From assembly GCA_930367215.1 (NCBI GenBank), contig OV884059.1:28544945-28608944 (forward strand): DNA of 64,000 bases, written 5' to 3'. Shown here piece by piece: positions 1-64,000 of this stretch (position 1 is its first letter; the number at the start of each line of letters is the position of its first letter). The notes below the pieces were generated by a model that was not told the origin of the DNA, ran no database searches, and was given only the letters and a program-made list of their open reading frames with translations. The DNA is from Pollenia angustigena (taxonomy: Eukaryota > Arthropoda > Insecta > Diptera > Polleniidae). Made by a program: the position numbers and the translations under genes.

Positions 1-1500
1 CTCGTGTTGTGGTGAACTTAACAGTTTTGTAAATAAATCTTAACTGTCACATCGACGACTAAATTGATGAGCATAAAATATGTGTTAGTAGTGGTACACA
101 CAATTGGGCAAAGAAATGGGATTCCCTGTTATAGACTCACAATTGTTGTGTGTTATGTTTTCTTTCACATCAAATTATACATTGAGTTGATTTGTTTTTT
201 TAAATCAAACTACTGCTTAACAACGAGTTGTTTGAAACGAGCTACTGTTTAAAATTGATTCGGTTTTTCATTGTGTATCATTCGAATTGATTTAAAAAAA
301 AGAACTCAGTATTTCACACAACAATAACTTAGTGTGGAGAATGTGAAAAAGAAACAAATGCATTCGTGCAGGGCTTTAATGTTTACCATGCAAGTCCTAA
401 AACAATCAACCATTTTTTTATTTCAAGAGTACAAAAACAACAATGTTACACTTTGTTTATCTTTCGTTAAACCTTTTGCCAATCTCGTTTTGAGTCATAT
501 AACAATTACTACCTACATAAATAAGAGCGTTTTTTTAACCTAAAAATTCTATTGCCAATACAATTTCAATAAAACAAACCGTGCTAAGGATCTATCAAAT
601 AGAATTTTCCAATCGGGTGGTATTGAATTCACGATCTTAAGGTTTGTTTCGTATAATACATGGAAAAAACGCTTGCTGCTCTTATTTTGGTAGATCAGCT
701 AAACGGCTGAGTATTTCACGCATTATAAGATAATCCTTACATGAGTCTTATACGATACTTCAACTGCTCTCTAAAAGACTCGTTAGATAATCTTTACACA
801 AATCTTAAACGATTCCCTCTGCGATTAATATAAGCTACTTTCGCTGTGTTGACGATCAAAAACGCTTTTCATTAGATTCCCAATAGACTTTTAAACGATT
901 AAAACTGCTATCAGGTTATTTTCTTGGCAGCATTTGGGTGGTCATTTATTGTAAAAATCATCTAAATGAATCTCCTCAGATCACTTTTGATGATTAAAAA
1001 CTGATGTATCACTTGAGCGGTTAAAAAAGAATTCATATATCGAACCTTTACCGCCACACTTATAAAATTATTAGAGTAACTGATTGTGGGTTATTAAATT
1101 CGTTTTTTTATCTGTTAAAATTGAATAAAAATATAGTTATTTTTCGAATAATTTTATTTTTTAACATTTATGTTTGTTACTCAAAAAACAAACTGCCAAA
1201 AAATAATGTTTTATCGTATTTATTTTGTTATGTAGTTTGATTTTTGTCGTTTAAAATATATTTTTAATAGTAAAAATCACTCAATTTTAAGGAATATGCT
1301 GTTCAAAAAATAAAAAATTTAAAAATGAATGTAAAAATCATTTGGTTTAAATGAAATGTAAATGAAATGATCCGTTTTTTAAGTGAATTTTAAGTTGTTT
1401 TAAATGAATTTTCGTTTGAATTTAACCACATCATATTTTGAGTGCAAAAAAACGCATAAGCGACAAAGCCACAATTTTGCAGAAGGTTTTTTTTTAATTA
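1..1500. other. AT-rich DNA without a recognisable gene
   Basis: No frame looks coding. A diverged direct repeat is visible: about 30 bases from 726 recur from 785 (both contain AGATAATC, then TACGAT or AACGAT). From 1081 onward the sequence is mostly A/T runs. Confidence 0.6.
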
Positions 1501-1521
1501 TATTTTTTAAAAATGTTTAAT

Positions 1522-1955
1522 GAAAGTTGGCGCTTAAGCTAAAATTGTTTTTGCTATAAAATTATAACGGTACTTCCTATGACCATGACATTTAAGAAGA
1601 TGATGTAAGTGTTGCCAATAAATTTATTTATTTAAAAAAAAAACGTAAATTGAAAATCATATCACTCAAGCTATTTTTGCGGTACGGGCTCGATATGATG
1701 CCTTCATATCGAGCCCTAACCGCGAAAATAATGTAAGCGCCAAAAATCAAATTTTACAGGAGAGAGCTTTTTTATTTTATTTCATATAAATTTTGTATGA
1801 AATTTGTCGCTTACAATAAAATTGTTTTTGCTATAAAATCGTAACGGTACCTTTTATGACCATGACATTTTAGGAGATTATGCAAGGGTTGCCAATAAAG
1901 TCATTTATTAAAAAAAACGAAAATTGAAAATCATGTCGCTTACGTTATTGTATCA
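1522..1955. repeat. Direct repeat pair around a perfect hairpin
   Basis: About 150 bases from 1522 recur, diverged, from 1800; both hold AAATTGTTTTTGCTATAAAA, then CCATGACATTT, then TTGCCAATAAA. Between them at 1680-1725 lies a hairpin whose 15-20 base arms carry GGGCTCGATATGA and TCATATCGAGCCC. A diverged relative with the same order (GAGCCCTAA, AATTTTACAGGAGA, CGTAACGGTACTTCC) is at 41239-41455. This is probably an old, rearranged mobile element. Confidence 0.6.
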
Positions 1956-1999
1956 CAAATGATTCGTTCAAGTAAATCATCGCTAGGGTTCCATTTTAT

Positions 2000-4260
2000 C
2001 ACAACGAGAGGATCATTTATGATCGAAAAATTAACTTATATGCGGTTCTTTTGTTCGTTTGGCTGATCTGGTAGGAGATTCGATTATGATACAAAATGCT
2101 AGCTGGCTGTACTGAAAAACTGCTACGCATAAATTAAATAATTTAAGGAAATATTTCTTTTAAATAGCCTTGATATTCATCTTGTAGAAGCTTTTTAGCT
2201 TCTCGGTCTAATTCACAAAGGTAGTTTTCCATTTTTGTCAAATATTGGTCACATATGGATTTGCAGTGCATAGGAAAATAGTGATAAAAAGGTCTTCATT
2301 AGTACTAAATCTGGACAGTTTTCCATTGCTGCCCTGTCTGCATTAGCTTTTCGTCTTATCGATTTCGAAACGCAAGCCCCTAATTTTGGATGATCTTAAA
2401 AAAAGGGAGAAAGTAGACGATACCGAGCTCAAAATGGGGCAAAAACTAAAAAAATTTTAAAAATAATACACCATAGCTTTAACAGAGTTTAGTTTTATTT
2501 TCCGAGATTTTTTTTCTACAATTCTTACCCCCTATCTCCATTCCTTAAGGGGGCTCCCATACAAAGTTAGAAATTTTATCGAAATTAACCGACAACACTT
2601 CATTTTTCATCCCTAACATTTGTTTCTAACGTACCAACCGGCTATTTCCATTCTTTAAGGTGTTTCCATACGAAATTTATAATACAGACAATATATATTT
2701 TGAAGAAAAAGTCTCATGACTGCCTAAGAATCCCCCTAGGAGTAAAAAAAAAATCTCCTTGGGGGATAAAATGGACGACCGACATCCATTAGTTTTTTGT
2801 CCTAAACATTTTCTGAAAACATACTTGCTCCCTATCTCCAGCCCTTCGGGGGACTCCTTCAGGCAGAACCTGGCGGATGTACAATGGGGTATATGGTTGA
2901 AGTTAAAGGAGGATTCGGTCTAAAAAATGGTGCAAGATTTCGTTGACTGATTTTGGCGGAAAGCAAAATACAGATATATGTAATCCGTTTTGGATAACCC
3001 TATTCGCTGTGAAATAGTTAGAACAGAGCTGTAAATATTTTGGATCTCGAAGTTCACTGGTACTTACTTTCAAATGAGTGACGTAACTTTAAAATCGGTG
3101 CCCATTAAAATAAATGTTAGCCGCCTTCAATATATCCACAGTTTTTAATAGCTGTTACCAAAAATCTGATTTGGCATACGAAATTAGAACTAAATGGCCA
3201 CTATTAACTGCCAACATAAAACTACTCCTTAAAAAAAAATCTAGAAGAAAGAAAACCTAAAAAGTTTTAAGTCATAAAAAGAATTAACTTGTCTTAAAAA
3301 CTACAAAAACATTTTTCATTTTTCAATGTGAAAAATCAACATACACACAGCCTTGTTAATGGCAAAAGTACATAAAGAAGCTTAAAGCTTTTTATCCCTA
3401 CAGATCCGAAATACACTTGCGAACATGTATGTGCACAAAACTCCCTGCTCCCACTCCAACTGTTGGCATTTCGTATTGCACATTCAGGTGCAAAATAAAT
3501 CGTAGTTTTATTGCATTAAATGCATAGTGGAAATTTTGTAAATTTTTGACCGATTAAAATGGCTTCCAGGCAATTTACCAACAAACAATGATGAATGAAG
3601 CATCATAAAATATGAAAGTGAACGCGTCGATGCCGCTTCAATACCTTCTGTTCTGTTCAAAAATAATAAAAAAAAAGAAAGTTTGAAAAAATTTTGTTTT
3701 GATTTCTGTTGCACAAAAATTTTGTGAACACACGTCAAATTTACAATTGCTATTTTTAATAAAAAAAAAAAAAAAATAAATAAATAAACTTGCAAACATA
3801 CATACACATGATTGTGTGTAAATCGTACTATGTTTGTACTATATTTTTATGTATGTGTATTTATTTGTTATATTTACAAGTATTTAGGCGATTAATCCAT
3901 TGTGCAGTTATTTTAATTTTTCCCCAACGTTTTTTTATTTTTTCAAAAATATAAAAAATATTGTTTTGTTTTAAATTTTTCGGTTGTTGGTGGCTGATGT
4001 TTTGTTTTTCCTATAAAACCCATTTTAGATTTGGAGGCAATCTATTGAATTGTGAATATTTAAAGATGTAAAACAATTTGAAATTTAAATCGAAAGCGTG
4101 TTGAAGTGAAAGGAATGTATATTCAATTAACTTTCTCGCTTAAACAAAGACCAACTTTTTTTTTATAAAACTAAATACATAAACATACATTTTATTTCAT
4201 GTTTTATTAATATTAAAAAAAATCAAGCTTTACTTAATTTATAAGTAAATTTGTAAATAA
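2000..4260. other. Non-coding, repeat-like AT-rich stretch
   Basis: A loosely repeated motif (CCCCTATCTCC, then CCTT, then a G run) occurs near 2530, 2640 and 2830, and a similar motif is near 20030, which suggests remnants of one interspersed repeat. Apart from a short minus-strand open stretch (listed separately) nothing looks coding. Confidence 0.45.
2140..2290 (-). pseudogene. Short minus-strand open stretch, unknown remnant
   Basis: About 49 codons are open between two stops, ending at TAA near 2140. The peptide is unlike the poly-Phe/Lys/Asn translations around it: it has a Cys/His-containing start (PMHCKSICDQ) and an amphipathic charged helix (CELDREAKKLLQDEYQGYL). I do not recognise the family. 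It may be the 3' end of a dead transposase or simply chance. Confidence 0.2.
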
Positions 4261-4266
4261 AAATCA

Positions 4267-5357
4267 TATATCGTCAGCTCAGAATCGGTTTGGCGCATAT
4301 GCCAAAAAGTCGGAGTGGTGAAAAACGACAAAGAAGATTTACATGAAGATTTCGCAAAATGTACCCGATAGAATTTTTTATATTTTTACCACTTCTTCCG
4401 GTATATGTTTTAAAGAAAAATTTAAATTTTTGCGCACTTTCATGAATAAAGTTAGAATTTAATAGTATTTTTTTGAAAATGAAAAATATTGTATTGTGCC
4501 GCATACGCCACTTTTCTAAAAATAAAATTAAAAAAGTGGCTTTTTGTGCAGCATACGTATACTTATTGCGTGAGTGACTCACTCATTCATCATCGTACAG
4601 CCTAAACGCCTAAAGCTTTAGACTTGAAATTTGGACCGGAGGTGGAGTTCTCCCCTAATCGATCCACTTAGAGGGGATTTTTAAAAATTCGAATGTTTAG
4701 GGGGTAAAAAATGGTAAATTCGGAAACCTTTTATCTGCAAAACTAAAAAAAATACAAAAAAATGTAATACATATCGTTGTTCTTTTGAAAAATAAGTGGA
4801 CAGGTGTGTGGTACTTTTTTGAAATTCGGCTTTTTTAGGGTGAAAACGGGTAAAACCTGAATTTTCGTACGTTTTTGTCAGCCCATCTATCTTTTGATCC
4901 AATAAACCTAGAAATAAAGTTTATACCACATACGAAACTAATCAAAAAAATACGAATACAAGTTTGGTACTTTTTTGAAATTCGAACGTTTAAGGGGTGA
5001 AAATCGTAACTATTTTTTGTACTTTTTTACAAAACATTTTGCATTTTGCAATTTTTGGTACTATAATGGGGGGAAAAAATAGTACCAAAATGGAAAATAT
5101 GCGAAATTTAATATCTTTCTTCAGCTTTTTGGTTCTACAACTGGTATTTTTTAATTATCGTTAATATTTGACCTCAAAACCTAAAATTCAACATGCAATG
5201 TCCTGAATGAATGCTTCATATCTCAGAAATCACAAAAAATTTCGCGAAACAGATTTGTGATTCAAAAAGGGGGTATTCAAAATATATATACCCCATACCT
5301 AACTCAATATTTTTAAAAATGGTCGGTAGGTCAAACCAATTCTGAGCTGACGATATA
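4267..5357. mobile_element. 1.09 kb terminal-inverted-repeat element, non-autonomous
   Basis: The ends are inverted copies of about 20 bases: TATATCGTCAGCTCAGAAT at 4267 and its complement ending at 5357. The interior has no transposase frame. Interior segments recur diverged at about 49530-50075 (GGGGGTAAAA, TGGTAAATTCGG-like, AAGTGGACAGGTGT, TGGTACTTTTTT in the same order), so this is a dispersed family. The ends suggest a TA target as in Tc1/mariner, but the superfamily is not settled. Confidence 0.7.
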
Positions 5358-5446
5358 GTATATTTTAGGAACAGTTGAAGAAAGAGAAATAGCAAATAGT
5401 GTAAAGAAAATAAAAACTTATTTTTATTTTTTCATCACGCGCGAGT

Positions 5447-5897
5447 CTTATAGAATTGCGCAGATGGGATGGATTTGCGAATCCACCTGCTCCATATCCA
5501 GGGCACTAAGGCCTGACTTAGATTCAATAGGGATCAAACTAGGACAGCGGACAGTCCAGTTGTAACTGGGCACTGGTCTGTGGGGACTCATGCTAGGAGA
5601 ATGGGTCTGGAATTCAATGGCTACTGTTGAAGTTGTCATATTGAGAAGGAAGAGGAAACTGTGTTTTACGGAAAAGTACCTGCAAGATCCGGTGTTTGCC
5701 TGCTTGAAGGATCTATCTAGGATAGAACTAAGGTCGCTTCCTCTCTTCATTAGGAAGACGAATTGGTAAAACTCTGCAGTGACGCTATCTGAGTAACTAC
5801 TCTGAAGGATGGGCATTGGCGCTGGGAATCACAAAGGGACCACTGAAGGACCCAAGTGAGTTTCCTAAACGGCTGCCTCAATCACCTAACCTAACCA
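5447..5897 (+). pseudogene. LINE 3'-end fragment, second copy of the 14.5 kb family
   Basis: This aligns by eye with 14880-15366: CTTATAGA, GGGGACTCATGCT, GAATGGGTCTGGAATT, TGCCTG(C/T)TTGAAGGATCTATC and GGATGGGCATTGGCGCT occur in the same order. It corresponds to the last part of a non-LTR retrotransposon protein (the Cys/His tail after RNase H) plus 3' UTR, ending in CACCTAACCTAACC. The usual histidine/cysteine stretch is deleted and stops and shifts are present, so it is dead. The CCTAAC tail is the kind of short 3' repeat insect LINEs carry and is not telomeric here. Confidence 0.7.
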
Positions 5898-6388
5898 CTT
5901 ATGTACTATAAATCAAAGAAACTTGGGGAAAGTTTCAGGCTACGAAGTAAAACAAGAAGTTATTTCTAGTGTACTAGTTATTTGATCATGTGTACCCCAG
6001 AAAAAAAACAACCGATTCTTAGTCGTTTACAAATGCTAGTCCAGTTATCTCTACGTAATTAACATGTTAGTGATTACTATTGATATATTTACCCCAAGTT
6101 ACCAATTAGCTTTGTAATCGGTTATTTAAACATCTACACTGAGTCAAAAAAAGTCAGCTAAACGTCAAAGTTCTAAAATTGTAAGTTAATGGTATCAAAA
6201 TGACAAGGAAACATTGTCATATCTGCGATAGCTCTCGTTGTGCAGTTTTAAACACAACGTTGTCAAATTGTCAAATCAAAGAAGTTACCGGATGTTGTCA
6301 AAAAAAAAAATTCTATGAAATATTAAAAATATCGAAACTCTTCAAATAATGAACGCTTTTTTATCCAATTCAGAACAATACGTTGTCA
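5898..6388. other. Non-coding gap between two LINE copies
   Basis: AT-rich sequence with no gene, containing a small cluster of TTGTCA/TGACAA motifs at 6200-6300. It abuts the AAAT tail of the minus-strand LINE. Confidence 0.5.
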
Positions 6389-8205
6389 TATTTTTATTTA
6401 TTTATTTATTTATTTGTCTATGGAATATAATCCTTACAGACTTCTTAATTAAATAAAAATAAATTTTACAAAACATATATATATGTGAAAAAAAAACTTA
6501 CAAAAATTATGTGTTTAAAAAGATTAATAATTTAGTTTTAATATCAGTGGGACTAGAAGAATAGTCAATAAATTTTTAAAACTTGTTGAACTCAATACAC
6601 ATCCTTCTTAACGGGTCACTATTAGCATAATTAGCTCTTAAAAATTGAACTGATAACGGAACCAAATGACGTGATGGGCGTTGAGGGACATTAATTGTTA
6701 TGTTATTGATTAGGCATCCAGAGCATACGTCGCCAACAATTATGTTAAAAATAAACGAGATGTTCATCACAGTTCTACGGCTCTTTAGAGTTGGCAGCTT
6801 GATAAGGGCTAGTCTTGCAGAATAAGACGGCATATTCCATTGGTTAAAGTTCAACCCACGCAGACAAAAGTCAGAAACTGTTTTTGGACTGATTCAATTT
6901 GGTCGGAATATTTACTATATATAGGGTCCCATATTACAGATCCATACTCCAATACAGGTCTTACAAGGGAAGTATACAAACTTTTCGTAACATATGGATC
7001 CTTGAACTCTTTAGCCCATCGTTTTACAAAACCGATCATACCTCTGCCTTTATTAGCTGTCATTGTTATGTGTGCGATGAAATTTAGTTTTGAGTCAAGC
7101 AGAATTCCAAGATCTAAGAAATTATCCACCGACTCCAACTGATACCTTTCAAAAAAGTAGCATGCAGGTATTGGACTCTTTCTAACAAAACGCATGTATT
7201 TACATTTATTTAGATTAAGTTGCAAAAGATTCACATTGCACTACGTGTAAAAAGAATTTAAGTCGTTTTGAAGAAGTTGTTGCTCAAATATTTGACGATA
7301 GCTGAGAAAAACATTCACGTCGTCCGCATACATCAGAATATTGGATGAATGAATCACCTCAGGTAGGTCATTAATAAACAATGTAAAAAGAAGTGGCCCA
7401 AGGTGGCTTCCCTGAGGTACACCAGACAGAACTTCTATGCTTCTAGAAATTGTGTTATTAAAGCAAATCGTTTGTGTTCTGTTTCTTAGGTATGAATATA
7501 TCCATTTTATACTTATATCAGTAAAACCGAGTAAATTATTCAATTTCAAAAGTCTATGGTTAACTTTATCAAAGGCCTTGGTAAAATCAGTGTATATCAC
7601 ATCAGTTTGCAGTTGATGAATAAATCCTCGATGTATGACAGTTGTAAGATGAAGGAGATTAGTTGTAGTAGAACATCTTTTCTGAAACCCATGCTGGTAA
7701 GGTGAAATCAAATTAGATACTTGGTAACAAAGAATTTTGGTGACAATTTTTTCCAATAGTTTAGGTATAATACTCAATTTTGCAATACCACGGTAATTTT
7801 CAACCTCAGATTTATTTCCCGATTTAAACAAAGGTATAATAAACGAGTTCTTCCATAGATCCGGAAAGTGACCGTGCTTGATCGATACATTAAATAAAAT
7901 TGTTAGAGGGATAGCAATACTATCAGCACAGTTAATTAAAATGTTACTTGGAATATTATCAGGACCAGAATTGAATGAGAATTTAAGACTTTTTAATTCC
8001 TTTGCGATTGTTGCGATATCAATAAATGGAATGTGAGTTGTTTGGTTCGAATTTATCTTGAAGGGATAATTTACAGATTCGTCATAAAAAGCATTCGAAT
8101 AAGTTGTAGAGAAAAAATCGGCAAACCAATTACTTATTGTGCCATTATCACTGAGAGTATTTGTTGTCACCCCCTTCCTTTGTTTTTTGTATTACTATGG
8201 AAATT
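6389..8205 (-). mobile_element. 5'-truncated LINE (non-LTR retrotransposon)
   Basis: On the minus strand the order is reverse transcriptase, carboxy-terminal domain, 3' UTR, then an (AAAT)n tail at about 6391-6417 (plus-strand TTTATTTATTTATT). ORF1 and the endonuclease are absent, which is the usual 5' truncation of LINE copies. I could not find matching target duplications. Interrupted reading frames show it is inactive. Confidence 0.85.
6576..8170 (-). pseudogene. LINE reverse transcriptase, interrupted
   Basis: This encodes the polymerase that copies LINE RNA into DNA at a nicked target. Reading from 8170 leftward, the fingers region has NSGPDNIPSNIL; then follow YQHGF (box 2), the first catalytic Asp in YTDFTKAFDKVNH, SGVPQGSHLGPLLF, and the catalytic Asp pair in MYADDVNVF. 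After residue 309 an in-frame TAG at 7241-7243 breaks the frame, but the same frame continues to 6851 with the thumb and carboxy-terminal segment (NLNKCKYMRF, then LGILLDSKLNF, then LVRPVLEYGSVIWDP). Near 6854 a frameshift moves it into a third segment ending at 6576. The catalytic motifs are intact, so the loss looks fairly recent. It resembles jockey/CR1-type LINEs; the exact clade is uncertain. Endonuclease and zinc-knuckle parts are not present. Confidence 0.88.
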
Positions 8206-8239
8206 TATTTTTTATACAGAACTCAAACATTGAAATGAT

Positions 8240-9065
8240 ATACAAAATGAGCAAAATCTTTCTTAGTTTAAGTTTTTTCTACTTTCTTTTGGTACAAGTC
8301 GTACTTTAAAATTTACGTACAAATATCACTAAAGCGTACTTAAAACAATCCTAATTAGGATTACTTTCGAAAACCATTATGCGTGCATACGCATGTGTTT
8401 GTAAAACAGACATTATTTTCATGTTTAAAAACTAAAATAAAAAGCAAAACTTCCCATATTCTATTTGTTTAAATTACAATTCAAAGTAGAGTGATTACGA
8501 AAACCATATCGGGCTGCTGGTGTCTTATACTTAAGCGTTCTATTATAAAAAAAAAGGGCGGATTACAACCAAAGTGAAACATGTGTAACGTGTAAGTAAA
8601 TAAAAATAAGTGTTTAGCTTAGAATCAAATCACATGCTTTTTATCACACGTGTGATTTTATTGTGCTCTGAAAGTCATACCGTTTTTGTGTTTTTCGGTG
8701 CGCTCTCGAAGATCGCGCCAAAATAATACACGTGTGATTTTAAAAGGCACATGTGATTTTTTTTGATTTGATTTGAGTTAAAGTGATTTTCAGAACTGGC
8801 CTGATAATCTCACTTTCGGATTATTTCAAGGACGAATTGGGAATAAACCAACTTAGAAATTCTTGAATCAAGTTTAGTTTGAGATTAATTTTATCTCACT
8901 TTTACTTAAGTCAATCCCGTTTTCAGATTATTTTAAGTGCAGGGCACTTCAATAATCCGTACATGAATCAAGCATTCTGTTCTTGATTAAAGGACATCAG
9001 AACTTACCCTACCATTGACACCGCTTGATTTAAGTACGGATTGATTGATTTGTTTTTTCAGTATT
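8240..9065. repeat. Interspersed repeat, inverted relative at 26.75-27.57 kb
   Basis: Phrases such as GATTATTTCAAG/GACGAATTGGG, TTGAATCAAG, AGATTGATT and GTACGGATTGATT occur in reverse orientation and order at 26757-27560 (CTTGAAATAATCC, CCCAATTCGTGC, CTTGATTCAAGT). Both copies also hold GTACTTAAA(G/A)TAATCC near one end. No protein is encoded. The interior holds at least two other repeat modules (8404-8600 and 8627-8763). Confidence 0.5.
8627..8763. repeat. CACACGTGTG palindrome element, copy 1
   Basis: Inverted arms built from AAATCACATG and ATCACACGTGTGATTTT lie at both sides of a short centre (CCGTTTTTGTG, TTTTCGGTG). A relative with the same arms and centre is at 30580-30785. The 10-base palindrome occurs at 8645 and, diverged, near 8731. 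It looks like a small palindromic MITE. Confidence 0.6.
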
Positions 9066-10570
9066 AGGCGTGCAATCTACGTAGATTTTGGCAACAGGGA
9101 GCTTAAAGCGTTTTGTTAGCCGTTTCTCTCTCTGTACATTAATGAAAAATTACTGATTATTTTTAAATTAAAAAACTACCATAAGTCGGCTAAAAATTTG
9201 TATTTATCAATTAACCGAATTTCCGTGAAATCTATAATTCTAGAGATGCACACCATGCATTCCACGCTTTTTCGCTGCATACGCAGCTGTCAAAAAAGTA
9301 GAATCTGTGTTGTTTTACGTAGAAAGTTACATGCATAAAAGCGTTGGACGTCTTGAGGCGTTAAATGCGTAAAGTACTTTCTACTTTTGTAAGCGTCGCA
9401 AACAGCGATCGAACAAATCAACTGATTTTGACAAATCAAATTTTATTGTTACTTGTGGAGATGTCGCATACACAGCGTTGCGTGTAACTTGAAACGTAGA
9501 ACTCAAATAAGATATGAAAACACATATTGCATGGAGGCGGAAACGTGTTGTATGGACCTCTAGCAAAATAGTTAAACCCTTAAGAAACATTCATCGACCA
9601 AATGTCTTCTTTTTCGTGCATTCATTTTGAAAATTTAAGTTGTTTGTCTTTTAGGAGGGATCAACTTTAGTTTGAACTCATAAAGTTGAACTCATTAAGT
9701 CGTCATTGGACAACAATAGTGGATAACATTTCAAAGGCGTAATAATATACGAAAAATATTTAATTGTTAATAACACATTTGGTAACTCATAATGTTATCA
9801 AATATTTAAGGATAAATGTTATTTATAGTAGTTATTTGAAAAATTTAGAAATGGAAACGAAAATACTTCGAAGCGTCATTTAATGCTTAACTGCCCGTCT
9901 CCACCATCCATCAACTTGGTAAGAACAGCATGTCGCACATGAATTCTACTCGTGTAGACTGTTCATGTTCATGTTTCGTCCATGTGCTGCCATCGTTGCC
10001 TAAACATTTGTCTTAGCATCCATGTGCGCCATGATGTTGGCCATACAATGTATTTTCTGTATACAACCAAACGCATAACAACAAAAATTGTGGTCAATCA
10101 GAACATGAACATCAACACGTATTCGCCACATACAAGAACGTGAACAAATTAATACCGTTGCTCTGCCGACCTTATGGTCATGTCATGTTCTAATCGAAAG
10201 CGCATGGAGAAAATAGATTTCATTAGAGTTCTGGAAAAATTTGGAAAATTATTATATCCAGATCTACGAATAAATTCTTTAAAATGTTTACCGTTTTTCC
10301 CCCCCTTTTATCTCTCTCCTATCTCTGTGAGTAAATATTTTTCTAACCAAAAACACAAACAAATTTCAAAGCAACGCAATAAAATATATTTTTTTAATTT
10401 TCTTTCAACAAAAAAAATATTGATTTTATTACCACATTAATTAAATTGAAATATGTACTTTTTAAACAATTTTTTAAAAAATCTTTTACTCATTAGTATT
10501 CGTCAATGTTGAGCAGAGACACCAGAGAAACCATATTCCAAAACAATGGGAAAGGTGTTTAGATTTGCAC
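9066..10570. other. Non-coding AT-rich DNA
   Basis: No convincing coding frame. 9280-9400 shares short phrases (TAGAA, ACTTTCTACTT, GCGT) with 38340-38440, hinting at an old repeat. 9930-10190 is rich in CATGTTC/GAACATG words that partly pair as inverted repeats. Confidence 0.45.
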
Positions 10571-10584
10571 ATTGTTAAAAATAT

Positions 10585-11275
10585 GTGTTAGGCTTTGGGG
10601 TTTGCCCTAAAGAGGTTAAAGCAAATATAGTCAGTAAAGAGTTCAACATCACTACATTAATTTTTAGGAAACGGGGCGGACCAATCCGACGCGTCGTTTC
10701 GAAACAGACGAATGGTGGTACTGAGGCGGGTATCATGGGCCCGGATTTCCAAAGGAGCTTGCCAATGGTCAAACAGCCTACGATATTTTAGGCGGATATC
10801 TACACCTTTCTCATTTGCTCTGATGAGTGTGTGAGAAGGAGGGCAAAGGGCTTGAGATTATTTATAGTGACGGATAGCCAAGCCGCTCTTAGAGCACTAT
10901 CTTCTTTTTAGATGAAGTCCAGGTTAGTCTTGGACTGTTTTACGCCTCTAAACGATCAGGGGAGACACAAACACTTGAATTTGTGTTGGGAACCCGGCCA
11001 TGTGGCCAGCAAAAGGGCTGACTGCTTAGCAAACAGGATCGGTCGCCGTACATTTATAGGTTTTGAGCCTTTCTTTGGCGTTACTATTGGTCACATAAGG
11101 GGGGACATTTTAAAAACTGCCCGAACGTGAATTCCTTCAAACATGAACGTCCACTTCGGCATTTGTGACACTATCCCGTGGCAAGGTAGGTAAGCTACAT
11201 TTGCTGGAGAAGGCGGAACTTGAACTGCTTTTTTACCTGTTTACGGAATACTGCGGATGTATATACCACTAGTTT
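10585..11275 (+). pseudogene. LINE RNase H domain remnant
   Basis: The RNase H domain of non-LTR retrotransposons removes the RNA template. Pieces appear in order across several frames: a degraded first segment (KQTNGGTEAGIMGPDF, about 10700-10750), an ITDSQAALRAL-type segment with its catalytic Asp at about 10866-10900 (GTGACGGATAGCCAAGCCGC), and LNLCWEPGHVASKRADCLAN at about 10975-11032, which matches the WxPGHxGxxxADxLA end of RNase H. Stops and frameshifts separate them. The reverse transcriptase part is missing and there is no clear 3' tail. It may belong to a different family from the 14.5 kb copy. Confidence 0.7.
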
Positions 11276-14200
11276 ATAATGGGTATTGTATGTACCAAGC
11301 TATGCAGGTTTTGTGTGGTTGATAACGAAACTTGGGGACTTCTAGGCGGAAATTTTTCGGAGAGCAAATCATGAGCCTTAATGAAATTTATGATCTTTCA
11401 CCATGCAGGTTACGTTACGGATTTTTTGCTAGCTACAATTTGACGTTTAAATCTTAATTTCAAATAAATCTATTTAATTTCAAAAAATTTTAACGAATCA
11501 TATTAAAGAGAAGCATCAAACCGGTTTGATTTTACATTTCGTGCGACTTTGCTAACCCCGCAAGCATCTCTATTCCATTTGTCCTAAACTTTTTTTCATA
11601 ATATATTTCTGTGCAACATGTCGCATAGTCTGTCTAAATCACGTAAAAGATGACAAGTGACTTGCTTGAATGGGATATTGCCATCAATAAATTGTCTTGA
11701 GTTCCCGATGTTTATAGAGAAAATTGTTATCAAAAATTCACGTCAAATACTACCAAATTAATGCTTGAAATTGCATTCTTTTTTCAAATTAATATAAAAA
11801 AATAACTCTTCCTTGAGTTAAGAATTTAATTGTTAGTATCCTTTAAGCCGTAATTCCAATTATAACATTTGCACTTTATTCTACGAGCACAAAAAAGAAA
11901 ATTAAAAAAAAAATGTCCTTTCAAAATGCAATCTCTATTGAAGTTTTAAGTGAGTACAACATTCAATTAATTTTAGTACCGTTTTGCTTTTGACTTATGT
12001 ATACCGTTAGACCACATGCACACATAAACACAGACACATTAATGCAACTAACTGTATTTGTGATTATTTAAATAAATAAATGGGAGAAAAAATGTCAACA
12101 GCACCAATTAATTCTAAAACGTATATTTTTTTAAAGGCAGAATTTTTTATTTTCTTTTATACGTCGAAAGTACACCTTTTATTTGAAGGATTTCAGAGTT
12201 TTTTTCTCATTCTCTTGCTCTCTTTTCTACTACTTTTTGCCATTTAAACTTTTGATTTGTATTAAATATTGTGTGTTTGTTGTAAAATCGATGGGCACTT
12301 TTAACAATTTGTGGACTCAAGTGAGACCCCTTACAAAAGTTGGAGTGGCAACAACGGTAATTGCTTAATTAAAATTATAATTTTAATAATAATGAATGCA
12401 CACAAATATAATTGTAAATGTTTGTGCATCATAAATAAGTAAGAATTTATTTATATTTCATGTAACGGAAATGTAAAATAATATTAAGGAAGAAAATAAC
12501 AACAACAACAATTACGAATTTGTGAAATCGAAACGAAAGCAATCAAATTAACAAAAAAAAAAAAAATATAAGAAATACAAAAATGAATCCTAATTGCTGA
12601 CTTCATATTACAAAGGTAAGACTTGCTGGTAAGGAAAGCTACTTGACTGTATTAATATTATCCCACAGGCCACTACACCCAAATCAAAAACATTCATTTT
12701 GTAAATTAAATAACGTCCATTGCCTTATCCCAACATATCATATCCTAGAAATACCAATTTATCATAATCAAATACGTTAAGTGCGCATTTATGCATTACC
12801 AAAGGCAAAAGGAACCCATCTTCCTTTTTTATTATTATTTATTTTTTTTTTCATTCATGTGATATTGTGTTATCCCTTTTTTGATTCTGTTCTTTTTTTA
12901 TTAAGCGCTTTGCCAAAATTGATTTCTGAGCGTTTTAATCAATCCCTGACATGTGCAAAGCCTTAAAAGCCCTCAACACCGACATGTTTTCATTATTCGA
13001 GCGTGATTATTAAGACTTCAAATTCCCAGTAGAGTGCTGTAGTCTAATACACATGAAAAAGAAACCTCCTCACACTTCAGTGGACTTGGAATGTAAACAA
13101 CAGGCGTTTGTAGTCAGACGACTTGAGTAGGGTGGCAGAGTATCAGTAAGTAAGCTTGTACAACAAACATTTGGATAAATGTCCGTCTGTCTGTCTATCG
13201 GTGTATTTATATGACTCTGACATCTACAACTACCAACAACAACATCAGCAACACCAACGACAACAATTACTTTGTTTCTAAGGCAGCTTAACCAAACAAA
13301 ATCATAACTTTCATGGACTCTAGGAAAATCGTCAATATTACATACATTTTACACAACAACATCCCATCACCAATACCAACACCACCATCTTCATAGGCAT
13401 CGTCATTATTATCATCCTTACAACAAGCATCATTATCATCATAATAGTAGTCATCATCCATTCAGGAATATGGCAGTTGTAGAAGTAGTAGTGTAATCAT
13501 CAACGGAAATCAAACAGACAAGCAGTTGAGCCAAGTGGAAAAATAATGAAAACATTCGTAAGCACACAAAAACACAAAACACACACCACTGGGGAGGATA
13601 TTGAAATCGATCCAAGTGTACAAAAGCGCTATATACCATAATGAAATCACCGTTCAAATAAATGTACAGATAAACTTATATACACAAACCATGACAAAAT
13701 CTGACAGCCGAAGGCCGTACACAGCCCAACCAACCCCTCAACAATCATGGCTTTTTTTATGTGCACATGGTTTCCAAAACAATGTATGTATATGTATATA
13801 ACTAAAAACATACATACATACACACTTCTAAATTTATATGTACATACATATCTCTATATATTTCTAGTACTATGACTTGTTAACGGACGTGAAATGGTAA
13901 CGCCAGGGACACTCTAACATTTACACAAGAGCAAAAAAAAAATTAAAAACAAAAAATATACTCAAATAAATACCATAGAAAAACAACAAAAACAACTTCA
14001 ATTCAGCATCGTGAAAGCGAAGGAACGGAAACTGTTTTGTCGTTTGTAATCTATTTACACAGAAAAAAGCATTAAAAAACTAGATCCCTTCATTCAACAG
14101 CAGCAACACTCGACAGCACCACTCATCATCATATTTGAGACAACATTTGCGCCCAAGTGCACACACAAACACTAAAGCTGTGAATTCTGGACAGTATATA

Positions 14201-14430
14201 CTAACTATTTAACACTCTACATAATTGTTTACAGAGATAAATGTTAAGGTCCTTTGATCGCTTTATAATTTATTTTGGTATCATTTGGCTGGGTTTATAG
14301 CGTTATAGATTGACGTAAAGGTACTAAGTCCAATCTGCTTTTTTAAGTGGTCTAATATAATTACTTTGTGCTCGAATATAACTGTTTGTCAAGAAAAAGT
14401 TTTGGACATTCAATAAAAATACAAAAAAAA
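11276..14430. other. Simple-repeat-rich non-coding DNA
   Basis: Contains CAA/ACAACA clusters (12498-12512, 13220-13265), CAT/ATC clusters (13380-13460) and ACATACAT runs (13808-13825, 13845). Base composition and microsatellites resemble fly introns or intergenic DNA. One short candidate exon is listed separately. Confidence 0.5.
12291..12358 (+). CDS. Possible short first coding exon, unknown
   Basis: From ATG at 12291 about 23 codons (MGTFNNLWTQVRPLTKVGVA and on) have non-AT-driven codon choice and run into ACAACG followed by GTAATT at 12359, a possible splice donor. The peptide has a basic, amphipathic, mitochondrial-leader-like look. I do not recognise the protein, see no partner exon nearby, and the donor is weak, so this may be chance. 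Confidence 0.2.
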
Positions 14431-14562
14431 ATTTGACGAATTTTCTAAGCATTAGCTATGCCTGAGTTCTGGCACCCCGGTGCTGTTCTTAGGCGCAGGG
14501 TTCGTAACACAAATGGCGCACGGCAATGTGCTGTCGGGTACTTTCCATGTACCGACCCGAGG

Positions 14563-15370
14563 GGTTTATGATGGTTCGAGGAAAGGGTTGGTGGAGGTTT
14601 CTTCATAGAGGAACTGAATGTGAAAGTTTCCTTTCGTCTGCCGGATGGATGTAGTGTCCTGCAGGCGGAGTTCTCGGCCATAAGGCGGGCGGCAAACTGA
14701 CTGAGGTATCATCGCATATCGGAGATATACGTATATTTACTGACGCAAGGCTGCCCTTGCTTCCCTAGCGGGTGTCTTAACGACACTCAGAGTGCCCGGG
14801 CAATCAGATAGCACATGAGCTGGCCAAACAAGGTGGTCGCATGGATGCCGTATTCATTGATCAATTCATTGGCTCACTGTCTTATAGAGTTGCGCTTGCG
14901 CAGACGCGGTAGACCTGTGAGTCTACCTGCTCGATATTCAGGATCCTATGGCCTGGATGTGATGAACGGAGAGCTAGCTCTCTACTTAGGTTCAGCAGGG
15001 ACGGTGATATCGGTTGTGACTAGACACTAGCCGGTGGGGACTCATGCTGGAAGAATGGGTCTGGAATTTAACGACTACTGTAGAAGTAATCAAAACGAGG
15101 AGGAAGAGGAGACTGTGCTTAACTTTCTTTGTCATTGCCCTGGGTTGCGGGTCATAAAGGAAAAATACCTGGGGGAACCGGTATTTGCCTGTTTGAAGGA
15201 TCTATCCAGAATACAACTTAAATCGCTTCTTCTCTTCACTGGGAAGACGAAGTGGTTGAACTTTGTAGTGACGCCATCTGCGTTACTGCTCTATGGGATG
15301 GGCATTGGCGCTCGGTATCACAAAGGGACCAATAAAGGCCCATGGAACCTAACCTCACCTAACCTATGCC
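14563..15370 (+). pseudogene. LINE RNase H and Cys/His carboxy terminus, broken
   Basis: Segments follow the usual end of a non-LTR retrotransposon polyprotein. First comes the RNase H start (YDGS-RKG at 14565; ELNVKVSFRLPDGCSVLQAE at about 14605-14665). Then comes a degraded middle (TDARAALASLAGV, about 14738) and AHELAKQGG at about 14810. The carboxy-terminal open frame 15034-15486 has GTHAGRMGLEFNDYCRSN, EEEEETVLNFLCHCPGL and FACLKDLSRIQLKSLLLF. The Cys-x-His-Cys pattern in NFLCHCP is typical of this tail. The 3' end is CCTAACCTCACCTAACCT at 15348-15365. Several stops and shifts make it inactive. The 5447-5897 copy belongs to the same family. Confidence 0.82.
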
Positions 15371-15383
15371 TAAGTTCACAACA

Positions 15384-15472
15384 AGACATTTTTCTTTCAG
15401 AAAGTCTGAATTTACTGTTAAGAGGGAAAGAGAACACGTTTGTATTCTCACCCCTCTCATCAATAAAAAGCC
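15384..15472. mobile_element. Fragment of the TTTCTTTCAGAAAGTCT MITE family
   Basis: TTTCTTTCAGAAAGTCTGAA, then GAGAACA, then CCCTCTCATCAATAAA, match the left and centre of the elements at 36325-36458 and 61219-61341. The right inverted arm is missing here. Confidence 0.65.
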
Positions 15473-16570
15473 ATAAAATGTATTAAAAATTCCTAAGACT
15501 ATAAGAAATGGGAAAAACGCGATACAAATGCGAAAATTCGCAAATTTTGCTAATAGCATGATAGAAAAGTTTAATATGTATGAAGAATCGTTAAATCTGT
15601 AAAAAATCAGAAAACTAACATGAAATATTGCTTCTATCGCAAACATGGCTAAAATTTGCGAATTTCCACCATTTTTATGGAATTTTTGGTATTCCTTATA
15701 GTTTTAGGGAATTTTAATCAATCTTATGGGTTGTTTGAAATATTGAAAACTTTCGCGAATTTTCGCTATTTTTTGCAAATTTTCGAGTAGCTTTGCTGCT
15801 ATTTTTCCATTTTTTTTTTATTTCAACATTATTATTCTTGAAAAATTAATACCGATTTACAGCAATCGAAACAAAACGATACAGTTTCGAAATGATGACG
15901 CTTAATTGACGCTTATTGTGTTCTATTCTGCGTTATAAAACAGAACAATTGTAATGTTTCTGAAGACATACATTATATTTTTTTGATGATCGATAGTGTT
16001 TTTTTTTTTACATTGATGAAGGAATGAGCAAACAAAACTTTTAAACAACGAGTACAGCACGTTGTGTGTGTATTGTGTACATGTTGTGTTTGTGTAATAT
16101 ATATTTGCTGGCTTTTTGTTTTTGTTGTCACACTTAAAACAAATGAACATTAATGTGCTAAACTGAACACAACGAAGTTTGTGGTTTTCAGAAAAAAAAA
16201 AACAAAACGCAAAAAAATGTTCTCATCTCTTTATTGAGTTGGATAACAACAGTATTATTTTAGTGTTCGAAGATCACAAACAGAGAAACGTTTGTTTTTT
16301 TTATGATTTAATACACAAACACTCTTAGCGTTTGTGTTTTCAACGTATCTACCGAACCGTACACTAAAGAACCGTATATAATGTTTAGTTTTGAACACTG
16401 TGTAAACACGTGTAAATAACCAAAAACAGTTTGGATATTAAAATAATATTCTAACCTGATAAAAAAAATAATATTAATAAAAACTTACCGTAATATAAAT
16501 TTAATTAATAGCTGCGACCTGAAAAAAGAGAATATAAAAAAGGTTTGAAACTAATTTATAAAAAAATATA
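15473..16570. other. Non-coding AT-rich DNA
   Basis: 15520-15790 is enriched in GCGAA/TTCGC and GCAAATTTT words. 15830-16440 contains many AACACA/TGTGTT words. No gene is supported. Confidence 0.45.
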
Positions 16571-17163
16571 TTTGGGGGATTCACAAGGTGTCATAAGTCA
16601 TATGTCTTAAAATAATAACATGAAAAATACGACTGTTGTGAACAACCCCTCATAATTTAGTAAGCTATTTTGAATTTAAATCAGCTGATTTAAAACAAAT
16701 ATAAAAAATAAATAATTAACTAACATCAAAATATTTTTTAATTCTTTTTCATGAATTAATAAATTAAATTAGATCTTACCTGACTATTTTCCATTTTGCA
16801 GACGCAAATAATATATAAATTTTTTTTCGTTTGTTTACCAAATAGCAGAGTCCTAAGCCGATCTTATTTTACGCCGCAAGTGATTTGTTGCAAAAATTGC
16901 TAGCCGCAGGTCAAATTTTGATGTTAGCCGGATAACATTATACCATCAACGGCGACGGCTACAAGAACTAACACGGTACGGCTCAGCCGCTCAGCTCTGG
17001 TCGCTTCTGATTAATTACGACAGCACAATAAACATAGCAAGCAACGTTCTATTAATTTAAGACACTTTTTGTTTACAAAGCAACAACAATATGTTTAAAC
17101 CGTTATAAAATATTAGAACATTATGACAATATAACATGATATCACACCTTGTGAATACCCCAA
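16571..17163. mobile_element. 0.59 kb terminal-inverted-repeat element
   Basis: The left end TTTGGGGGATTCACAAGGTG at 16571 matches the complement of the right end, CACCTTGTGAATACCCCAA, finishing at 17163; similarity extends inward through ATAACATG. The centre is GC-richer (GCCGGATAAC, CGGCGACGGC). It has no transposase, so it was mobilised by another element's enzyme. Confidence 0.7.
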
Positions 17164-17196
17164 TTATAAAGAATATAATTTGAATCATTTAAATTT

Positions 17197-17376
17197 ATGG
17201 ATCGATAACGAAAGCAACACAACTGAATTTGGGTTGCCAGCAGCGAAATTAGGCAACGCCGCTTATGTTAAAATATACAGAACTTTTTTTATTTTATATT
17301 TTAACATGAGCGGCGTTGCCTGATTTCGCTGCTGGCAACTCAACTTCAGTTCAGTCGTCATCCGTAATCGACCCAT
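17197..17376. mobile_element. Palindromic MITE
   Basis: Arms of about 80 bases face each other around an A/T loop at 17277-17296. The best-matched part is GTTGCCAGCAGCGAAAT, then AGGCAACGCCGCT, then ATGTTAAAATATA on the left and its complement on the right. It would form a long hairpin as single strand. Confidence 0.8.
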
Positions 17377-17430
17377 TATATTTGTATGTACATTTGTATT
17401 ATTTCTTAAAAAATATAATACAGGTCAATC

Positions 17431-17712
17431 AGAATGCATAAGGATCTAGATATTGTCAAGAGCTTTAAAATACAACGACTCTATTGGCTTGAACACACTT
17501 GGCGAATGGAAAATGATACTCCGGCCCGGGAGGCATTCAAGAAACAACTTATCGGTAAGCAACGTAGAAAAGGACGACCCAATTTCCGTTAGAACTCCCA
17601 GGTGCAACAAAACCTAACAGCACTTGGTATATCCAACTGGCTACAGCATGCAGAGGACAGAAATAGCGGGCGTTTTATTTTACTTCAGGCTGAAAAGAAC
17701 TCCCGGTTGTAA
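17431..17712 (+). pseudogene. LINE carboxy-terminal fragment
   Basis: An almost continuous frame reads HKDLDIVKSFKIQRLYWLEH, then TWRMENDTPAREAFKKQLIG, KQRRKGRPNFR, a stop at about 17589, then LTALGISNWLQHAEDRNSGR and two terminal stops near 17710. The order (W-L-x-H, R-M, basic GRP, then W...A-x-DR) matches the end of many LINE polyproteins. It is only the last 90 or so residues. The family differs from the 6.4, 10.6 and 14.5 kb copies. Confidence 0.68.
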
Positions 17713-17719
17713 TAGCCAT

Positions 17720-17903
17720 CTTACGTAAAGTAACCAAGTCCCCTTTTACAGTGTGACAGACAGAAGGCAGACAGACAGACGAAGTTTGTTGGTAAGGGGG
17801 CGACGCTGTATGCGTAACACGCTTTACTTTTTTCCTCTCTCGCCTACAAACATCGTCTGCCTGCCTTTTGTCTGTCACATTGTAAAAGGGGACTAAGTAA
17901 GTA
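17720..17903. mobile_element. Palindromic MITE beside the LINE fragment
   Basis: The left arm AAGTCCCCTTTTACAGTGTG with GACAGACAGAAGGCAGACAG pairs with the right arm CTGTCACATTGTAAAAGGGG plus its upstream CTGCCTGCCTTTTGTCTG. Arms are about 55 bases and the loop about 70. No protein is encoded. Confidence 0.78.
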
Positions 17904-20900
17904 TTTCAGGACCCTGATAAAGGTCTTGTGATAGTCGTTATTTATCGACTTAAAATTTCAACGTCCTTTTTTAAGGAATTTTAGATGGTTAGTCAAAAAA
18001 TCAACTGTTTACATACAGACAAGTATAAATATACGTAAATATACAACAACTCCCAATTGCAAAAATTGCTTCTTTTTTGTTTTTGTTGTTAAGCTGAGTA
18101 TTTTCACAACTGTCATCAGTGGTGGGAGTCCTTTCATATAACTGAATATATTTATACACTAGAATATGTATGTACGCCCATTCATCTTTTATTTTTGTAA
18201 CAGACACATACATATACACTTAAAAAGATAAATTTTCTTTATTTTTATAGCAATATATGCGTGGATGTACGAGTATGTATGTGTATGCCCATTATTTATC
18301 TACCTATAGCCAACTACATTTATGGGGTGGCAAAATAAAGGATAACGATGACGACAACAATGAGAATGGAAATAAGAATGAGGATGATGAATGATGTTGT
18401 GTACATAATTAAGTAAATACATACTTGTGATATGTTTGCAATGAGTACATGTGTCTGACTGTATGTATATGTGTATGTATACTTTACTAAGTAGTGCTAT
18501 GTATACAACTCCGTGTATTAGCGTGTACGAGCGTGTGTTTATGTGTGCAAACGAACGTGTTTGGTAAATAACACGTTCAACATGTCGCTAAAATTCACTG
18601 CTGCAGGGTTGAAAAAAAATGCAAACTACGACGCCATTATGAATTCATTGAAGTGTATGGAGTGTTAATTCCCTTTTAACTGTAATGAAAGGCATCCGAT
18701 TTATTAATTTATGCAGCATTAAAATTTTCTGTCAAAATGCCAAATGATGTTGATGATATTTTTGCTTCATACCACTTTAAAAAAAAACCCCTTCACTCCC
18801 TTGGGTATCGACTTCAAAATTGTCAATTAAAAGGGATGAACACGATTTGTGAAAAAGCTTATGCTGATATTGAGCCCGTATCTATGGCAAAATTTTGGTT
18901 GGTCTAATGTTCTCACCAAAAATAAAAAACCTTTTGATAAAATAGTATTTTAATATGACAATTTAAACTAAAAAGGGGAGAGATAATTAAAACTGGAATA
19001 AACTTAAGTCACAATGTTCTTGAAAATATTAATGTACTGGCAAGCAAATTTGGTTTCTTTTTTAATTAATTCCTCTACATCTCTATGTAACTCAATTCAA
19101 ATTTAGTTAATACAAAAACGTTTATAGCTAGGCTTGCCAACCGTACTTTATAATAAAGTATTGTACGTTATTTCAAGTAATTGTACTCTATACTTTATGA
19201 GAAAAATAAAGTACGCGAAAATACTTTATTTTGCATGATTAGATTTATCTAGAATTCAAAATAGATTCAGGTTATATTAGTCAGGGTTTTATCAGTCATA
19301 TGGCCATTTTCTCAATGTATCGACAAACTGCCTGTCACTTAATGTCAACATAAATTTATTGGACCGATAAACTGTTCGTTAACGATTTTGGGTTTCTCAA
19401 TATACCGACAAAAAACATTGTTTTAAGCTGGCAACGCCACTCAAAATACATGTAAAAGTTGGGAGTCAGCTGATTGAATTTATCTGTACGGCAAATAAAA
19501 GGAAAATAAATAATTGGCAGATGAGTGCCGGTTAGCTTTGCAATAAAATCGAAGCAAATGAGACATTGAGAAAACCAAATTTCTTTAATGTGCAGTTTTT
19601 CGTTGGGAAAAAAGATAATTGCCTAATGAGAAAATGGCCAATAAAATTATAATTCTTATTGTATTTTTTTTTTTTTTTTTTTTTGAAAAACTAAAGAACA
19701 ACTTATTGATATTAGTCAGGGCCCTTTTTTGATGTTTTTTTTTATATTGGCAGGACGATTTTTCGAAAAAAAAATAATCAGACAGCACTATTCACTTGTT
19801 TGTTTTGTTTGTGTACAATAACAGCCTGTTTTTAAAACACAAGTGCAAAACTCTTTCAAATTACTGCCTGCTTTTAGATCACGAGCACTAAAGTGACTCG
19901 TTTAACTAATATTTAAAACAAAATTTCAAGATTACAAAATGATTAATAAAGACTAGATTAATATTGAAGAAAACGTACCATAACAGCCAAGGAATCGCCT
20001 TAACAATTTCTCGAGACATACTTGTGCCTTATCACCACTTCTTAAGGCGGCTCCCAAGCAAATATCGCGTTTTTGAAGTTTTGAAATTAATTAAAATTTT
20101 TCGACTTTTGTGAATAAAATTAAAAGTTGTTAACAGATTTGAATAATTTATAGATTGTTTTGTTTGTTTTTTATATGTCTGGAAAAAATTAGAAGCATAG
20201 CTGTCATTTTTTATAGATTTTAAGCAAACAATATTTTCGAAATGTTGGTAAAAAATTATTTTTGTTGCCGAAAAAAAGTATGTTTCTAAAACGACTGCGC
20301 ATGTTAGAATAAAATTTAACGTTTAAAGGAAATTTTATTGCGGATTTTCGTTATTTTTTTTTAGTAATTTCAATAAACTGAACCGTTTTTGAACCGGTAT
20401 TGATTCAGCGTACCCGACAATCAGGGATGATTAATAAGAAAACCAATATCGTACCAACGAACTTTTAAAACCGCACTAAATCTTTTTTAATAAAATTTTT
20501 TTATTTTATTTTTAAAAACAAAAATTTAATACAACAAAAACAAAATGTAAATTCATTTGTACATTAATTATACATACATAAAACTAGGGTGGGTAAAATT
20601 TTTTTGCGTCGAAAGCACGTCGCGATTCTTGTTCTATAAGTCATTCCAAGAAACTTTGCCATAATTCAAAGACTAATTTCGAGTCCCGGATTTTTCAAAA
20701 AAAAATTAGTTTTCCAAAATATTCAAGAAAAGAGGCAAACAAATTGTATTTGATCTAGCCAATCCTTTATCATGCGGTTTTTAGGGTTGAGAAATCCATT
20801 CATTTTTATTTTTGATTGCCGTTAGAGAGCGTTTTCATACACTTTTTAGAATTTATCGTCTTTTTTTGTGGAAAATTTATGAATATTTCTCAAAATGCAA

Positions 20901-21152
20901 TATCGAATTTTAAACAAAAATACAATTTTAAAGCGTTCTAAAAATATGTGCATACGAACATCTTCGGATTGCATTTCCAAATTTATTGTGTTTACAATTT
21001 TCAATATGTACTGCAGAAACAGGAAAGGAGTAGAAAGTCCGAATATAATAAAATTTAATTTAGCGCTTTTATAAAATCTCCTTCAAAACAATTCGGAGTA
21101 AAATAAAAAAAATAAATAAAAAACTGTTCCAAAATTCTGTTGATTACTTTCT
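17904..21152. other. Non-coding DNA with repeat traces
   Basis: 18200-18570 has many TGTATGTA/ACATACAT words. 19130-19230 has a small inverted cluster around TACTTTAT/ATAAAGTA. The phrase ATATTAGTCAGGG occurs at 19273 and 19711 in the same orientation. 20490-20560 and 21060-21130 are A/T runs. No gene is seen. Confidence 0.45.
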
Positions 21153-21601
21153 GACGTGACCAGTGATGTTAACCGTACGGTAATTACCCTTTTTTAGGGT
21201 AATTTTGGGCCGCAAAAGGTAGCAAGGTAATTTTATTTAAAATACGGTAATTTAAAGAAATTTGAATTTTTGTAGGTTTTATAATTTTAACGACCATTTT
21301 AGATTAAAAAATGGATAAATGTTATACAAAAATTTAAGAACATTAAGTTTCTCCAAATGTTTTCGTAAAACCTATAAGTGCAAGATACGAAAAATTAAAT
21401 TACTCTTGTACATTATTAATTTTATATTTAACTTTTTGTTTGTTTTAAAATCAACATTTCTTAAACATAAAATAGCCGCGCTTAAATGTGGCTAAAGTTA
21501 AGTACAGATGGATTGATTTTATTGAAAATTATTTTACTGCCTTATTCATAAAAATAATAAGACAAAAATTTTCATAAAACACACTTTAAATTTAATCAAA
21601 A

Positions 21602-21765
21602 TTTTCAATATTTTTAATCAGGCTTAAGTTAATAAAATTTAATTTTCATTAAATTATTTTTATGAAGAAAGGAATTTTACATGAAAATTAATTAAAATTG
21701 TTATTTTTATGGATTAAAAACTATAAATAGTTCAACAAAATTACCACAATACTAATTATCATTTT
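21602..21765. repeat. Module shared with the ribozyme-bearing element
   Basis: 21602-21703 matches 53353-53455 (GGCTTAAGTT, TTAATTTTCATTAAATTATT, GAAGAAAGGAATTTTAC, then AATTAATTAAAATTGTTATT). The next part (GGATTAAAAACTATAAATAG to ACTAATTAT) matches the end of the 54.3-54.87 kb unit in direct orientation. The first block is therefore inverted relative to the second compared with the unit at 54.7 kb. Confidence 0.75.
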
Positions 21766-21834
21766 AAATTTAAATATGTAAATGGTTTATGAATACTGCT
21801 CTTATGTGCTATTTCCAAATGACAGGCAGTGGAC

Positions 21835-23232
21835 CAGGGTTGTGAACTATTTCTAATCAAAAAGCGCCTTGTCACCAATCAAAAAGCGCTAAATAAAATT
21901 TAAATAAAAAACTTAATGAAATGTTTAAGAACCAAGTTTTATTAATTACACTGGTTGTCAAAAAAATCGTTTTAAATAAAAATATATAAAAAACAAAAAT
22001 ACTGCTGCGCTAAATTCAAATCCGTTTTCAGTTTTTTCTATCATGTCTAGACTTTGTCTTTTACAATAAATTATTTTCTAAATTATTTCTTAAATAGTGG
22101 TGACCATTTTTCCATGCAAATTAGTTTTTTTTTATCATTTATTAGAAATCCAGGTATATTGTGAAAAAAATAAGACAAGAAATCAGTAAGCAAAATGTTA
22201 ACTAGACTTGATTGAATAAACTATTTGGATTCAGCACCCTAAAGTGAATTAAAATCACATAATCAAGTTCTCTAGATCGACTTTTTTTTTTTCTTTTGCC
22301 GAGCAGTGTTAACAAAACATTAATATTTTTAAAAAGCTTTTTCTGATATTTCAGGAAAATTAAAGAAATATAATTTCAAATATACACAGAAAGAATTATT
22401 TACTAAATCACCAGAAAATATGTCTTGAACCACGAAGATTTGGCACTTTTCTCGTCCAAGCCAAAAATTTCTTATTCTATATTAACCTGTGTTTGCCTGG
22501 TTTAAGCAAAAAGTTATGACTCAAAGCGAAAATTTTCTAAAATACAGCTAAAAAAAATTTATTTTAAATCAAGTTTTCGCTGCTTTTTATTTTACAAAAT
22601 CAGAAGAAAAGCCAAAATTTTTTCCATAAAAACGTATAGCACTAGTTAGTTAAAAAAAAAAAACTTAATATAAAGAAATAAGAACATTTTGATTGATTTG
22701 TTAACATCCAAATAAAAACTAATTGAATCAAACCAAGTCTTCTTGAGCATTTTCTGGAAAAATTTAAAGAAATCGCTAGCATTTGTTTCTTGATTCTATT
22801 TTAAAATCAGACTAATATTAAATAAATGCTTCTTGAAATTTTTGATCATATACCAAAAACGTGAATTTTTTAATCATGAGAAAATGTTTCTTTATTTAAG
22901 AAACTTTTACTTAATGAGACCAAAACAAGTTAAAATCAGTTATTTATTTTTGGATTTTCTTTTTTTAAGAAACGAAATGGATTTCTTTAGAAAATAAACT
23001 TCTTTCCTTGTTTAGAATGCTTTTCAGAGTAAAGTATTTACAAAACGGAAACAAATTTTGGTTTAATGTGTCTTGATTTTAATGTATGCAAATAAAAGTG
23101 AAAAAATGTTGGTATCAATAAAAGCGCTATTTTAGCGCTCTTTTTAAAAAAAGCGCTAAGGAAAAATATGCGCCTTTTCGACAGTTAAAAAGCGCTAAAT
23201 CTATCGCCTAAGGCGCTAAATTGGCAACTCTG
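21835..23232. mobile_element. hAT-type non-autonomous element (inner, nested)
   Basis: It begins CAGGGTTGTGAACT at 21835 and ends AATTGGCAACTCTG at 23232, giving imperfect inverted ends (CAGGGTTG against CAGAGTTG). The flanking 8-mers CAGTGGAC at 21827-21834 and 23233-23240 are identical. Sub-terminal copies of AAAAAGCGC/GCGCTAAAT lie at both ends (21860-21895 and 23120-23215), probably transposase-binding repeats. The 1398-bp interior has no coding frame. Confidence 0.88.
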
Positions 23233-23500
23233 CAGTGGACTGAGTGCTTTTCATTAAAATTTTACTACACAATCAATCGCCAGTCATTTGAAAACAGCAC
23301 AGTAATGTTTTGATTAAAAACCTTTGCGTACGGTAATTTCTTCTCAAAAACGGTAATTTTTAGAGGGCCGTAAGGTAATGAAAAAAGATAAGTTAACATC
23401 ACTGGACGTGACACCATCTTGCTGACGAATATTTGACAATATTATGAGTTCGTTCCAAAATAATCTTGAATTGAGAGGAATTCTTCTCTTTTACTATGTA

Positions 23501-24339
23501 CACACAGAAAAAAATACCCATGTAAAATTAACATGGAAAAATGTTGATTGAGAATCATGTTAAATTTCAGAAAAATTATGCCCTTTACTTAAATTTATCA
23601 TTATTTCATATTAATTTTTAATAAAAAATATCAAAATAACCTTAAATTACGTTTATTTAATATTATTCACTGTTAAAAAAATAAAAAAAATAAAAAAAAT
23701 ATAAATAAATCTGGATTCAATATTGAACCCATAAAAACCTGTTTTGTATTAAAATCAAAAGTTTATCTTGTTAAATTAACATGCATACCTACTTAATTAT
23801 GTACATTTTTTATTTTCACTTTTAAAATATGTTATAAAAAGAAGACAATTCCCGTATTCTTTTAATTAAAATTGTTTATTTAAATAGTACATCAAGTTTT
23901 CAAAGTAGAATGATGACCATATCGGGCGATTCTGCTGATGCTTCTGTTAACAAAGGAGAATACAAAATAAGTGAAACATGTGTTACAGGGTTTTGAATTA
24001 TTCTTACATAAATGCAAATGTTGTCTGAAGCTTCTTCACACTGTTAAAATACACCCAAACCCATTTGATTCTACATGAAATTCACGTTGTTTCAACTGGA
24101 AATAACTTTCATTCAACGTGATTCCGATTGGTTTTTCAATATAAATTACATTTTGCTCTAACTTTACTGCAATGTTAAATTAACATGAATTATAGTTATA
24201 TCAAAAGAAAAAAATGTTGTTCGCAGTTATTGTAAAATCAGGTTGAATTAACATGAAACCCGTATGAAGCAAAATCACCACCGAAAAAATTTAAATCAAC
24301 CTTGTTTTCGACGTTTTTAACTTGATTTTTTTCTGTGTG
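23501..24339. mobile_element. 839-bp element, TA|CACACAGAAAAAAAT ends
   Basis: The left end CACACAGAAAAAAAT at 23501 and the right end ATTTTTTTCTGTGTG finishing at 24339 are inverted copies, each flanked by TA (23499-23500 and 24340-24341), as for Tc1/mariner targets. TTAACATG with TTAAAT/TTAAATTAACATG occurs at least five times inside. There is no transposase. A core block at 23850-23990 is shared with other elements. Confidence 0.78.
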
Positions 24340-24463
24340 TAGAACTTTTGTAGAAGTGGTTTCCTATATCTCTTAAAAACTTGTCAATATCATCAGAAAA
24401 TGCACACTTATATGCTGCCGCTGAAACTAAATTTAGAATGTGGCATAAGCAATCTTTCACAGT

Positions 24464-24548
24464 AGCGGAGTTCAGTGTTTGGTACGACATTTTGCTACGA
24501 CATTTTGCATTTTCGCAAGACTATTTACACCAAACACTAAACTCCGCT
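24464..24548. repeat. Short perfect-armed hairpin
   Basis: AGCGGAGTTCAGTGTTTGGT and its near-complement ACCAAACACTAAACTCCGCT face each other across a loop with a doubled TACGACATTTTGC. It is probably the core of a small palindromic repeat. Confidence 0.65.
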
Positions 24549-24596
24549 TATATTCATCGGACAGTAAATACGGGCTGCCATTTTATATCAATTATA

Positions 24597-24854
24597 TATA
24601 TCGCACTTGTTCAACAATACTGTATTAACTCAAAATTTTTAAATTTTCAGTAGAAGTAAAACAATTTTTAATTTAATATGAAAGGCATAGGAAAAAATAT
24701 TTTTAAATTAACCATTTATTTACAAAAAAAGTGGACAAAATAGCTCGATATTTTTACAGTGGGTAGATATGAATAATACCTGTCGACTATTTCGAAAAAG
24801 TGAAAAAATAAAAATTTTGAGTTAATACAGTATTGTTGAAAAGGTGCGATATGT
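24597..24854. mobile_element. Palindromic MITE
   Basis: The left arm ATATCGCAC-TGTTCAACAATACTG with TATTAACTCAAAATTTTTA is mirrored on the right as AAAATTTTGAGTTAATACAG with TATTGTTGAA-GTGCGATAT. Arms are about 50 bases and the centre about 160 bases. Confidence 0.75.
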
Positions 24855-24859
24855 AAGTC

Positions 24860-25732
24860 TGAAAAATTTGGAAATAGTACCAAATGAGTCATGGGGGTAC
24901 CAGCGTACTTCTTAGTTTTGAATTGTACCAAAAAAAGTACAATTGTACCAACTTTATCAACCCTGCCGACAATATTTTCATCTCATATAAAATTCCGTTT
25001 TTTTTTTTAAATACGTTAAAACTGATGGACGCCAAATATAGTGTGTGATGAAGATAAAAATATTGTCGTTCCACAAAATCCTTAATAAAACTTTTATTTT
25101 GTTCAAATTACGCTTAAAATGTTGGTAATTAAATAAACTATATGGATAAAAAATAAAATATTCCAGATCTTTACTACAACGTAGAAAAACAACGAAATAA
25201 CAATGAAAAATTTTGAAAACAAAAACGTAAAAAATAGGCAAATTTTCAGGTGCCATTACTCAGCCATTTCTTATCAGATAGAAATTTTCAGCATATCGAC
25301 GGAAAAGGCATTCAATTACCTTTCCAACGATATGCCATTTATTTCGATCGGGCTCCACAAGGGTTTAAGTGGGACCATACACCGAAAACACACAAAAGTA
25401 CCGTTATCTAAAAAACGGTACTTAGAAAAAAAATTACAGCGTTTTTCGTGTTTAGGAGGTCCTAATTAACTCAGCTAGGCATGTGGCGTTCTTGGTATTT
25501 ATCCAAATTAAAAATTTGTAAAGCAGTGTAATCAATGTATGTACTTTAATTCCAACAAAAAAAGTTGGGAACCCTATTTAAAGCGTTAACAAATAAAAAT
25601 TATAAAATTACTACATAGTAGTATATTTTTCAAGTTAAGAATAGAAAAAGTTACATAATGAATTTTGTATAAGAAATAAACTTAAAAATAATTCTTAGAA
25701 ATTTATAAAAAGAAACAGTAAAATAAACTTGT
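24860..25732. other. Non-coding AT-rich DNA
   Basis: 24860-24960 repeats GTACCA/GTACAATTGTACC words that resemble interior pieces of the 4267-5357 family. The remainder, up to the heat-shock pseudogene, has no recognisable gene. Confidence 0.45.
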
Positions 25733-26326
25733 TTATTTTGTCTGCATTTTTTCAGCGTCATTGTTTTCTTGATTTTTCGACTCCTCCAGTTGTTTAACAC
25801 TCAAATGAGCTGGACCAGTCTGCTGTATTTGAACAATGCGTTCATTATTGTTTTTAACTTTGCTGGGTGGTGGCGGGGCTTTAACAGTAAGAACACCATC
25901 TGATGATATGGTTGAGACAGCATCTTTGGGATCATAACCTTTGGGTAAGGAATACTTGCGTATAAAGTGTCTTTGAATGAAACCGTGTTCATCTTCACGT
26001 TCCTCATGTTTACCCTCAACGACAACCGAACGATCCAACGTCTTGACAGTCAATTCATTGGGTGTAAAGTGCGAGACATCCATGCTTGGAAACCATCTTT
26101 GCCAACTTGAGGTACTAGCTCAGATTTCTTTAGTTCTTCGGTTCTGCCACGACAAGGACGTTGAAATTTAGCCAACACATAAGGATTATAACGACGACGT
26201 GTAGCACGCATTACCACAGAGCGTTGAGGGGGGGCGAAAAATGTCGATGGGATGTATTCCCAAACCGAAAGCATCTTCCATTTCATTAGAGGCATCAAAT
26301 TCACTGAACAATGGCACCAAAGTCAT
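25733..26326 (-). pseudogene. Small heat-shock protein (Hsp23/Hsp27-like), frameshifted
   Basis: Small heat-shock proteins are cytosolic ATP-independent chaperones that hold unfolding proteins in oligomers. ATG at 26326-26324 opens MTLVPLFSEFDASNEMEDAF, a plausible fly small-Hsp start. The frame shifts near a G7 run at 26228-26234, continues as RYNPYVLAKFQRPCRG and [13 protein letters not shown], and shifts again at about 26084, next to the start of the alpha-crystallin domain. From 26083 to 25733 the frame is intact: [48 protein letters not shown], then the carboxy-terminal IVQI (I-x-I/V) motif and a charged tail ending in TAA. Total length (about 197 codons) matches the family, and the absence of introns is normal for this cluster. 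The two breaks make it a pseudogene, or assembly errors in an otherwise intact gene (one break lies at a homopolymer). I see no convincing TATA or heat-shock element array upstream. Confidence 0.85.
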
Positions 26327-26750
26327 ATTGTTGTATTTTTTTTTAAATTGTTGTAAAGAGTTTTATTTAACAACTATTTCAGTTTAAAAAAAAAAAAAAA
26401 AACACCAGTAGCTTCCCTTAACTCGGTTTTTTCACTTCTACAGCTGTTTCTTCTTTAACGGTTCAATACAGTATAAAACCAAATAATGCATTCAATATAA
26501 CCGCCGCTTTCGGGGATGGAATATTATCGTGTTTTTCTGATATTAATTGGATTTAAATTGCCCGATTTAATAGCTCTAAACTTAATTTTTTTTTGGAGCT
26601 ACCTAAAGCATAAGGTCGTCTATGCCCAAAAGCCAAGAATCATCCAATAACTTAAGGCCAACTTCTAAGACGAAATTAAGTCGCTGGGATCTAAAACTTT
26701 TTGAAATATTATGGTAAATGCTCTAGAAAGAGCTCGTCAGGCATTATTTT
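26327..26750. other. Upstream flank of the heat-shock pseudogene
   Basis: Contains an A-run at 26384-26402 and AT-rich DNA. A regular alternating TTC/GAA heat-shock element is not evident. Nothing else is recognised. Confidence 0.4.
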
Positions 26751-26756
26751 AAATAT

Positions 26757-27566
26757 TATTTCTCATAAACATGCACTCAAAAGAAACGTACTCAAATCAA
26801 TCCGAAGAGGTATTGATAGTACGTTGAGTGCGGGTTTTCTTGAATCAAGTACAGAACGATTGATTCAAGTACGGATTTTCAATCCCAAAATACTTAAATT
26901 ATCCACATTCAATCCCGATTTCGTACTTGAAATAATCCAAAAATTAGATTGATTTTAGTAAAACTAAGATAGAATCAATCTCAAAACGCGCTTGATTCAA
27001 GTATTATAAAGTTGATTTTATCCCCAATTCGTGCTTAAAAAAACCAAAAAAGAAATTAGAAAGAAAAAATTATTATGATTGCTTAACTTACCCATTTAAC
27101 ACCTTAAAGAATGATAAAACATCATGCCCGATATGGTTTTTACTTAAAAAATCTTAAGTACATATCTATATATAAATCGGCTAAGGCAAAACAGTTAGGA
27201 ACACTTTCCTCATCTGTATTTTAACCGATTTGAACAAAATATACACCAATTGAAAGGTATTTACTCACCGAAGTGCACAATCTGTTTAATAATTTCAGCA
27301 TTTAAATGTCATACTAACAAATAATAAAAAAAAATAGGGTGGTCGATTATTCAACATTTTTCAAAAACCGGTTTTCGAATATTTCGACTTTATAAATCTT
27401 ATGAAAAGATCGGAACAATAAAGAACGATTTTCTTTGTTTGTCAACCGAACCTCTATGGGGAGAAAAAAGTACGTTTAAGTGTTATTCGTACTTGAATTT
27501 TTGTACGACTCGTACTTAAAGTAATCCTTAAAAAACTTGATTAATCCCGAGTGTTTTTCTTTCTGT
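26757..27566. repeat. Interspersed repeat, inverted relative of 8.24-9.07 kb
   Basis: Shares CTTGAATCAAGT, GATTGATTCAAGTACG, CTTGAAATAATCC and CCCAATTCGTGCTT with the minus strand of 8240-9065. The right edge ends CTTTCTGTGTG followed by TA (about 27566), like the right ends of the CACnnnGAAAAA element group. No coding frame. Confidence 0.5.
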
Positions 27567-27569
27567 GTG

Positions 27570-28472
27570 TAAACTAATGTCCATGCTACAATCCATAATC
27601 ATAACATCCACGGACTTTATGACACTGTTCTGATGGACATTAAGACACTTTTAAAAGTGTCCTAAATTCCATGGAAACTGTGACACTAGGTCGTTATGAC
27701 ATGCCACCTTCAGCGAAACCAGGCCCGATTTTTTAGTCAAACTACTTTCAGATTTTTACGTAGCAACGTAACATTAAAATGTCTTTGGTTTGATTCCAAA
27801 ATCTTCTGTATTTTTTTTAAGCCAAAATCTGTGTCGATACGTGACATTATGAACGTAAAATTCTTTCCATAATAATTTAACTGAATAATGATTAAAACAA
27901 AATAAAAATTTACCGTTAATCCGAATAACATATTTCTCTTCGAACTCTTCCTTAGATGACAGACCATGTAAGAAAAATTTTTTTTGGAATAATTTTTATC
28001 AAATATCACCTCTTTTAAGGAAGATAATAGTAAAGAAAACATACAATAAAACATTCTCACAAATAAGAAATTACGTTTGTACAACTTTGCAGTCTGCTTG
28101 TTTGGCTTAGTGAACGAATTTATGGGGGAATTTATAAAATTAGTAAAATCAAAATATTTCTCTATAAAAAAATCATTAAAGAATATGCTTTTAATAACTT
28201 TAAAATTTTCTGTCACGGTGGACCTTTAGAAAGAAATGCCCATATTACGACAGAACTGATATAAAATTATTTGACAAATGGCGCTAACAAAATATTATTG
28301 TAGAAAAGATATTATGTTTGCATCTTAAGCGTCTATGACTACACGTATAGAATGTAATCATGTTATGGTTGTAAGAATTTTAAATTATCATTTTTTAGTT
28401 GTTACAAAAACAATTATTTTTTAGTCAACAAAACTTAAATTTATAATTGCGATAAACATTGATATGTTTACA
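27570..28472. other. AT-rich DNA with a long but unconvincing open frame
   Basis: A 159-codon minus-strand frame (27737-28216) is rich in Phe, Ile, Asn and Lys, has no recognisable motif, and lies in DNA where stops are scarce by chance. No gene is claimed. 27600-27700 has GACACT/AGTGTC words in both orientations. Confidence 0.4.
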
Positions 28473-28865
28473 CACGTAGAGAAAAAACATGTTTAAATAT
28501 GGCCACCTCCAATCAAACTATTTTTAAAGAAAATTTTAAACATATTATGGTTAATATAACCATATAATTGTCAGCGGCAACCATATTATGGCTAAATTAG
28601 TCATACATTAAGAACCCACAACCATATTATGGTTGCCTCTAAAAATGGTATGGTTAAATATGATAATAATTTGTTTTTAAATTAACAATAGTATTTTCCT
28701 CTTTTTCAAGAGCAACATGCTTTGGTTGAAAACCAACCATGCTATTATAAATGTTAAACATAATTTAGTTATTATTATCCATAACATGTTCGGAGGCAAC
28801 CATAATATGGTTGTGCCTTCTTAATGGACACCTAATTTAATTTAAACATGTTTTTTCTCTGGGTG
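28473..28865. mobile_element. 393-bp MITE, CAACCATATTATGGTTG family, copy 1
   Basis: Terminal inverted repeats: CACGTAGAGAAAAAACATGT at 28473 and ACATGTTTTTTCTCTGGGTG ending at 28865, with matching TTTAAAT inside each. The interior holds several ACCATAATATGGTT-type palindromes. Both flanks are CA. A second copy starts at 63380. Confidence 0.85.
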
Positions 28866-29195
28866 CAGTAACTATAATATTGCTGATATTTAATATATAT
28901 AAAAATTTTTTTGTGTAGGACAACAATATATTGTTACAATAAACATAGTGTAGTTGCCGTAACCGTGTCCAACCATTTTTTTTTTCTCTTCGTGTAGTTG
29001 TATGTTTATTTGTTAACATTTAGGTCCTATAAACATGCAATATTTCGTTTTTACCGTCTCAATGTTGGCTTGGCCTAACTGATCAGTGTTTTTTTTTCAG
29101 TGGTATTGATATTATTAAACTTTCTTATAATAGTTTAAACTGTTGAAGGATAAAAGTGTTTTTTAAGATTTTTCTGTACGACTTCTTTTCATGTA

Positions 29196-29354
29196 GGGTG
29201 TGTGTGAAACGGGAGCAAAGTTCTATGGTGAATTGAAATTTTTACGCTATTGTCAAAATTTATAATAGCCCCCAGGGCTAGTGAAATTTTATTCACCTCA
29301 ACAGTGTCAAAATTTTACTTCCATGAGTACTTTGTTAGCGTTTCACACACACCC
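29196..29354. mobile_element. Small palindromic MITE
   Basis: GGGTGTGTGTGAAACGG-AGCAAAGT at the left pairs with ACTTTGTTAGCGTTTCACAC-ACACCC at the right; a further inner pair is TGACACTGTTG-like/ATTGTCAAAATTT. The length is 159 bp with no coding capacity. Confidence 0.75.
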
Positions 29355-30579
29355 ATAGTATATTTTAGGAAAATTAGAAAAAAATCTGTTTTACCAATAA
29401 CAAACGTAAGTAAAGGAATAAAACTCCGTTACCTTAAGATGTGTTTTTTCGATATTTTTAGAGATATGTTTCAGCTGTATGTACATATTTTGTGCGTTTT
29501 AAAACAAAAATTTACAACCTTTGACCTTTTTGTCTTGCCATTCATGTTTTTCACTATTTTCTTTAAAATCCCCATAGAAAAATATTTTGTAGCATTGCTA
29601 AATTTCATTAAAATTAATTTTATAAAGGTGTATGTAGAATTTATTGGGCTACTGTATAAAGTTGAGAGCGATGGTTGTCCGATAATTACATGGCAAGAAT
29701 TGCCAGATCTGTTTTAGACATTGTCAGAAAATGAAAAATGCGTGTATTTTAGAGCGACTCACCAAAAAAAGTGCTCGATGTACCCTCCTAAAAATGAACC
29801 TTGGACTTTTTTAAGATGACATTTTGAATATTTCGGATCCAGCTTTGACCTCTCGTGAGCTGGACCAGTTTGAAAAAGGGTATATTTTTGCATGTTTTGT
29901 TAATTTAAGAATCTGTTTCCTTATCAACATATACAAATTGGGTATCGTAAGAAAGGTTTTTTTAAGGCGCGTCCAACTGTTTTTTTTTCATTCTTTAGTC
30001 CTATTTTCATACATACATGATCTAGAAACTTAATCCGGTATCATATTAAAGTTACTACAAAATTGCATTTATATATATTCCAGAGCACCGTGTAAAATGC
30101 ATCCAATTTGCAAAAATCTAAAATATTTACATACAAAGATGATATACTTGCCAAAACATAAAATTTGATACCCCTATTGCCCTATTTTAAACGAAGGGTT
30201 GCCACACCGTTGTATTTTTGTCAAAACGCGAACTAGCACGATTTTCAAAAAAAGCTGAGACACGTGTTTAATTAAATCGACTGAAGATTAAAATATGTTA
30301 ATTTGGCACTTTTATTACAAACAACCCCGAACAAAAAATTCAAAAACCGTTTTTTACAGAAAATCCTTAAAAAAATGACATGGATGATCGTCCTTGTATT
30401 TGTATATATTGAAAAAGTGGAAATATTGCTATTAAGAGGGAAAAATTAATTAAAATTATTGCATATCAGGGATGGAAACTATGGTGCAGTTGTACTTTAT
30501 TTTGATACATTGGTGGCTATCTTTTAAATAAAATTTCATAATTAAAAAAAAGGTATTTTTTCTGAACACCACTTGAACT
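29355..30579. other. Non-coding AT-rich DNA
   Basis: Open frames here (for example 29250-29717) are AT-driven and carry no motif. No gene or clear repeat was found. Confidence 0.4.
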
Positions 30580-30785
30580 CAAATCACGTGGTTTCAAATC
30601 ACATGTATCTTTTTAAATCACACGTGTGATACTTGGTGTTCCGTTTTTGTGTATTTCGGTGTGATTTTCAATTGCCGAAATCCCACCGAGAAGTAAAAAT
30701 TCTGTAAGACTTTCAGAACCCCGCAAAATTACACGCGTGATTTTAAAAGCACGTGATTTGAAATCGCATGATTTTCAGAACAGAC
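30580..30785. repeat. CACACGTGTG palindrome element, copy 2
   Basis: Carries AAATCACGTG, AAATCACATG, AAATCACACGTGTGAT, CCGTTTTTGTG, TTTCGGTG and then TTACACGCGTGATTTTAAAA, the same order as 8627-8763. Confidence 0.6.
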
Positions 30786-30929
30786 CCGATAGATATCAAG
30801 AAATGAACCAGAAAATATGAAATTGGTACCATCATAATCTCAAAACTACGTGTTGCAATTAAAGTTGGTAAAAAAATATTAAAGCCATCCTTCCATTCCT
30901 GATGCCATGTAGTTGCAGCGTTGCCTATA

Positions 30930-31180
30930 GAAAAAGGTTTCTGAGAATGATGCCATTGTCAGATGCATAAACTTCGAACATCTGACAATAAGAAACAAGC
31001 TTCCAAAGTCTGACAATGATCTGCAAATTAGAACGAAGAGTGTTCTCACGATTGTCCGATATCTAAAAATATTATTGTCTTACAATGAACGGAAAATGTT
31101 TTTTTTTTAATAACGTTATCAAACAAAATTTTCCAGTTATTTGTTAGATCTGACTACTGTCTGTACGAAACTTTAGAAAC
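30930..31180. repeat. Degenerate copy of the 57.7 kb MITE
   Basis: CATTGTCAGATGCAT, ATCTGACAAT and, at the right, AGATCTGACTACTGTCTGTA with CGAAACTTTAG match the centre and right arm of 57685-57919. Confidence 0.55.
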
Positions 31181-31774
31181 GTTAAACCTGTCGAACGACC
31201 AGTCGATAGTTAGTGGGCCGCTTAATAGAACGACAATGAATGACTTGTTGTCGCTCGCTTAAGTTGCCGATCGATATCGTGGGCCAGGCTGTCAGCTTCA
31301 AAGATAATAAAGTGAATTTTAATGTTTGCATAATTTACACTTAATTCGCTTAATATTTAACGAACCATACAATCATTAAAATATTTTCTGGATTATTATT
31401 CTATACAAAAATCTCTTTCATTTTAATATAGTCGAATTGGTGAGGAGTTTATCAGGATATCTGGCTTGTATTGCAAGGATGTTCAAAATGATGTGTTTTA
31501 GGTTAGTCCTTAAAACTTAACTTTACAAACTAAAAATTCCAAAGAATTATTTTTAGTTAAAAAATTGTAAATCCATTAAAAGCGTCCAGATATATTGAGA
31601 AAACTACATCACATGTATACAGGGAATGTTCATAACACAAAAGAAACAAAGTCGGTCTTTTCACACTTGACCATTACCGTTAAGGTACTGGCATCAAGGG
31701 TTTGATTGGAAATATTCTTTTCAAAATATAGGGTTATCCAACCAATATGCACGATGTTAATTGTGAGTTACACC
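31181..31774. other. Non-coding DNA
   Basis: Has a small hairpin around CGACAA/TTGTCG (31230-31255). Nothing else is supported. Confidence 0.4.
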
Positions 31775-32992
31775 CAGTGTTGCCACTTTGTGGGTAATTA
31801 CCCGAATTTGGTATAATTTTTACTGTTGTGGGTAGAGCGTGGGTAATTTCTCTTAGGTGTAATGCATATCTTAAGATAGATATCTTAAGATACTTAAGAT
31901 TCCCAAATAAAATCCAGATTCGATTTCAGTGATGACATTTATTTCTTTTTAAATACTGTTGCTTCAAAATGCACAGTCTTCTGAACCAAAGTCTCGGTTT
32001 CTTTTTAAGAAAAGACTTCAATCATTTAAAATATATTTTCTAAAGTTTGGTAATGATTGTCGCAAGATGAATCCTTAGATTTGGATAAATATGCCTATCA
32101 TAGTGATTAAGAGCCTGAAGTTTATAGAAAAAAGTTGTTTAAACTAAAAACAACCATTGGGAAAGATATGTTTCCAATATTGTAACACATAATTAAGTTT
32201 ATTTTTATCTTGCAACTTTTTAATGCTTTAGTTTGAAGAATATTTAACGCCCTTTACAGTTGTAAAACTGAATTACGAAAGGGACAGTTGTATAAAACCC
32301 TGCAGGCATTTTGTTTACTAAATAAGGTATAAAGGGTATTTTGTAAGGCCATGAAACTCAAAATGGTAGACAACACAAAAACAAATTAATTTTGATCGCA
32401 GATTGATACAGGGCATTACCATTTGAAACTGATTTCCAACAATTAAGCACCGCGATTGTCCTTGAAGAAACGCATTGCAGATGTCCAATTTTGTTTCTCT
32501 TCTTCGAGCATTGCTGGCGGCATGTCACGAATAAAATGATGAATGCCCTGAAGTCTAATTGACAGTTTATTTTCTCTAAGTCAACACATTGCCATCATTT
32601 GTGAAAAAAAAAGTTGCGTCAGTTTAATCACGAGCTCACCTATAATGTGCCTGAGCAAAAAGTGACAGCAGTATGACAGTTCGTTTGACAGCTAAACACC
32701 CATTATAAAGGACTTGCAATGAGCATATTCCTAGATATATGCAACCAAATGTGGAAGTAAAACTCATTATTTTAGGAGTTTTATTTTATGTTTTATTAAT
32801 TTTTTTAAGTCTTTAATGTTAATTTTGTGAATTTATTTAAAATTACAATGAGTTTGTTGTGTTTTTGCTACTTTGTAAATGTATTTTTATTAAATACAAC
32901 TTCAATTGTATATCAGGTGTAATTTTATTTAAATCGGGTAATTTTACTTCATCTCAAGTGTAATTTTGAATTTTGCTAGTGGTAACACTAAC
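31775..32992. mobile_element. Possible diverged hAT-like element
   Basis: The left end CAGTGTTGCCAC with GGGTAATTACCC resembles a hAT end. The right end has TAATTTT, then GTGGTAACACTA as an imperfect inverse, with GGGTAATTTTAC inside. The flanking 8-mers do not match clearly, so the call is tentative. No transposase. Confidence 0.35.
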
Positions 32993-33255
32993 ACTAAAGA
33001 TAAACTCACTGTTTATTGTTGGTGTTTTGTTTAAACTTTGATATTGGTACAAGTAAGACTTATTCGCTTTTAGGGTTTTATTTGTATACTATTTTTGGCT
33101 TTTCTAAAATCTTTGGAAAAGGTTTCCTGATGAGCTGGCCTAAGCAAGCAGTGAAATGCGCATAGATGCTAGCTTTCCCTCAACAATAAATCTCAGTGTA
33201 TTTATCAAATATGAAAAAATGGGAACTTAGCACGTCATACAGAAATCTTATGAAT

Positions 33256-33518
33256 AATCAGTTTTAATTAAACATTTTATCAATTGAATTAAACGTTTAA
33301 TCAAGTGAATTAAACTTTTAATCAAGTGTGTTAAACCTTTAATAGACAATATTAATTTGCACTAGTAAATAAATTAATAATATCAAATAAACGTTCAATT
33401 TACTTGATTAAACGTTTAATTCAATTGATTAAACTATTAATTCACTTGATTAAATTTTTAATTAAAACTGATTTTATTTTTGATTAATACTTTTACTGGT
33501 GCAAAATTTTTTTCTGTG
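33256..33518. mobile_element. Palindromic element of repeated TTAAACGTTTAA units
   Basis: Arms 33256-33350 and 33380-33473 are inverted copies, each built of three or so 20-base units (GAATTAAACGTTTAATCAAG type). A right edge TTTTTTTCTGTG followed by TA is at 33507-33520. Confidence 0.7.
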
Positions 33519-33680
33519 TACGCCAAGAATAATTCAAGAGCAAAGGATGAGACAAATCGGCACATTAACGACATTGAAGCTCAATTATGGCTCAAAGTCA
33601 TTGAGTATATGGACCATCGGATAGAAGTATGCCACCGAAGTCGTGGCGAGCATTTGGCCGTTATTTTATTTTACACATAA
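33519..33680 (+). pseudogene. Possible coding remnant, unknown
   Basis: After the element end, about 50 codons (VYAKNNSRAKDETNRHINDI, then EAQLWLKVIEYMDHRIEVCH, then RSRGEHLAVILFYT) have balanced codon use, unlike their surroundings, and end at TAA (33678-33680). AATAAA follows at about 33703. I do not recognise it. Confidence 0.22.
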
Positions 33681-33699
33681 TTGTCATAGATTTTTCTTT

Positions 33700-36208
33700 C
33701 CTAATAAAAATCTTAAGATAATTCTCTAAAAACTTTTTGTTTTTATTTTTACAATTAACGTTGTGCATTTTGGTTGAATCATTTTTTTAAAAAAATGCTG
33801 TAAACTCTGCATAAATATATGTCACGATATCTTTAAAACTAGAGCTGGTAGGGAAAAATTAATGATGCTATCGTCATAAGCAGGTATAAAGTACATAAGG
33901 ATCAGCTATTTTTATTTCAAAACATTAAAAAAACCCCATTAATCGTAAATTCACAATGTACATTTTGTGTCATTTATTTTGCAATACAACTAAAGAAATT
34001 TTTAAAATTAAAAAGTTCATTTTATTAAAAGAACAGTGTTTACACAAATGCAAAAATCAAAAAAACTTAAAATCAAACAGCTAATAACGAACCGTTTATG
34101 TGTATTTATTGTGTGTTGGTATTAGATCGAGTGTGGGTGTGTGTTTTGCTACTTATTATTACTTACAAATCTTTTGAATTTCTATTGTTAAGCATCTATA
34201 AATAAAAATTCAACAACAATATAATCCGCCATTATGTGTTCTTTTAAATCATTTTCATTTTTTTTTTTTTTGTCTTTCTTATTTTTGTTTTGGAAAATCC
34301 TAAATGTGAACTTAATACAAAGTGCACACAAAGTCCTTAATACAAAATGGTTGACAATTGTAACAGTGCTATTTAGCTTTTTTCTATGGATTCAAGTTGT
34401 TGCACATGATGGCTGGTGGTGGTGATGGTGATGGCTGCCGCAGTATGTTGTAAGTCGAATGAGTTGAAGCCTACAAAAACAAGAGGCAAGAAAAAAAGAA
34501 ATAGAAAAGAATAAAAACACCCAACAAATTACTCCAGCATGTCACCACTCAGTCAACAACTCTCTGGCAAAAATGTCGCATTAAACAAAAACACATATGT
34601 ATGTATGGAAGTTGGAATATGTTGCAAGAAAAACTACATTTGTTTTCTATTTGAGCCTGATGACGACTGTTGAAAGAAATTTGAAATCATTTCCAAAGGA
34701 TTTGACGAGAAGCTTGTTAATGATTTGTTGTGGGTTTGACGGGCGGGCGGGCGGTTGGTCGATCTGGATTGGGTTGGTTAGATTTGAAAAACAAAACAAA
34801 ATTTACGAATGACTGAATGTGCATGAATGAAGGCAAAAGACAAAAAGAAAAGAAAGAAATTAAAATTGAAATTGAAATACATCATAGTAGGCTAAAGCTA
34901 TACGTTAAAGGAGTACTTAGTGGGTTGGTTGGTTGATTGTTCGAATGTTTGAATTGAGAATGATGAAGCTCAAGTGCCACAATATGACGGATTCCTGATT
35001 TTAATTACTCAAAACTCTTGAACGTGTTCAAAGGTGGAAATGTGCGCAATATGCAAATTAATCTACTTCCTACAAAATATATTTATGTGAATTATGAACG
35101 CGTCAAGGACTTCTTTCTACAGCTATATTGTTCTTTGTATAATACACGACAACAACAACAACAACAATATGATAAGCCCACCGAAATACAGCAACAACAA
35201 CAAAAACAAGATGAAAAAATAAAAACCTCTGACAAAAGTTAAAGAGGCACACTCTTATAAACGTCGAGTACTGCTGCCTGTTATTCATTCATTCGTTAGC
35301 GGATTTGTCGAGGGTGCTATTGTCCCACAATGAGAAAGCTACATAATACCTTTACAAATACATTTTTAAACAAATTCGCACACACACACAAACACACACA
35401 CATATACTTATTTATAGTATAAAGTCATATACACAAATATATTCTACTTTTAAATCTCAATTAGAAAAATTTGAAGGATTTTACAATTCCTTTCCAAATT
35501 CGCTGCAGTATGCAATTCACTTAAGCCAAGCATGCCTCATAAAACAGCAACATCAACATTAAGATCAACATAACGTTGATTTGTTATACATATTTCTATT
35601 ACATACAACATAAATATACTTATGTATACAAACATATGTTTGTACTTTTTAATACACAAATGTTGTTATGTATGTGTGTGTGTAAAGATATTTGCATTTA
35701 TTTGTCTGCACTCTTATCTAAAATATGAAAATGCAAAAAATATTTATGTATACAATAGATTTCCTTTTATTTGCAAAATCTGCAGAAAAAGAAGAAATAA
35801 AAGAAAATTATAAAACGAGAAAAATATTGTACAAATTGACGTATTTATTATTATTCAATAAGAGTGTTTTTATATTTATGAGTGTGTGTGTGTGTGTGTG
35901 AGTATCCTTTATATATAATATAACTGTTTTGAATATCAGCATTTTTTATCATGTTTTTTTTTTAATTTCTAATGAAAGGAACTTGACTTGTATAAAAAGG
36001 AAATGAAAAAATAAATAACGGTCTAAACAGTGAAACTGTCAATTGATTAGAGACTTTTTTCATAAACTTTTTTTTACAAATGGGTGAATTTACACCGAGA
36101 AAAATTTCATTTATGCATATATCAAACCAATACTTCCCGAAAATCAAAGACTGAATTTTGAAAATCTTTTGATGTCCACATCGTTTTTTTAAAACTCATT
36201 TAATTTAA
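33700..36208. other. Simple-repeat-rich non-coding DNA
   Basis: Notable are (CAA)n at 35150-35167 and 35190-35205, (CA)n at 35381-35403, (TG)n at 35881-35901, TGG/TGATGG words at 34411-34435 and GGGC repeats at 34740-34754. Glutamine-rich open frames here come from the CAA runs. Confidence 0.55.
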
Positions 36209-36325
36209 CAATTATGAATAAAAATTCCCCGGGTGTTTTTTCCCTTTTCCCATTTTTACAATTGAATTAACATATGAAAAATGGGAAAAAGGAGAAAACT
36301 CCCGGGGAATTTTTATTCATAATTG
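36209..36325. mobile_element. 117-bp palindromic MITE
   Basis: CAATTATGAATAAAAATTCC with CCGGG at the left is matched at the right by CCCGGGGAATTTTTATTCAT with AATTG. Nearly the whole element is one hairpin (arms about 52 bases). Confidence 0.85.
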
Positions 36326-36458
36326 GGCTGTATGAAAATTTTCTCTCAGAAAGTCTGAGTTTATTGATGAGAATGAAGAGAATAATGGCATTTGTTCGTT
36401 ACCCCTCTCACCAATAAATTCAGACTTTCTGAAAGAAAACTTTTATAGTGTGAGCCCA
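36325..36458. mobile_element. TTTCTTTCAGAAAGTCT MITE, copy at 36 kb
   Basis: Inverted arms of about 33 bases: left GGGCTGTATGAAAATTTTCT with CTCAGAAAGTCTGA, right CAGACTTTCTGAAAGAAAAC with TTTTATAGTGTGAGCCC. It directly abuts the preceding palindrome. Relatives are at 15384 and 61219. Confidence 0.8.
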
Positions 36459-37691
36459 GACAAAAGGTAATCCTATTTACAGCTTCGGATCGATTTATTG
36501 TCATAAAACTTCTTCTTAAACCAAAAACGTATCACAATAATTGCAAATATCTTCGACTGAATAGAAGCGCAGGCAGGTTATTTTCAATCGATCGAAACAA
36601 ACAAAAGTAAAAGGGGCAATTTTAGGCTATAAAAAAGGAAGTTTTACTAAATGATACTTTACACCATCACACAAGTCTTACTTATTTTGATGGAAATACA
36701 ACTCTATCATGATAAGTAGTTGTTACTTTATTGAAAATTTTTAAACAATAATTAGACAAATAATCATTAGGAGACTGTGCTAACACCACAACCGATTATT
36801 TTGCCTTGTTGGCCAAACTTGTCCACATTTCTTTCTTTCTCACACTTGTTTTGATTAGACTTTGTTGTTCTTTTTTGACAAAGGTTAACAGTTAACAATA
36901 CATACCAACAACAAATGGAATTGTAAATCACCTGGTAAATCAATATGGCTCTTAATTGGCATTTAATTTTAGCATTGTAAACTGGATGATGTAGGATTGT
37001 AAAGATTTAACCTGAAGTTTAAGTAAATTTTTTTTATTAATTAGACTGTGCCAGTAAAACTTATTTAATACGTATTCGCGATATTTGCGATTAAAAAATT
37101 TTTATATTAATGTACCATAAAACGAAATTATTTTTATTTTTGGTATCATTTGTTCAATTTTAATCAAACCAACTCTGTTAAATACAATTATTCGTAATTC
37201 TTTTTCCGGGAAACACTTATTCCCCGAAGCTATAATTAATGACAATTTCTTTTTTGGTTATCATCGTTACAAACTTTGGCAAATTTTCTGTTTTCTTTTT
37301 AACACATTTCAATACAACAACAATAGGAATTTAACGATACGCATTTTTTCCGATACGATACCGAGACTCTAAAAGAAGTATCGGCGATACCGATGCTGAT
37401 ACGAATAAAGGTTAAATTAACAAAACTCAAGCAGAGCTGCAGTGGAAAATAGATGCGACAGAACTTATTTGAAAACTTAAGCATTTTTGGGCCATGTTCT
37501 TAAATTTTGGGTATAACATTTCATTCCGTCAGTAAACAAGCGAATATGCTTCTCTAGTTAAACAAGAAGATCTAAGGTATCTCTAGACTTCTTCTTTACC
37601 TGAACCGTAGGTTGGTGGCAGGATAATCCTTTTCCATATTTTCTTATAACATTTTCACAAACGCTCCAAAGGTCAGTTCTTGTAGACTTAT
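36459..37691. other. Non-coding DNA
   Basis: 37320-37420 contains ATACGATACCG/CGGTATCG words, also found at 38600-38680. This may mark the ends of an older 1.35 kb element into which the 37.69 kb MITE inserted, but I could not fix the ends. Confidence 0.4.
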
Positions 37692-37887
37692 CAGGGGCCA
37701 GATTCTGGCAGTCGTGATCGAGTAGTTTCTCGATTCGAAAGCAATTTAATAACTATGTAATTTCAGTCAATACTGAACGAATCGGAATTATTTTTTCATT
37801 CATGCAGTATTGACTGAAGGAATAAAAAATAAAATTGCTTTCGCATCGAGAAACTACTCGATCACGATTGCCAGAATCTGTCCCCAG
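37692..37887. mobile_element. Palindromic MITE, CTGGCAGTCGTGATCGAG family
   Basis: Left CAGGGGCCAGATTCTGGCAG with TCGTGATCGAGTAGTTTCTCG; the right arm is its complement ending CCAGAATCTGTCCCCAG. Inner arms hold CAGTCAATACTGAACGAATC and TTCATGCAGTATTGACTGA. Relatives: 43973-44364, 44365-44553 and 49155-49412. Confidence 0.85.
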
Positions 37888-39052
37888 AACTTGTACTAGG
37901 TGTTGGTGTGATTGTGTTTTCAACACTCGGAATGCAGAGTCATATTAAGTAGCTCAATAAGACATTTTCTCAACCAATTGTCTTTGAAATTTTCGAGCTT
38001 TGCGTCTCAATTCTTTCATTCATTGAAATCGCCTGTGTTGTTTGGGACTCTGAACTATGCTGCATCTCAGTTTATTTATTTATTGTATTTTCTAATAATG
38101 TTCAAAGACTGTTAACTAGCCGAATAGCGTCAGACATTGTAGCAGTGGCTTTGCTTATGGATTTTGTGGTCTCTTCGAATTAACCGAAAATTTCTAGAAA
38201 ATCATTTTTATTCTCACAAAAATTATTAAAAATGAGCAGAAAAATCTTAAAACGTGCAAATACATACAAGACTTATTAATGAGAAAACATTTTACTACTA
38301 TGCTGCAAAGCAAAACGGCTTAAGCTACCGGTTCACACCAAGCGTTTAATGCGTTAATGTTACACAGCAAACGCGTAGAATGTCTATACGAATCGAAAGT
38401 ATGAAGTAGGACTACTTTCTACTTCAGCATGCGTCTTAAAAAAAGGTTAAAAAATACCATACACATAGAAACTATTTACTATTCTGTTTGATTTTATGCA
38501 CTGTTTTTGAATGTGTTATTGCTCTTAGCTGTAATGCAAAAAATAAGCATTGAAAAGTAAACTATTTGTTAAAAAAAAAACTATAAAAGACGCATCGTCG
38601 TATCTCCAGTAAAATATCGTCGATACCATTATATCGGCAAATCCGAAGTATCGCCGATATATCGGTATCGGTGTTCGTTACTTCCATAATTTTTAGTAAC
38701 TACCAACAGTTGACGTCGACCGCAACGTTTGCCTGTCATTTACGTACGAGTAACGAGGCCTTATTAAGTTTTTTAAAACACAAACCCGACATTTTTTCAG
38801 TTTAATTAACTGATGTTGACAATCGAGTGATATCGTATAGAAATAAAAATAATTACGGTCTGATTTCGTGTAGGTGACAAAACCACCAACGAGTGGTTGA
38901 AATCATATCTATACAAAGTTGACAATATTAGCACATGACCCCATTCTACATTGCTAGTGATAAAGTTAAAGAGTTCTCGCCACGTAATTCTCTTACGTGA
39001 GTAAGAGTACAGAAACCTTAAATCCTAAGGGTTACTGGTTCCTGCATAGTCA
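37888..39052. other. Non-coding DNA
   Basis: 38330-38440 shares words with 9280-9400. 38620-38680 has nested GATATATCGG/CCGATATATCG palindromes. No gene. Confidence 0.4.
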
Positions 39053-39884
39053 CACTGATAGAAAAAGCGTCATAACGCTGATGTATTTTGACATCAGTAC
39101 TATGACAAATGTCTTCGTTGTTGACTCATGACACTTATCATCATTGTGATGCCAGCCCTGACATCACTTGGCCCAACTGGCATCAGGGTCAAAAATTAAA
39201 ATTGTGTCATCAATGGGATGACACATCCAGAATCACAGAAATGACGAATTGGAGTCAGTTTTATAAAACATGTCATCAGTGCAATGACACAGTAACATCG
39301 AAAAAAGAACCCATTAGCAAATGACGAATTGGAGTCAATTTTATAAAATATGTCATCAGTGCGATGACACAGCAACTTCGGAGAAAGAAATCATTAGCAT
39401 AAATTAAATGACAAACTTCATTAAATTGAGGGAAAGGCTTAAGTCAAAGTGGGAGAGTATTATTATTTACTTAAACGTTTCACATGTTTGTTTCACTTGA
39501 GTTGTATTCCGCCATTTTTTTACTGAAGAACTCTCAATAATACGACACCAGAAGAATGTCGAATTAGGTTTTCGTAATCATTCTACATTGAAAATTTATG
39601 TAGTTAACAAAACTAATTTAAACAAATAGAATGTGGGAATTTTTGCTTCTTATTTTACACTTTAAACATAAAAATAATGTTAATAATACGCAAAATGTGG
39701 CATCGAATTGATGTCACTATAGTTATAGTATAGATGACGCGTAAAATATGACAAAATTGTATGATGACGTTCCTCATTGGATTAATGTCACGTTTTGACA
39801 CATTGATGCCATTTGTAATAACATTGATGTCACAATTCTGATGTAAGGGCATCATTAATATGAAAATTCATTTTTTTATCAGTG
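39053..39884. mobile_element. 832-bp element, CACTGATAGAAAAA ends
   Basis: CACTGATAGAAAAAGCGTCA at 39053 and TGAATTTTTTTATCAGTG-type right end at 39884 are inverted; both flanks read CA. Direct repeats of an 80-bp block lie at 39241-39400 (ATGACGAATTGGAGTCA twice). TGATGTCA/TGACATCA words are abundant. 39440-39670 is a core also present in other elements. A reverse partial copy is at about 55175-55535 and an end fragment at 52947. Confidence 0.75.
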
Positions 39885-41463
39885 CAGATAGGTTTATGTT
39901 CAGCAATCTGCCAACTTTAAGTCCAAGATAAGCTTAAGTATTGAAGTACAATGTGAGAAGGAAGAAGTTTCTAATGGCAAATTACCTCGCAACTGAAAAA
40001 CCAAATCATGAAAATCAAGAAAAATTCTTGAGCTATTCCCCCCAAAAAATTTTAGTATATTTCACTCTAACGGCCGTTCAGGTTGTTTTTTTTTTCTTGT
40101 TTATACAATTTTTTAAACTTCCCTTAAATAAACCAAAATATTTCTCTACATGTACAGTGATGATGACGCTGTTTGTTTTGCAGCCACTTGATGGTATATA
40201 CACAGTTTTATGCCATTAAGTAACGGAAATGTAAATAAAACATCAAACACCATTCGTGCACTTTATGGTGTAGTAAAGTTAGAAGTTGTATTTATGAAAT
40301 CCTGATAAGAGACTTACAGGTTATTCACAGAAATCAACCTCTCACCCACCCATCAATGCGAACCAATCTATTGCTACAAACACACTAAGCAAATACCTCT
40401 GATATCACATAGAATTTTCGTTGGATATATTCAACAAATATAAAAATCTTTTTAGAGGAGTAAATTCTTATTCCGTGATTTACAACGTAAGTCCTTTTAT
40501 TTTTCGTACTCTTATACGTATAATTTAAGCTGATGATGATGATAATGATGTTGGAATATTTTCAATTTTATTTCAAGAACTTAACCCACCCACCCACATA
40601 TCTAACCAACCATCCATCTATCCATCGACATTCATTCACTCATTTATGTTGCTGACAATGCTTCGTTGAACTAATTGCAAGCTTCTTAGACTGTGCATTA
40701 CACTTATTAAACATAATGAGAGGTTTCATATTCAGCACAATAACTTGAGTTGATTTGCTATTGCCGTTGCTGTTGTTCTTGTTGTTAATCATGTTGAGTG
40801 ATGTGATTGTACGTTTAAAGAAAAAAAAACAAAAAAGATGACAACAAAGAAAAACAAAATGGCGACATCTATTATCGATAACTTTGATTATTAACGTAGA
40901 ACACTTAAAGGGATTCATTTTTTAAATAAAAAACACATTGCGACAAATAGTTTTTATGTTTGCAATTAAATGGTTAAGTTTTTTGCAAAAAGAGTTTTTG
41001 AAGCAATCAAACATTTTAATGGAGAAAAGTATAACGAACATTTTTATTTAAAGAATCCCTGTTTACTCTGCCGAGAAAATGGTTTGTAATACTTATGCTT
41101 GAAACACAACTAGGACGAACGACGAATTATTCGTAACGAATATCGTTAACTAAAACGCAAAATGCCCTAACAAACCAAAAATTACAAAAATAAGCGATTT
41201 TATTAACAAAAACAAACGGCCCAACAACAAAAGATTATGTCGAGCCCTAATAGCAAAAATGATGTAACCAACAAAAATAAAATTTTACAGGAGAAGCCTA
41301 GAGTATCGCTTGAAATTGATTTTGCTCTTATTTCGTAACGGTACTTCCCAGAGATATAAGATTATGCAAATGATCAAAAATTTTCGATTTTCATCAAAAA
41401 ACAAAAATCTAAAATGTTGTTGGTTACAACATTTTTGCTATTAGGGCTCATTATTATAAACAC
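39885..41463. other. Non-coding DNA
   Basis: 41239-41455 is a diverged relative of the 1.5-1.95 kb repeat. 40550-40640 is rich in CCCACCCA/CCATCCAT words. Nothing coding is supported. Confidence 0.45.
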
Positions 41464-41819
41464 TAAAAGACCTAACGAACAGTTTGCGTAATATGCAACA
41501 TAGTGAATTATCAAAACAGCTGGTAGGTTTTACAAGAAAACTAAATTATAAACAGTTTTGGGCGACTTATAATTTTATCATTTTAAATAGTTTTTTGTTT
41601 CTCCTGTAAAATTTTTAAAATAATGCGAAGACCGAAATTCGTAAAAGACCTAACGAACAGTTTGCGTAATATGCAACATAGTGAATTATCAAAAAAGCTG
41701 GTAGGTTTTACAAGAAAACTAAATTATAAACAAATTTGGGCGACTCATAATTTTATCATTTTAAATAGTTTTTTGTTTCTCCTGTAAAATTTTTAAAATA
41801 ATGCGAAGACCGAAATTCG
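41464..41819. repeat. Tandem duplication, two copies of 178 bp
   Basis: Copy 1 (41464-41641) and copy 2 (41642-41819) differ at only a few positions (for example AACAGTTTTGGGCGACTTAT against AACAAATTTGGGCGACTCAT). No coding function. The boundary falls at GTAAAAGACC/GTAGGTC. Confidence 0.95.
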
Positions 41820-41957
41820 TAGGTCATCATGAGCAGACGAACGAAGGATAAATCAGTACTGGGTGACCATGTTTGGTTTTAAGTTAAAAAGTTACTTTTA
41901 CTTTGATAATTGTATTTTTTTTATTTTTTAGTAATTGAAATAAAAATGCAAAGTAGT

Positions 41958-42368
41958 TACCCAGCGGTAAATATTGAAAGGACTGCATATTGCAGGCCTT
42001 TTTGAAGCCCTCTATATTCCTTTCGAAGAGATTCACTTCGTATGATATCCTGCCTTCAGAAGAATGTCTTCTAGAGGGTATAAATTTCTTTCTAAAAGAC
42101 CTTCCAAAGTATTCGGTACACATTCGTTACTCACTTCTTTAAGATGGGAGAAAGGAAGTGATTCAGTTTTATTTATTTTTAGTGTCCTTTCTTATTCCCT
42201 TCTTTAGGAAGGGATCGAAGTTAATTTTAAAGGCAGTGTGGAAGAGCTTACTCCCAATTACAATCTTTGTAAAAAATAAATAAGTATGGAATGCGGTGGG
42301 GAGGCCTTGTGACTACTTAATAAGGCTTTTAATTATGCCACTTTACTCATTCAAGTTACCGCTGGGTA
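41958..42368. mobile_element. 411-bp MITE with TACCCAGCGGTAA ends (uninterrupted)
   Basis: The left TACCCAGCGGTAA and right TTACCGCTGGGTA are perfect 13-bp inverted repeats. The interior has GGCCTTTTTGAAGCCCTCTA, CTGCCTTCAGAA, GATTCAGTTTTATTTATTTT and CTTGCTCCCAAT-like words in the same order as 53139-55089, which is the interrupted copy. Confidence 0.88.
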
Positions 42369-42528
42369 GCTATAAAAAAGTTTTTAGTTGTGTTTTGGTT
42401 AATGTTTTATTTTTTAAAGATTATTTTTTAATACACTATTTCTCTCTTTTTACACAAACAGCAAAAAAAAACTTTCTCGATTAAAAAAGCTGTTGGCTAT
42501 TCGTTATTCTGCTTCAAACGTTATATTC

Positions 42529-42901
42529 CCTGCAAATAAAATTGGACCACCTGATCCATTTTGATAAAATGGACTACTCCTTGGACTGGTCCGATGTAAT
42601 GCAAGCATGGACCATGTCATTGTTAAAAAGTGTTTGTAGTGAGACGACATGTCTTCGTTTTTTAACGACATGCTTTCGTTTTTAAACGACTTCAAAACTA
42701 ATCCTCTTGAGTATACAATGGAGTAGTTTTAAAACTACTCCTAAGAAGCCCAAAGGTGGGTTATATGGTCCTGCCCTAGGACATCGTAATGTTAAATAGA
42801 CCATGTTTTTTCCATACGTTTGGGTTACTTTTGGACTAGTCCTGGTCCCTTGTGGGCTTCTCTTTACACGCGTGTTTGGACTGGTCCTATTATTTGCAGG
42901 G
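42529..42901. mobile_element. 373-bp inverted-repeat element, piggyBac-like ends
   Basis: CCCTGCAAATAAAATTGGAC at the left is mirrored by GGACTGGTCCTATTATTTGC with AGGG at the right, followed by TTAA. CCC ends and a TTAA target are typical of piggyBac elements, but the left flank reads TATT, so the assignment is tentative. The interior has GGACTAGTCC/GGACCATG words and no frame. Confidence 0.6.
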
Positions 42902-43863
42902 TTAATACAGCGACTTGGGCGACGTCGTTCGTCCCAATTGTGTTTCGAGCTTTAGTCTTAACAAACTTATTCCTAACATTCCAGCTACCTCCCACTTAAA
43001 GTAAAGACTTTAAAACGTTTGCTACATATTTGCTGTCTTTGGAAAACTTTTATTTAGAAAGTTTTACAAATACAAGGACAGAAGTATCTTTCACAAACTG
43101 TTTATACCCAACCAACACAGGAGGTTTAATTTCGAATTGAAAATTATTGGAAATCAAATCCTTTCTAAAATGACAAACGTTTGAAAAAGAATAATTTAAA
43201 AAACGTAGCTTTTCAAAAGCTTTCAACAAAAAAGGGAAATTATTTTCAATTTGAGAATTGCAATTTTTTCAACTCGCTTTTAAGCGTTATTCTCAAATGT
43301 TTTCCAAATGTAACACAGTGTGGATCGTAATTCATATTTCTTTAATTTTTACTTAATATAAATTCATTTTTTACTATTATAAACTACGGTTTCGATTCCC
43401 GCCAGAGACGCTGGTCTGTTTGACTACAGCGGGCTGAAGGTCTTAGTTAGTTACTGTTGCCACAGAGCCACAGAGTCCGATTCATTTGCGAGGGCAACTT
43501 TCGAAGAAAGAGAAAGAGAGCGTATTTTGGTAGGGAAGTGGCAGGCAATGTGTAAAAACAGGCCGCTACAATCAACATAAATTGCGTGATCAAAACAAAA
43601 ATGCAAAAAAAGGCAGCTTTCGAAGAAAAAGACAGAAAAAAAAACACAAAATTTTCTGTCTCGTGACGCCTCTGTGTGGTCTATGCTATACTATAAAAAA
43701 AATATGAGTTAAACATTCATGCACCATCGCTGCAGCTAAAATATCGTTCTCTCTATTCTAAAATTCTTGAAAAGTGAAACTCCTTCTTTTTCTGCGTTGC
43801 ACCTCGATACAACAAACTAATAATATCTAAACTTTTTATCTTCTTATTCCCATCCTCACTTAT
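42902..43863. other. Non-coding DNA
   Basis: At 43389 GGTTTCGATTCCCGCC resembles a tRNA B box, perhaps the edge of a SINE, but no A box is found upstream. 43490-43650 has GAAAGAGAAAGAGAG-like purine runs. Confidence 0.4.
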
Positions 43864-43972
43864 CAGGCCTGTCACAGACATCAATTCCGATCGAAAATGA
43901 TTTCGTTTTATGTGAAGCAAGATACGAAATCACTTCCACTTTCAATCGGAATTGATTTCTGTGACAGGCCTG
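43864..43972. mobile_element. 109-bp palindromic MITE, CAGGCCTGTCACAGA ends
   Basis: CAGGCCTGTCACAGACATCA with ATTCCGAT is mirrored by ATCGGAATTGATTTCTGTGA with CAGGCCTG. A partial second copy at 44061-44150 arises from the tandem duplication below. Confidence 0.82.
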
Positions 43973-44238
43973 GGGCCTAATTCTGGCAGTCGTGATCGAG
44001 TACTTTCTCGATTCCAAAGCAATTTTATTTCTAATTCTTTCAGTCGATACTGAATGAATCAATTCCGATCGAAAATGATTTCGTTTTATGTGAAGCAAGA
44101 TACGAAATCACTTCCACTTTCAATCGGAATTGATTTCTGTGACAGGCCTGGGGCCTAATTCTGGCAGTCGTGATCGAGTACTTTCTCGATTCCAAAGCAA
44201 TTTTATTTCTAATTCTTTCAGTCGATACTGAATGAATC
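43883..44238. repeat. Tandem duplication of 178 bp spanning two MITEs
   Basis: 43883-44060 and 44061-44238 are identical or nearly so by eye. The unit starts inside the CAGGCCTGTCACAGA palindrome and ends inside the CTGGCAGTCGTGATCGAG MITE, so it was duplicated after both were in place. Confidence 0.95.
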
Positions 44239-44553
44239 GAAATTAGTGCTTTACAACACTGAAAAAATAGTTCTGATTCGTTCAGTATTGACTAAAATAA
44301 TTAGAAATTAAATTGCTTTCGAATCGAGAAAGTAATCGATCACAACTGCCAGAATTAGGCCCCTGATTTTATTTCAGTCGATACTGAACGAATCGAAATT
44401 ATTTTTTTCAGTATTGTGAAACTCAAATGAATGCTTTACAATACTGAAGAAATAATTCCGATTTCTTCAGTATTGACTGAAATATTTAGATATTAAACTG
44501 CTTTCGAATCGGTAAAATACTCGATCACAACTGCCAGAATCAAGCCCCAGGTC
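43973..44553. mobile_element. CTGGCAGTCGTGATCGAG MITE, two adjacent copies
   Basis: The first copy runs from GGGGCCTAATTCTGGCAG at 43973 to the complement ending near 44364 and is enlarged by the 178-bp duplication. The second runs to GCCAGAATCAAGCCCCAGG at about 44553 and lacks its left arm tip. Both contain CAGTCGATACTGAA and its inverse around the centre. Confidence 0.8.
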
Positions 44554-44562
44554 CCTGATAAA

Positions 44563-45110
44563 GGGTGTCCAGAAATTATAATTTTAATAAAAAAAAAAGA
44601 GTTTTTTTGAGATATTAAAAATAGTTTTATTTTAGTTTATTTCAAATAGGTTCCGGCTAAATGTGTTATGTCGGTCAAGTGACCCCATCTACTGACTCGC
44701 AGGCTCCCAATCTTTTACCAAAATGCTCGAATACGTTTTTCAATAAACTGTTGTCAATGGTTGATATCTGCTGGATTATATTTTTTTAAGTTTTTGAATT
44801 GTTGTGGGATAATTGCTATACACTTTCGATTTCAAAAAATCCCATAAAAAATAGGCTAAAGGTGTCAAATTGCAAGATCTTCTTGGACAATTCACTTCTC
44901 CTCTTTAAGAAATAATGCGAACTTCGAACTTTTCTTTCAAAAGATCCATTGTTTCTCTTGTTGTGTGGCAAGTAACACCATCCTCTTGAAATTACATATT
45001 CTCTTCATAGAAATCATTAATTGTCCACAACAAAAAGCTTTGGATCATCTATCTCCCTGTAGAGATTTCCATTGACCGATGATACCTGCAATTTGGAAAC
45101 CCTTTAGTTA
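44563..45110 (-). mobile_element. Tc1/mariner-superfamily transposon remnant
   Basis: The left boundary GGGTGTCCAGAAATTATA (44563) resembles a mariner terminal repeat. The carboxy-terminal half of a DDE transposase lies on the minus strand. The right half, the opposite terminal repeat and the amino-terminal DNA-binding domain are missing. Confidence 0.7.
44675..45105 (-). pseudogene. Mariner-like transposase, carboxy-terminal part, dead
   Basis: The transposase would cut and rejoin transposon ends. Reading leftward from 45105: LQVSSVNGNLYREIDDPKLF, two stops, then FQEDGVTCHTTRETMDLLKE, a stop after VRIIS, RGEVNCPRRSCNLTPLAYFL with WDFLKSKVY, and finally FEHFGKRLGACESVDGVT with TGA at 44675-44677. 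The segments correspond to the second catalytic Asp region (QxDG) and the third acidic region. In relatives the latter is usually LTPLDFFLW; here the Asp position is Ala. At least three stops, one shift (about 44785) and the lost catalytic residue show it is inactive. The exact DD(x)D/E subgroup is not assigned. Confidence 0.75.
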
Positions 45111-47495
45111 TTGATTTTTTTACCCCCACATTATTTCATATTTTTTCACAAGCAAACCGTTTGTATTCGATTTTTTTTGCTTTCATTGTAAAAGGCATTG
45201 GACTTTAACCGCCATGTTTAAATGTTTACATTTTTTTCGCTTTAGTGTTGCCAAGTTTATTTTCAATTTAAGAATAACAGTTGATAACAAATTGAAAAAG
45301 CATTGCTTTTATCCAATGTTTATATTGAAATAATTATTAGTTTTAATTTAAATGTTAAAATCAAAACATTAAAAAACTTTGAGAATTGTGTTTGATTTCA
45401 AATGATAAAGACATTTTAAATTAAATGTTCGACTTTGTGTTTGCTGGGTATAGGCTCCTTGTATATGTATTTGTGTTATAAAATGTTGGCAGCCATTTTA
45501 AAAAAAGCTTTTAACCAAACAGTAAAGATAATGTGTGAAAATGAAAACTTTATTTTTAAGTGATAAAAGGAATTAAGTTTTTTCTTTTATAACTTTCCCA
45601 AAGACAAAGGATTACTTTAAGGAGCAATTAAATTGTAATGAGAATTATTACACCTGGACAGAGGAGATTATGTTGAAAAATTTCAAGTTTTTAAAGAAAA
45701 TTATGAAACAGTTGCATTAAAGTCTTTTCCGGACTTTTCCGGCCAAGCCTAAAAATCGTAGAAGATAATTTAGGATTTATATTGATAAGTACATATGCCT
45801 ATTGAGTCAAATAATTGCATAAAATTGTTGTCAAAGATTATAGTGAACATTCTGACTCTCTCTTTCTCTCTCTTCCCAGCAGGAATATGTAATCAATAGG
45901 AACCGAGAATGTAATACATATTTTGGATACATTTTGATTCCACAATTCATTTCTCTTAACACTGAATATGTCCTTGGATTGTTTTAAATTATTTTAATTA
46001 ATCATGCGAATTTATTAAATACTTCGTAACGTATTTTTAGTAAGAAAATATGTAAATAAGTTTTTACATGGTCTGTACCGTTAATACAAGATTTGTCATT
46101 CCAGCTTATAACGCTGTTTTCAATGTTATTCTTTTCCAAGAGACACTGGGAAAACTTTTTCTAGTAGCAATATGTTTTTCCGTTTCATTTTGCTGTTTTC
46201 AACATCTTTGAAAGACTTCCTCTATTCTCATTTTTTTTCACCAACAGTCCTTTCGAATATTCATAAGTATTTTATGAAAGTACCCCCAATTGAAAAACAA
46301 AGATAACAATCCCCTCAACTGCATCTCATTATCGATGAGCTGCATTTGAAAAGAAAATGTCCCATTTTAAGAACAACTCACCAACAAAAATAATAATAAA
46401 CTAAAATTGAAAAGAAGTTAAAAACCTTTTCGTTTATCTTTATTGTTCATCTCGGGCAGCTAAATTTAACTTATGTTATTGATACCATGCTATTGTGGTC
46501 GTTTGAGCACCGGTCTTTATCGCCCGCTTTGAAATATGATACGGTTTCATTGTGCAAATATACCGCCTGGACGAAGTTTTTGATTAGCTATCAAAGATTA
46601 GCTTAGCTATGTGTATGTTTCAATACATACCTACTTCATTAAAAAGAACAAGGACTCGAAATCAAAATACAAAACTTACTGATTGTTGACAGCGAATTGT
46701 TTTTAGTATTAGTTAGAGTCTCTCTCTCTCTCTCTAGTTACTCGTACATGTACACCTTGGTTATATGATCCTTTTGCTTTTTTTTAAACTGAAAAAATAA
46801 TAATAATCTTAAACGTTTCGCTATCGTTAAGACTACATATTTTTGTTTCGCACAATTATGACTTGCGTCCCCCTCAAATCATACAGTTCGGAATACATGA
46901 AAGGCAGTCTAGTGATTATTGCCGGATATAATGAAAAGGGAATGAATAGTACGCATAATGTGTATATGCCATACTCAAATAATATTTATTCTGTACATAT
47001 CCCTAAATAATTTATAAACATATGCCTTAATGCCAAAAATATGATGGTATTCCAGTAATTTGTTTATGTATAAAAAGAAGAAGCTTTTTGTATAGTGGAA
47101 GTTGTGAAAGGTGTTTCAAATGTTTTAACAAAAGCTTTAGAAGTTTATACCATTTCTCTATGACGTGCTAAATTCCCAATTTTTAGTTTTGTTAAATACA
47201 CTGCAATTTATTGCTTTGCACTGGCTGCTTAGGTCAGATCATCAGGAAACCTTTTTCCAAAGATTTAAGAAAATCTTAAAATATTATACAAATAAAACTG
47301 TAAAGCGAATAAAAACTAATTATAAGCACTTAAAGTTTTACCTGTAGCAATATCAAAGCTTAAACAAAACACCAACAATAAACAGTGAATTTATCTTTTC
47401 TAACACAAGAAGTATTTTTGGCTTGAATACCAAAGAAGAAAGAATTGTTTTAACAGTTTTTTAAATCTCTAGTTAATGAACACATTTTCCTTTTT
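45106..47495. other. Non-coding DNA with CT-rich microsatellites
   Basis: (TC)n tracts at 45860-45875 and 46721-46735. The rest is AT-rich and carries no recognisable gene. Confidence 0.45.
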
Positions 47496-48202
47496 ATACC
47501 CACACCACAATAGTGGAGAGGGTATTATGCATTTGTGCTGATGTGGGTAACGCCTTAAAATAGTGGTCCTAGACCCACCTTAAAGTACATGGTCTCAGAA
47601 TCACTCAGAATCACTTTCTGAGCCGAACTAACGATGTCCGTCCGGCTGGCTGGCTGGCTGTCCATGTAACGTTGTGCGCAAAGTACAGGTCGCAATTTTG
47701 GAGATCATTTGATAAAATTGGATCATAGGTTCTTATTGGCACAGGGACCTAGCCTTTTGAAAATGGGCCGAATCGTAGGACCACGAAGGAAGATAGGGGG
47801 ATATTTCTTCCTCTCAGAAACTATCAAACCGATTTTAATGAAATGTAAAACATAGATAGGACCATATCTATATGGACACAAAATGTATAAATTTTTAAAA
47901 AGACGGACCACGAGGGGAGATAGGGGCAATTTCTGCCTCTCAACCCGATTTTAATGAAATTTAAACTATAGACAGATCCATATCTATAGGGACACATTAG
48001 CTATACAGTTTTTAAAAAATAGGACCACAAGGGGAGGCAGGGGGCAATTTCTGCCTCTCACAAACTTTCAAACCGATTTTCATGAAGTTTATAAACATTG
48101 ATAAATCCATATTTATATGGACACATAAGCATGATGTGTTTTTAAATATTGTGGTGTAGGGTATCATATGGTTCGGCTTGACCGACTATACTTTCTTACT
48201 TG
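47496..48202. mobile_element. 0.7 kb interspersed repeat with internal tandem blocks
   Basis: The edges are inverted: ATACCCACACCACAATAG at 47496 and ATTGTGGTGTAGGGTAT at 48148-48164, followed by GGCTTGACCGACTATACTTT. Inside, three diverged blocks starting GGACCACGA/GGACCACAA at about 47778, 47905 and 48022 each contain GGGGA(G/A)(A/G)(T/C)AGGGG, TTTCTGCCTCTC and CCGATTTTAATGAAAT. A GGCTGGCTGGCTGG run lies at 47645. From general knowledge this layout is a common high-copy fly repeat; it has no coding role. Confidence 0.65.
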
Positions 48203-48962
48203 TTTTTTTATTTTGCTTTAAAAAATTATTATAAAGATATTTTGTTAAACTCTTCTTATGCACTCTTTTAGTTTTTTCTTTTTTTTTTAGTTTAAATAAC
48301 GAGGATGGTGGTGCCAAAGACTTTGCTTTGCATTTTTGAGGATAAATATACTCAACTCTGCATTTTCTAAAGAAGCCGAAAGACTGAGATTTGAACCTTC
48401 TTGTAAACGAGCTTGAAAATACAAACTAGGCTGTCTGAATTCTTATTATAGTCATAAGACTTTTGTTGCGTTTTACGAAACTGACATAAATGCATTAAAA
48501 TTTCTCTCTCTTAATTTCTCAATTTACTTCAATAAATCTCACTTTGTTAACTTCGCGTCATCTAAAGAATTCGCCGAAGAGAAAGAGTATTTAGTCCTCT
48601 TGCAATAATAATTCAGCCAGCTTTTAAACGCATCAAATCCGTTTCAATAATTCTGCTCTTTCTTAAATTCCCGCCTTCTAAAAAGAAGCTTAAGAGAAAT
48701 CAAAGCTGGCTGTAATAAAGAGTATCTCGTCCACTTGTTCTTAATTGCATCTCCATTGCAGCTGTAAATTTGTATAGCATGTATTTTGGCTACAATCTTT
48801 TATGAAACTTCATTTACTTAACCCCAGCTTTCTTTTACTGAGAACTTTTTATTTATCGATATACCGTACTTGTATAACAGTCATTTAAATAATACACTTA
48901 CTGAGAGTTCGAATATTTCAGGAATGGACTTTATATGGGATTATAATTAATAAGCCAATCCT
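48203..48962. other. Non-coding AT-rich DNA
   Basis: No gene or repeat could be supported. Confidence 0.4.
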
Positions 48963-49412
48963 TACACCGAAAAAATTTTTACCAACATTTTTCCAATTAA
49001 ATCCATTTATTTGCCTTAATTGAAAATAAAAGTTATAATGTTTGTGTGTATATTTGCAAATATAAAAACATACACACAAACTTCAACATATTTTAAAGCT
49101 TCAAACAATTTTTTAATTGTTTCAATAAGCATCAAACAATTTTTAATTGTTTCAATTAGCTGTGGTAGTCGTGATAGAATACTTTTCCAATTCGAAAGCA
49201 ATTTTTTTTTTGCGAATTTCTAATAATTATTCTTTCAGTTGATACTGAACGAATCGAAATTATTTTTTTCGGTATTGTAAAGCATTTATTGAAGTTGTCC
49301 CAACACTGAAAAAATTATTTCGATTTGTTCAGTATCGACTGAGAGAATGAGAAATAAAATTGCATCCGAATGGAAAAAGATCTCGATCACGACTGACAAA
49401 ATTATTCCCCTA
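48963..49412. mobile_element. Chimeric MITE junction
   Basis: 48965-49155 starts CACCGAAAAAATTTTTACCA and matches the left half of the 50080-50484 element (ATTTCC/CTTAATTGAAAA, AAACAATTTTTTAATTGTTT). At about 49155 it switches to a CTGGCAGTCGTGATCGAG-family element (GTAGTCGTGATAGAATACTT to ATCTCGATCACGACTGACAA). The second inserted into or recombined with the first. Confidence 0.65.
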
Positions 49413-49529
49413 ACCTCACAGATTTCTATTCGTTGTAAAGGCAAAATAGTTAAAAACACTGTCCTCTTCTGTTTGTCAACCGATTTAAACAAGATTTACA
49501 GATGTGCACAATATATATATTATTAAAAT

Positions 49530-50075
49530 CTGAGGGGGTAAAACGGGTAAATTCGGTAACCTTATATCATCCAAAAAATCCAAAATCTTGTTCATTAGAA
49601 AATTAAGTGGACAGGTGTCTGGTACTTTTTTTGTAATTCGGCCCTTTTGGGAAATAAAGATTATAGGAATTCGTAACAAATATTAATTTTGTACTCTTTC
49701 GAAATTTGAACGTTTAAGGAGTAAAAATCGTATCTATTTTTTGTACTTTTTTTCAAAATATTTTTCTCCATGTATTGACAGAAACGTACTAAATTATGGG
49801 CTGAAATGAAATTTTTGAAACTTCAATGGGGAGAAAAAAAAGTGTGGTACTGCACGTGGAAGTTTTAAAATTTCCTATAATATTGACCTTAGAAAATAAA
49901 AGGGAATGAGAACCTATAATATAAAAAATGTTGGTACTATTTTGTTCCTCAACTGGTACTTTTTGAAATTCTGTTAATTTTGGGACTAAAAACATAAGAT
50001 TAAACATGCATTTTTCTGAGTGAATAAGAATCTGTAAAGGGGAACTTTTGGTAATTTTTCGTTCTACAAAAAGTA
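49530..50075. repeat. Partial relative of the 4.27-5.36 kb element
   Basis: Words GGGGGTAAAACGGGTAAATT, AAGTGGACAGGTGTCTGG and TGGTACTTTTTTTG occur in the same order as in 4695-4985, and the GAACGTTTAAGG(A/G)GT phrase matches 4984-5000. Neither terminal repeat is present. Confidence 0.6.
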
Positions 50076-50079
50076 CATA

Positions 50080-50484
50080 CACAGAAAAAATTGTCACCAA
50101 AATGTTTTTTAATTCATTCAATAATGCTGTTTCAAACAATTTTATTAATTGTTCCAATTAATTTCCCTTAATTGAAAACAAAAATTATAAAAACTTTAAA
50201 ATATTTAAAATTTTCAAACAATTTTTTAATTGTTTCAATTAACTGTGTTGATTGAAAAAAATATTTTAATTTGTGTTTACGGTTTATTTAGCCTCTTTTG
50301 TTGGTGGTCAAATTTCAATTAAACCTATTGATTGATACTGAATAGCAAGAAAAGCTCAAACTTACAAATGTGTTAATTGATATAATCAATTTGCTTGCTG
50401 GCGGAAAATCAGTACGGAATTTAATTAATAGTACAAATTTCTAACAAATACTTTAATTGAAGTTGGTTTTTAATTTTTTCTGTG
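50080..50484. mobile_element. 405-bp MITE, TA|CACAGAAAAAATT ends
   Basis: CACAGAAAAAATT at 50080 and AATTTTTTCTGTG at 50484 are inverted ends, each flanked by TA. The interior is rich in CAATTAA/TTAATTG words. A half copy is at 48965. Confidence 0.8.
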
Positions 50485-50486
50485 TA

Positions 50487-51750
50487 TATGATACTATAAA
50501 AGACTTTATAAAAATGGCAAGTACGAATATTTCTGGATTTTGACATACTAAAGGATTTTTTACATTGTTCCGTGATAATTTTGGAATTTACTTCTGCTTT
50601 GCAAAAAGTGAACTACGGTTACTTACTAGCCTGATCTCTGGGCACTGTGGTATCAGATACCATCAGTTTAAATAAGGCATTTATACAGATATACAGATTG
50701 TGCGAGATCCAAACGAAATGTATGCTCTCTCATCTAGCAGAATACTTAGCTTCGTACGTATCCTAGATCTGCTGGGTTAAATAACGTCATTTGATATCGA
50801 TCGTAATTTCCATTTATATTGTATTGTAATTTCAATCGATATTGAATGCCGTAATTTGCCTCCTACCATGGCGAAGGTCGTGGTTGCACAAAATGTAGCA
50901 GAGTACATACATATATAATGGTAATGGTAATACCTAATAGGAATGCTGAATGTGCCAGGCGAATTTGAATACAGGACTACCACCCACAATGGTGTTGGCC
51001 CATATGATTTTAAAATAGCAAAAACTTTAAAGTTTCTTTAAATTAATCTTAAAAATATAAATTCGCAATTATAGATCGATTTTCACCATTTACATAGACT
51101 TCGTCTTTAATTCAACTAAAATGTATTTACCAAATTTGATCAAATAATCTACATGATTGCAACTTGTACTTTTCGCACAAGGTAAACATAGACAGACAAC
51201 CAGCCAGACGGAAGGACGGACAAAATAAGATCACTTTTAAAGGTGATTCTATGAATTATACACATCGCATAACATTTTTCTTTTATGACAACGAGGTTTG
51301 TCTTACAATTTTGAAGTAAAAATGTAGATGGCGAAATTGAAGCAACAAGTTGGGATAGATATTTAAAACAGAAATGCCCCTCTGTTAACCAGAATTTCGA
51401 AAAAAAAATGTTTATTTGCTGGGAAAGTTTATAACGCACAATATGCGTTATAATCTTAAAAAATGCTACAAAAATGCTCGTTTAACTAAATTATGCACAA
51501 AAATGCTGCAAAACGGTAAAATGTGCAAAAATATGCACTAACAAATCGATGCCACAATTCATAAAAGACTTTGAAACGGATAAATATATTGTTTGTGTCT
51601 TCATTGGTCACACAAGGAAAAACATGCAATTGCATATTTATGGTTTCCCTGGTTATAACTGATAGTTAATTACAACTGAACTTGGTGAAATTGGAGGTAT
51701 AGAAATTATAATATAAATAAAAAAAGATTTTTAGCAATAAAAACTGGGGT
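50487..51750. other. Non-coding DNA
   Basis: No coding frame. 51440-51545 has repeated AATGC(T/A)(A/G)CAAAA words. Confidence 0.4.
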
Positions 51751-51973
51751 CTAATCACCGCATTCGATACTATCGTATCGAATAAACTATCTAATGTATT
51801 TGCATACGATAGACACTGACGTTTCGAATGAAAACTCGATAAATGTAATGTTGAGTTACTCGATAACGAATGCTATTATTTCAAATTCAATACATTTCAT
51901 TCAATATCGACTTTCATAATACCAAAATAAGTAATTTCGATCAATTTTGCTCGATATCGTATGCGGTGATTAG
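51751..51973. mobile_element. 223-bp MITE, CTAATCACCGCAT ends
   Basis: CTAATCACCGCATTCGATAC at the left is matched by the complement of CGATATCGTATGCGGTGATTAG at the right. The interior has further CGATA/TATCG pairs. No protein. Confidence 0.8.
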
Positions 51974-52946
51974 GTAACTTTTACTGGCCGTACTTTTTTA
52001 TATAAGCCGAAATTAAAAAAAATCAAAGTTATTTAATCATTTCACTTAAAATCTATTTTAATATTTACAAAATGAAATCATTAAAAAATTTCAATATACA
52101 ACTGGCTCTTTCAATAAAAAAAATTTTTCTGGTTTCATTTCATTGCTTTTTTCTAATTCCCGTTTAAAGAGGGTTACCTGTACGTCTACGTAATAAATAG
52201 AAAGAAATACATATACATACATACAAAACACGATTACCATCGCTACTACCACCCAACATTGTTGAGGGGTTGAAAAAGAACTATATACAACACAAGTATA
52301 TTTGTAAGTTTTTATGTATCATACATATTGTATGTAAGTATATATGTTTGTATGTATATACCGAAAAAAGCAATATTCGACTATGACAACTACCACCACC
52401 GCCACCCCAGTGCGATTGATTAATATTTTGTATGACTTTGGAGTGACAACCTTTTCACTTTTGTCTTTTTAATTTGCGTTTATCTCCCTGAAGGCTCTTT
52501 AGAAAACAACAAAAAAATGATGGCATACCAACAACGATCTAAAGCAGAAAAAGCCATTTTGATTTTAGTTTTATTTCTTCCTTTTTATTTAAGTGTGTGT
52601 TTGTTTGTTTCTTTGTTTTTCTCATTTTTATCAATGATGACAAAAAATTTTAAAAATTTATTTTTGCCCATATCTACAAACGGCTGTTTTAGGAAATAAT
52701 GTGGAAAAATACACCGAAAGAATAAAACACAAATGCACTCATATAAAAATATGATACGATATTGTCAAGGACAGCTTGTTCAGTATTGTTACAGAGAATT
52801 TAGAAAAAATATTATGGTATGTCAATCAAAGCTTTTTTTTGACGGAACTATAATACAATCAAATCAAACCCCCTTTCATGTTCACAACAATTCAAAACAA
52901 AGTACATTTATTTTATAACTATTTATGTAGTTTAAACTTTACACAC
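51974..52946. other. Non-coding DNA
   Basis: Contains ACATACATACAT at 52210-52222 and TGTATGTA words near 52330-52360. Nothing coding. Confidence 0.4.
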
Positions 52947-53095
52947 ATAGAAAAATGCATCTTCATACTGATGATGCCCTAACATCTACCTACATCTACT
53001 ATTAACATAACATCTAATGGCATCAATGAGGCAAAAAGTGGCATCAATCCAATGACAAACTTCATCATAAAATTTTGTCATATTTTATGATTCTT
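52947..53095. repeat. End fragment of the 39 kb element family
   Basis: CACATAGAAAAATGCATCTT with CATACTGATGATGCCCTAAC, followed by GGCATCAAT and ATGACAAACTTCATCA-type words, matches the outer parts of 39053-39884. Confidence 0.55.
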
Positions 53096-53494
53096 CTTGC
53101 TATCTACCTTGTGCAAAAAAAGTTAAAGTTCACAAATCAACCCAAGCGATAAATATTGTAAGGACCCCAAGTGGCAGGCCTTTTTGAAGGCCTCTATACT
53201 CCTTTTTAAAAGATTCGCTTCCTATGATATTCTGCCTTCAGAAATATTTCTTATAGAAGGTATAAATTTCTTTTTGAAAGAACTTCTAAAATATTTGGTA
53301 CACATTCGCTACTCCCTTCTTAAAGAAGGAAGAAATAAAGTTATTCAGTTTTTCAATATTTTTTAATTAGGCTTAAGTTCATCAAATTTAATTTTCATTA
53401 AATTATTTTTATGAAGAAAGGAATTTTACAACATGAAAATTAATTAAAATTGTTATTGATAATCTTTCATTCTTGACGTGACTAGGGGTTGAAC

Positions 53495-53555
53495 CGGCAG
53501 GTTACTATGACATGTTTCGATCGGAACCACTCGATCTCCTCAGATAGTTTTGCCG
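53495..53555 (-). ncRNA. Hammerhead ribozyme, type I, copy in inverted unit
   Basis: On the minus strand this is identical over 61 nt to the two plus-strand copies below, including the CTGAGGA and GAAA core boxes, stem II GATCG/CGATC and the stem I pairs. It would cleave only in transcripts of the minus strand. Confidence 0.88.
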
Positions 53556-54028
53556 TCTTACACTCGCAGCTATCGAAGGCTGCTGACGTCAGTAGTCAAA
53601 TATCAATCCTTAAACCAAATTTGTATTTTTAACACTTTCTTTTGGTAGATCGAAATTTGCTTTTTTTTTTTTACTGAATGATTATCCATTTTAATTGACT
53701 TTACATGTTTTTTCCTTACTTCTGTTTTTTCGTACTTTGTCAAGAATTTTTCTTGAAGTCCAAGTACATTTTTTTGTTTGTTTTATTTTTTCATTCTATC
53801 TTTCTCTTTTCTGTTGACCTTTTTTCAGCAAGAAAAATTCTTGACAAAGTACGAAAAAACAGAAGTAAGGAAAAAACATGTAAAGTCAATTAAAATGGAT
53901 AATCATTCAGTAAAAAAAAAAAAGCAAATTTCGATCTACCAAAAGAAAGTGTTAAAAATACAAATTTGGTTTAAGGATTGATATTTGACTACTGACGTCA
54001 GCAGCCTTCGATAGCTGCGAGTGTAAGA

Positions 54029-54089
54029 CGGCAAAACTATCTGAGGAGATCGAGTGGTTCCGATCGAAACATGTCATAGTAACCTGCCG
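54029..54089 (+). ncRNA. Hammerhead ribozyme, type I, direct copy 1
   Basis: The core CTGAGGA (54041-54047) is followed by stem II GATCG/CGATC with an 8-nt loop, then GAAA (54066-54069), a minimal stem III within the ACATGT palindrome, and the predicted cut after C54075 of GTC. Stem I pairs ACTAT with ATAGT and, past an internal loop, CGGCA with TGCCG. Confidence 0.9.
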
Positions 54090-54612
54090 GTTCAACCCCT
54101 AGTCACGTCAAGAATGAAAGATTATCAATAACAATTTTAATTAATTTTCATGTTGTAAAATTCCTTTCTTCATAAAAATAATTTAATGAAAATTAAATTT
54201 GATGAACTTAAGCCTAATTAAAAAATATTGAAAAATTTGGATTAAAAACCATAAATAGTTCAACAAAATAACCACAATACTAGTTATTGTTAAAGCTAAG
54301 GCACGAGCTCTATGTTTACATTTGTCCTTCAAGTTGTGCTGAAAAAAGGTCAACAGAAAAGAGAAAGATAGAATGAAAAAATAAAACAAACAAAAAAAAT
54401 GTACTTGGACTTCAAGAAAAATTCTTGACAAAGTACGAAAAAACAGAAGTAAGGAAAAAACATGTAAAGTCAATTAAAATGGATAATCATTCAGTAAAAA
54501 AAAAAAAGCAAATTTCGATCTACCAAAAGAAAGTGTTAAAAATACAAATTTGGTTTAAGGATTGATATTTGACTACTGACGTCAGCAGCCTTCGATAGCT
54601 GCGAGTGTAAGA

Positions 54613-54673
54613 CGGCAAAACTATCTGAGGAGATCGAGTGGTTCCGATCGAAACATGTCATAGTAACCTGCCG
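54613..54673 (+). ncRNA. Hammerhead ribozyme, type I, direct copy 2
   Basis: Stem I outer CGGCA (54613-54617) pairs with TGCCG (54669-54673); inner ACTAT (54620-54624) pairs with ATAGT (54660-54664). The core is CTGAGGA (54625-54631). Stem II is GATCG (54632-54636) with CGATC (54645-54649) and loop AGTGGTTC. GAAA is at 54650-54653. Stem III is A-C/G-T with only two loop bases, but ACATGT (54653-54658) is self-complementary, as in dimer-acting minimal hammerheads of Penelope-like elements and newt satellite 2. The cleavage site is GTC, after C54659. Every invariant core position is present. Upstream at 54584-54602 is a second hairpin, GCAGC/GCTGC. Confidence 0.92.
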
Positions 54674-55174
54674 GTTCAACCCCTAGTCACGTCAAGAATG
54701 AAAGATTATCAATAACAATTTTAATTAATTTTCATGTTGTAAAATTCCTTTCTTCATAAAAATAATTTAATGAAAATTAAATTTGATGAACTTAAGCCTA
54801 ATTAAAAAATATTGAAAAATTTGGATTAAAAACCATAAATAGTTCAACAAAATAACCACAATACTAATTATTGTTATTCAGTTTTATTTATTTTTTATTT
54901 TCGGTGACCTTTCTTGCTCCCTTCTTTGGGAAGAAATCGAATTTGATATTAAACGGAGTGTAGAAGGACTTGCTCCCAATGACAACCTGTGTAAAAAATT
55001 AATAAGTATGGAAAGCGACGAGAAGGGCTTGTGACTGCTAAATATGGCCTTATATTAGGCCTCTTTACTCATTCTAGTTACCGCTGGGACACATAAAGCC
55101 CAGCAGAAGTCAATGGGTTTCTATGTGTTGGTTAACTTATGTAAACTTTACCTTTTTTTTTTGCATTAGAGGGT

Positions 55175-55535
55175 TAGACTACAGTGACATTAATTCAATG
55201 CCACATTTTGTGTATTATTAAAATTATTTTCATGTTTAAAAAGTAAAATAACAAGCAAAAATTCGCATATTCTATTTGTTTAAATGAGTAATTTCTCCGA
55301 TGTTACTGAGTCATCGCACAGATGAAATTTTTTATTAAACTAACTCCGATTCGTAATTTCTGTGATACCGATGTGTCATCCCATTGATGAAATAATTTCA
55401 CCTGATAGTAATTTGAACAAGCGATGTTAAGGCTGGCATCACAATGATGAAAAGTGCCATGGGGTCAAACACGAAGGCACTTGTCATAGTACTGATGTCA
55501 AAATACATCAGTGTTATGACGCCTTTTCTGTCAGT
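55175..55535. repeat. Reverse partial copy of the 39 kb element
   Basis: Reverse complement of much of 39053-39700: GACATTAATTCAATGCCACA, CATATTCTATTTGTTTAAAT, TGTGTCATCCCATTGATGA, ATCAGTGTTATGACGCCTTT with TCTGTCAGTG. The tandem 80-bp block and the far end are missing. Confidence 0.65.
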
Positions 55536-55539
55536 GAAC

Positions 55540-56534
55540 AATAACATATTTGACTTATTATATTTGAGGCTATCAGCGCAGAAGTGGTGCAACCCCAGAC
55601 TACTTATTATGAGATAATGAGGAGTTAACACTACTCTTGCACTATAGTAGTTGGTTGTAACGGCCCGTGCAAAAACTATGTTTCTAGCGCCATCTGTTTT
55701 GGACACAAACAGTTGGCTTATTCGACTATTGCACTGTAAAGAACAGTGCAAAGAACATAACTAACACCAGAACCGTAACCAAATTGAATTGTGGGTTATA
55801 CCACTTCTGCGCTGATAGTGTTAAACATATCCTGACCTTAAATGGAAATGAATGAACTTAACAAACATTTGAAAGCGTGTTTTAATTGATTACATAAGGA
55901 AACAAGGCTTTTGTTGATTAAGAACTGAATGTTGTTTTTAAGGTTATTTGGGACGCTGAATCCAAATCTGCACTGAATTTTTTTTCTATCCACTCGACTT
56001 TTTGCGATACACAGTTATGTCCAAAATTAAGGCACTTCCGCTACGTATATTGGAATAACTTGAAAACAGTTCACCATATTCTGTTAGAAAAAAATTCAAA
56101 ATTCGGCAACAATATTATCTTGAAGCCGTGCTTACATTGGTTTTTAATTTGCCTAGTAGCTTCAGAGATATCGTTGAAGTTCAAAAAAAATAAAAATGCA
56201 ACAAAAATTTGTTTTGGTCTAAAAACATTAAGTTAAACATATTTCGAATGAAATGAACTTTATTTCATTGTAAGCGGTGTACAACTTCTGATTTTATTCT
56301 CAATTTACTGAGAAATTTGAATTGATAAAAAACGCGATTTCCATACAAAAATAAAATTTTATCAGTAAATTTTAATAAAAATTCCAAGTTGTAAAATTCC
56401 TTCCCTCAGTGAAAATAATTTAATGAACATTAAATTTGATGAACTCAAGCCTAATTAAAGAATATCAAAAATTTTTTTTTGTTCTCTTAAAAATTAGATA
56501 CTTTCACTTAATTATAAATAAAATCGAAACGTCC
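55540..56534. other. Non-coding DNA with one shared module
   Basis: 56386-56475 (GTTGTAAAATTCCTT, AATAATTTAATGAACATTAA, GATGAACTCAAGCCTAATTA) is another copy of the A/T-rich module found in the ribozyme units. An inverted pair around GTAGTCTGGGGTTGCACCACTTCTGCGCTGATAG-like words lies at 55571-55600 and 55795-55820 (TATACCACTTCTGCGCTGAT against ATCAGCGCAGAAGTGG). No gene. Confidence 0.5.
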
Positions 56535-58492
56535 CACAGAGGAGTATTTGGCCTGAAAAGCTGGCCAAAAAGGCAAAACTGAATTTTAAGAAATCTTAAG
56601 AACTAAGTACGCAGCTGGACAGACAACAATATTTTACATTATATTGTAAATTTTGAAGACTTTTAGTTGCGATTTGTAGCTCTGAGACCCTGCCAAAGTC
56701 AGGAAAGTGAAGAAAATTATATGAGATTTAAATGTTTTTTTCGGTTTCTGGATGTTTATATGATTTTTTTTTTGCGGCTAAACGAATAAAGGTTTAACAA
56801 AGATTTTTTTTTTTTTGCTGAAAGGTTTGATCAAAAGTTATTTAAAACAGCAAAAAAAATTTAAAATATATTGAATATTCATGTTGAAACAATTCGTTCA
56901 AAAGCTAAAAAAAACAAATTATACACTTTTTTTTTGCAAAAAAAAAGGAAAAGAAGAGGTTTTTAAAGGTGAGGTTAGCATGTCTACGAATTATGTTTGA
57001 TACCACAATAAAATTTGGAATCTCTAATTAGAAACCAAAAAAAAAGTGTGCGCAAGTTTGCGCCATTATTTTTGACGATTTTTTTAAATTTTCACATTTC
57101 GTCTATATTTGCCATCGGGCACTTTTTCTTATACCTTTATATCGTCATAAACTTTTATGTATTTTGAATTATTGATTTCAACTGTTATTCACATCATTTT
57201 TAACACTTCACAATATTAATACCTGCCTATATGTATTTATAAATTGCAAAAATTCTTAATTATCCGTAATAGTTTTAAGGGAATGTCCCACACATCCCCA
57301 TAAAAATTTTTTTTTTTTAAAAAAATAGCTTTTTCCAAAAAGAAATCGAATTTTTTGAATAAAATTGTTTAGTAAGGTAGTTCTTTTGGACTTTATATTT
57401 TTTTACAACTCAAAATTTTTTTTACATTAAAAATAATTTTCACCCAAGTAAAAAATTTTCAAGTCGAGAGGCGCGGATTAGGATTTTATTTTAGACCCAT
57501 GGTTTCTTCGGAGAATTTTCTTAGAATTTTATGTAGATTACGTTTTTGCTATACGATTTTTAATTTTTTTTTCATCCATACAAATCGACCCGCCCTAATG
57601 TACATACAGTCTGTCAAGAATGAGTTTAAACCTATAAAATCAACATTTGTTAATTGACTTTGCGATTTATACCAACTAAATACCTTAAGCTTCGTACAGA
57701 CGATGGTCAGATCTTACAATATTGGTAAGCAGCGTTGCTTCAATTGCATTAAAATTGGCTAAAATGTCTTACAACTGTGTGAACATTGTAAGGTCATTTG
57801 TATTTGCAGATGTGCAAAATTAATGCATCTGACAATGAACCATTGTCAGAAAAATTTTGCTGTTGGCAACGCCTGCTTACAGTATTGTAAGATCTGACCA
57901 TCGTCTGTACGAAGCTTTAGGAATGTGGCTTTTAGAAAAATCTTAAAAATATAAACTTTTTGGTTCTTAAATTTTTTTATTGCATGTTGAAAACAAAAAA
58001 TTTGACGCATTTTGCATGTAATGTTTTTTTGCCATTAAATTTTTAATAACTCCAAAATAGTAATAGATATAAAATAAATGTGTATGGTTAGTTTAAGCAG
58101 AATTTTCCGGTGCATCTTCTGATCCTCCTACTATTAAAATCGGAGAACACGTTGTCAAGTTATGGCAAAATATATAAGGCAACCCAACGATTTAGTGGGT
58201 GAAGTATGTCACGCCTTTAAAAGAAAATCCTTACGTACTAGAGAAAAACGGAAAACAGATTTGAATTAAGGGCATCAAAATCCATATAATCCACATACTT
58301 TTATTTCTAGGGTAGAGAAAAATTTTTTTTGTTGCGCAGTGTACTTTTGTTGCGCAGTGTAATTTTTTCAAAATCTTCCACTAGACTTTTTATATCATAC
58401 TACACCTAAAACTATCAAAAAACTAAAACTTTTAATTCAAAAAACACGTTTAATAATTTTGGCCAGCTTTTCAGGCCAAATACTCCTCTGTG
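56535..58492. mobile_element. 1958-bp element with perfect 36-bp inverted ends
   Basis: 56535-56570 and 58457-58492 are exact inverted copies (CACAGAGGAGTATTTGGCCT and on through GAAAAGCTGGCCAAAA). Within each end TTGGCC and GGCCAA can also pair. The interior is A/T-rich with no transposase frame and carries a nested MITE at 57685-57919. No matching target duplication was found; the flanks read ACGTCC and CGTTAC. Confidence 0.88.
57685..57919. mobile_element. MITE with 50-bp inverted repeats, nested
   Basis: AAGCTTCGTACAGACGATGG with TCAGATCTTACAATA-TGGTAAGCAG-CGTTGC at the left matches the complement of the right arm ending CGTCTGTACGAAGCTTTA. The interior has CATCTGACAATG words. A decayed relative is at 30930-31180. 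Confidence 0.85.
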
Positions 58493-58494
58493 CG

Positions 58495-59522
58495 TTACAA
58501 TAAAAACTTCGCTTACTTTTGCAAAACGAATGGCTTCTTTAACTCATTATTAAGTAGCTTTCTTCTTTAACTACATGTATAACAACTTCTATAACTACTT
58601 TTTTCTGGATGTATTTAAGTAAAAAAAAAAATAATAACTTATTTTTAAATGCGTTCATTTTGGGACATGCCTTGTAAAATTCATTGGTTCTTTCAGTAGA
58701 ATTGTAAGTAGTGCCTTAATGTTTTTCTGATTACTCAACACATTATTTTGTAGGCGAAGTTTTTACTGGGGTGTTCATTGATTTTTATGATCTATGTCTT
58801 ATCTTGCTCATGACTTTACGTGACAGTAATAACCCTTTAAGGCTCAGTTAGGCGAACGTTGCTGTACCCGTTATGTACCGCACCGTACTGTAAGCACGTT
58901 GGTGCACTTATAGAACGTTTAAAAACGTGTCATATGTTTTCCCATACATAAGTAAAAAGCAACAGTATACATAAAACAAAACACACAGTGATGGGAATCA
59001 AAAATGTTTAAATGGTGACCGTTGTGCAGAAAAGGTACCACGTGATTTAAATGACATTAAAACCGTATTTTGGGTATGTAAAAAATGTTAATAATTTAAT
59101 ATTTATATTATAGAGTTACAATCAATAAATTTGTATTTTAGCATATATAAATTTTTAGCATACATATGTATATTGTTAATGTGCACACACCAAACAAGGT
59201 TTTGATACCATTTAAAGTCTTTTATATGTTTCACATTTCCATTGTATGTGTATATGCATTTGTTTATTTTAAACCCAGTAAAAACTTCGCCTACAAAATA
59301 ATGTGTTGAGTTATCAGAAAAACGTAAGAGCACTACTTACAATTCTACTGAAAGAACCAATGAATTTTACAAGGGATGTCCCAAAATGAACGCATTTAAA
59401 AGTAAGTCATTATGTTTTACCTACATAAATCTGAACAATAAGTAGTTATAGAAGTAAAGAAAGCTACTAAATAATGAGCGAAAGAAGCTATGAATTTTAA
59501 AAAATTAGCCGAAGTTATTACC
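58495..59522. mobile_element. Fold-back element with about 230-bp arms
   Basis: The left arm 58530-58776 and right arm 59273-59500 are inverted copies: AAATGCGTTCATTTTGGGAC, AAATTCATTGGTTCTTTCAG, ATTTTGTAGGCGAAGTTTTT against AAAAACTTCGCCTACAAAAT, CTGAAAGAACCAATGAATTT and GTCCCAAAATGAACGCATTT. The central 500 bp is unrelated. Edge words GTAAAAACTTCGCCTAC recur at 63897. It abuts the 36-bp-end element. Confidence 0.75.
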
Positions 59523-59671
59523 GGGTGGGCTTAACTTTTTAATAAATGTAAGTTAAATTTTTGTTCGAAAAAATGAAAGGAAAATATATGAAATACTTTG
59601 GGAAGAAATAATATTGAAGAAAAAAGCGAAATTGTTGCTCCAATTGTGAACAAAGCTTCAAGCTCTAGTAA

Positions 59672-59809
59672 TAGTGCCGGTTCACACACGTCAAGTTTGT
59701 CTCGTCAAGTCTTGAGTTTTTAGGAGAGAGGGGAAAAGAAATGGAATTTTTCCCCCTTCCCTCCCAAAAGACTTGACGAGTCAAACTTGACGTGTGTTGA
59801 TCGGCACTT
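59672..59809. mobile_element. 138-bp palindromic MITE
   Basis: TAGTGCCGGTTCACACACGT with CAAGTTTG-CTCGTCAAGTC is mirrored by GACTTGACGAGTCAAACTTG with ACGTGTGTTGATCGGCACTTA. The loop is about 45 bases. Confidence 0.85.
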
Positions 59810-61218
59810 AGGGATTTTTTTTGATAAAACTCGTATTTATTGGAATCGATAGCGAAATAATTTAAAAACTAGTTGTTTTGAAAATGTGATATTTTCGTTT
59901 TTAGGTTAATTTTTGCTGCCTTTTTGTAAGTGTATTTAAATAAATATGTAAAATAGTAAGCAACTTAGGTTTTTTACATTTTATGTTTGTGCACATTTGA
60001 CGTATTTTCAAACTGACAAAGATGACGAATTTTAATATTAAAACTCTCCCTTGATCTAACTCTGCAACTCAAATTCGACAATTACATGCTGTTAGCGAAA
60101 TGATTTGAGTTGATATTATAAATGAAATAAAGTAAAACGAAATTAAATGATTTGAAATTCAACAGAATTTCAAATTAAAGTACATACATTAATATTTAAA
60201 CATCTGCTAATAGTTTTGTCTGCCAGCAGCGTTTCTTTTTTATCTCATCGGCGTTTTTAGTTTTGTTTTATATTGCATAAATAAGATACAAAAAAACTAA
60301 TAATGAGAACAAATGATATGAAATAAAATAATAAGTACTCAACTGTTTCTATTTCAAAATGTTTAGATCAGAAAAAAACAACAACAAATTTCCACTTTTG
60401 ATTACGCAAAATGAATAAAAAAAAAAGAAATGCTTAACAAAACAATGCATACATAAAAACCCAAAACAAAATAAAATAAACCGTGTAGTATCTGTGATAC
60501 TCAAGGGTGCATCCTTTTGTGTTTAACCAAGAAACTACAACACATCTGATTGTTTGCAATTATTTTTTTAGTAATTCGCTCACGGCTTATATAAATAAAA
60601 TAACTACAAAAGAAAACAAAACAAATTACATATAGACAGACAGACATACATACATACGTAACAACCAACCTAGCTGACATACAGAAGGACAGGCAGGCAG
60701 ACAGACAGCCAACATATTTAAATAAGTAGCAAGCGATCCTGCTTATCAACAAAAAATCATACAACAATTATCCTTAAACTCATACTTATGTTTGTACACG
60801 TTACCCAACAAGAACATTTACAAAGAAATTTGCCCGTTAATAGAATAAACAAGGTACGAGGTTTCAATATCATCCTTTCACTCTGACTCCTTTTTAACAA
60901 AGCAAAAAAAAAAAGTTCAAATACACAAACAGTAAATGATCTGTTGCGATAGGAAAAGGATGCAATAACAAAAGATTAACTGAATTGCTGTAGCACCCAC
61001 TACAGGTACTTGAAAACGATTTATTCTTTCGAGAATACACTCCTCTGAGATTACAAAAGAATTTAAGGAAACAAATGCTTAAGACAAGATCTTTTCTTTA
61101 TTTTCATTAATCATTCAACTCTGGGGCTTTGTGATGTAATAATTATTGAAAAAAAAATTTTTTGCAAATAAAAAATAAAATTGGAAACAGAAATATTTTT
61201 TTTATTGCTTAATCTGGG
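59810..61218. other. Simple-repeat-bearing non-coding DNA
   Basis: 60630-60715 holds CAGACAGACATACATACATA and GGCAGGCAGACAGACAGCC repeats. The rest is AT-rich. No gene. Confidence 0.5.
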
Positions 61219-61438
61219 TTTACACTGTGAAAGTTTTCTTTCAGAAAGTCTTTGTTTCAAGATGAGATGAACAGCATGTTCTCTTCCCCTCCCACCAATA
61301 ATAAACTCAGACTTTCTGAAAGAAAACTTTCACAGTGTAAAGAAAGTCTTTGTTTCAAGAAGAGATGAACAGCATGTTCTCTTCCCCTCCCACCAATAAT
61401 AAACTCAGACTTTCTGCAAGCAAACTTTCATAGTAAGA
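61219..61438. mobile_element. TTTCTTTCAGAAAGTCT MITE with a 98-bp tandem repeat
   Basis: 61219-61341 has perfect 33-bp inverted ends (TTTACACTGTGAAAGTTTTC with TTTCAGAAAGTCT and its complement). From 61341 the segment starting AGAAAGTCTTTGTTTCAAGA is a second copy of 61243 onward (period 98), ending in a diverged right arm near 61438. Confidence 0.88.
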
Positions 61439-61466
61439 ATCTAGACTTAAAACATAAAAATAAAAT

Positions 61467-61752
61467 CAGGGGGCTACTCTCTATTGCAATGCGAAAGCAA
61501 TTTCGATGCGAAGGCTTAATGTCAACTTGGTACTCTCTATCACTTTCGCAAAATTTTTTGAAAATGAAGCAAAAGTTGCAATAAAAATGAAAGATGGCGC
61601 AGATTGGCAGTAATGAAATGCTAAAATATGTAAAAATATTTGAAATTGGAAAATTTAAATAAAATAAATAGTGATGATTTGCGAAACGAAAAAAATTAAT
61701 AGATGGGAAAGAGAAATGCGCAAACGCATTCAAAGAGAGTAATCCCCCAGGG
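61467..61752. mobile_element. 286-bp MITE, GGGGGNTACTCTCT ends
   Basis: CAGGGGGCTACTCTCTATTG with CAATGCGAAAGC at the left matches the complement of CGCATTCAAAGAGAGTAATC with CCCCAG at the right. The phrase TACTCTCTAT recurs at 61531. No protein. Confidence 0.72.
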
Positions 61753-61800
61753 ATGATAAAGGACATTTTCAAAATAATTTTATTATTTTACATATATATA

Positions 61801-63340
61801 TCTATTATATAAAAATAAGTCGGGTTTTCCTTCCTGACGCTATAACTCCAGAACGCACGAACCGATTTCCACGGTTTTGCATTCGTTGGAAAGGTCTCGG
61901 GCTCCGTGAGGTTTATAGCATATAAAATTGTTCCCCGCCTACTTTCTCTATTAAGCACATAACTTGAGGACGGCTTGACCGATTTGGACGATTTTTTCTT
62001 TAAAGTGATCGCCATGTTCCAACTTAGGTTTATACGGAAAGAAAATTGTTCCCCGCCCACTTTTACGCCCACTTTGTACGATTTACCTAAAATCCGAAAA
62101 CGGCTCCATAGATTTGACTATTATTCCATTTTAAGTTTTCATCGAAAGAAAAATTTACCACGCCTACTTTTACGCCTACTTTTACGCCTACTACGAAACA
62201 ATCAAAGCCGATTTGGAGGTACGATGATTTGTTGGCAGGTGATTTTTGGCAAACACTTCCAGTGATACCACGATCAACGCCCGCCGATGAACTAAATGCA
62301 TGTTTGAAGTCGTCTGCTTTGTGGAAACACGTTAGGAAGCTCAAATTGACTCTTAAAATGCGGGTCGAACTGCAAAACAATCAATCTCGAGCCGTATTTT
62401 CCAAACTATTGCTGGACATAGGAAACGACAAAATCCCGGTAGATATTTCAATTTCTGCCGGTTCACCGAATCAAAGTCCGAACTCATCCGAAAGGTGTTT
62501 TCAAACATTCCACAAAATTACAGAAATCATGATTTGTTGAGCGAACGTGCTATATTAGCTACGTTGATGTCGACGAACTGAATTTTAAGATTCAAAGTGA
62601 AATCGCTGGCAAATTGGAGACGTACAAATCGGTAGATTCCATTACTTCTCAGAACGATGTCGTCAACTATCCAATCGAACTCCCTGGGATTACCCGGATT
62701 ACCTCCTCATAAATTCAAACTAAAAGTTGGATCGGTAATCATAATGTTACGAAATATAAACCAACCACGTCTTTGTAATGGCACCCGACTTACGGTAAAA
62801 AACTGATGAATAACTTCATCGATCCCAATGATTCTAACCGACATGGCATTCAATTTTAACGCTTGCAGTTAGTTTCCAGTAAGGCTCGCATATGCAATGA
62901 CAATCAACAAACCAGACAACCAAACAAAAAATGTTGTATTTTACAAAGCATTACAATTAAAAAATTATGATATCCTAGCAAAGCAACCGAATAAGTTTTA
63001 CTTTTTTTACTGTTTACCTGAATATTGATCTTATCAACTAAAATGTAAATAGAATACTATAAGATTCACAGCATATATATACAAACATATGTATTTGTAT
63101 TTTCAAATCAAATGTATATCATATATATGTATATGAACAACATTTTAATTTAAAGATACTTTTTTCCTATTTTTAACGGATTTTAAAAATCGAACGCAAA
63201 CATTTTTTCTAATTGGGACAGAACAACGTCTGTCGGGTCAGCTACAAAAAAAAAATTTTCTTCATCTTTCAATCACCAAACGAAATGTTACATAAAACGA
63301 AGCCATCTGGTGGCGAAACGGAGTTCGCCGGGCTTGCTAG
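61801..63340 (+). mobile_element. Helitron, internally deleted
   Basis: It starts TCTATTATATAAAAATAAGT at 61801 after an A and ends CTAG at 63337-63340 before a T, the A|TC...CTAG|T arrangement of rolling-circle Helitrons. The 3' hairpin GGCGAA/TTCGCC (63312-63317, 63324-63329; loop ACGGAG) lies 7 nt before the terminal CTAG. The 5' region has the CCCGCCCACTTTTACGCCCA type of repeat. The replication initiator (Rep) domain is absent; only a helicase fragment remains. Target duplications are not expected. Confidence 0.88.
62190..62960 (+). pseudogene. Helitron Pif1-type helicase, carboxy-terminal remnant
   Basis: The helicase domain unwinds DNA during rolling-circle transposition. After NQSRFGGTM (62197-62226) one frameshift leads into the 62229-62540 frame: LAGDFWQTLPVIPRSTPADE (helicase motif III region), LNACLKSSALWKHVRKLKLT, MRVELQNNQS, then LLLDIGNDKIPVD. 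Further pieces follow in other frames: VDVDELNFKIQSEIAGKLET with YKSVDSIT and DVVNYP (about 62566-62665), [20 protein letters not shown] with NGTRLTVKN (about 62711-62806), and AYAMTINKP (the motif VI region, which normally reads AFAMTINKSQGQ) followed by NVVFYKAL (about 62889-62950). The Walker A part and everything upstream are deleted. Multiple stops and shifts make it non-functional. Confidence 0.88.
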
Positions 63341-63379
63341 TATATATATAGTATATATATGTATATGTATATATATATA
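63341..63379. repeat. TA microsatellite
   Basis: TATATATA/GTATATAT run directly after the Helitron terminus and before the next MITE. Confidence 0.8.
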
Positions 63380-63892
63380 CACGCAAAGAAAAAACATGTT
63401 TAAATATCGCTCATTTGCTGCAAGACCGGCATAACTCAAAACAATCCAATTCGAGATAAACACAATTAAAGTTTTTGATTTGCTTTAACTACTTAGAAAA
63501 AAAGAAGACACATTCTCTTCAAACTGGGAAAGTATAAAAGATAAAAAGATGAATTTAATACACAATATAAAGAAGAACAAAGCGAACAATTCTACATCTC
63601 TAACTCCAAAATTTAATTTTTTGAGTTATGCCGGTATTGCAGCAAATGAGCGATATGATCACCTCCAACAAAACTATTTTTAAAGACTATTTTAAACATA
63701 TTGTGTTTAATTTAACCATATTATTGTCAGCAACAACCATATTATAGTTAAATAAGCAATCTATCATGATATTGTGGTTGCCTCTAAGCATGTTATGGTT
63801 AAATATGACAACAATTTGTTTTAAAAATAACAATATGTAGTATTTTCCTCTTTTCCAAGAGCAACATGCTATAGTTGAGAACCAACCATACT
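63380..63892. mobile_element. CAACCATATTATGGTTG MITE, copy 2, interrupted
   Basis: CACGCAAAGAAAAAACATGT and TTTAAATAT match 28473-28500. After an insertion, GATCACCTCCAACAAAACTA onward matches 28503 to about 28745 in the same order (ACCATATTATAGTTA, TTTTCCTCTTTTCC, GAGCAACATGCT, AACCAACCAT). The right terminal repeat is missing, cut off by the next element at 63893. Confidence 0.82.
63408..63652. mobile_element. 245-bp MITE nested in the preceding MITE
   Basis: CGCTCATTTGCTGCAAGACC with GGCATAACTCAAAA at 63408 and its complement (one mismatch) ending at 63652 form 34-bp inverted ends. ATAT flanks both sides. The uninterrupted sequence at 28498-28506 shows the target site. Confidence 0.88.
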
Positions 63893-64000
63893 ACCCAGTA
63901 AAAACTTCGCCTCCTTTTTCACATATATAACAACTTCTATAACTACTTTTTTCTGGATATGGGCAATTCCAGCGAAAAGTCTACTTTTTGTAACGTAACG
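63893..64000. mobile_element. Start of a third copy of the fold-back family
   Basis: CCCAGTAAAAACTTCGCCT then ATATAACAACTTCTATAACT with ACTTTTTTCTGGATA match 59272-59290 and 58572-58612. It runs off the window. Confidence 0.6.

Follow-up and report, generated by a model that had tools for sequence, protein, structure and literature searches.

Which enzyme mobilises the retrozymes of animals is left open in the literature, where shared hammerheads, tandem copies and co-occurrence make Penelope a strong candidate (PMC7229834; PMC7761336). In vitro, the Penelope protein of the anole cuts both strands of the target and extends them, with starts at two adjacent internal positions of its RNA that lie most often in an AC-rich stem-loop (PMC11167929). 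The optional Penelope tail is the stretch between the two start sites, and internal, non-homologous starts of this type are reported there as unseen with other retrotransposons. In the same assay the start site was the same for both strands, and mutation of the hammerhead did not prevent insertion; the ribozyme may therefore act in RNA processing and not in insertion. Genomic Penelope inserts typically show a pLTR in inverted orientation and a short target duplication, and may carry a 31-bp tail on one side; head-to-head is the commonest inverted arrangement, some copies are without parts of this signature, and self-priming has been proposed from palindromes at inverted junctions (PMC3846280). 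Minimal type I hammerheads without helix III, which may cleave as dimers, are described for Penelope-like elements [PLEs (PMC7761336)], and about 38,500 hammerhead candidates are given for Schistosoma mansoni (PMC2770079; PMC8490949).

The window analysed here (64,000 nucleotides of Pollenia angustigena DNA) contains a retrozyme-like element of this known general kind, in a variant distinguished by its long unit and by a B box next to the ribozyme. One complete insertion is delimited by unit mapping and a target-site duplication. The features are given below in window coordinates, with the near and far zones defined further on.

53340..53352, no strand: left target-site duplication GTTATTCAGTTTT, 13 bp, of which up to 4 nt also fit the unit
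53353..54872, no strand: one complete insertion, a minus arm and a plus arm head-to-head (unit mapping, target-site duplication)
53353..53830, minus strand: minus arm, about 0.8 unit, outer (3') end in the near zone at unit position about 160-164 (unit mapping)
53495..53555, minus strand: hammerhead copy 1, whose reverse complement equals copies 2 and 3 (sequence identity and copy-derived model)
53829..54872, plus strand: plus arm, about 1.8 units with a 584-bp period, outer (3') end in the far zone at about 217-221 (unit mapping)
54029..54089, plus strand: hammerhead copy 2 (sequence identity and copy-derived model)
54613..54673, plus strand: hammerhead copy 3, the motif under study (sequence reading, copy-derived model, covariation)
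54673..54683, plus strand: B-box-like GGTTCAACCCC bordering the hammerhead on its 3' side, with further copies at +54089-54099 and -53485-53495
54873..54885, no strand: right target-site duplication, the same 13 bp, perfect
56346..56474, plus strand: older piece of a related unit, covering unit positions about 46-171 at 85% to the T unit (unit mapping)

Copy 3 has the boxes CTGAGGA and GAAA, a GTC triplet with the cut predicted after C54659, a 5-bp stem II (GATCG/CGATC) and a two-part stem I made of an outer CGGCA/TGCCG and an inner ACTAT/ATAGT. All three 61-nt motifs in the window (+54613-54673, +54029-54089 and -53495-53555) are identical letter for letter, and the earlier note had placed and described them correctly in coordinates, boxes, stems and copies. 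It had also called the motif a complete type I hammerhead. Type I stands, on the strength of covariation and repeat context; 'complete' does not, because stem III consists of nothing beyond the self-complementary palindrome ACATGT. A single copy offers a stem III that is at best marginal and not the stable helix of a full type I hammerhead; the isolated duplex ACAUGU x ACAUGU has an energy of -4.6 kcal/mol, and its 6 bp need two copies. With stem III reduced to this palindrome the motif would probably cleave as a dimer, self-cleavage being here a prediction from the sequence. We file it as a minimal type I form, since type I forms lacking stem III are described for PLEs (PMC7761336).

The Rfam hammerhead matches that the earlier note had expected at the three sites are absent. 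No gathering match was obtained in the window or in eight loci, in scans made without a known hammerhead as positive control, and among the 13 matches at E ≤ 10 in 53200-55000 there is no hammerhead. The fold energy is ordinary (z = -0.81 for 61 nt, z = +1.17 for 111 nt). A model made from 14 copies gives 90.7 bits at all three sites, the next match in the window having 14.4 bits (E = 0.19); this result is circular, as the window copy is part of the training set. On nine loci the copy-derived model gives one of the Penelope hammerheads only 14.6 bits (E = 0.066). With Rfam null and the fold energy ordinary, the evidence for the motif rests on relatives within the same genome.

Copies were collected from 48 sequences (the window, 46 mapped loci and locus L017) with up to two core mismatches allowed. 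The collection has 144 copies in 38 distinct sequences; 134 have the exact core, with the CUGANGA and GAAA boxes and a GTC triplet, and the divergent L043 family has GTA, which also conforms to GUH. Covariation was counted on the 37 distinct sequences, some of them decayed, that remain of the 38 when a false match at window position 39241 is dropped. Stems I and II are kept as structure across these copies: 89.0% of the cells are paired, compared with 23-44% for slid structures used as a control, and nine of the 15 pairs are changed on both sides (51 such cells). None of 500 shuffles equalled the nine double-changed pairs, the 51 cells or the 89.0% pairing, and four of 500 equalled the number of pair types, in a test whose control for relatedness is imperfect. 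Covariation is concentrated in stem II (three pairs) and inner stem I (four pairs). Outer stem I is weaker, with its outermost pair non-standard in 19 of 37 copies, and the fifth pair of inner stem I is non-standard in 16 of the 20 copies that have letters there. A previous count, on 14 copies chosen by hand, agreed with this. The letters of inner stem I are CTAT/ATAG for the window copies, CCAT/ATGG for the C type, CCCT/AGGG for the T type, GATTT/AAATC for L052 and GATCTT/AAGATT for L043; stem II occurs as GATCG/CGATC, GATTG/CAATC, GATCA/TGATC and AGAAA/TTTCT. At least four subfamilies with compensated stems form a natural test set for the hammerhead.

The hammerhead core with ACATGTC is found at 26,553 places in the 1.37-Gb genome; the pattern CTGANGA..GAAACATGTC counts 13,367 + 13,186, and the same pattern read backwards 0 + 1. 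Like the shuffles, these counts place the motif beyond chance. A type I hammerhead within a mobile repeat is well supported by the covariation and the repeat context. At about 565 bp per core the repeat makes up some 15 Mb or 1.1% of the genome, an estimate that counts exact cores alone and assumes a full unit for each. The subfamily of the window has 756 exact cores in the genome, and the L043 family has 1,591 places within three mismatches. Between arrays of one subfamily the difference is 1.30% (T), 0.81% (C) or 0.15% (W), and the repeat is still young as well as a very abundant mobile element.

The unit, repeated head-to-tail in the arrays, is 561-584 bp long in the reference copies, reaches 620 bp with longer A tracts and measures 526 bp in the L043 family. 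Its GC content is 0.295-0.324 (0.315 for the whole window), and it is non-coding, with a longest open stretch of 96 aa. No open reading frame with reverse transcriptase and GIY-YIG is present in the unit, which is therefore not filed as a Penelope element. The L043 copy (2944-3970 of that locus) is 68.5% to the C and T units, has different stems and shows the order exact A box, ribozyme, B box. Elsewhere in the window (41464-41821 and 43880-44238) there are two 178-bp tandem duplications of different units, matching at 97% and 100%. One viral-contig scan found nothing.

The B box follows the ribozyme in all four subfamilies, which are related and not independent, and appears in 1-10 of 2000 shuffles (one of 2000 shuffled W units). 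In the L043 family the exact A box lies 76 nt upstream of the B box with the ribozyme between them, an A box being found in 65 of 2000 shuffles; the A box is imperfect in the T, C and W units, so that one of the four subfamilies has an exact one. Having a B box on one side and, in L043, an A box on the other, the ribozyme may be surrounded by a tRNA-like Pol III promoter. The loop II sequence AGTGG was considered as a Pol III A box and dropped, a better one lying upstream of the ribozyme in the L043 family. The boxes would suit a tRNA-derived SINE transcribed by Pol III and equipped with a hammerhead, like Sm-alpha of schistosomes, and hammerheads do occur in SINE-like Sm-alpha elements (PMC2770079). 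We nevertheless regard this account of transcription as doubtful: ARAGORN in six loci and Rfam recognise no tRNA, the A boxes of T, C and W are imperfect, and TTTT runs 60-80 nt past the cut site could stop Pol III before the start zones. It concerns transcription and is compatible with copying by Penelope.

Insertions in 46 loci and in part of the window were mapped on real units; the arrays used were the first 40 of the 46 in the core-search list. Of the 54 mapped insertions 32 are head-to-head, 11 plus-only, 11 minus-only and none tail-to-tail, so that orientation switches from minus to plus in 32 of 32 switching insertions. Among 300 places listed, which are the first of 26,553, 1,591 and 756 and not a random sample, 35 of 35 switches run from minus to plus and none from plus to minus. 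Target duplications of at least 10 nt lie near the ends of 24 of 37 insertions compared with 17 of 300 mismatched-flank pairs, and duplications of at least 12 nt in 18 of 37 compared with 1 of 300; among the 24, that of L057 sits 17-28 nt from the ends, and the 37 are what is left of the 54 after omission of 17 with an identity of 94% or less or a length of 300 bp or less.

Both flanks of a head-to-head insertion have the 3' side of the unit outermost, yet the ends are not at the ribozyme cut. Instead 51 of 54 outer ends (27 insertions) fall in one of two zones, the other three being at 264, 353 and 404. The far zone is tight, 207-222 nt after the cut, and lies at the AC-rich AACCACAATACTAAT; the near zone is broader, 119-199 nt after the cut, with clusters at 161-167 and 177. 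When head-to-head insertions are filtered (identity 93% or more, both ends within 100-230), 23 of 24 have one far and one near end, one is near-near and none is far-far; this count was equalled by 1 of 100,000 permutations, with the near/far boundary placed after the data had been seen. The filter removed five of the 32 for identity below 93% and then L012, L027 and L060 for an end outside 100-230; without the identity condition the count is 24 of 25. The insertion in the window follows the rule, near on the left and far on the right, and single-orientation insertions have a far-zone end in 9 of 11 cases. The earlier note had seen that copies lie on both strands, and had not recognised head-to-head insertions with two Penelope-like start zones.

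Head-to-head arms, two adjacent internal starts and a short duplication are the marks of a Penelope-like insertion, and all are found here. The insertion record is specific support for mobilisation by Penelope with priming on both strands. Since the two strands are alike in start site in the anole assay, the one-far-one-near rule is an addition to, or a difference from, what the available text of PMC11167929 describes.

Penelope is resident in the genome. The Pfam domains RVT_1 and GIY-YIG lie together on one open piece (L024), a Penelope N-terminal piece has 132 scored genome matches, 37 of them in open frames of more than 800 aa (manual count), and the minimal hammerhead of the resident Penelope has 183 + 200 exact matches. 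Among 100 of the latter listed, three pairs less than 1 kb apart are minus-to-plus and none is the reverse (by eye). In one Penelope family 4 of 4 copies examined end 107-113 nt after the start of the hammerhead, and in two other pairs one copy continues into a tail-like GGCCAAA stretch and its partner does not. Shared cis sequence between the unit and the Penelope families compared was not found; 49-65 of 200 shuffles equalled the local alignment scores, and on the units a Penelope tail-motif profile scored no better than on 659-1492 of 2000 shuffles, in a comparison that covered part of the families of the genome and, beyond L023, just one small 5' region. Among the BLAST matches listed, a weak one pairs the T unit with L019 over an AT-rich 52 nt (77%, E = 2e-4). 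A shared tail motif, TTA(A/G)GCC..ATTA, is rare in shuffles (1-2 of 2000) but was picked post hoc, and it is unsupported by a profile from five Penelope sequences alone; it was rejected. The hammerhead of another Penelope family (L067, C1:124819600-124820300, at about 150-195) reads TTGATAA where others read CTGAAGA, with C3 changed to U3 and G8 to A8, so that the pair would persist (one copy, by eye). In L017 (about 732-1213) a copy of the C-type hammerhead repeat lies inside a Penelope pLTR region.

The reading that we prefer, with a probability of about 0.62, is that the repeat is a retrozyme whose self-cut and probably circular RNA is copied by a Penelope reverse transcriptase, with each target strand supplying a primer; Penelope as the enzyme, the cleavage and the circularity are what we infer. 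Tandem DNA units would be transcribed, and the hammerhead would cut the transcript, most likely as a dimer, to unit-length RNA that is then probably circularised. A Penelope-type reverse transcriptase/GIY-YIG endonuclease would take up this RNA in trans, and the endonuclease would nick both strands of an AT-rich target some 10-19 bases apart. Reverse transcription would be primed from both nicks at two adjacent internal sites, the first about 207-222 nt past the cut, within the AC-rich 'tail', and the second typically 40-60 nt upstream. Each cDNA would follow the template along its length or around it, often for more than one lap, and end-joining or short overlaps would unite the pair, yielding head-to-head clonal arrays and short target duplications. 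The broader proposal that animal retrozymes owe their mobility to the Penelope reverse transcriptase, acting on a ribozyme-made RNA circle with one cDNA per nick and a far and a near start, has in our judgement an even chance of being right. If true, every insertion would be one RNA molecule copied head-to-head by rolling circle, and Penelope's own inverted pLTR and one-sided tail would be explained as well.

Twin priming is known for LINEs and would give the same polarity, and the window has a 309-aa open reading frame (7241-8170, minus strand) that by eye resembles a piece of LINE reverse transcriptase. LINE-mobilised repeats normally start at the 3' end of the RNA or in its tail. Two internal start zones that obey a one-far-one-near rule, and a head-to-head share of 32 in 54, make it unlikely that a LINE-type enzyme moves the retrozyme and produces its head-to-head arrays by twin priming; the non-homologous internal starts, which PMC11167929 reports as unseen with other retrotransposons, also speak against it.

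The junctions between arms bear on the origin of the inversion. Fold-back would give arms at mirror positions, and no excess of these is seen: 2 of 27 junctions lie within 20 nt of the mirror position, where 2.0 are expected. Two independent cDNAs joined by a few-base overlap or filler thus fit better than fold-back; arm overlaps of 41 and 57 nt (L051 and L039) are probably mapping ambiguity. In the window the junction falls at the palindrome-like CAAGAAAAATTCTTG, and its arms are 64 nt out of register. No substitution separates the units of one arm in 10 of 12 arrays, or the units of opposite arms in 5 of 6, when homopolymers are compressed and gaps ignored. Set against 0.15-1.30% between arrays, this near identity makes each array look like a clonal copy of one monomer, as an RNA circle would give and as a homogeneous linear multimer might also. 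In L012 and L013 the length of the A tract varies between units of one array (cores 576-620 bp apart) without substitutions, possibly by slippage at each lap of reverse transcription, or later.

A long linear multimer could indeed have been the template of a Penelope-type enzyme, with the inversion arising by self-priming of a cDNA or on antisense RNA and the hammerhead unneeded for insertion. Self-priming has precedent as a proposal for Penelope (PMC3846280), insertion by hammerhead mutants of anole Penelope was unchanged in vitro (PMC11167929), the window junction is palindrome-like, and a homogeneous array used as template could also yield clonal arrays, the contrast for W being small. We consider this quite unlikely all the same, as the predicted mirror junctions occur at the level of chance, two different outer starts are left unexplained, and the conserved, covarying stems argue that cleavage matters. 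A plain satellite amplified at the DNA level, with the hammerhead as a relic, would suit arrays of up to 14 cores among the places listed and is highly improbable in view of dispersed insertions with target duplications, end zones, a single polarity and covariation.

Under the preferred reading, copying of retrozyme RNA by Penelope, a family of more than 26,000 copies keeps a record of insertion ends, and the 54 mapped insertions fit Penelope's unusual start-site signature. The near/far rule and the unrelated junction positions provide a testable model of inverted Penelope inserts, for which self-priming has been proposed. The literature listings of one library contained neither a description of this repeat nor start-site evidence that Penelope moves retrozymes.

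Dolichopoda pDo500 and the newt satellites carry a hammerhead in tandem repeats, as does the Pollenia repeat, and the newt form works better as a dimer; unlike the Pollenia repeat, they are described as satellites. Sm-alpha and Sj-alpha of schistosomes are SINE-like repeats with a type I hammerhead (PMC2770079; PMC8490949); they differ in host, are compared here by description, and tRNA kinship is not demonstrated for the Pollenia repeat. With PLEs, as far as the available text of PMC11167929 and PMC3846280 goes, it shares head-to-head inserts, a one-sided tail, short duplications, internal starts and a minimal hammerhead with a short palindromic stem III, and it differs in a unit with neither an open reading frame nor supported sequence similarity and in its hammerhead stems and ACATGT palindrome. 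It also resembles the metazoan non-LTR retrozymes [PMC7229834 (Cervera and de la Pena, 2020)], which in the sections available have a type I hammerhead, low-GC tandem repeats, no LTR features, target duplications of more than 4 bp and, in some (amphibians), a weak stem III. The Pollenia repeat has the tandem non-coding repeats, the type I hammerhead, the low GC and the duplications of over 4 bp of a retrozyme, and we name it retrozyme-like because its unit measures 526-620 bp and theirs 150-450 bp. The sections available on metazoan retrozymes mention no B box by the ribozyme, no pair of end zones and no arrays arranged head-to-head, all of which the Pollenia repeat shows.
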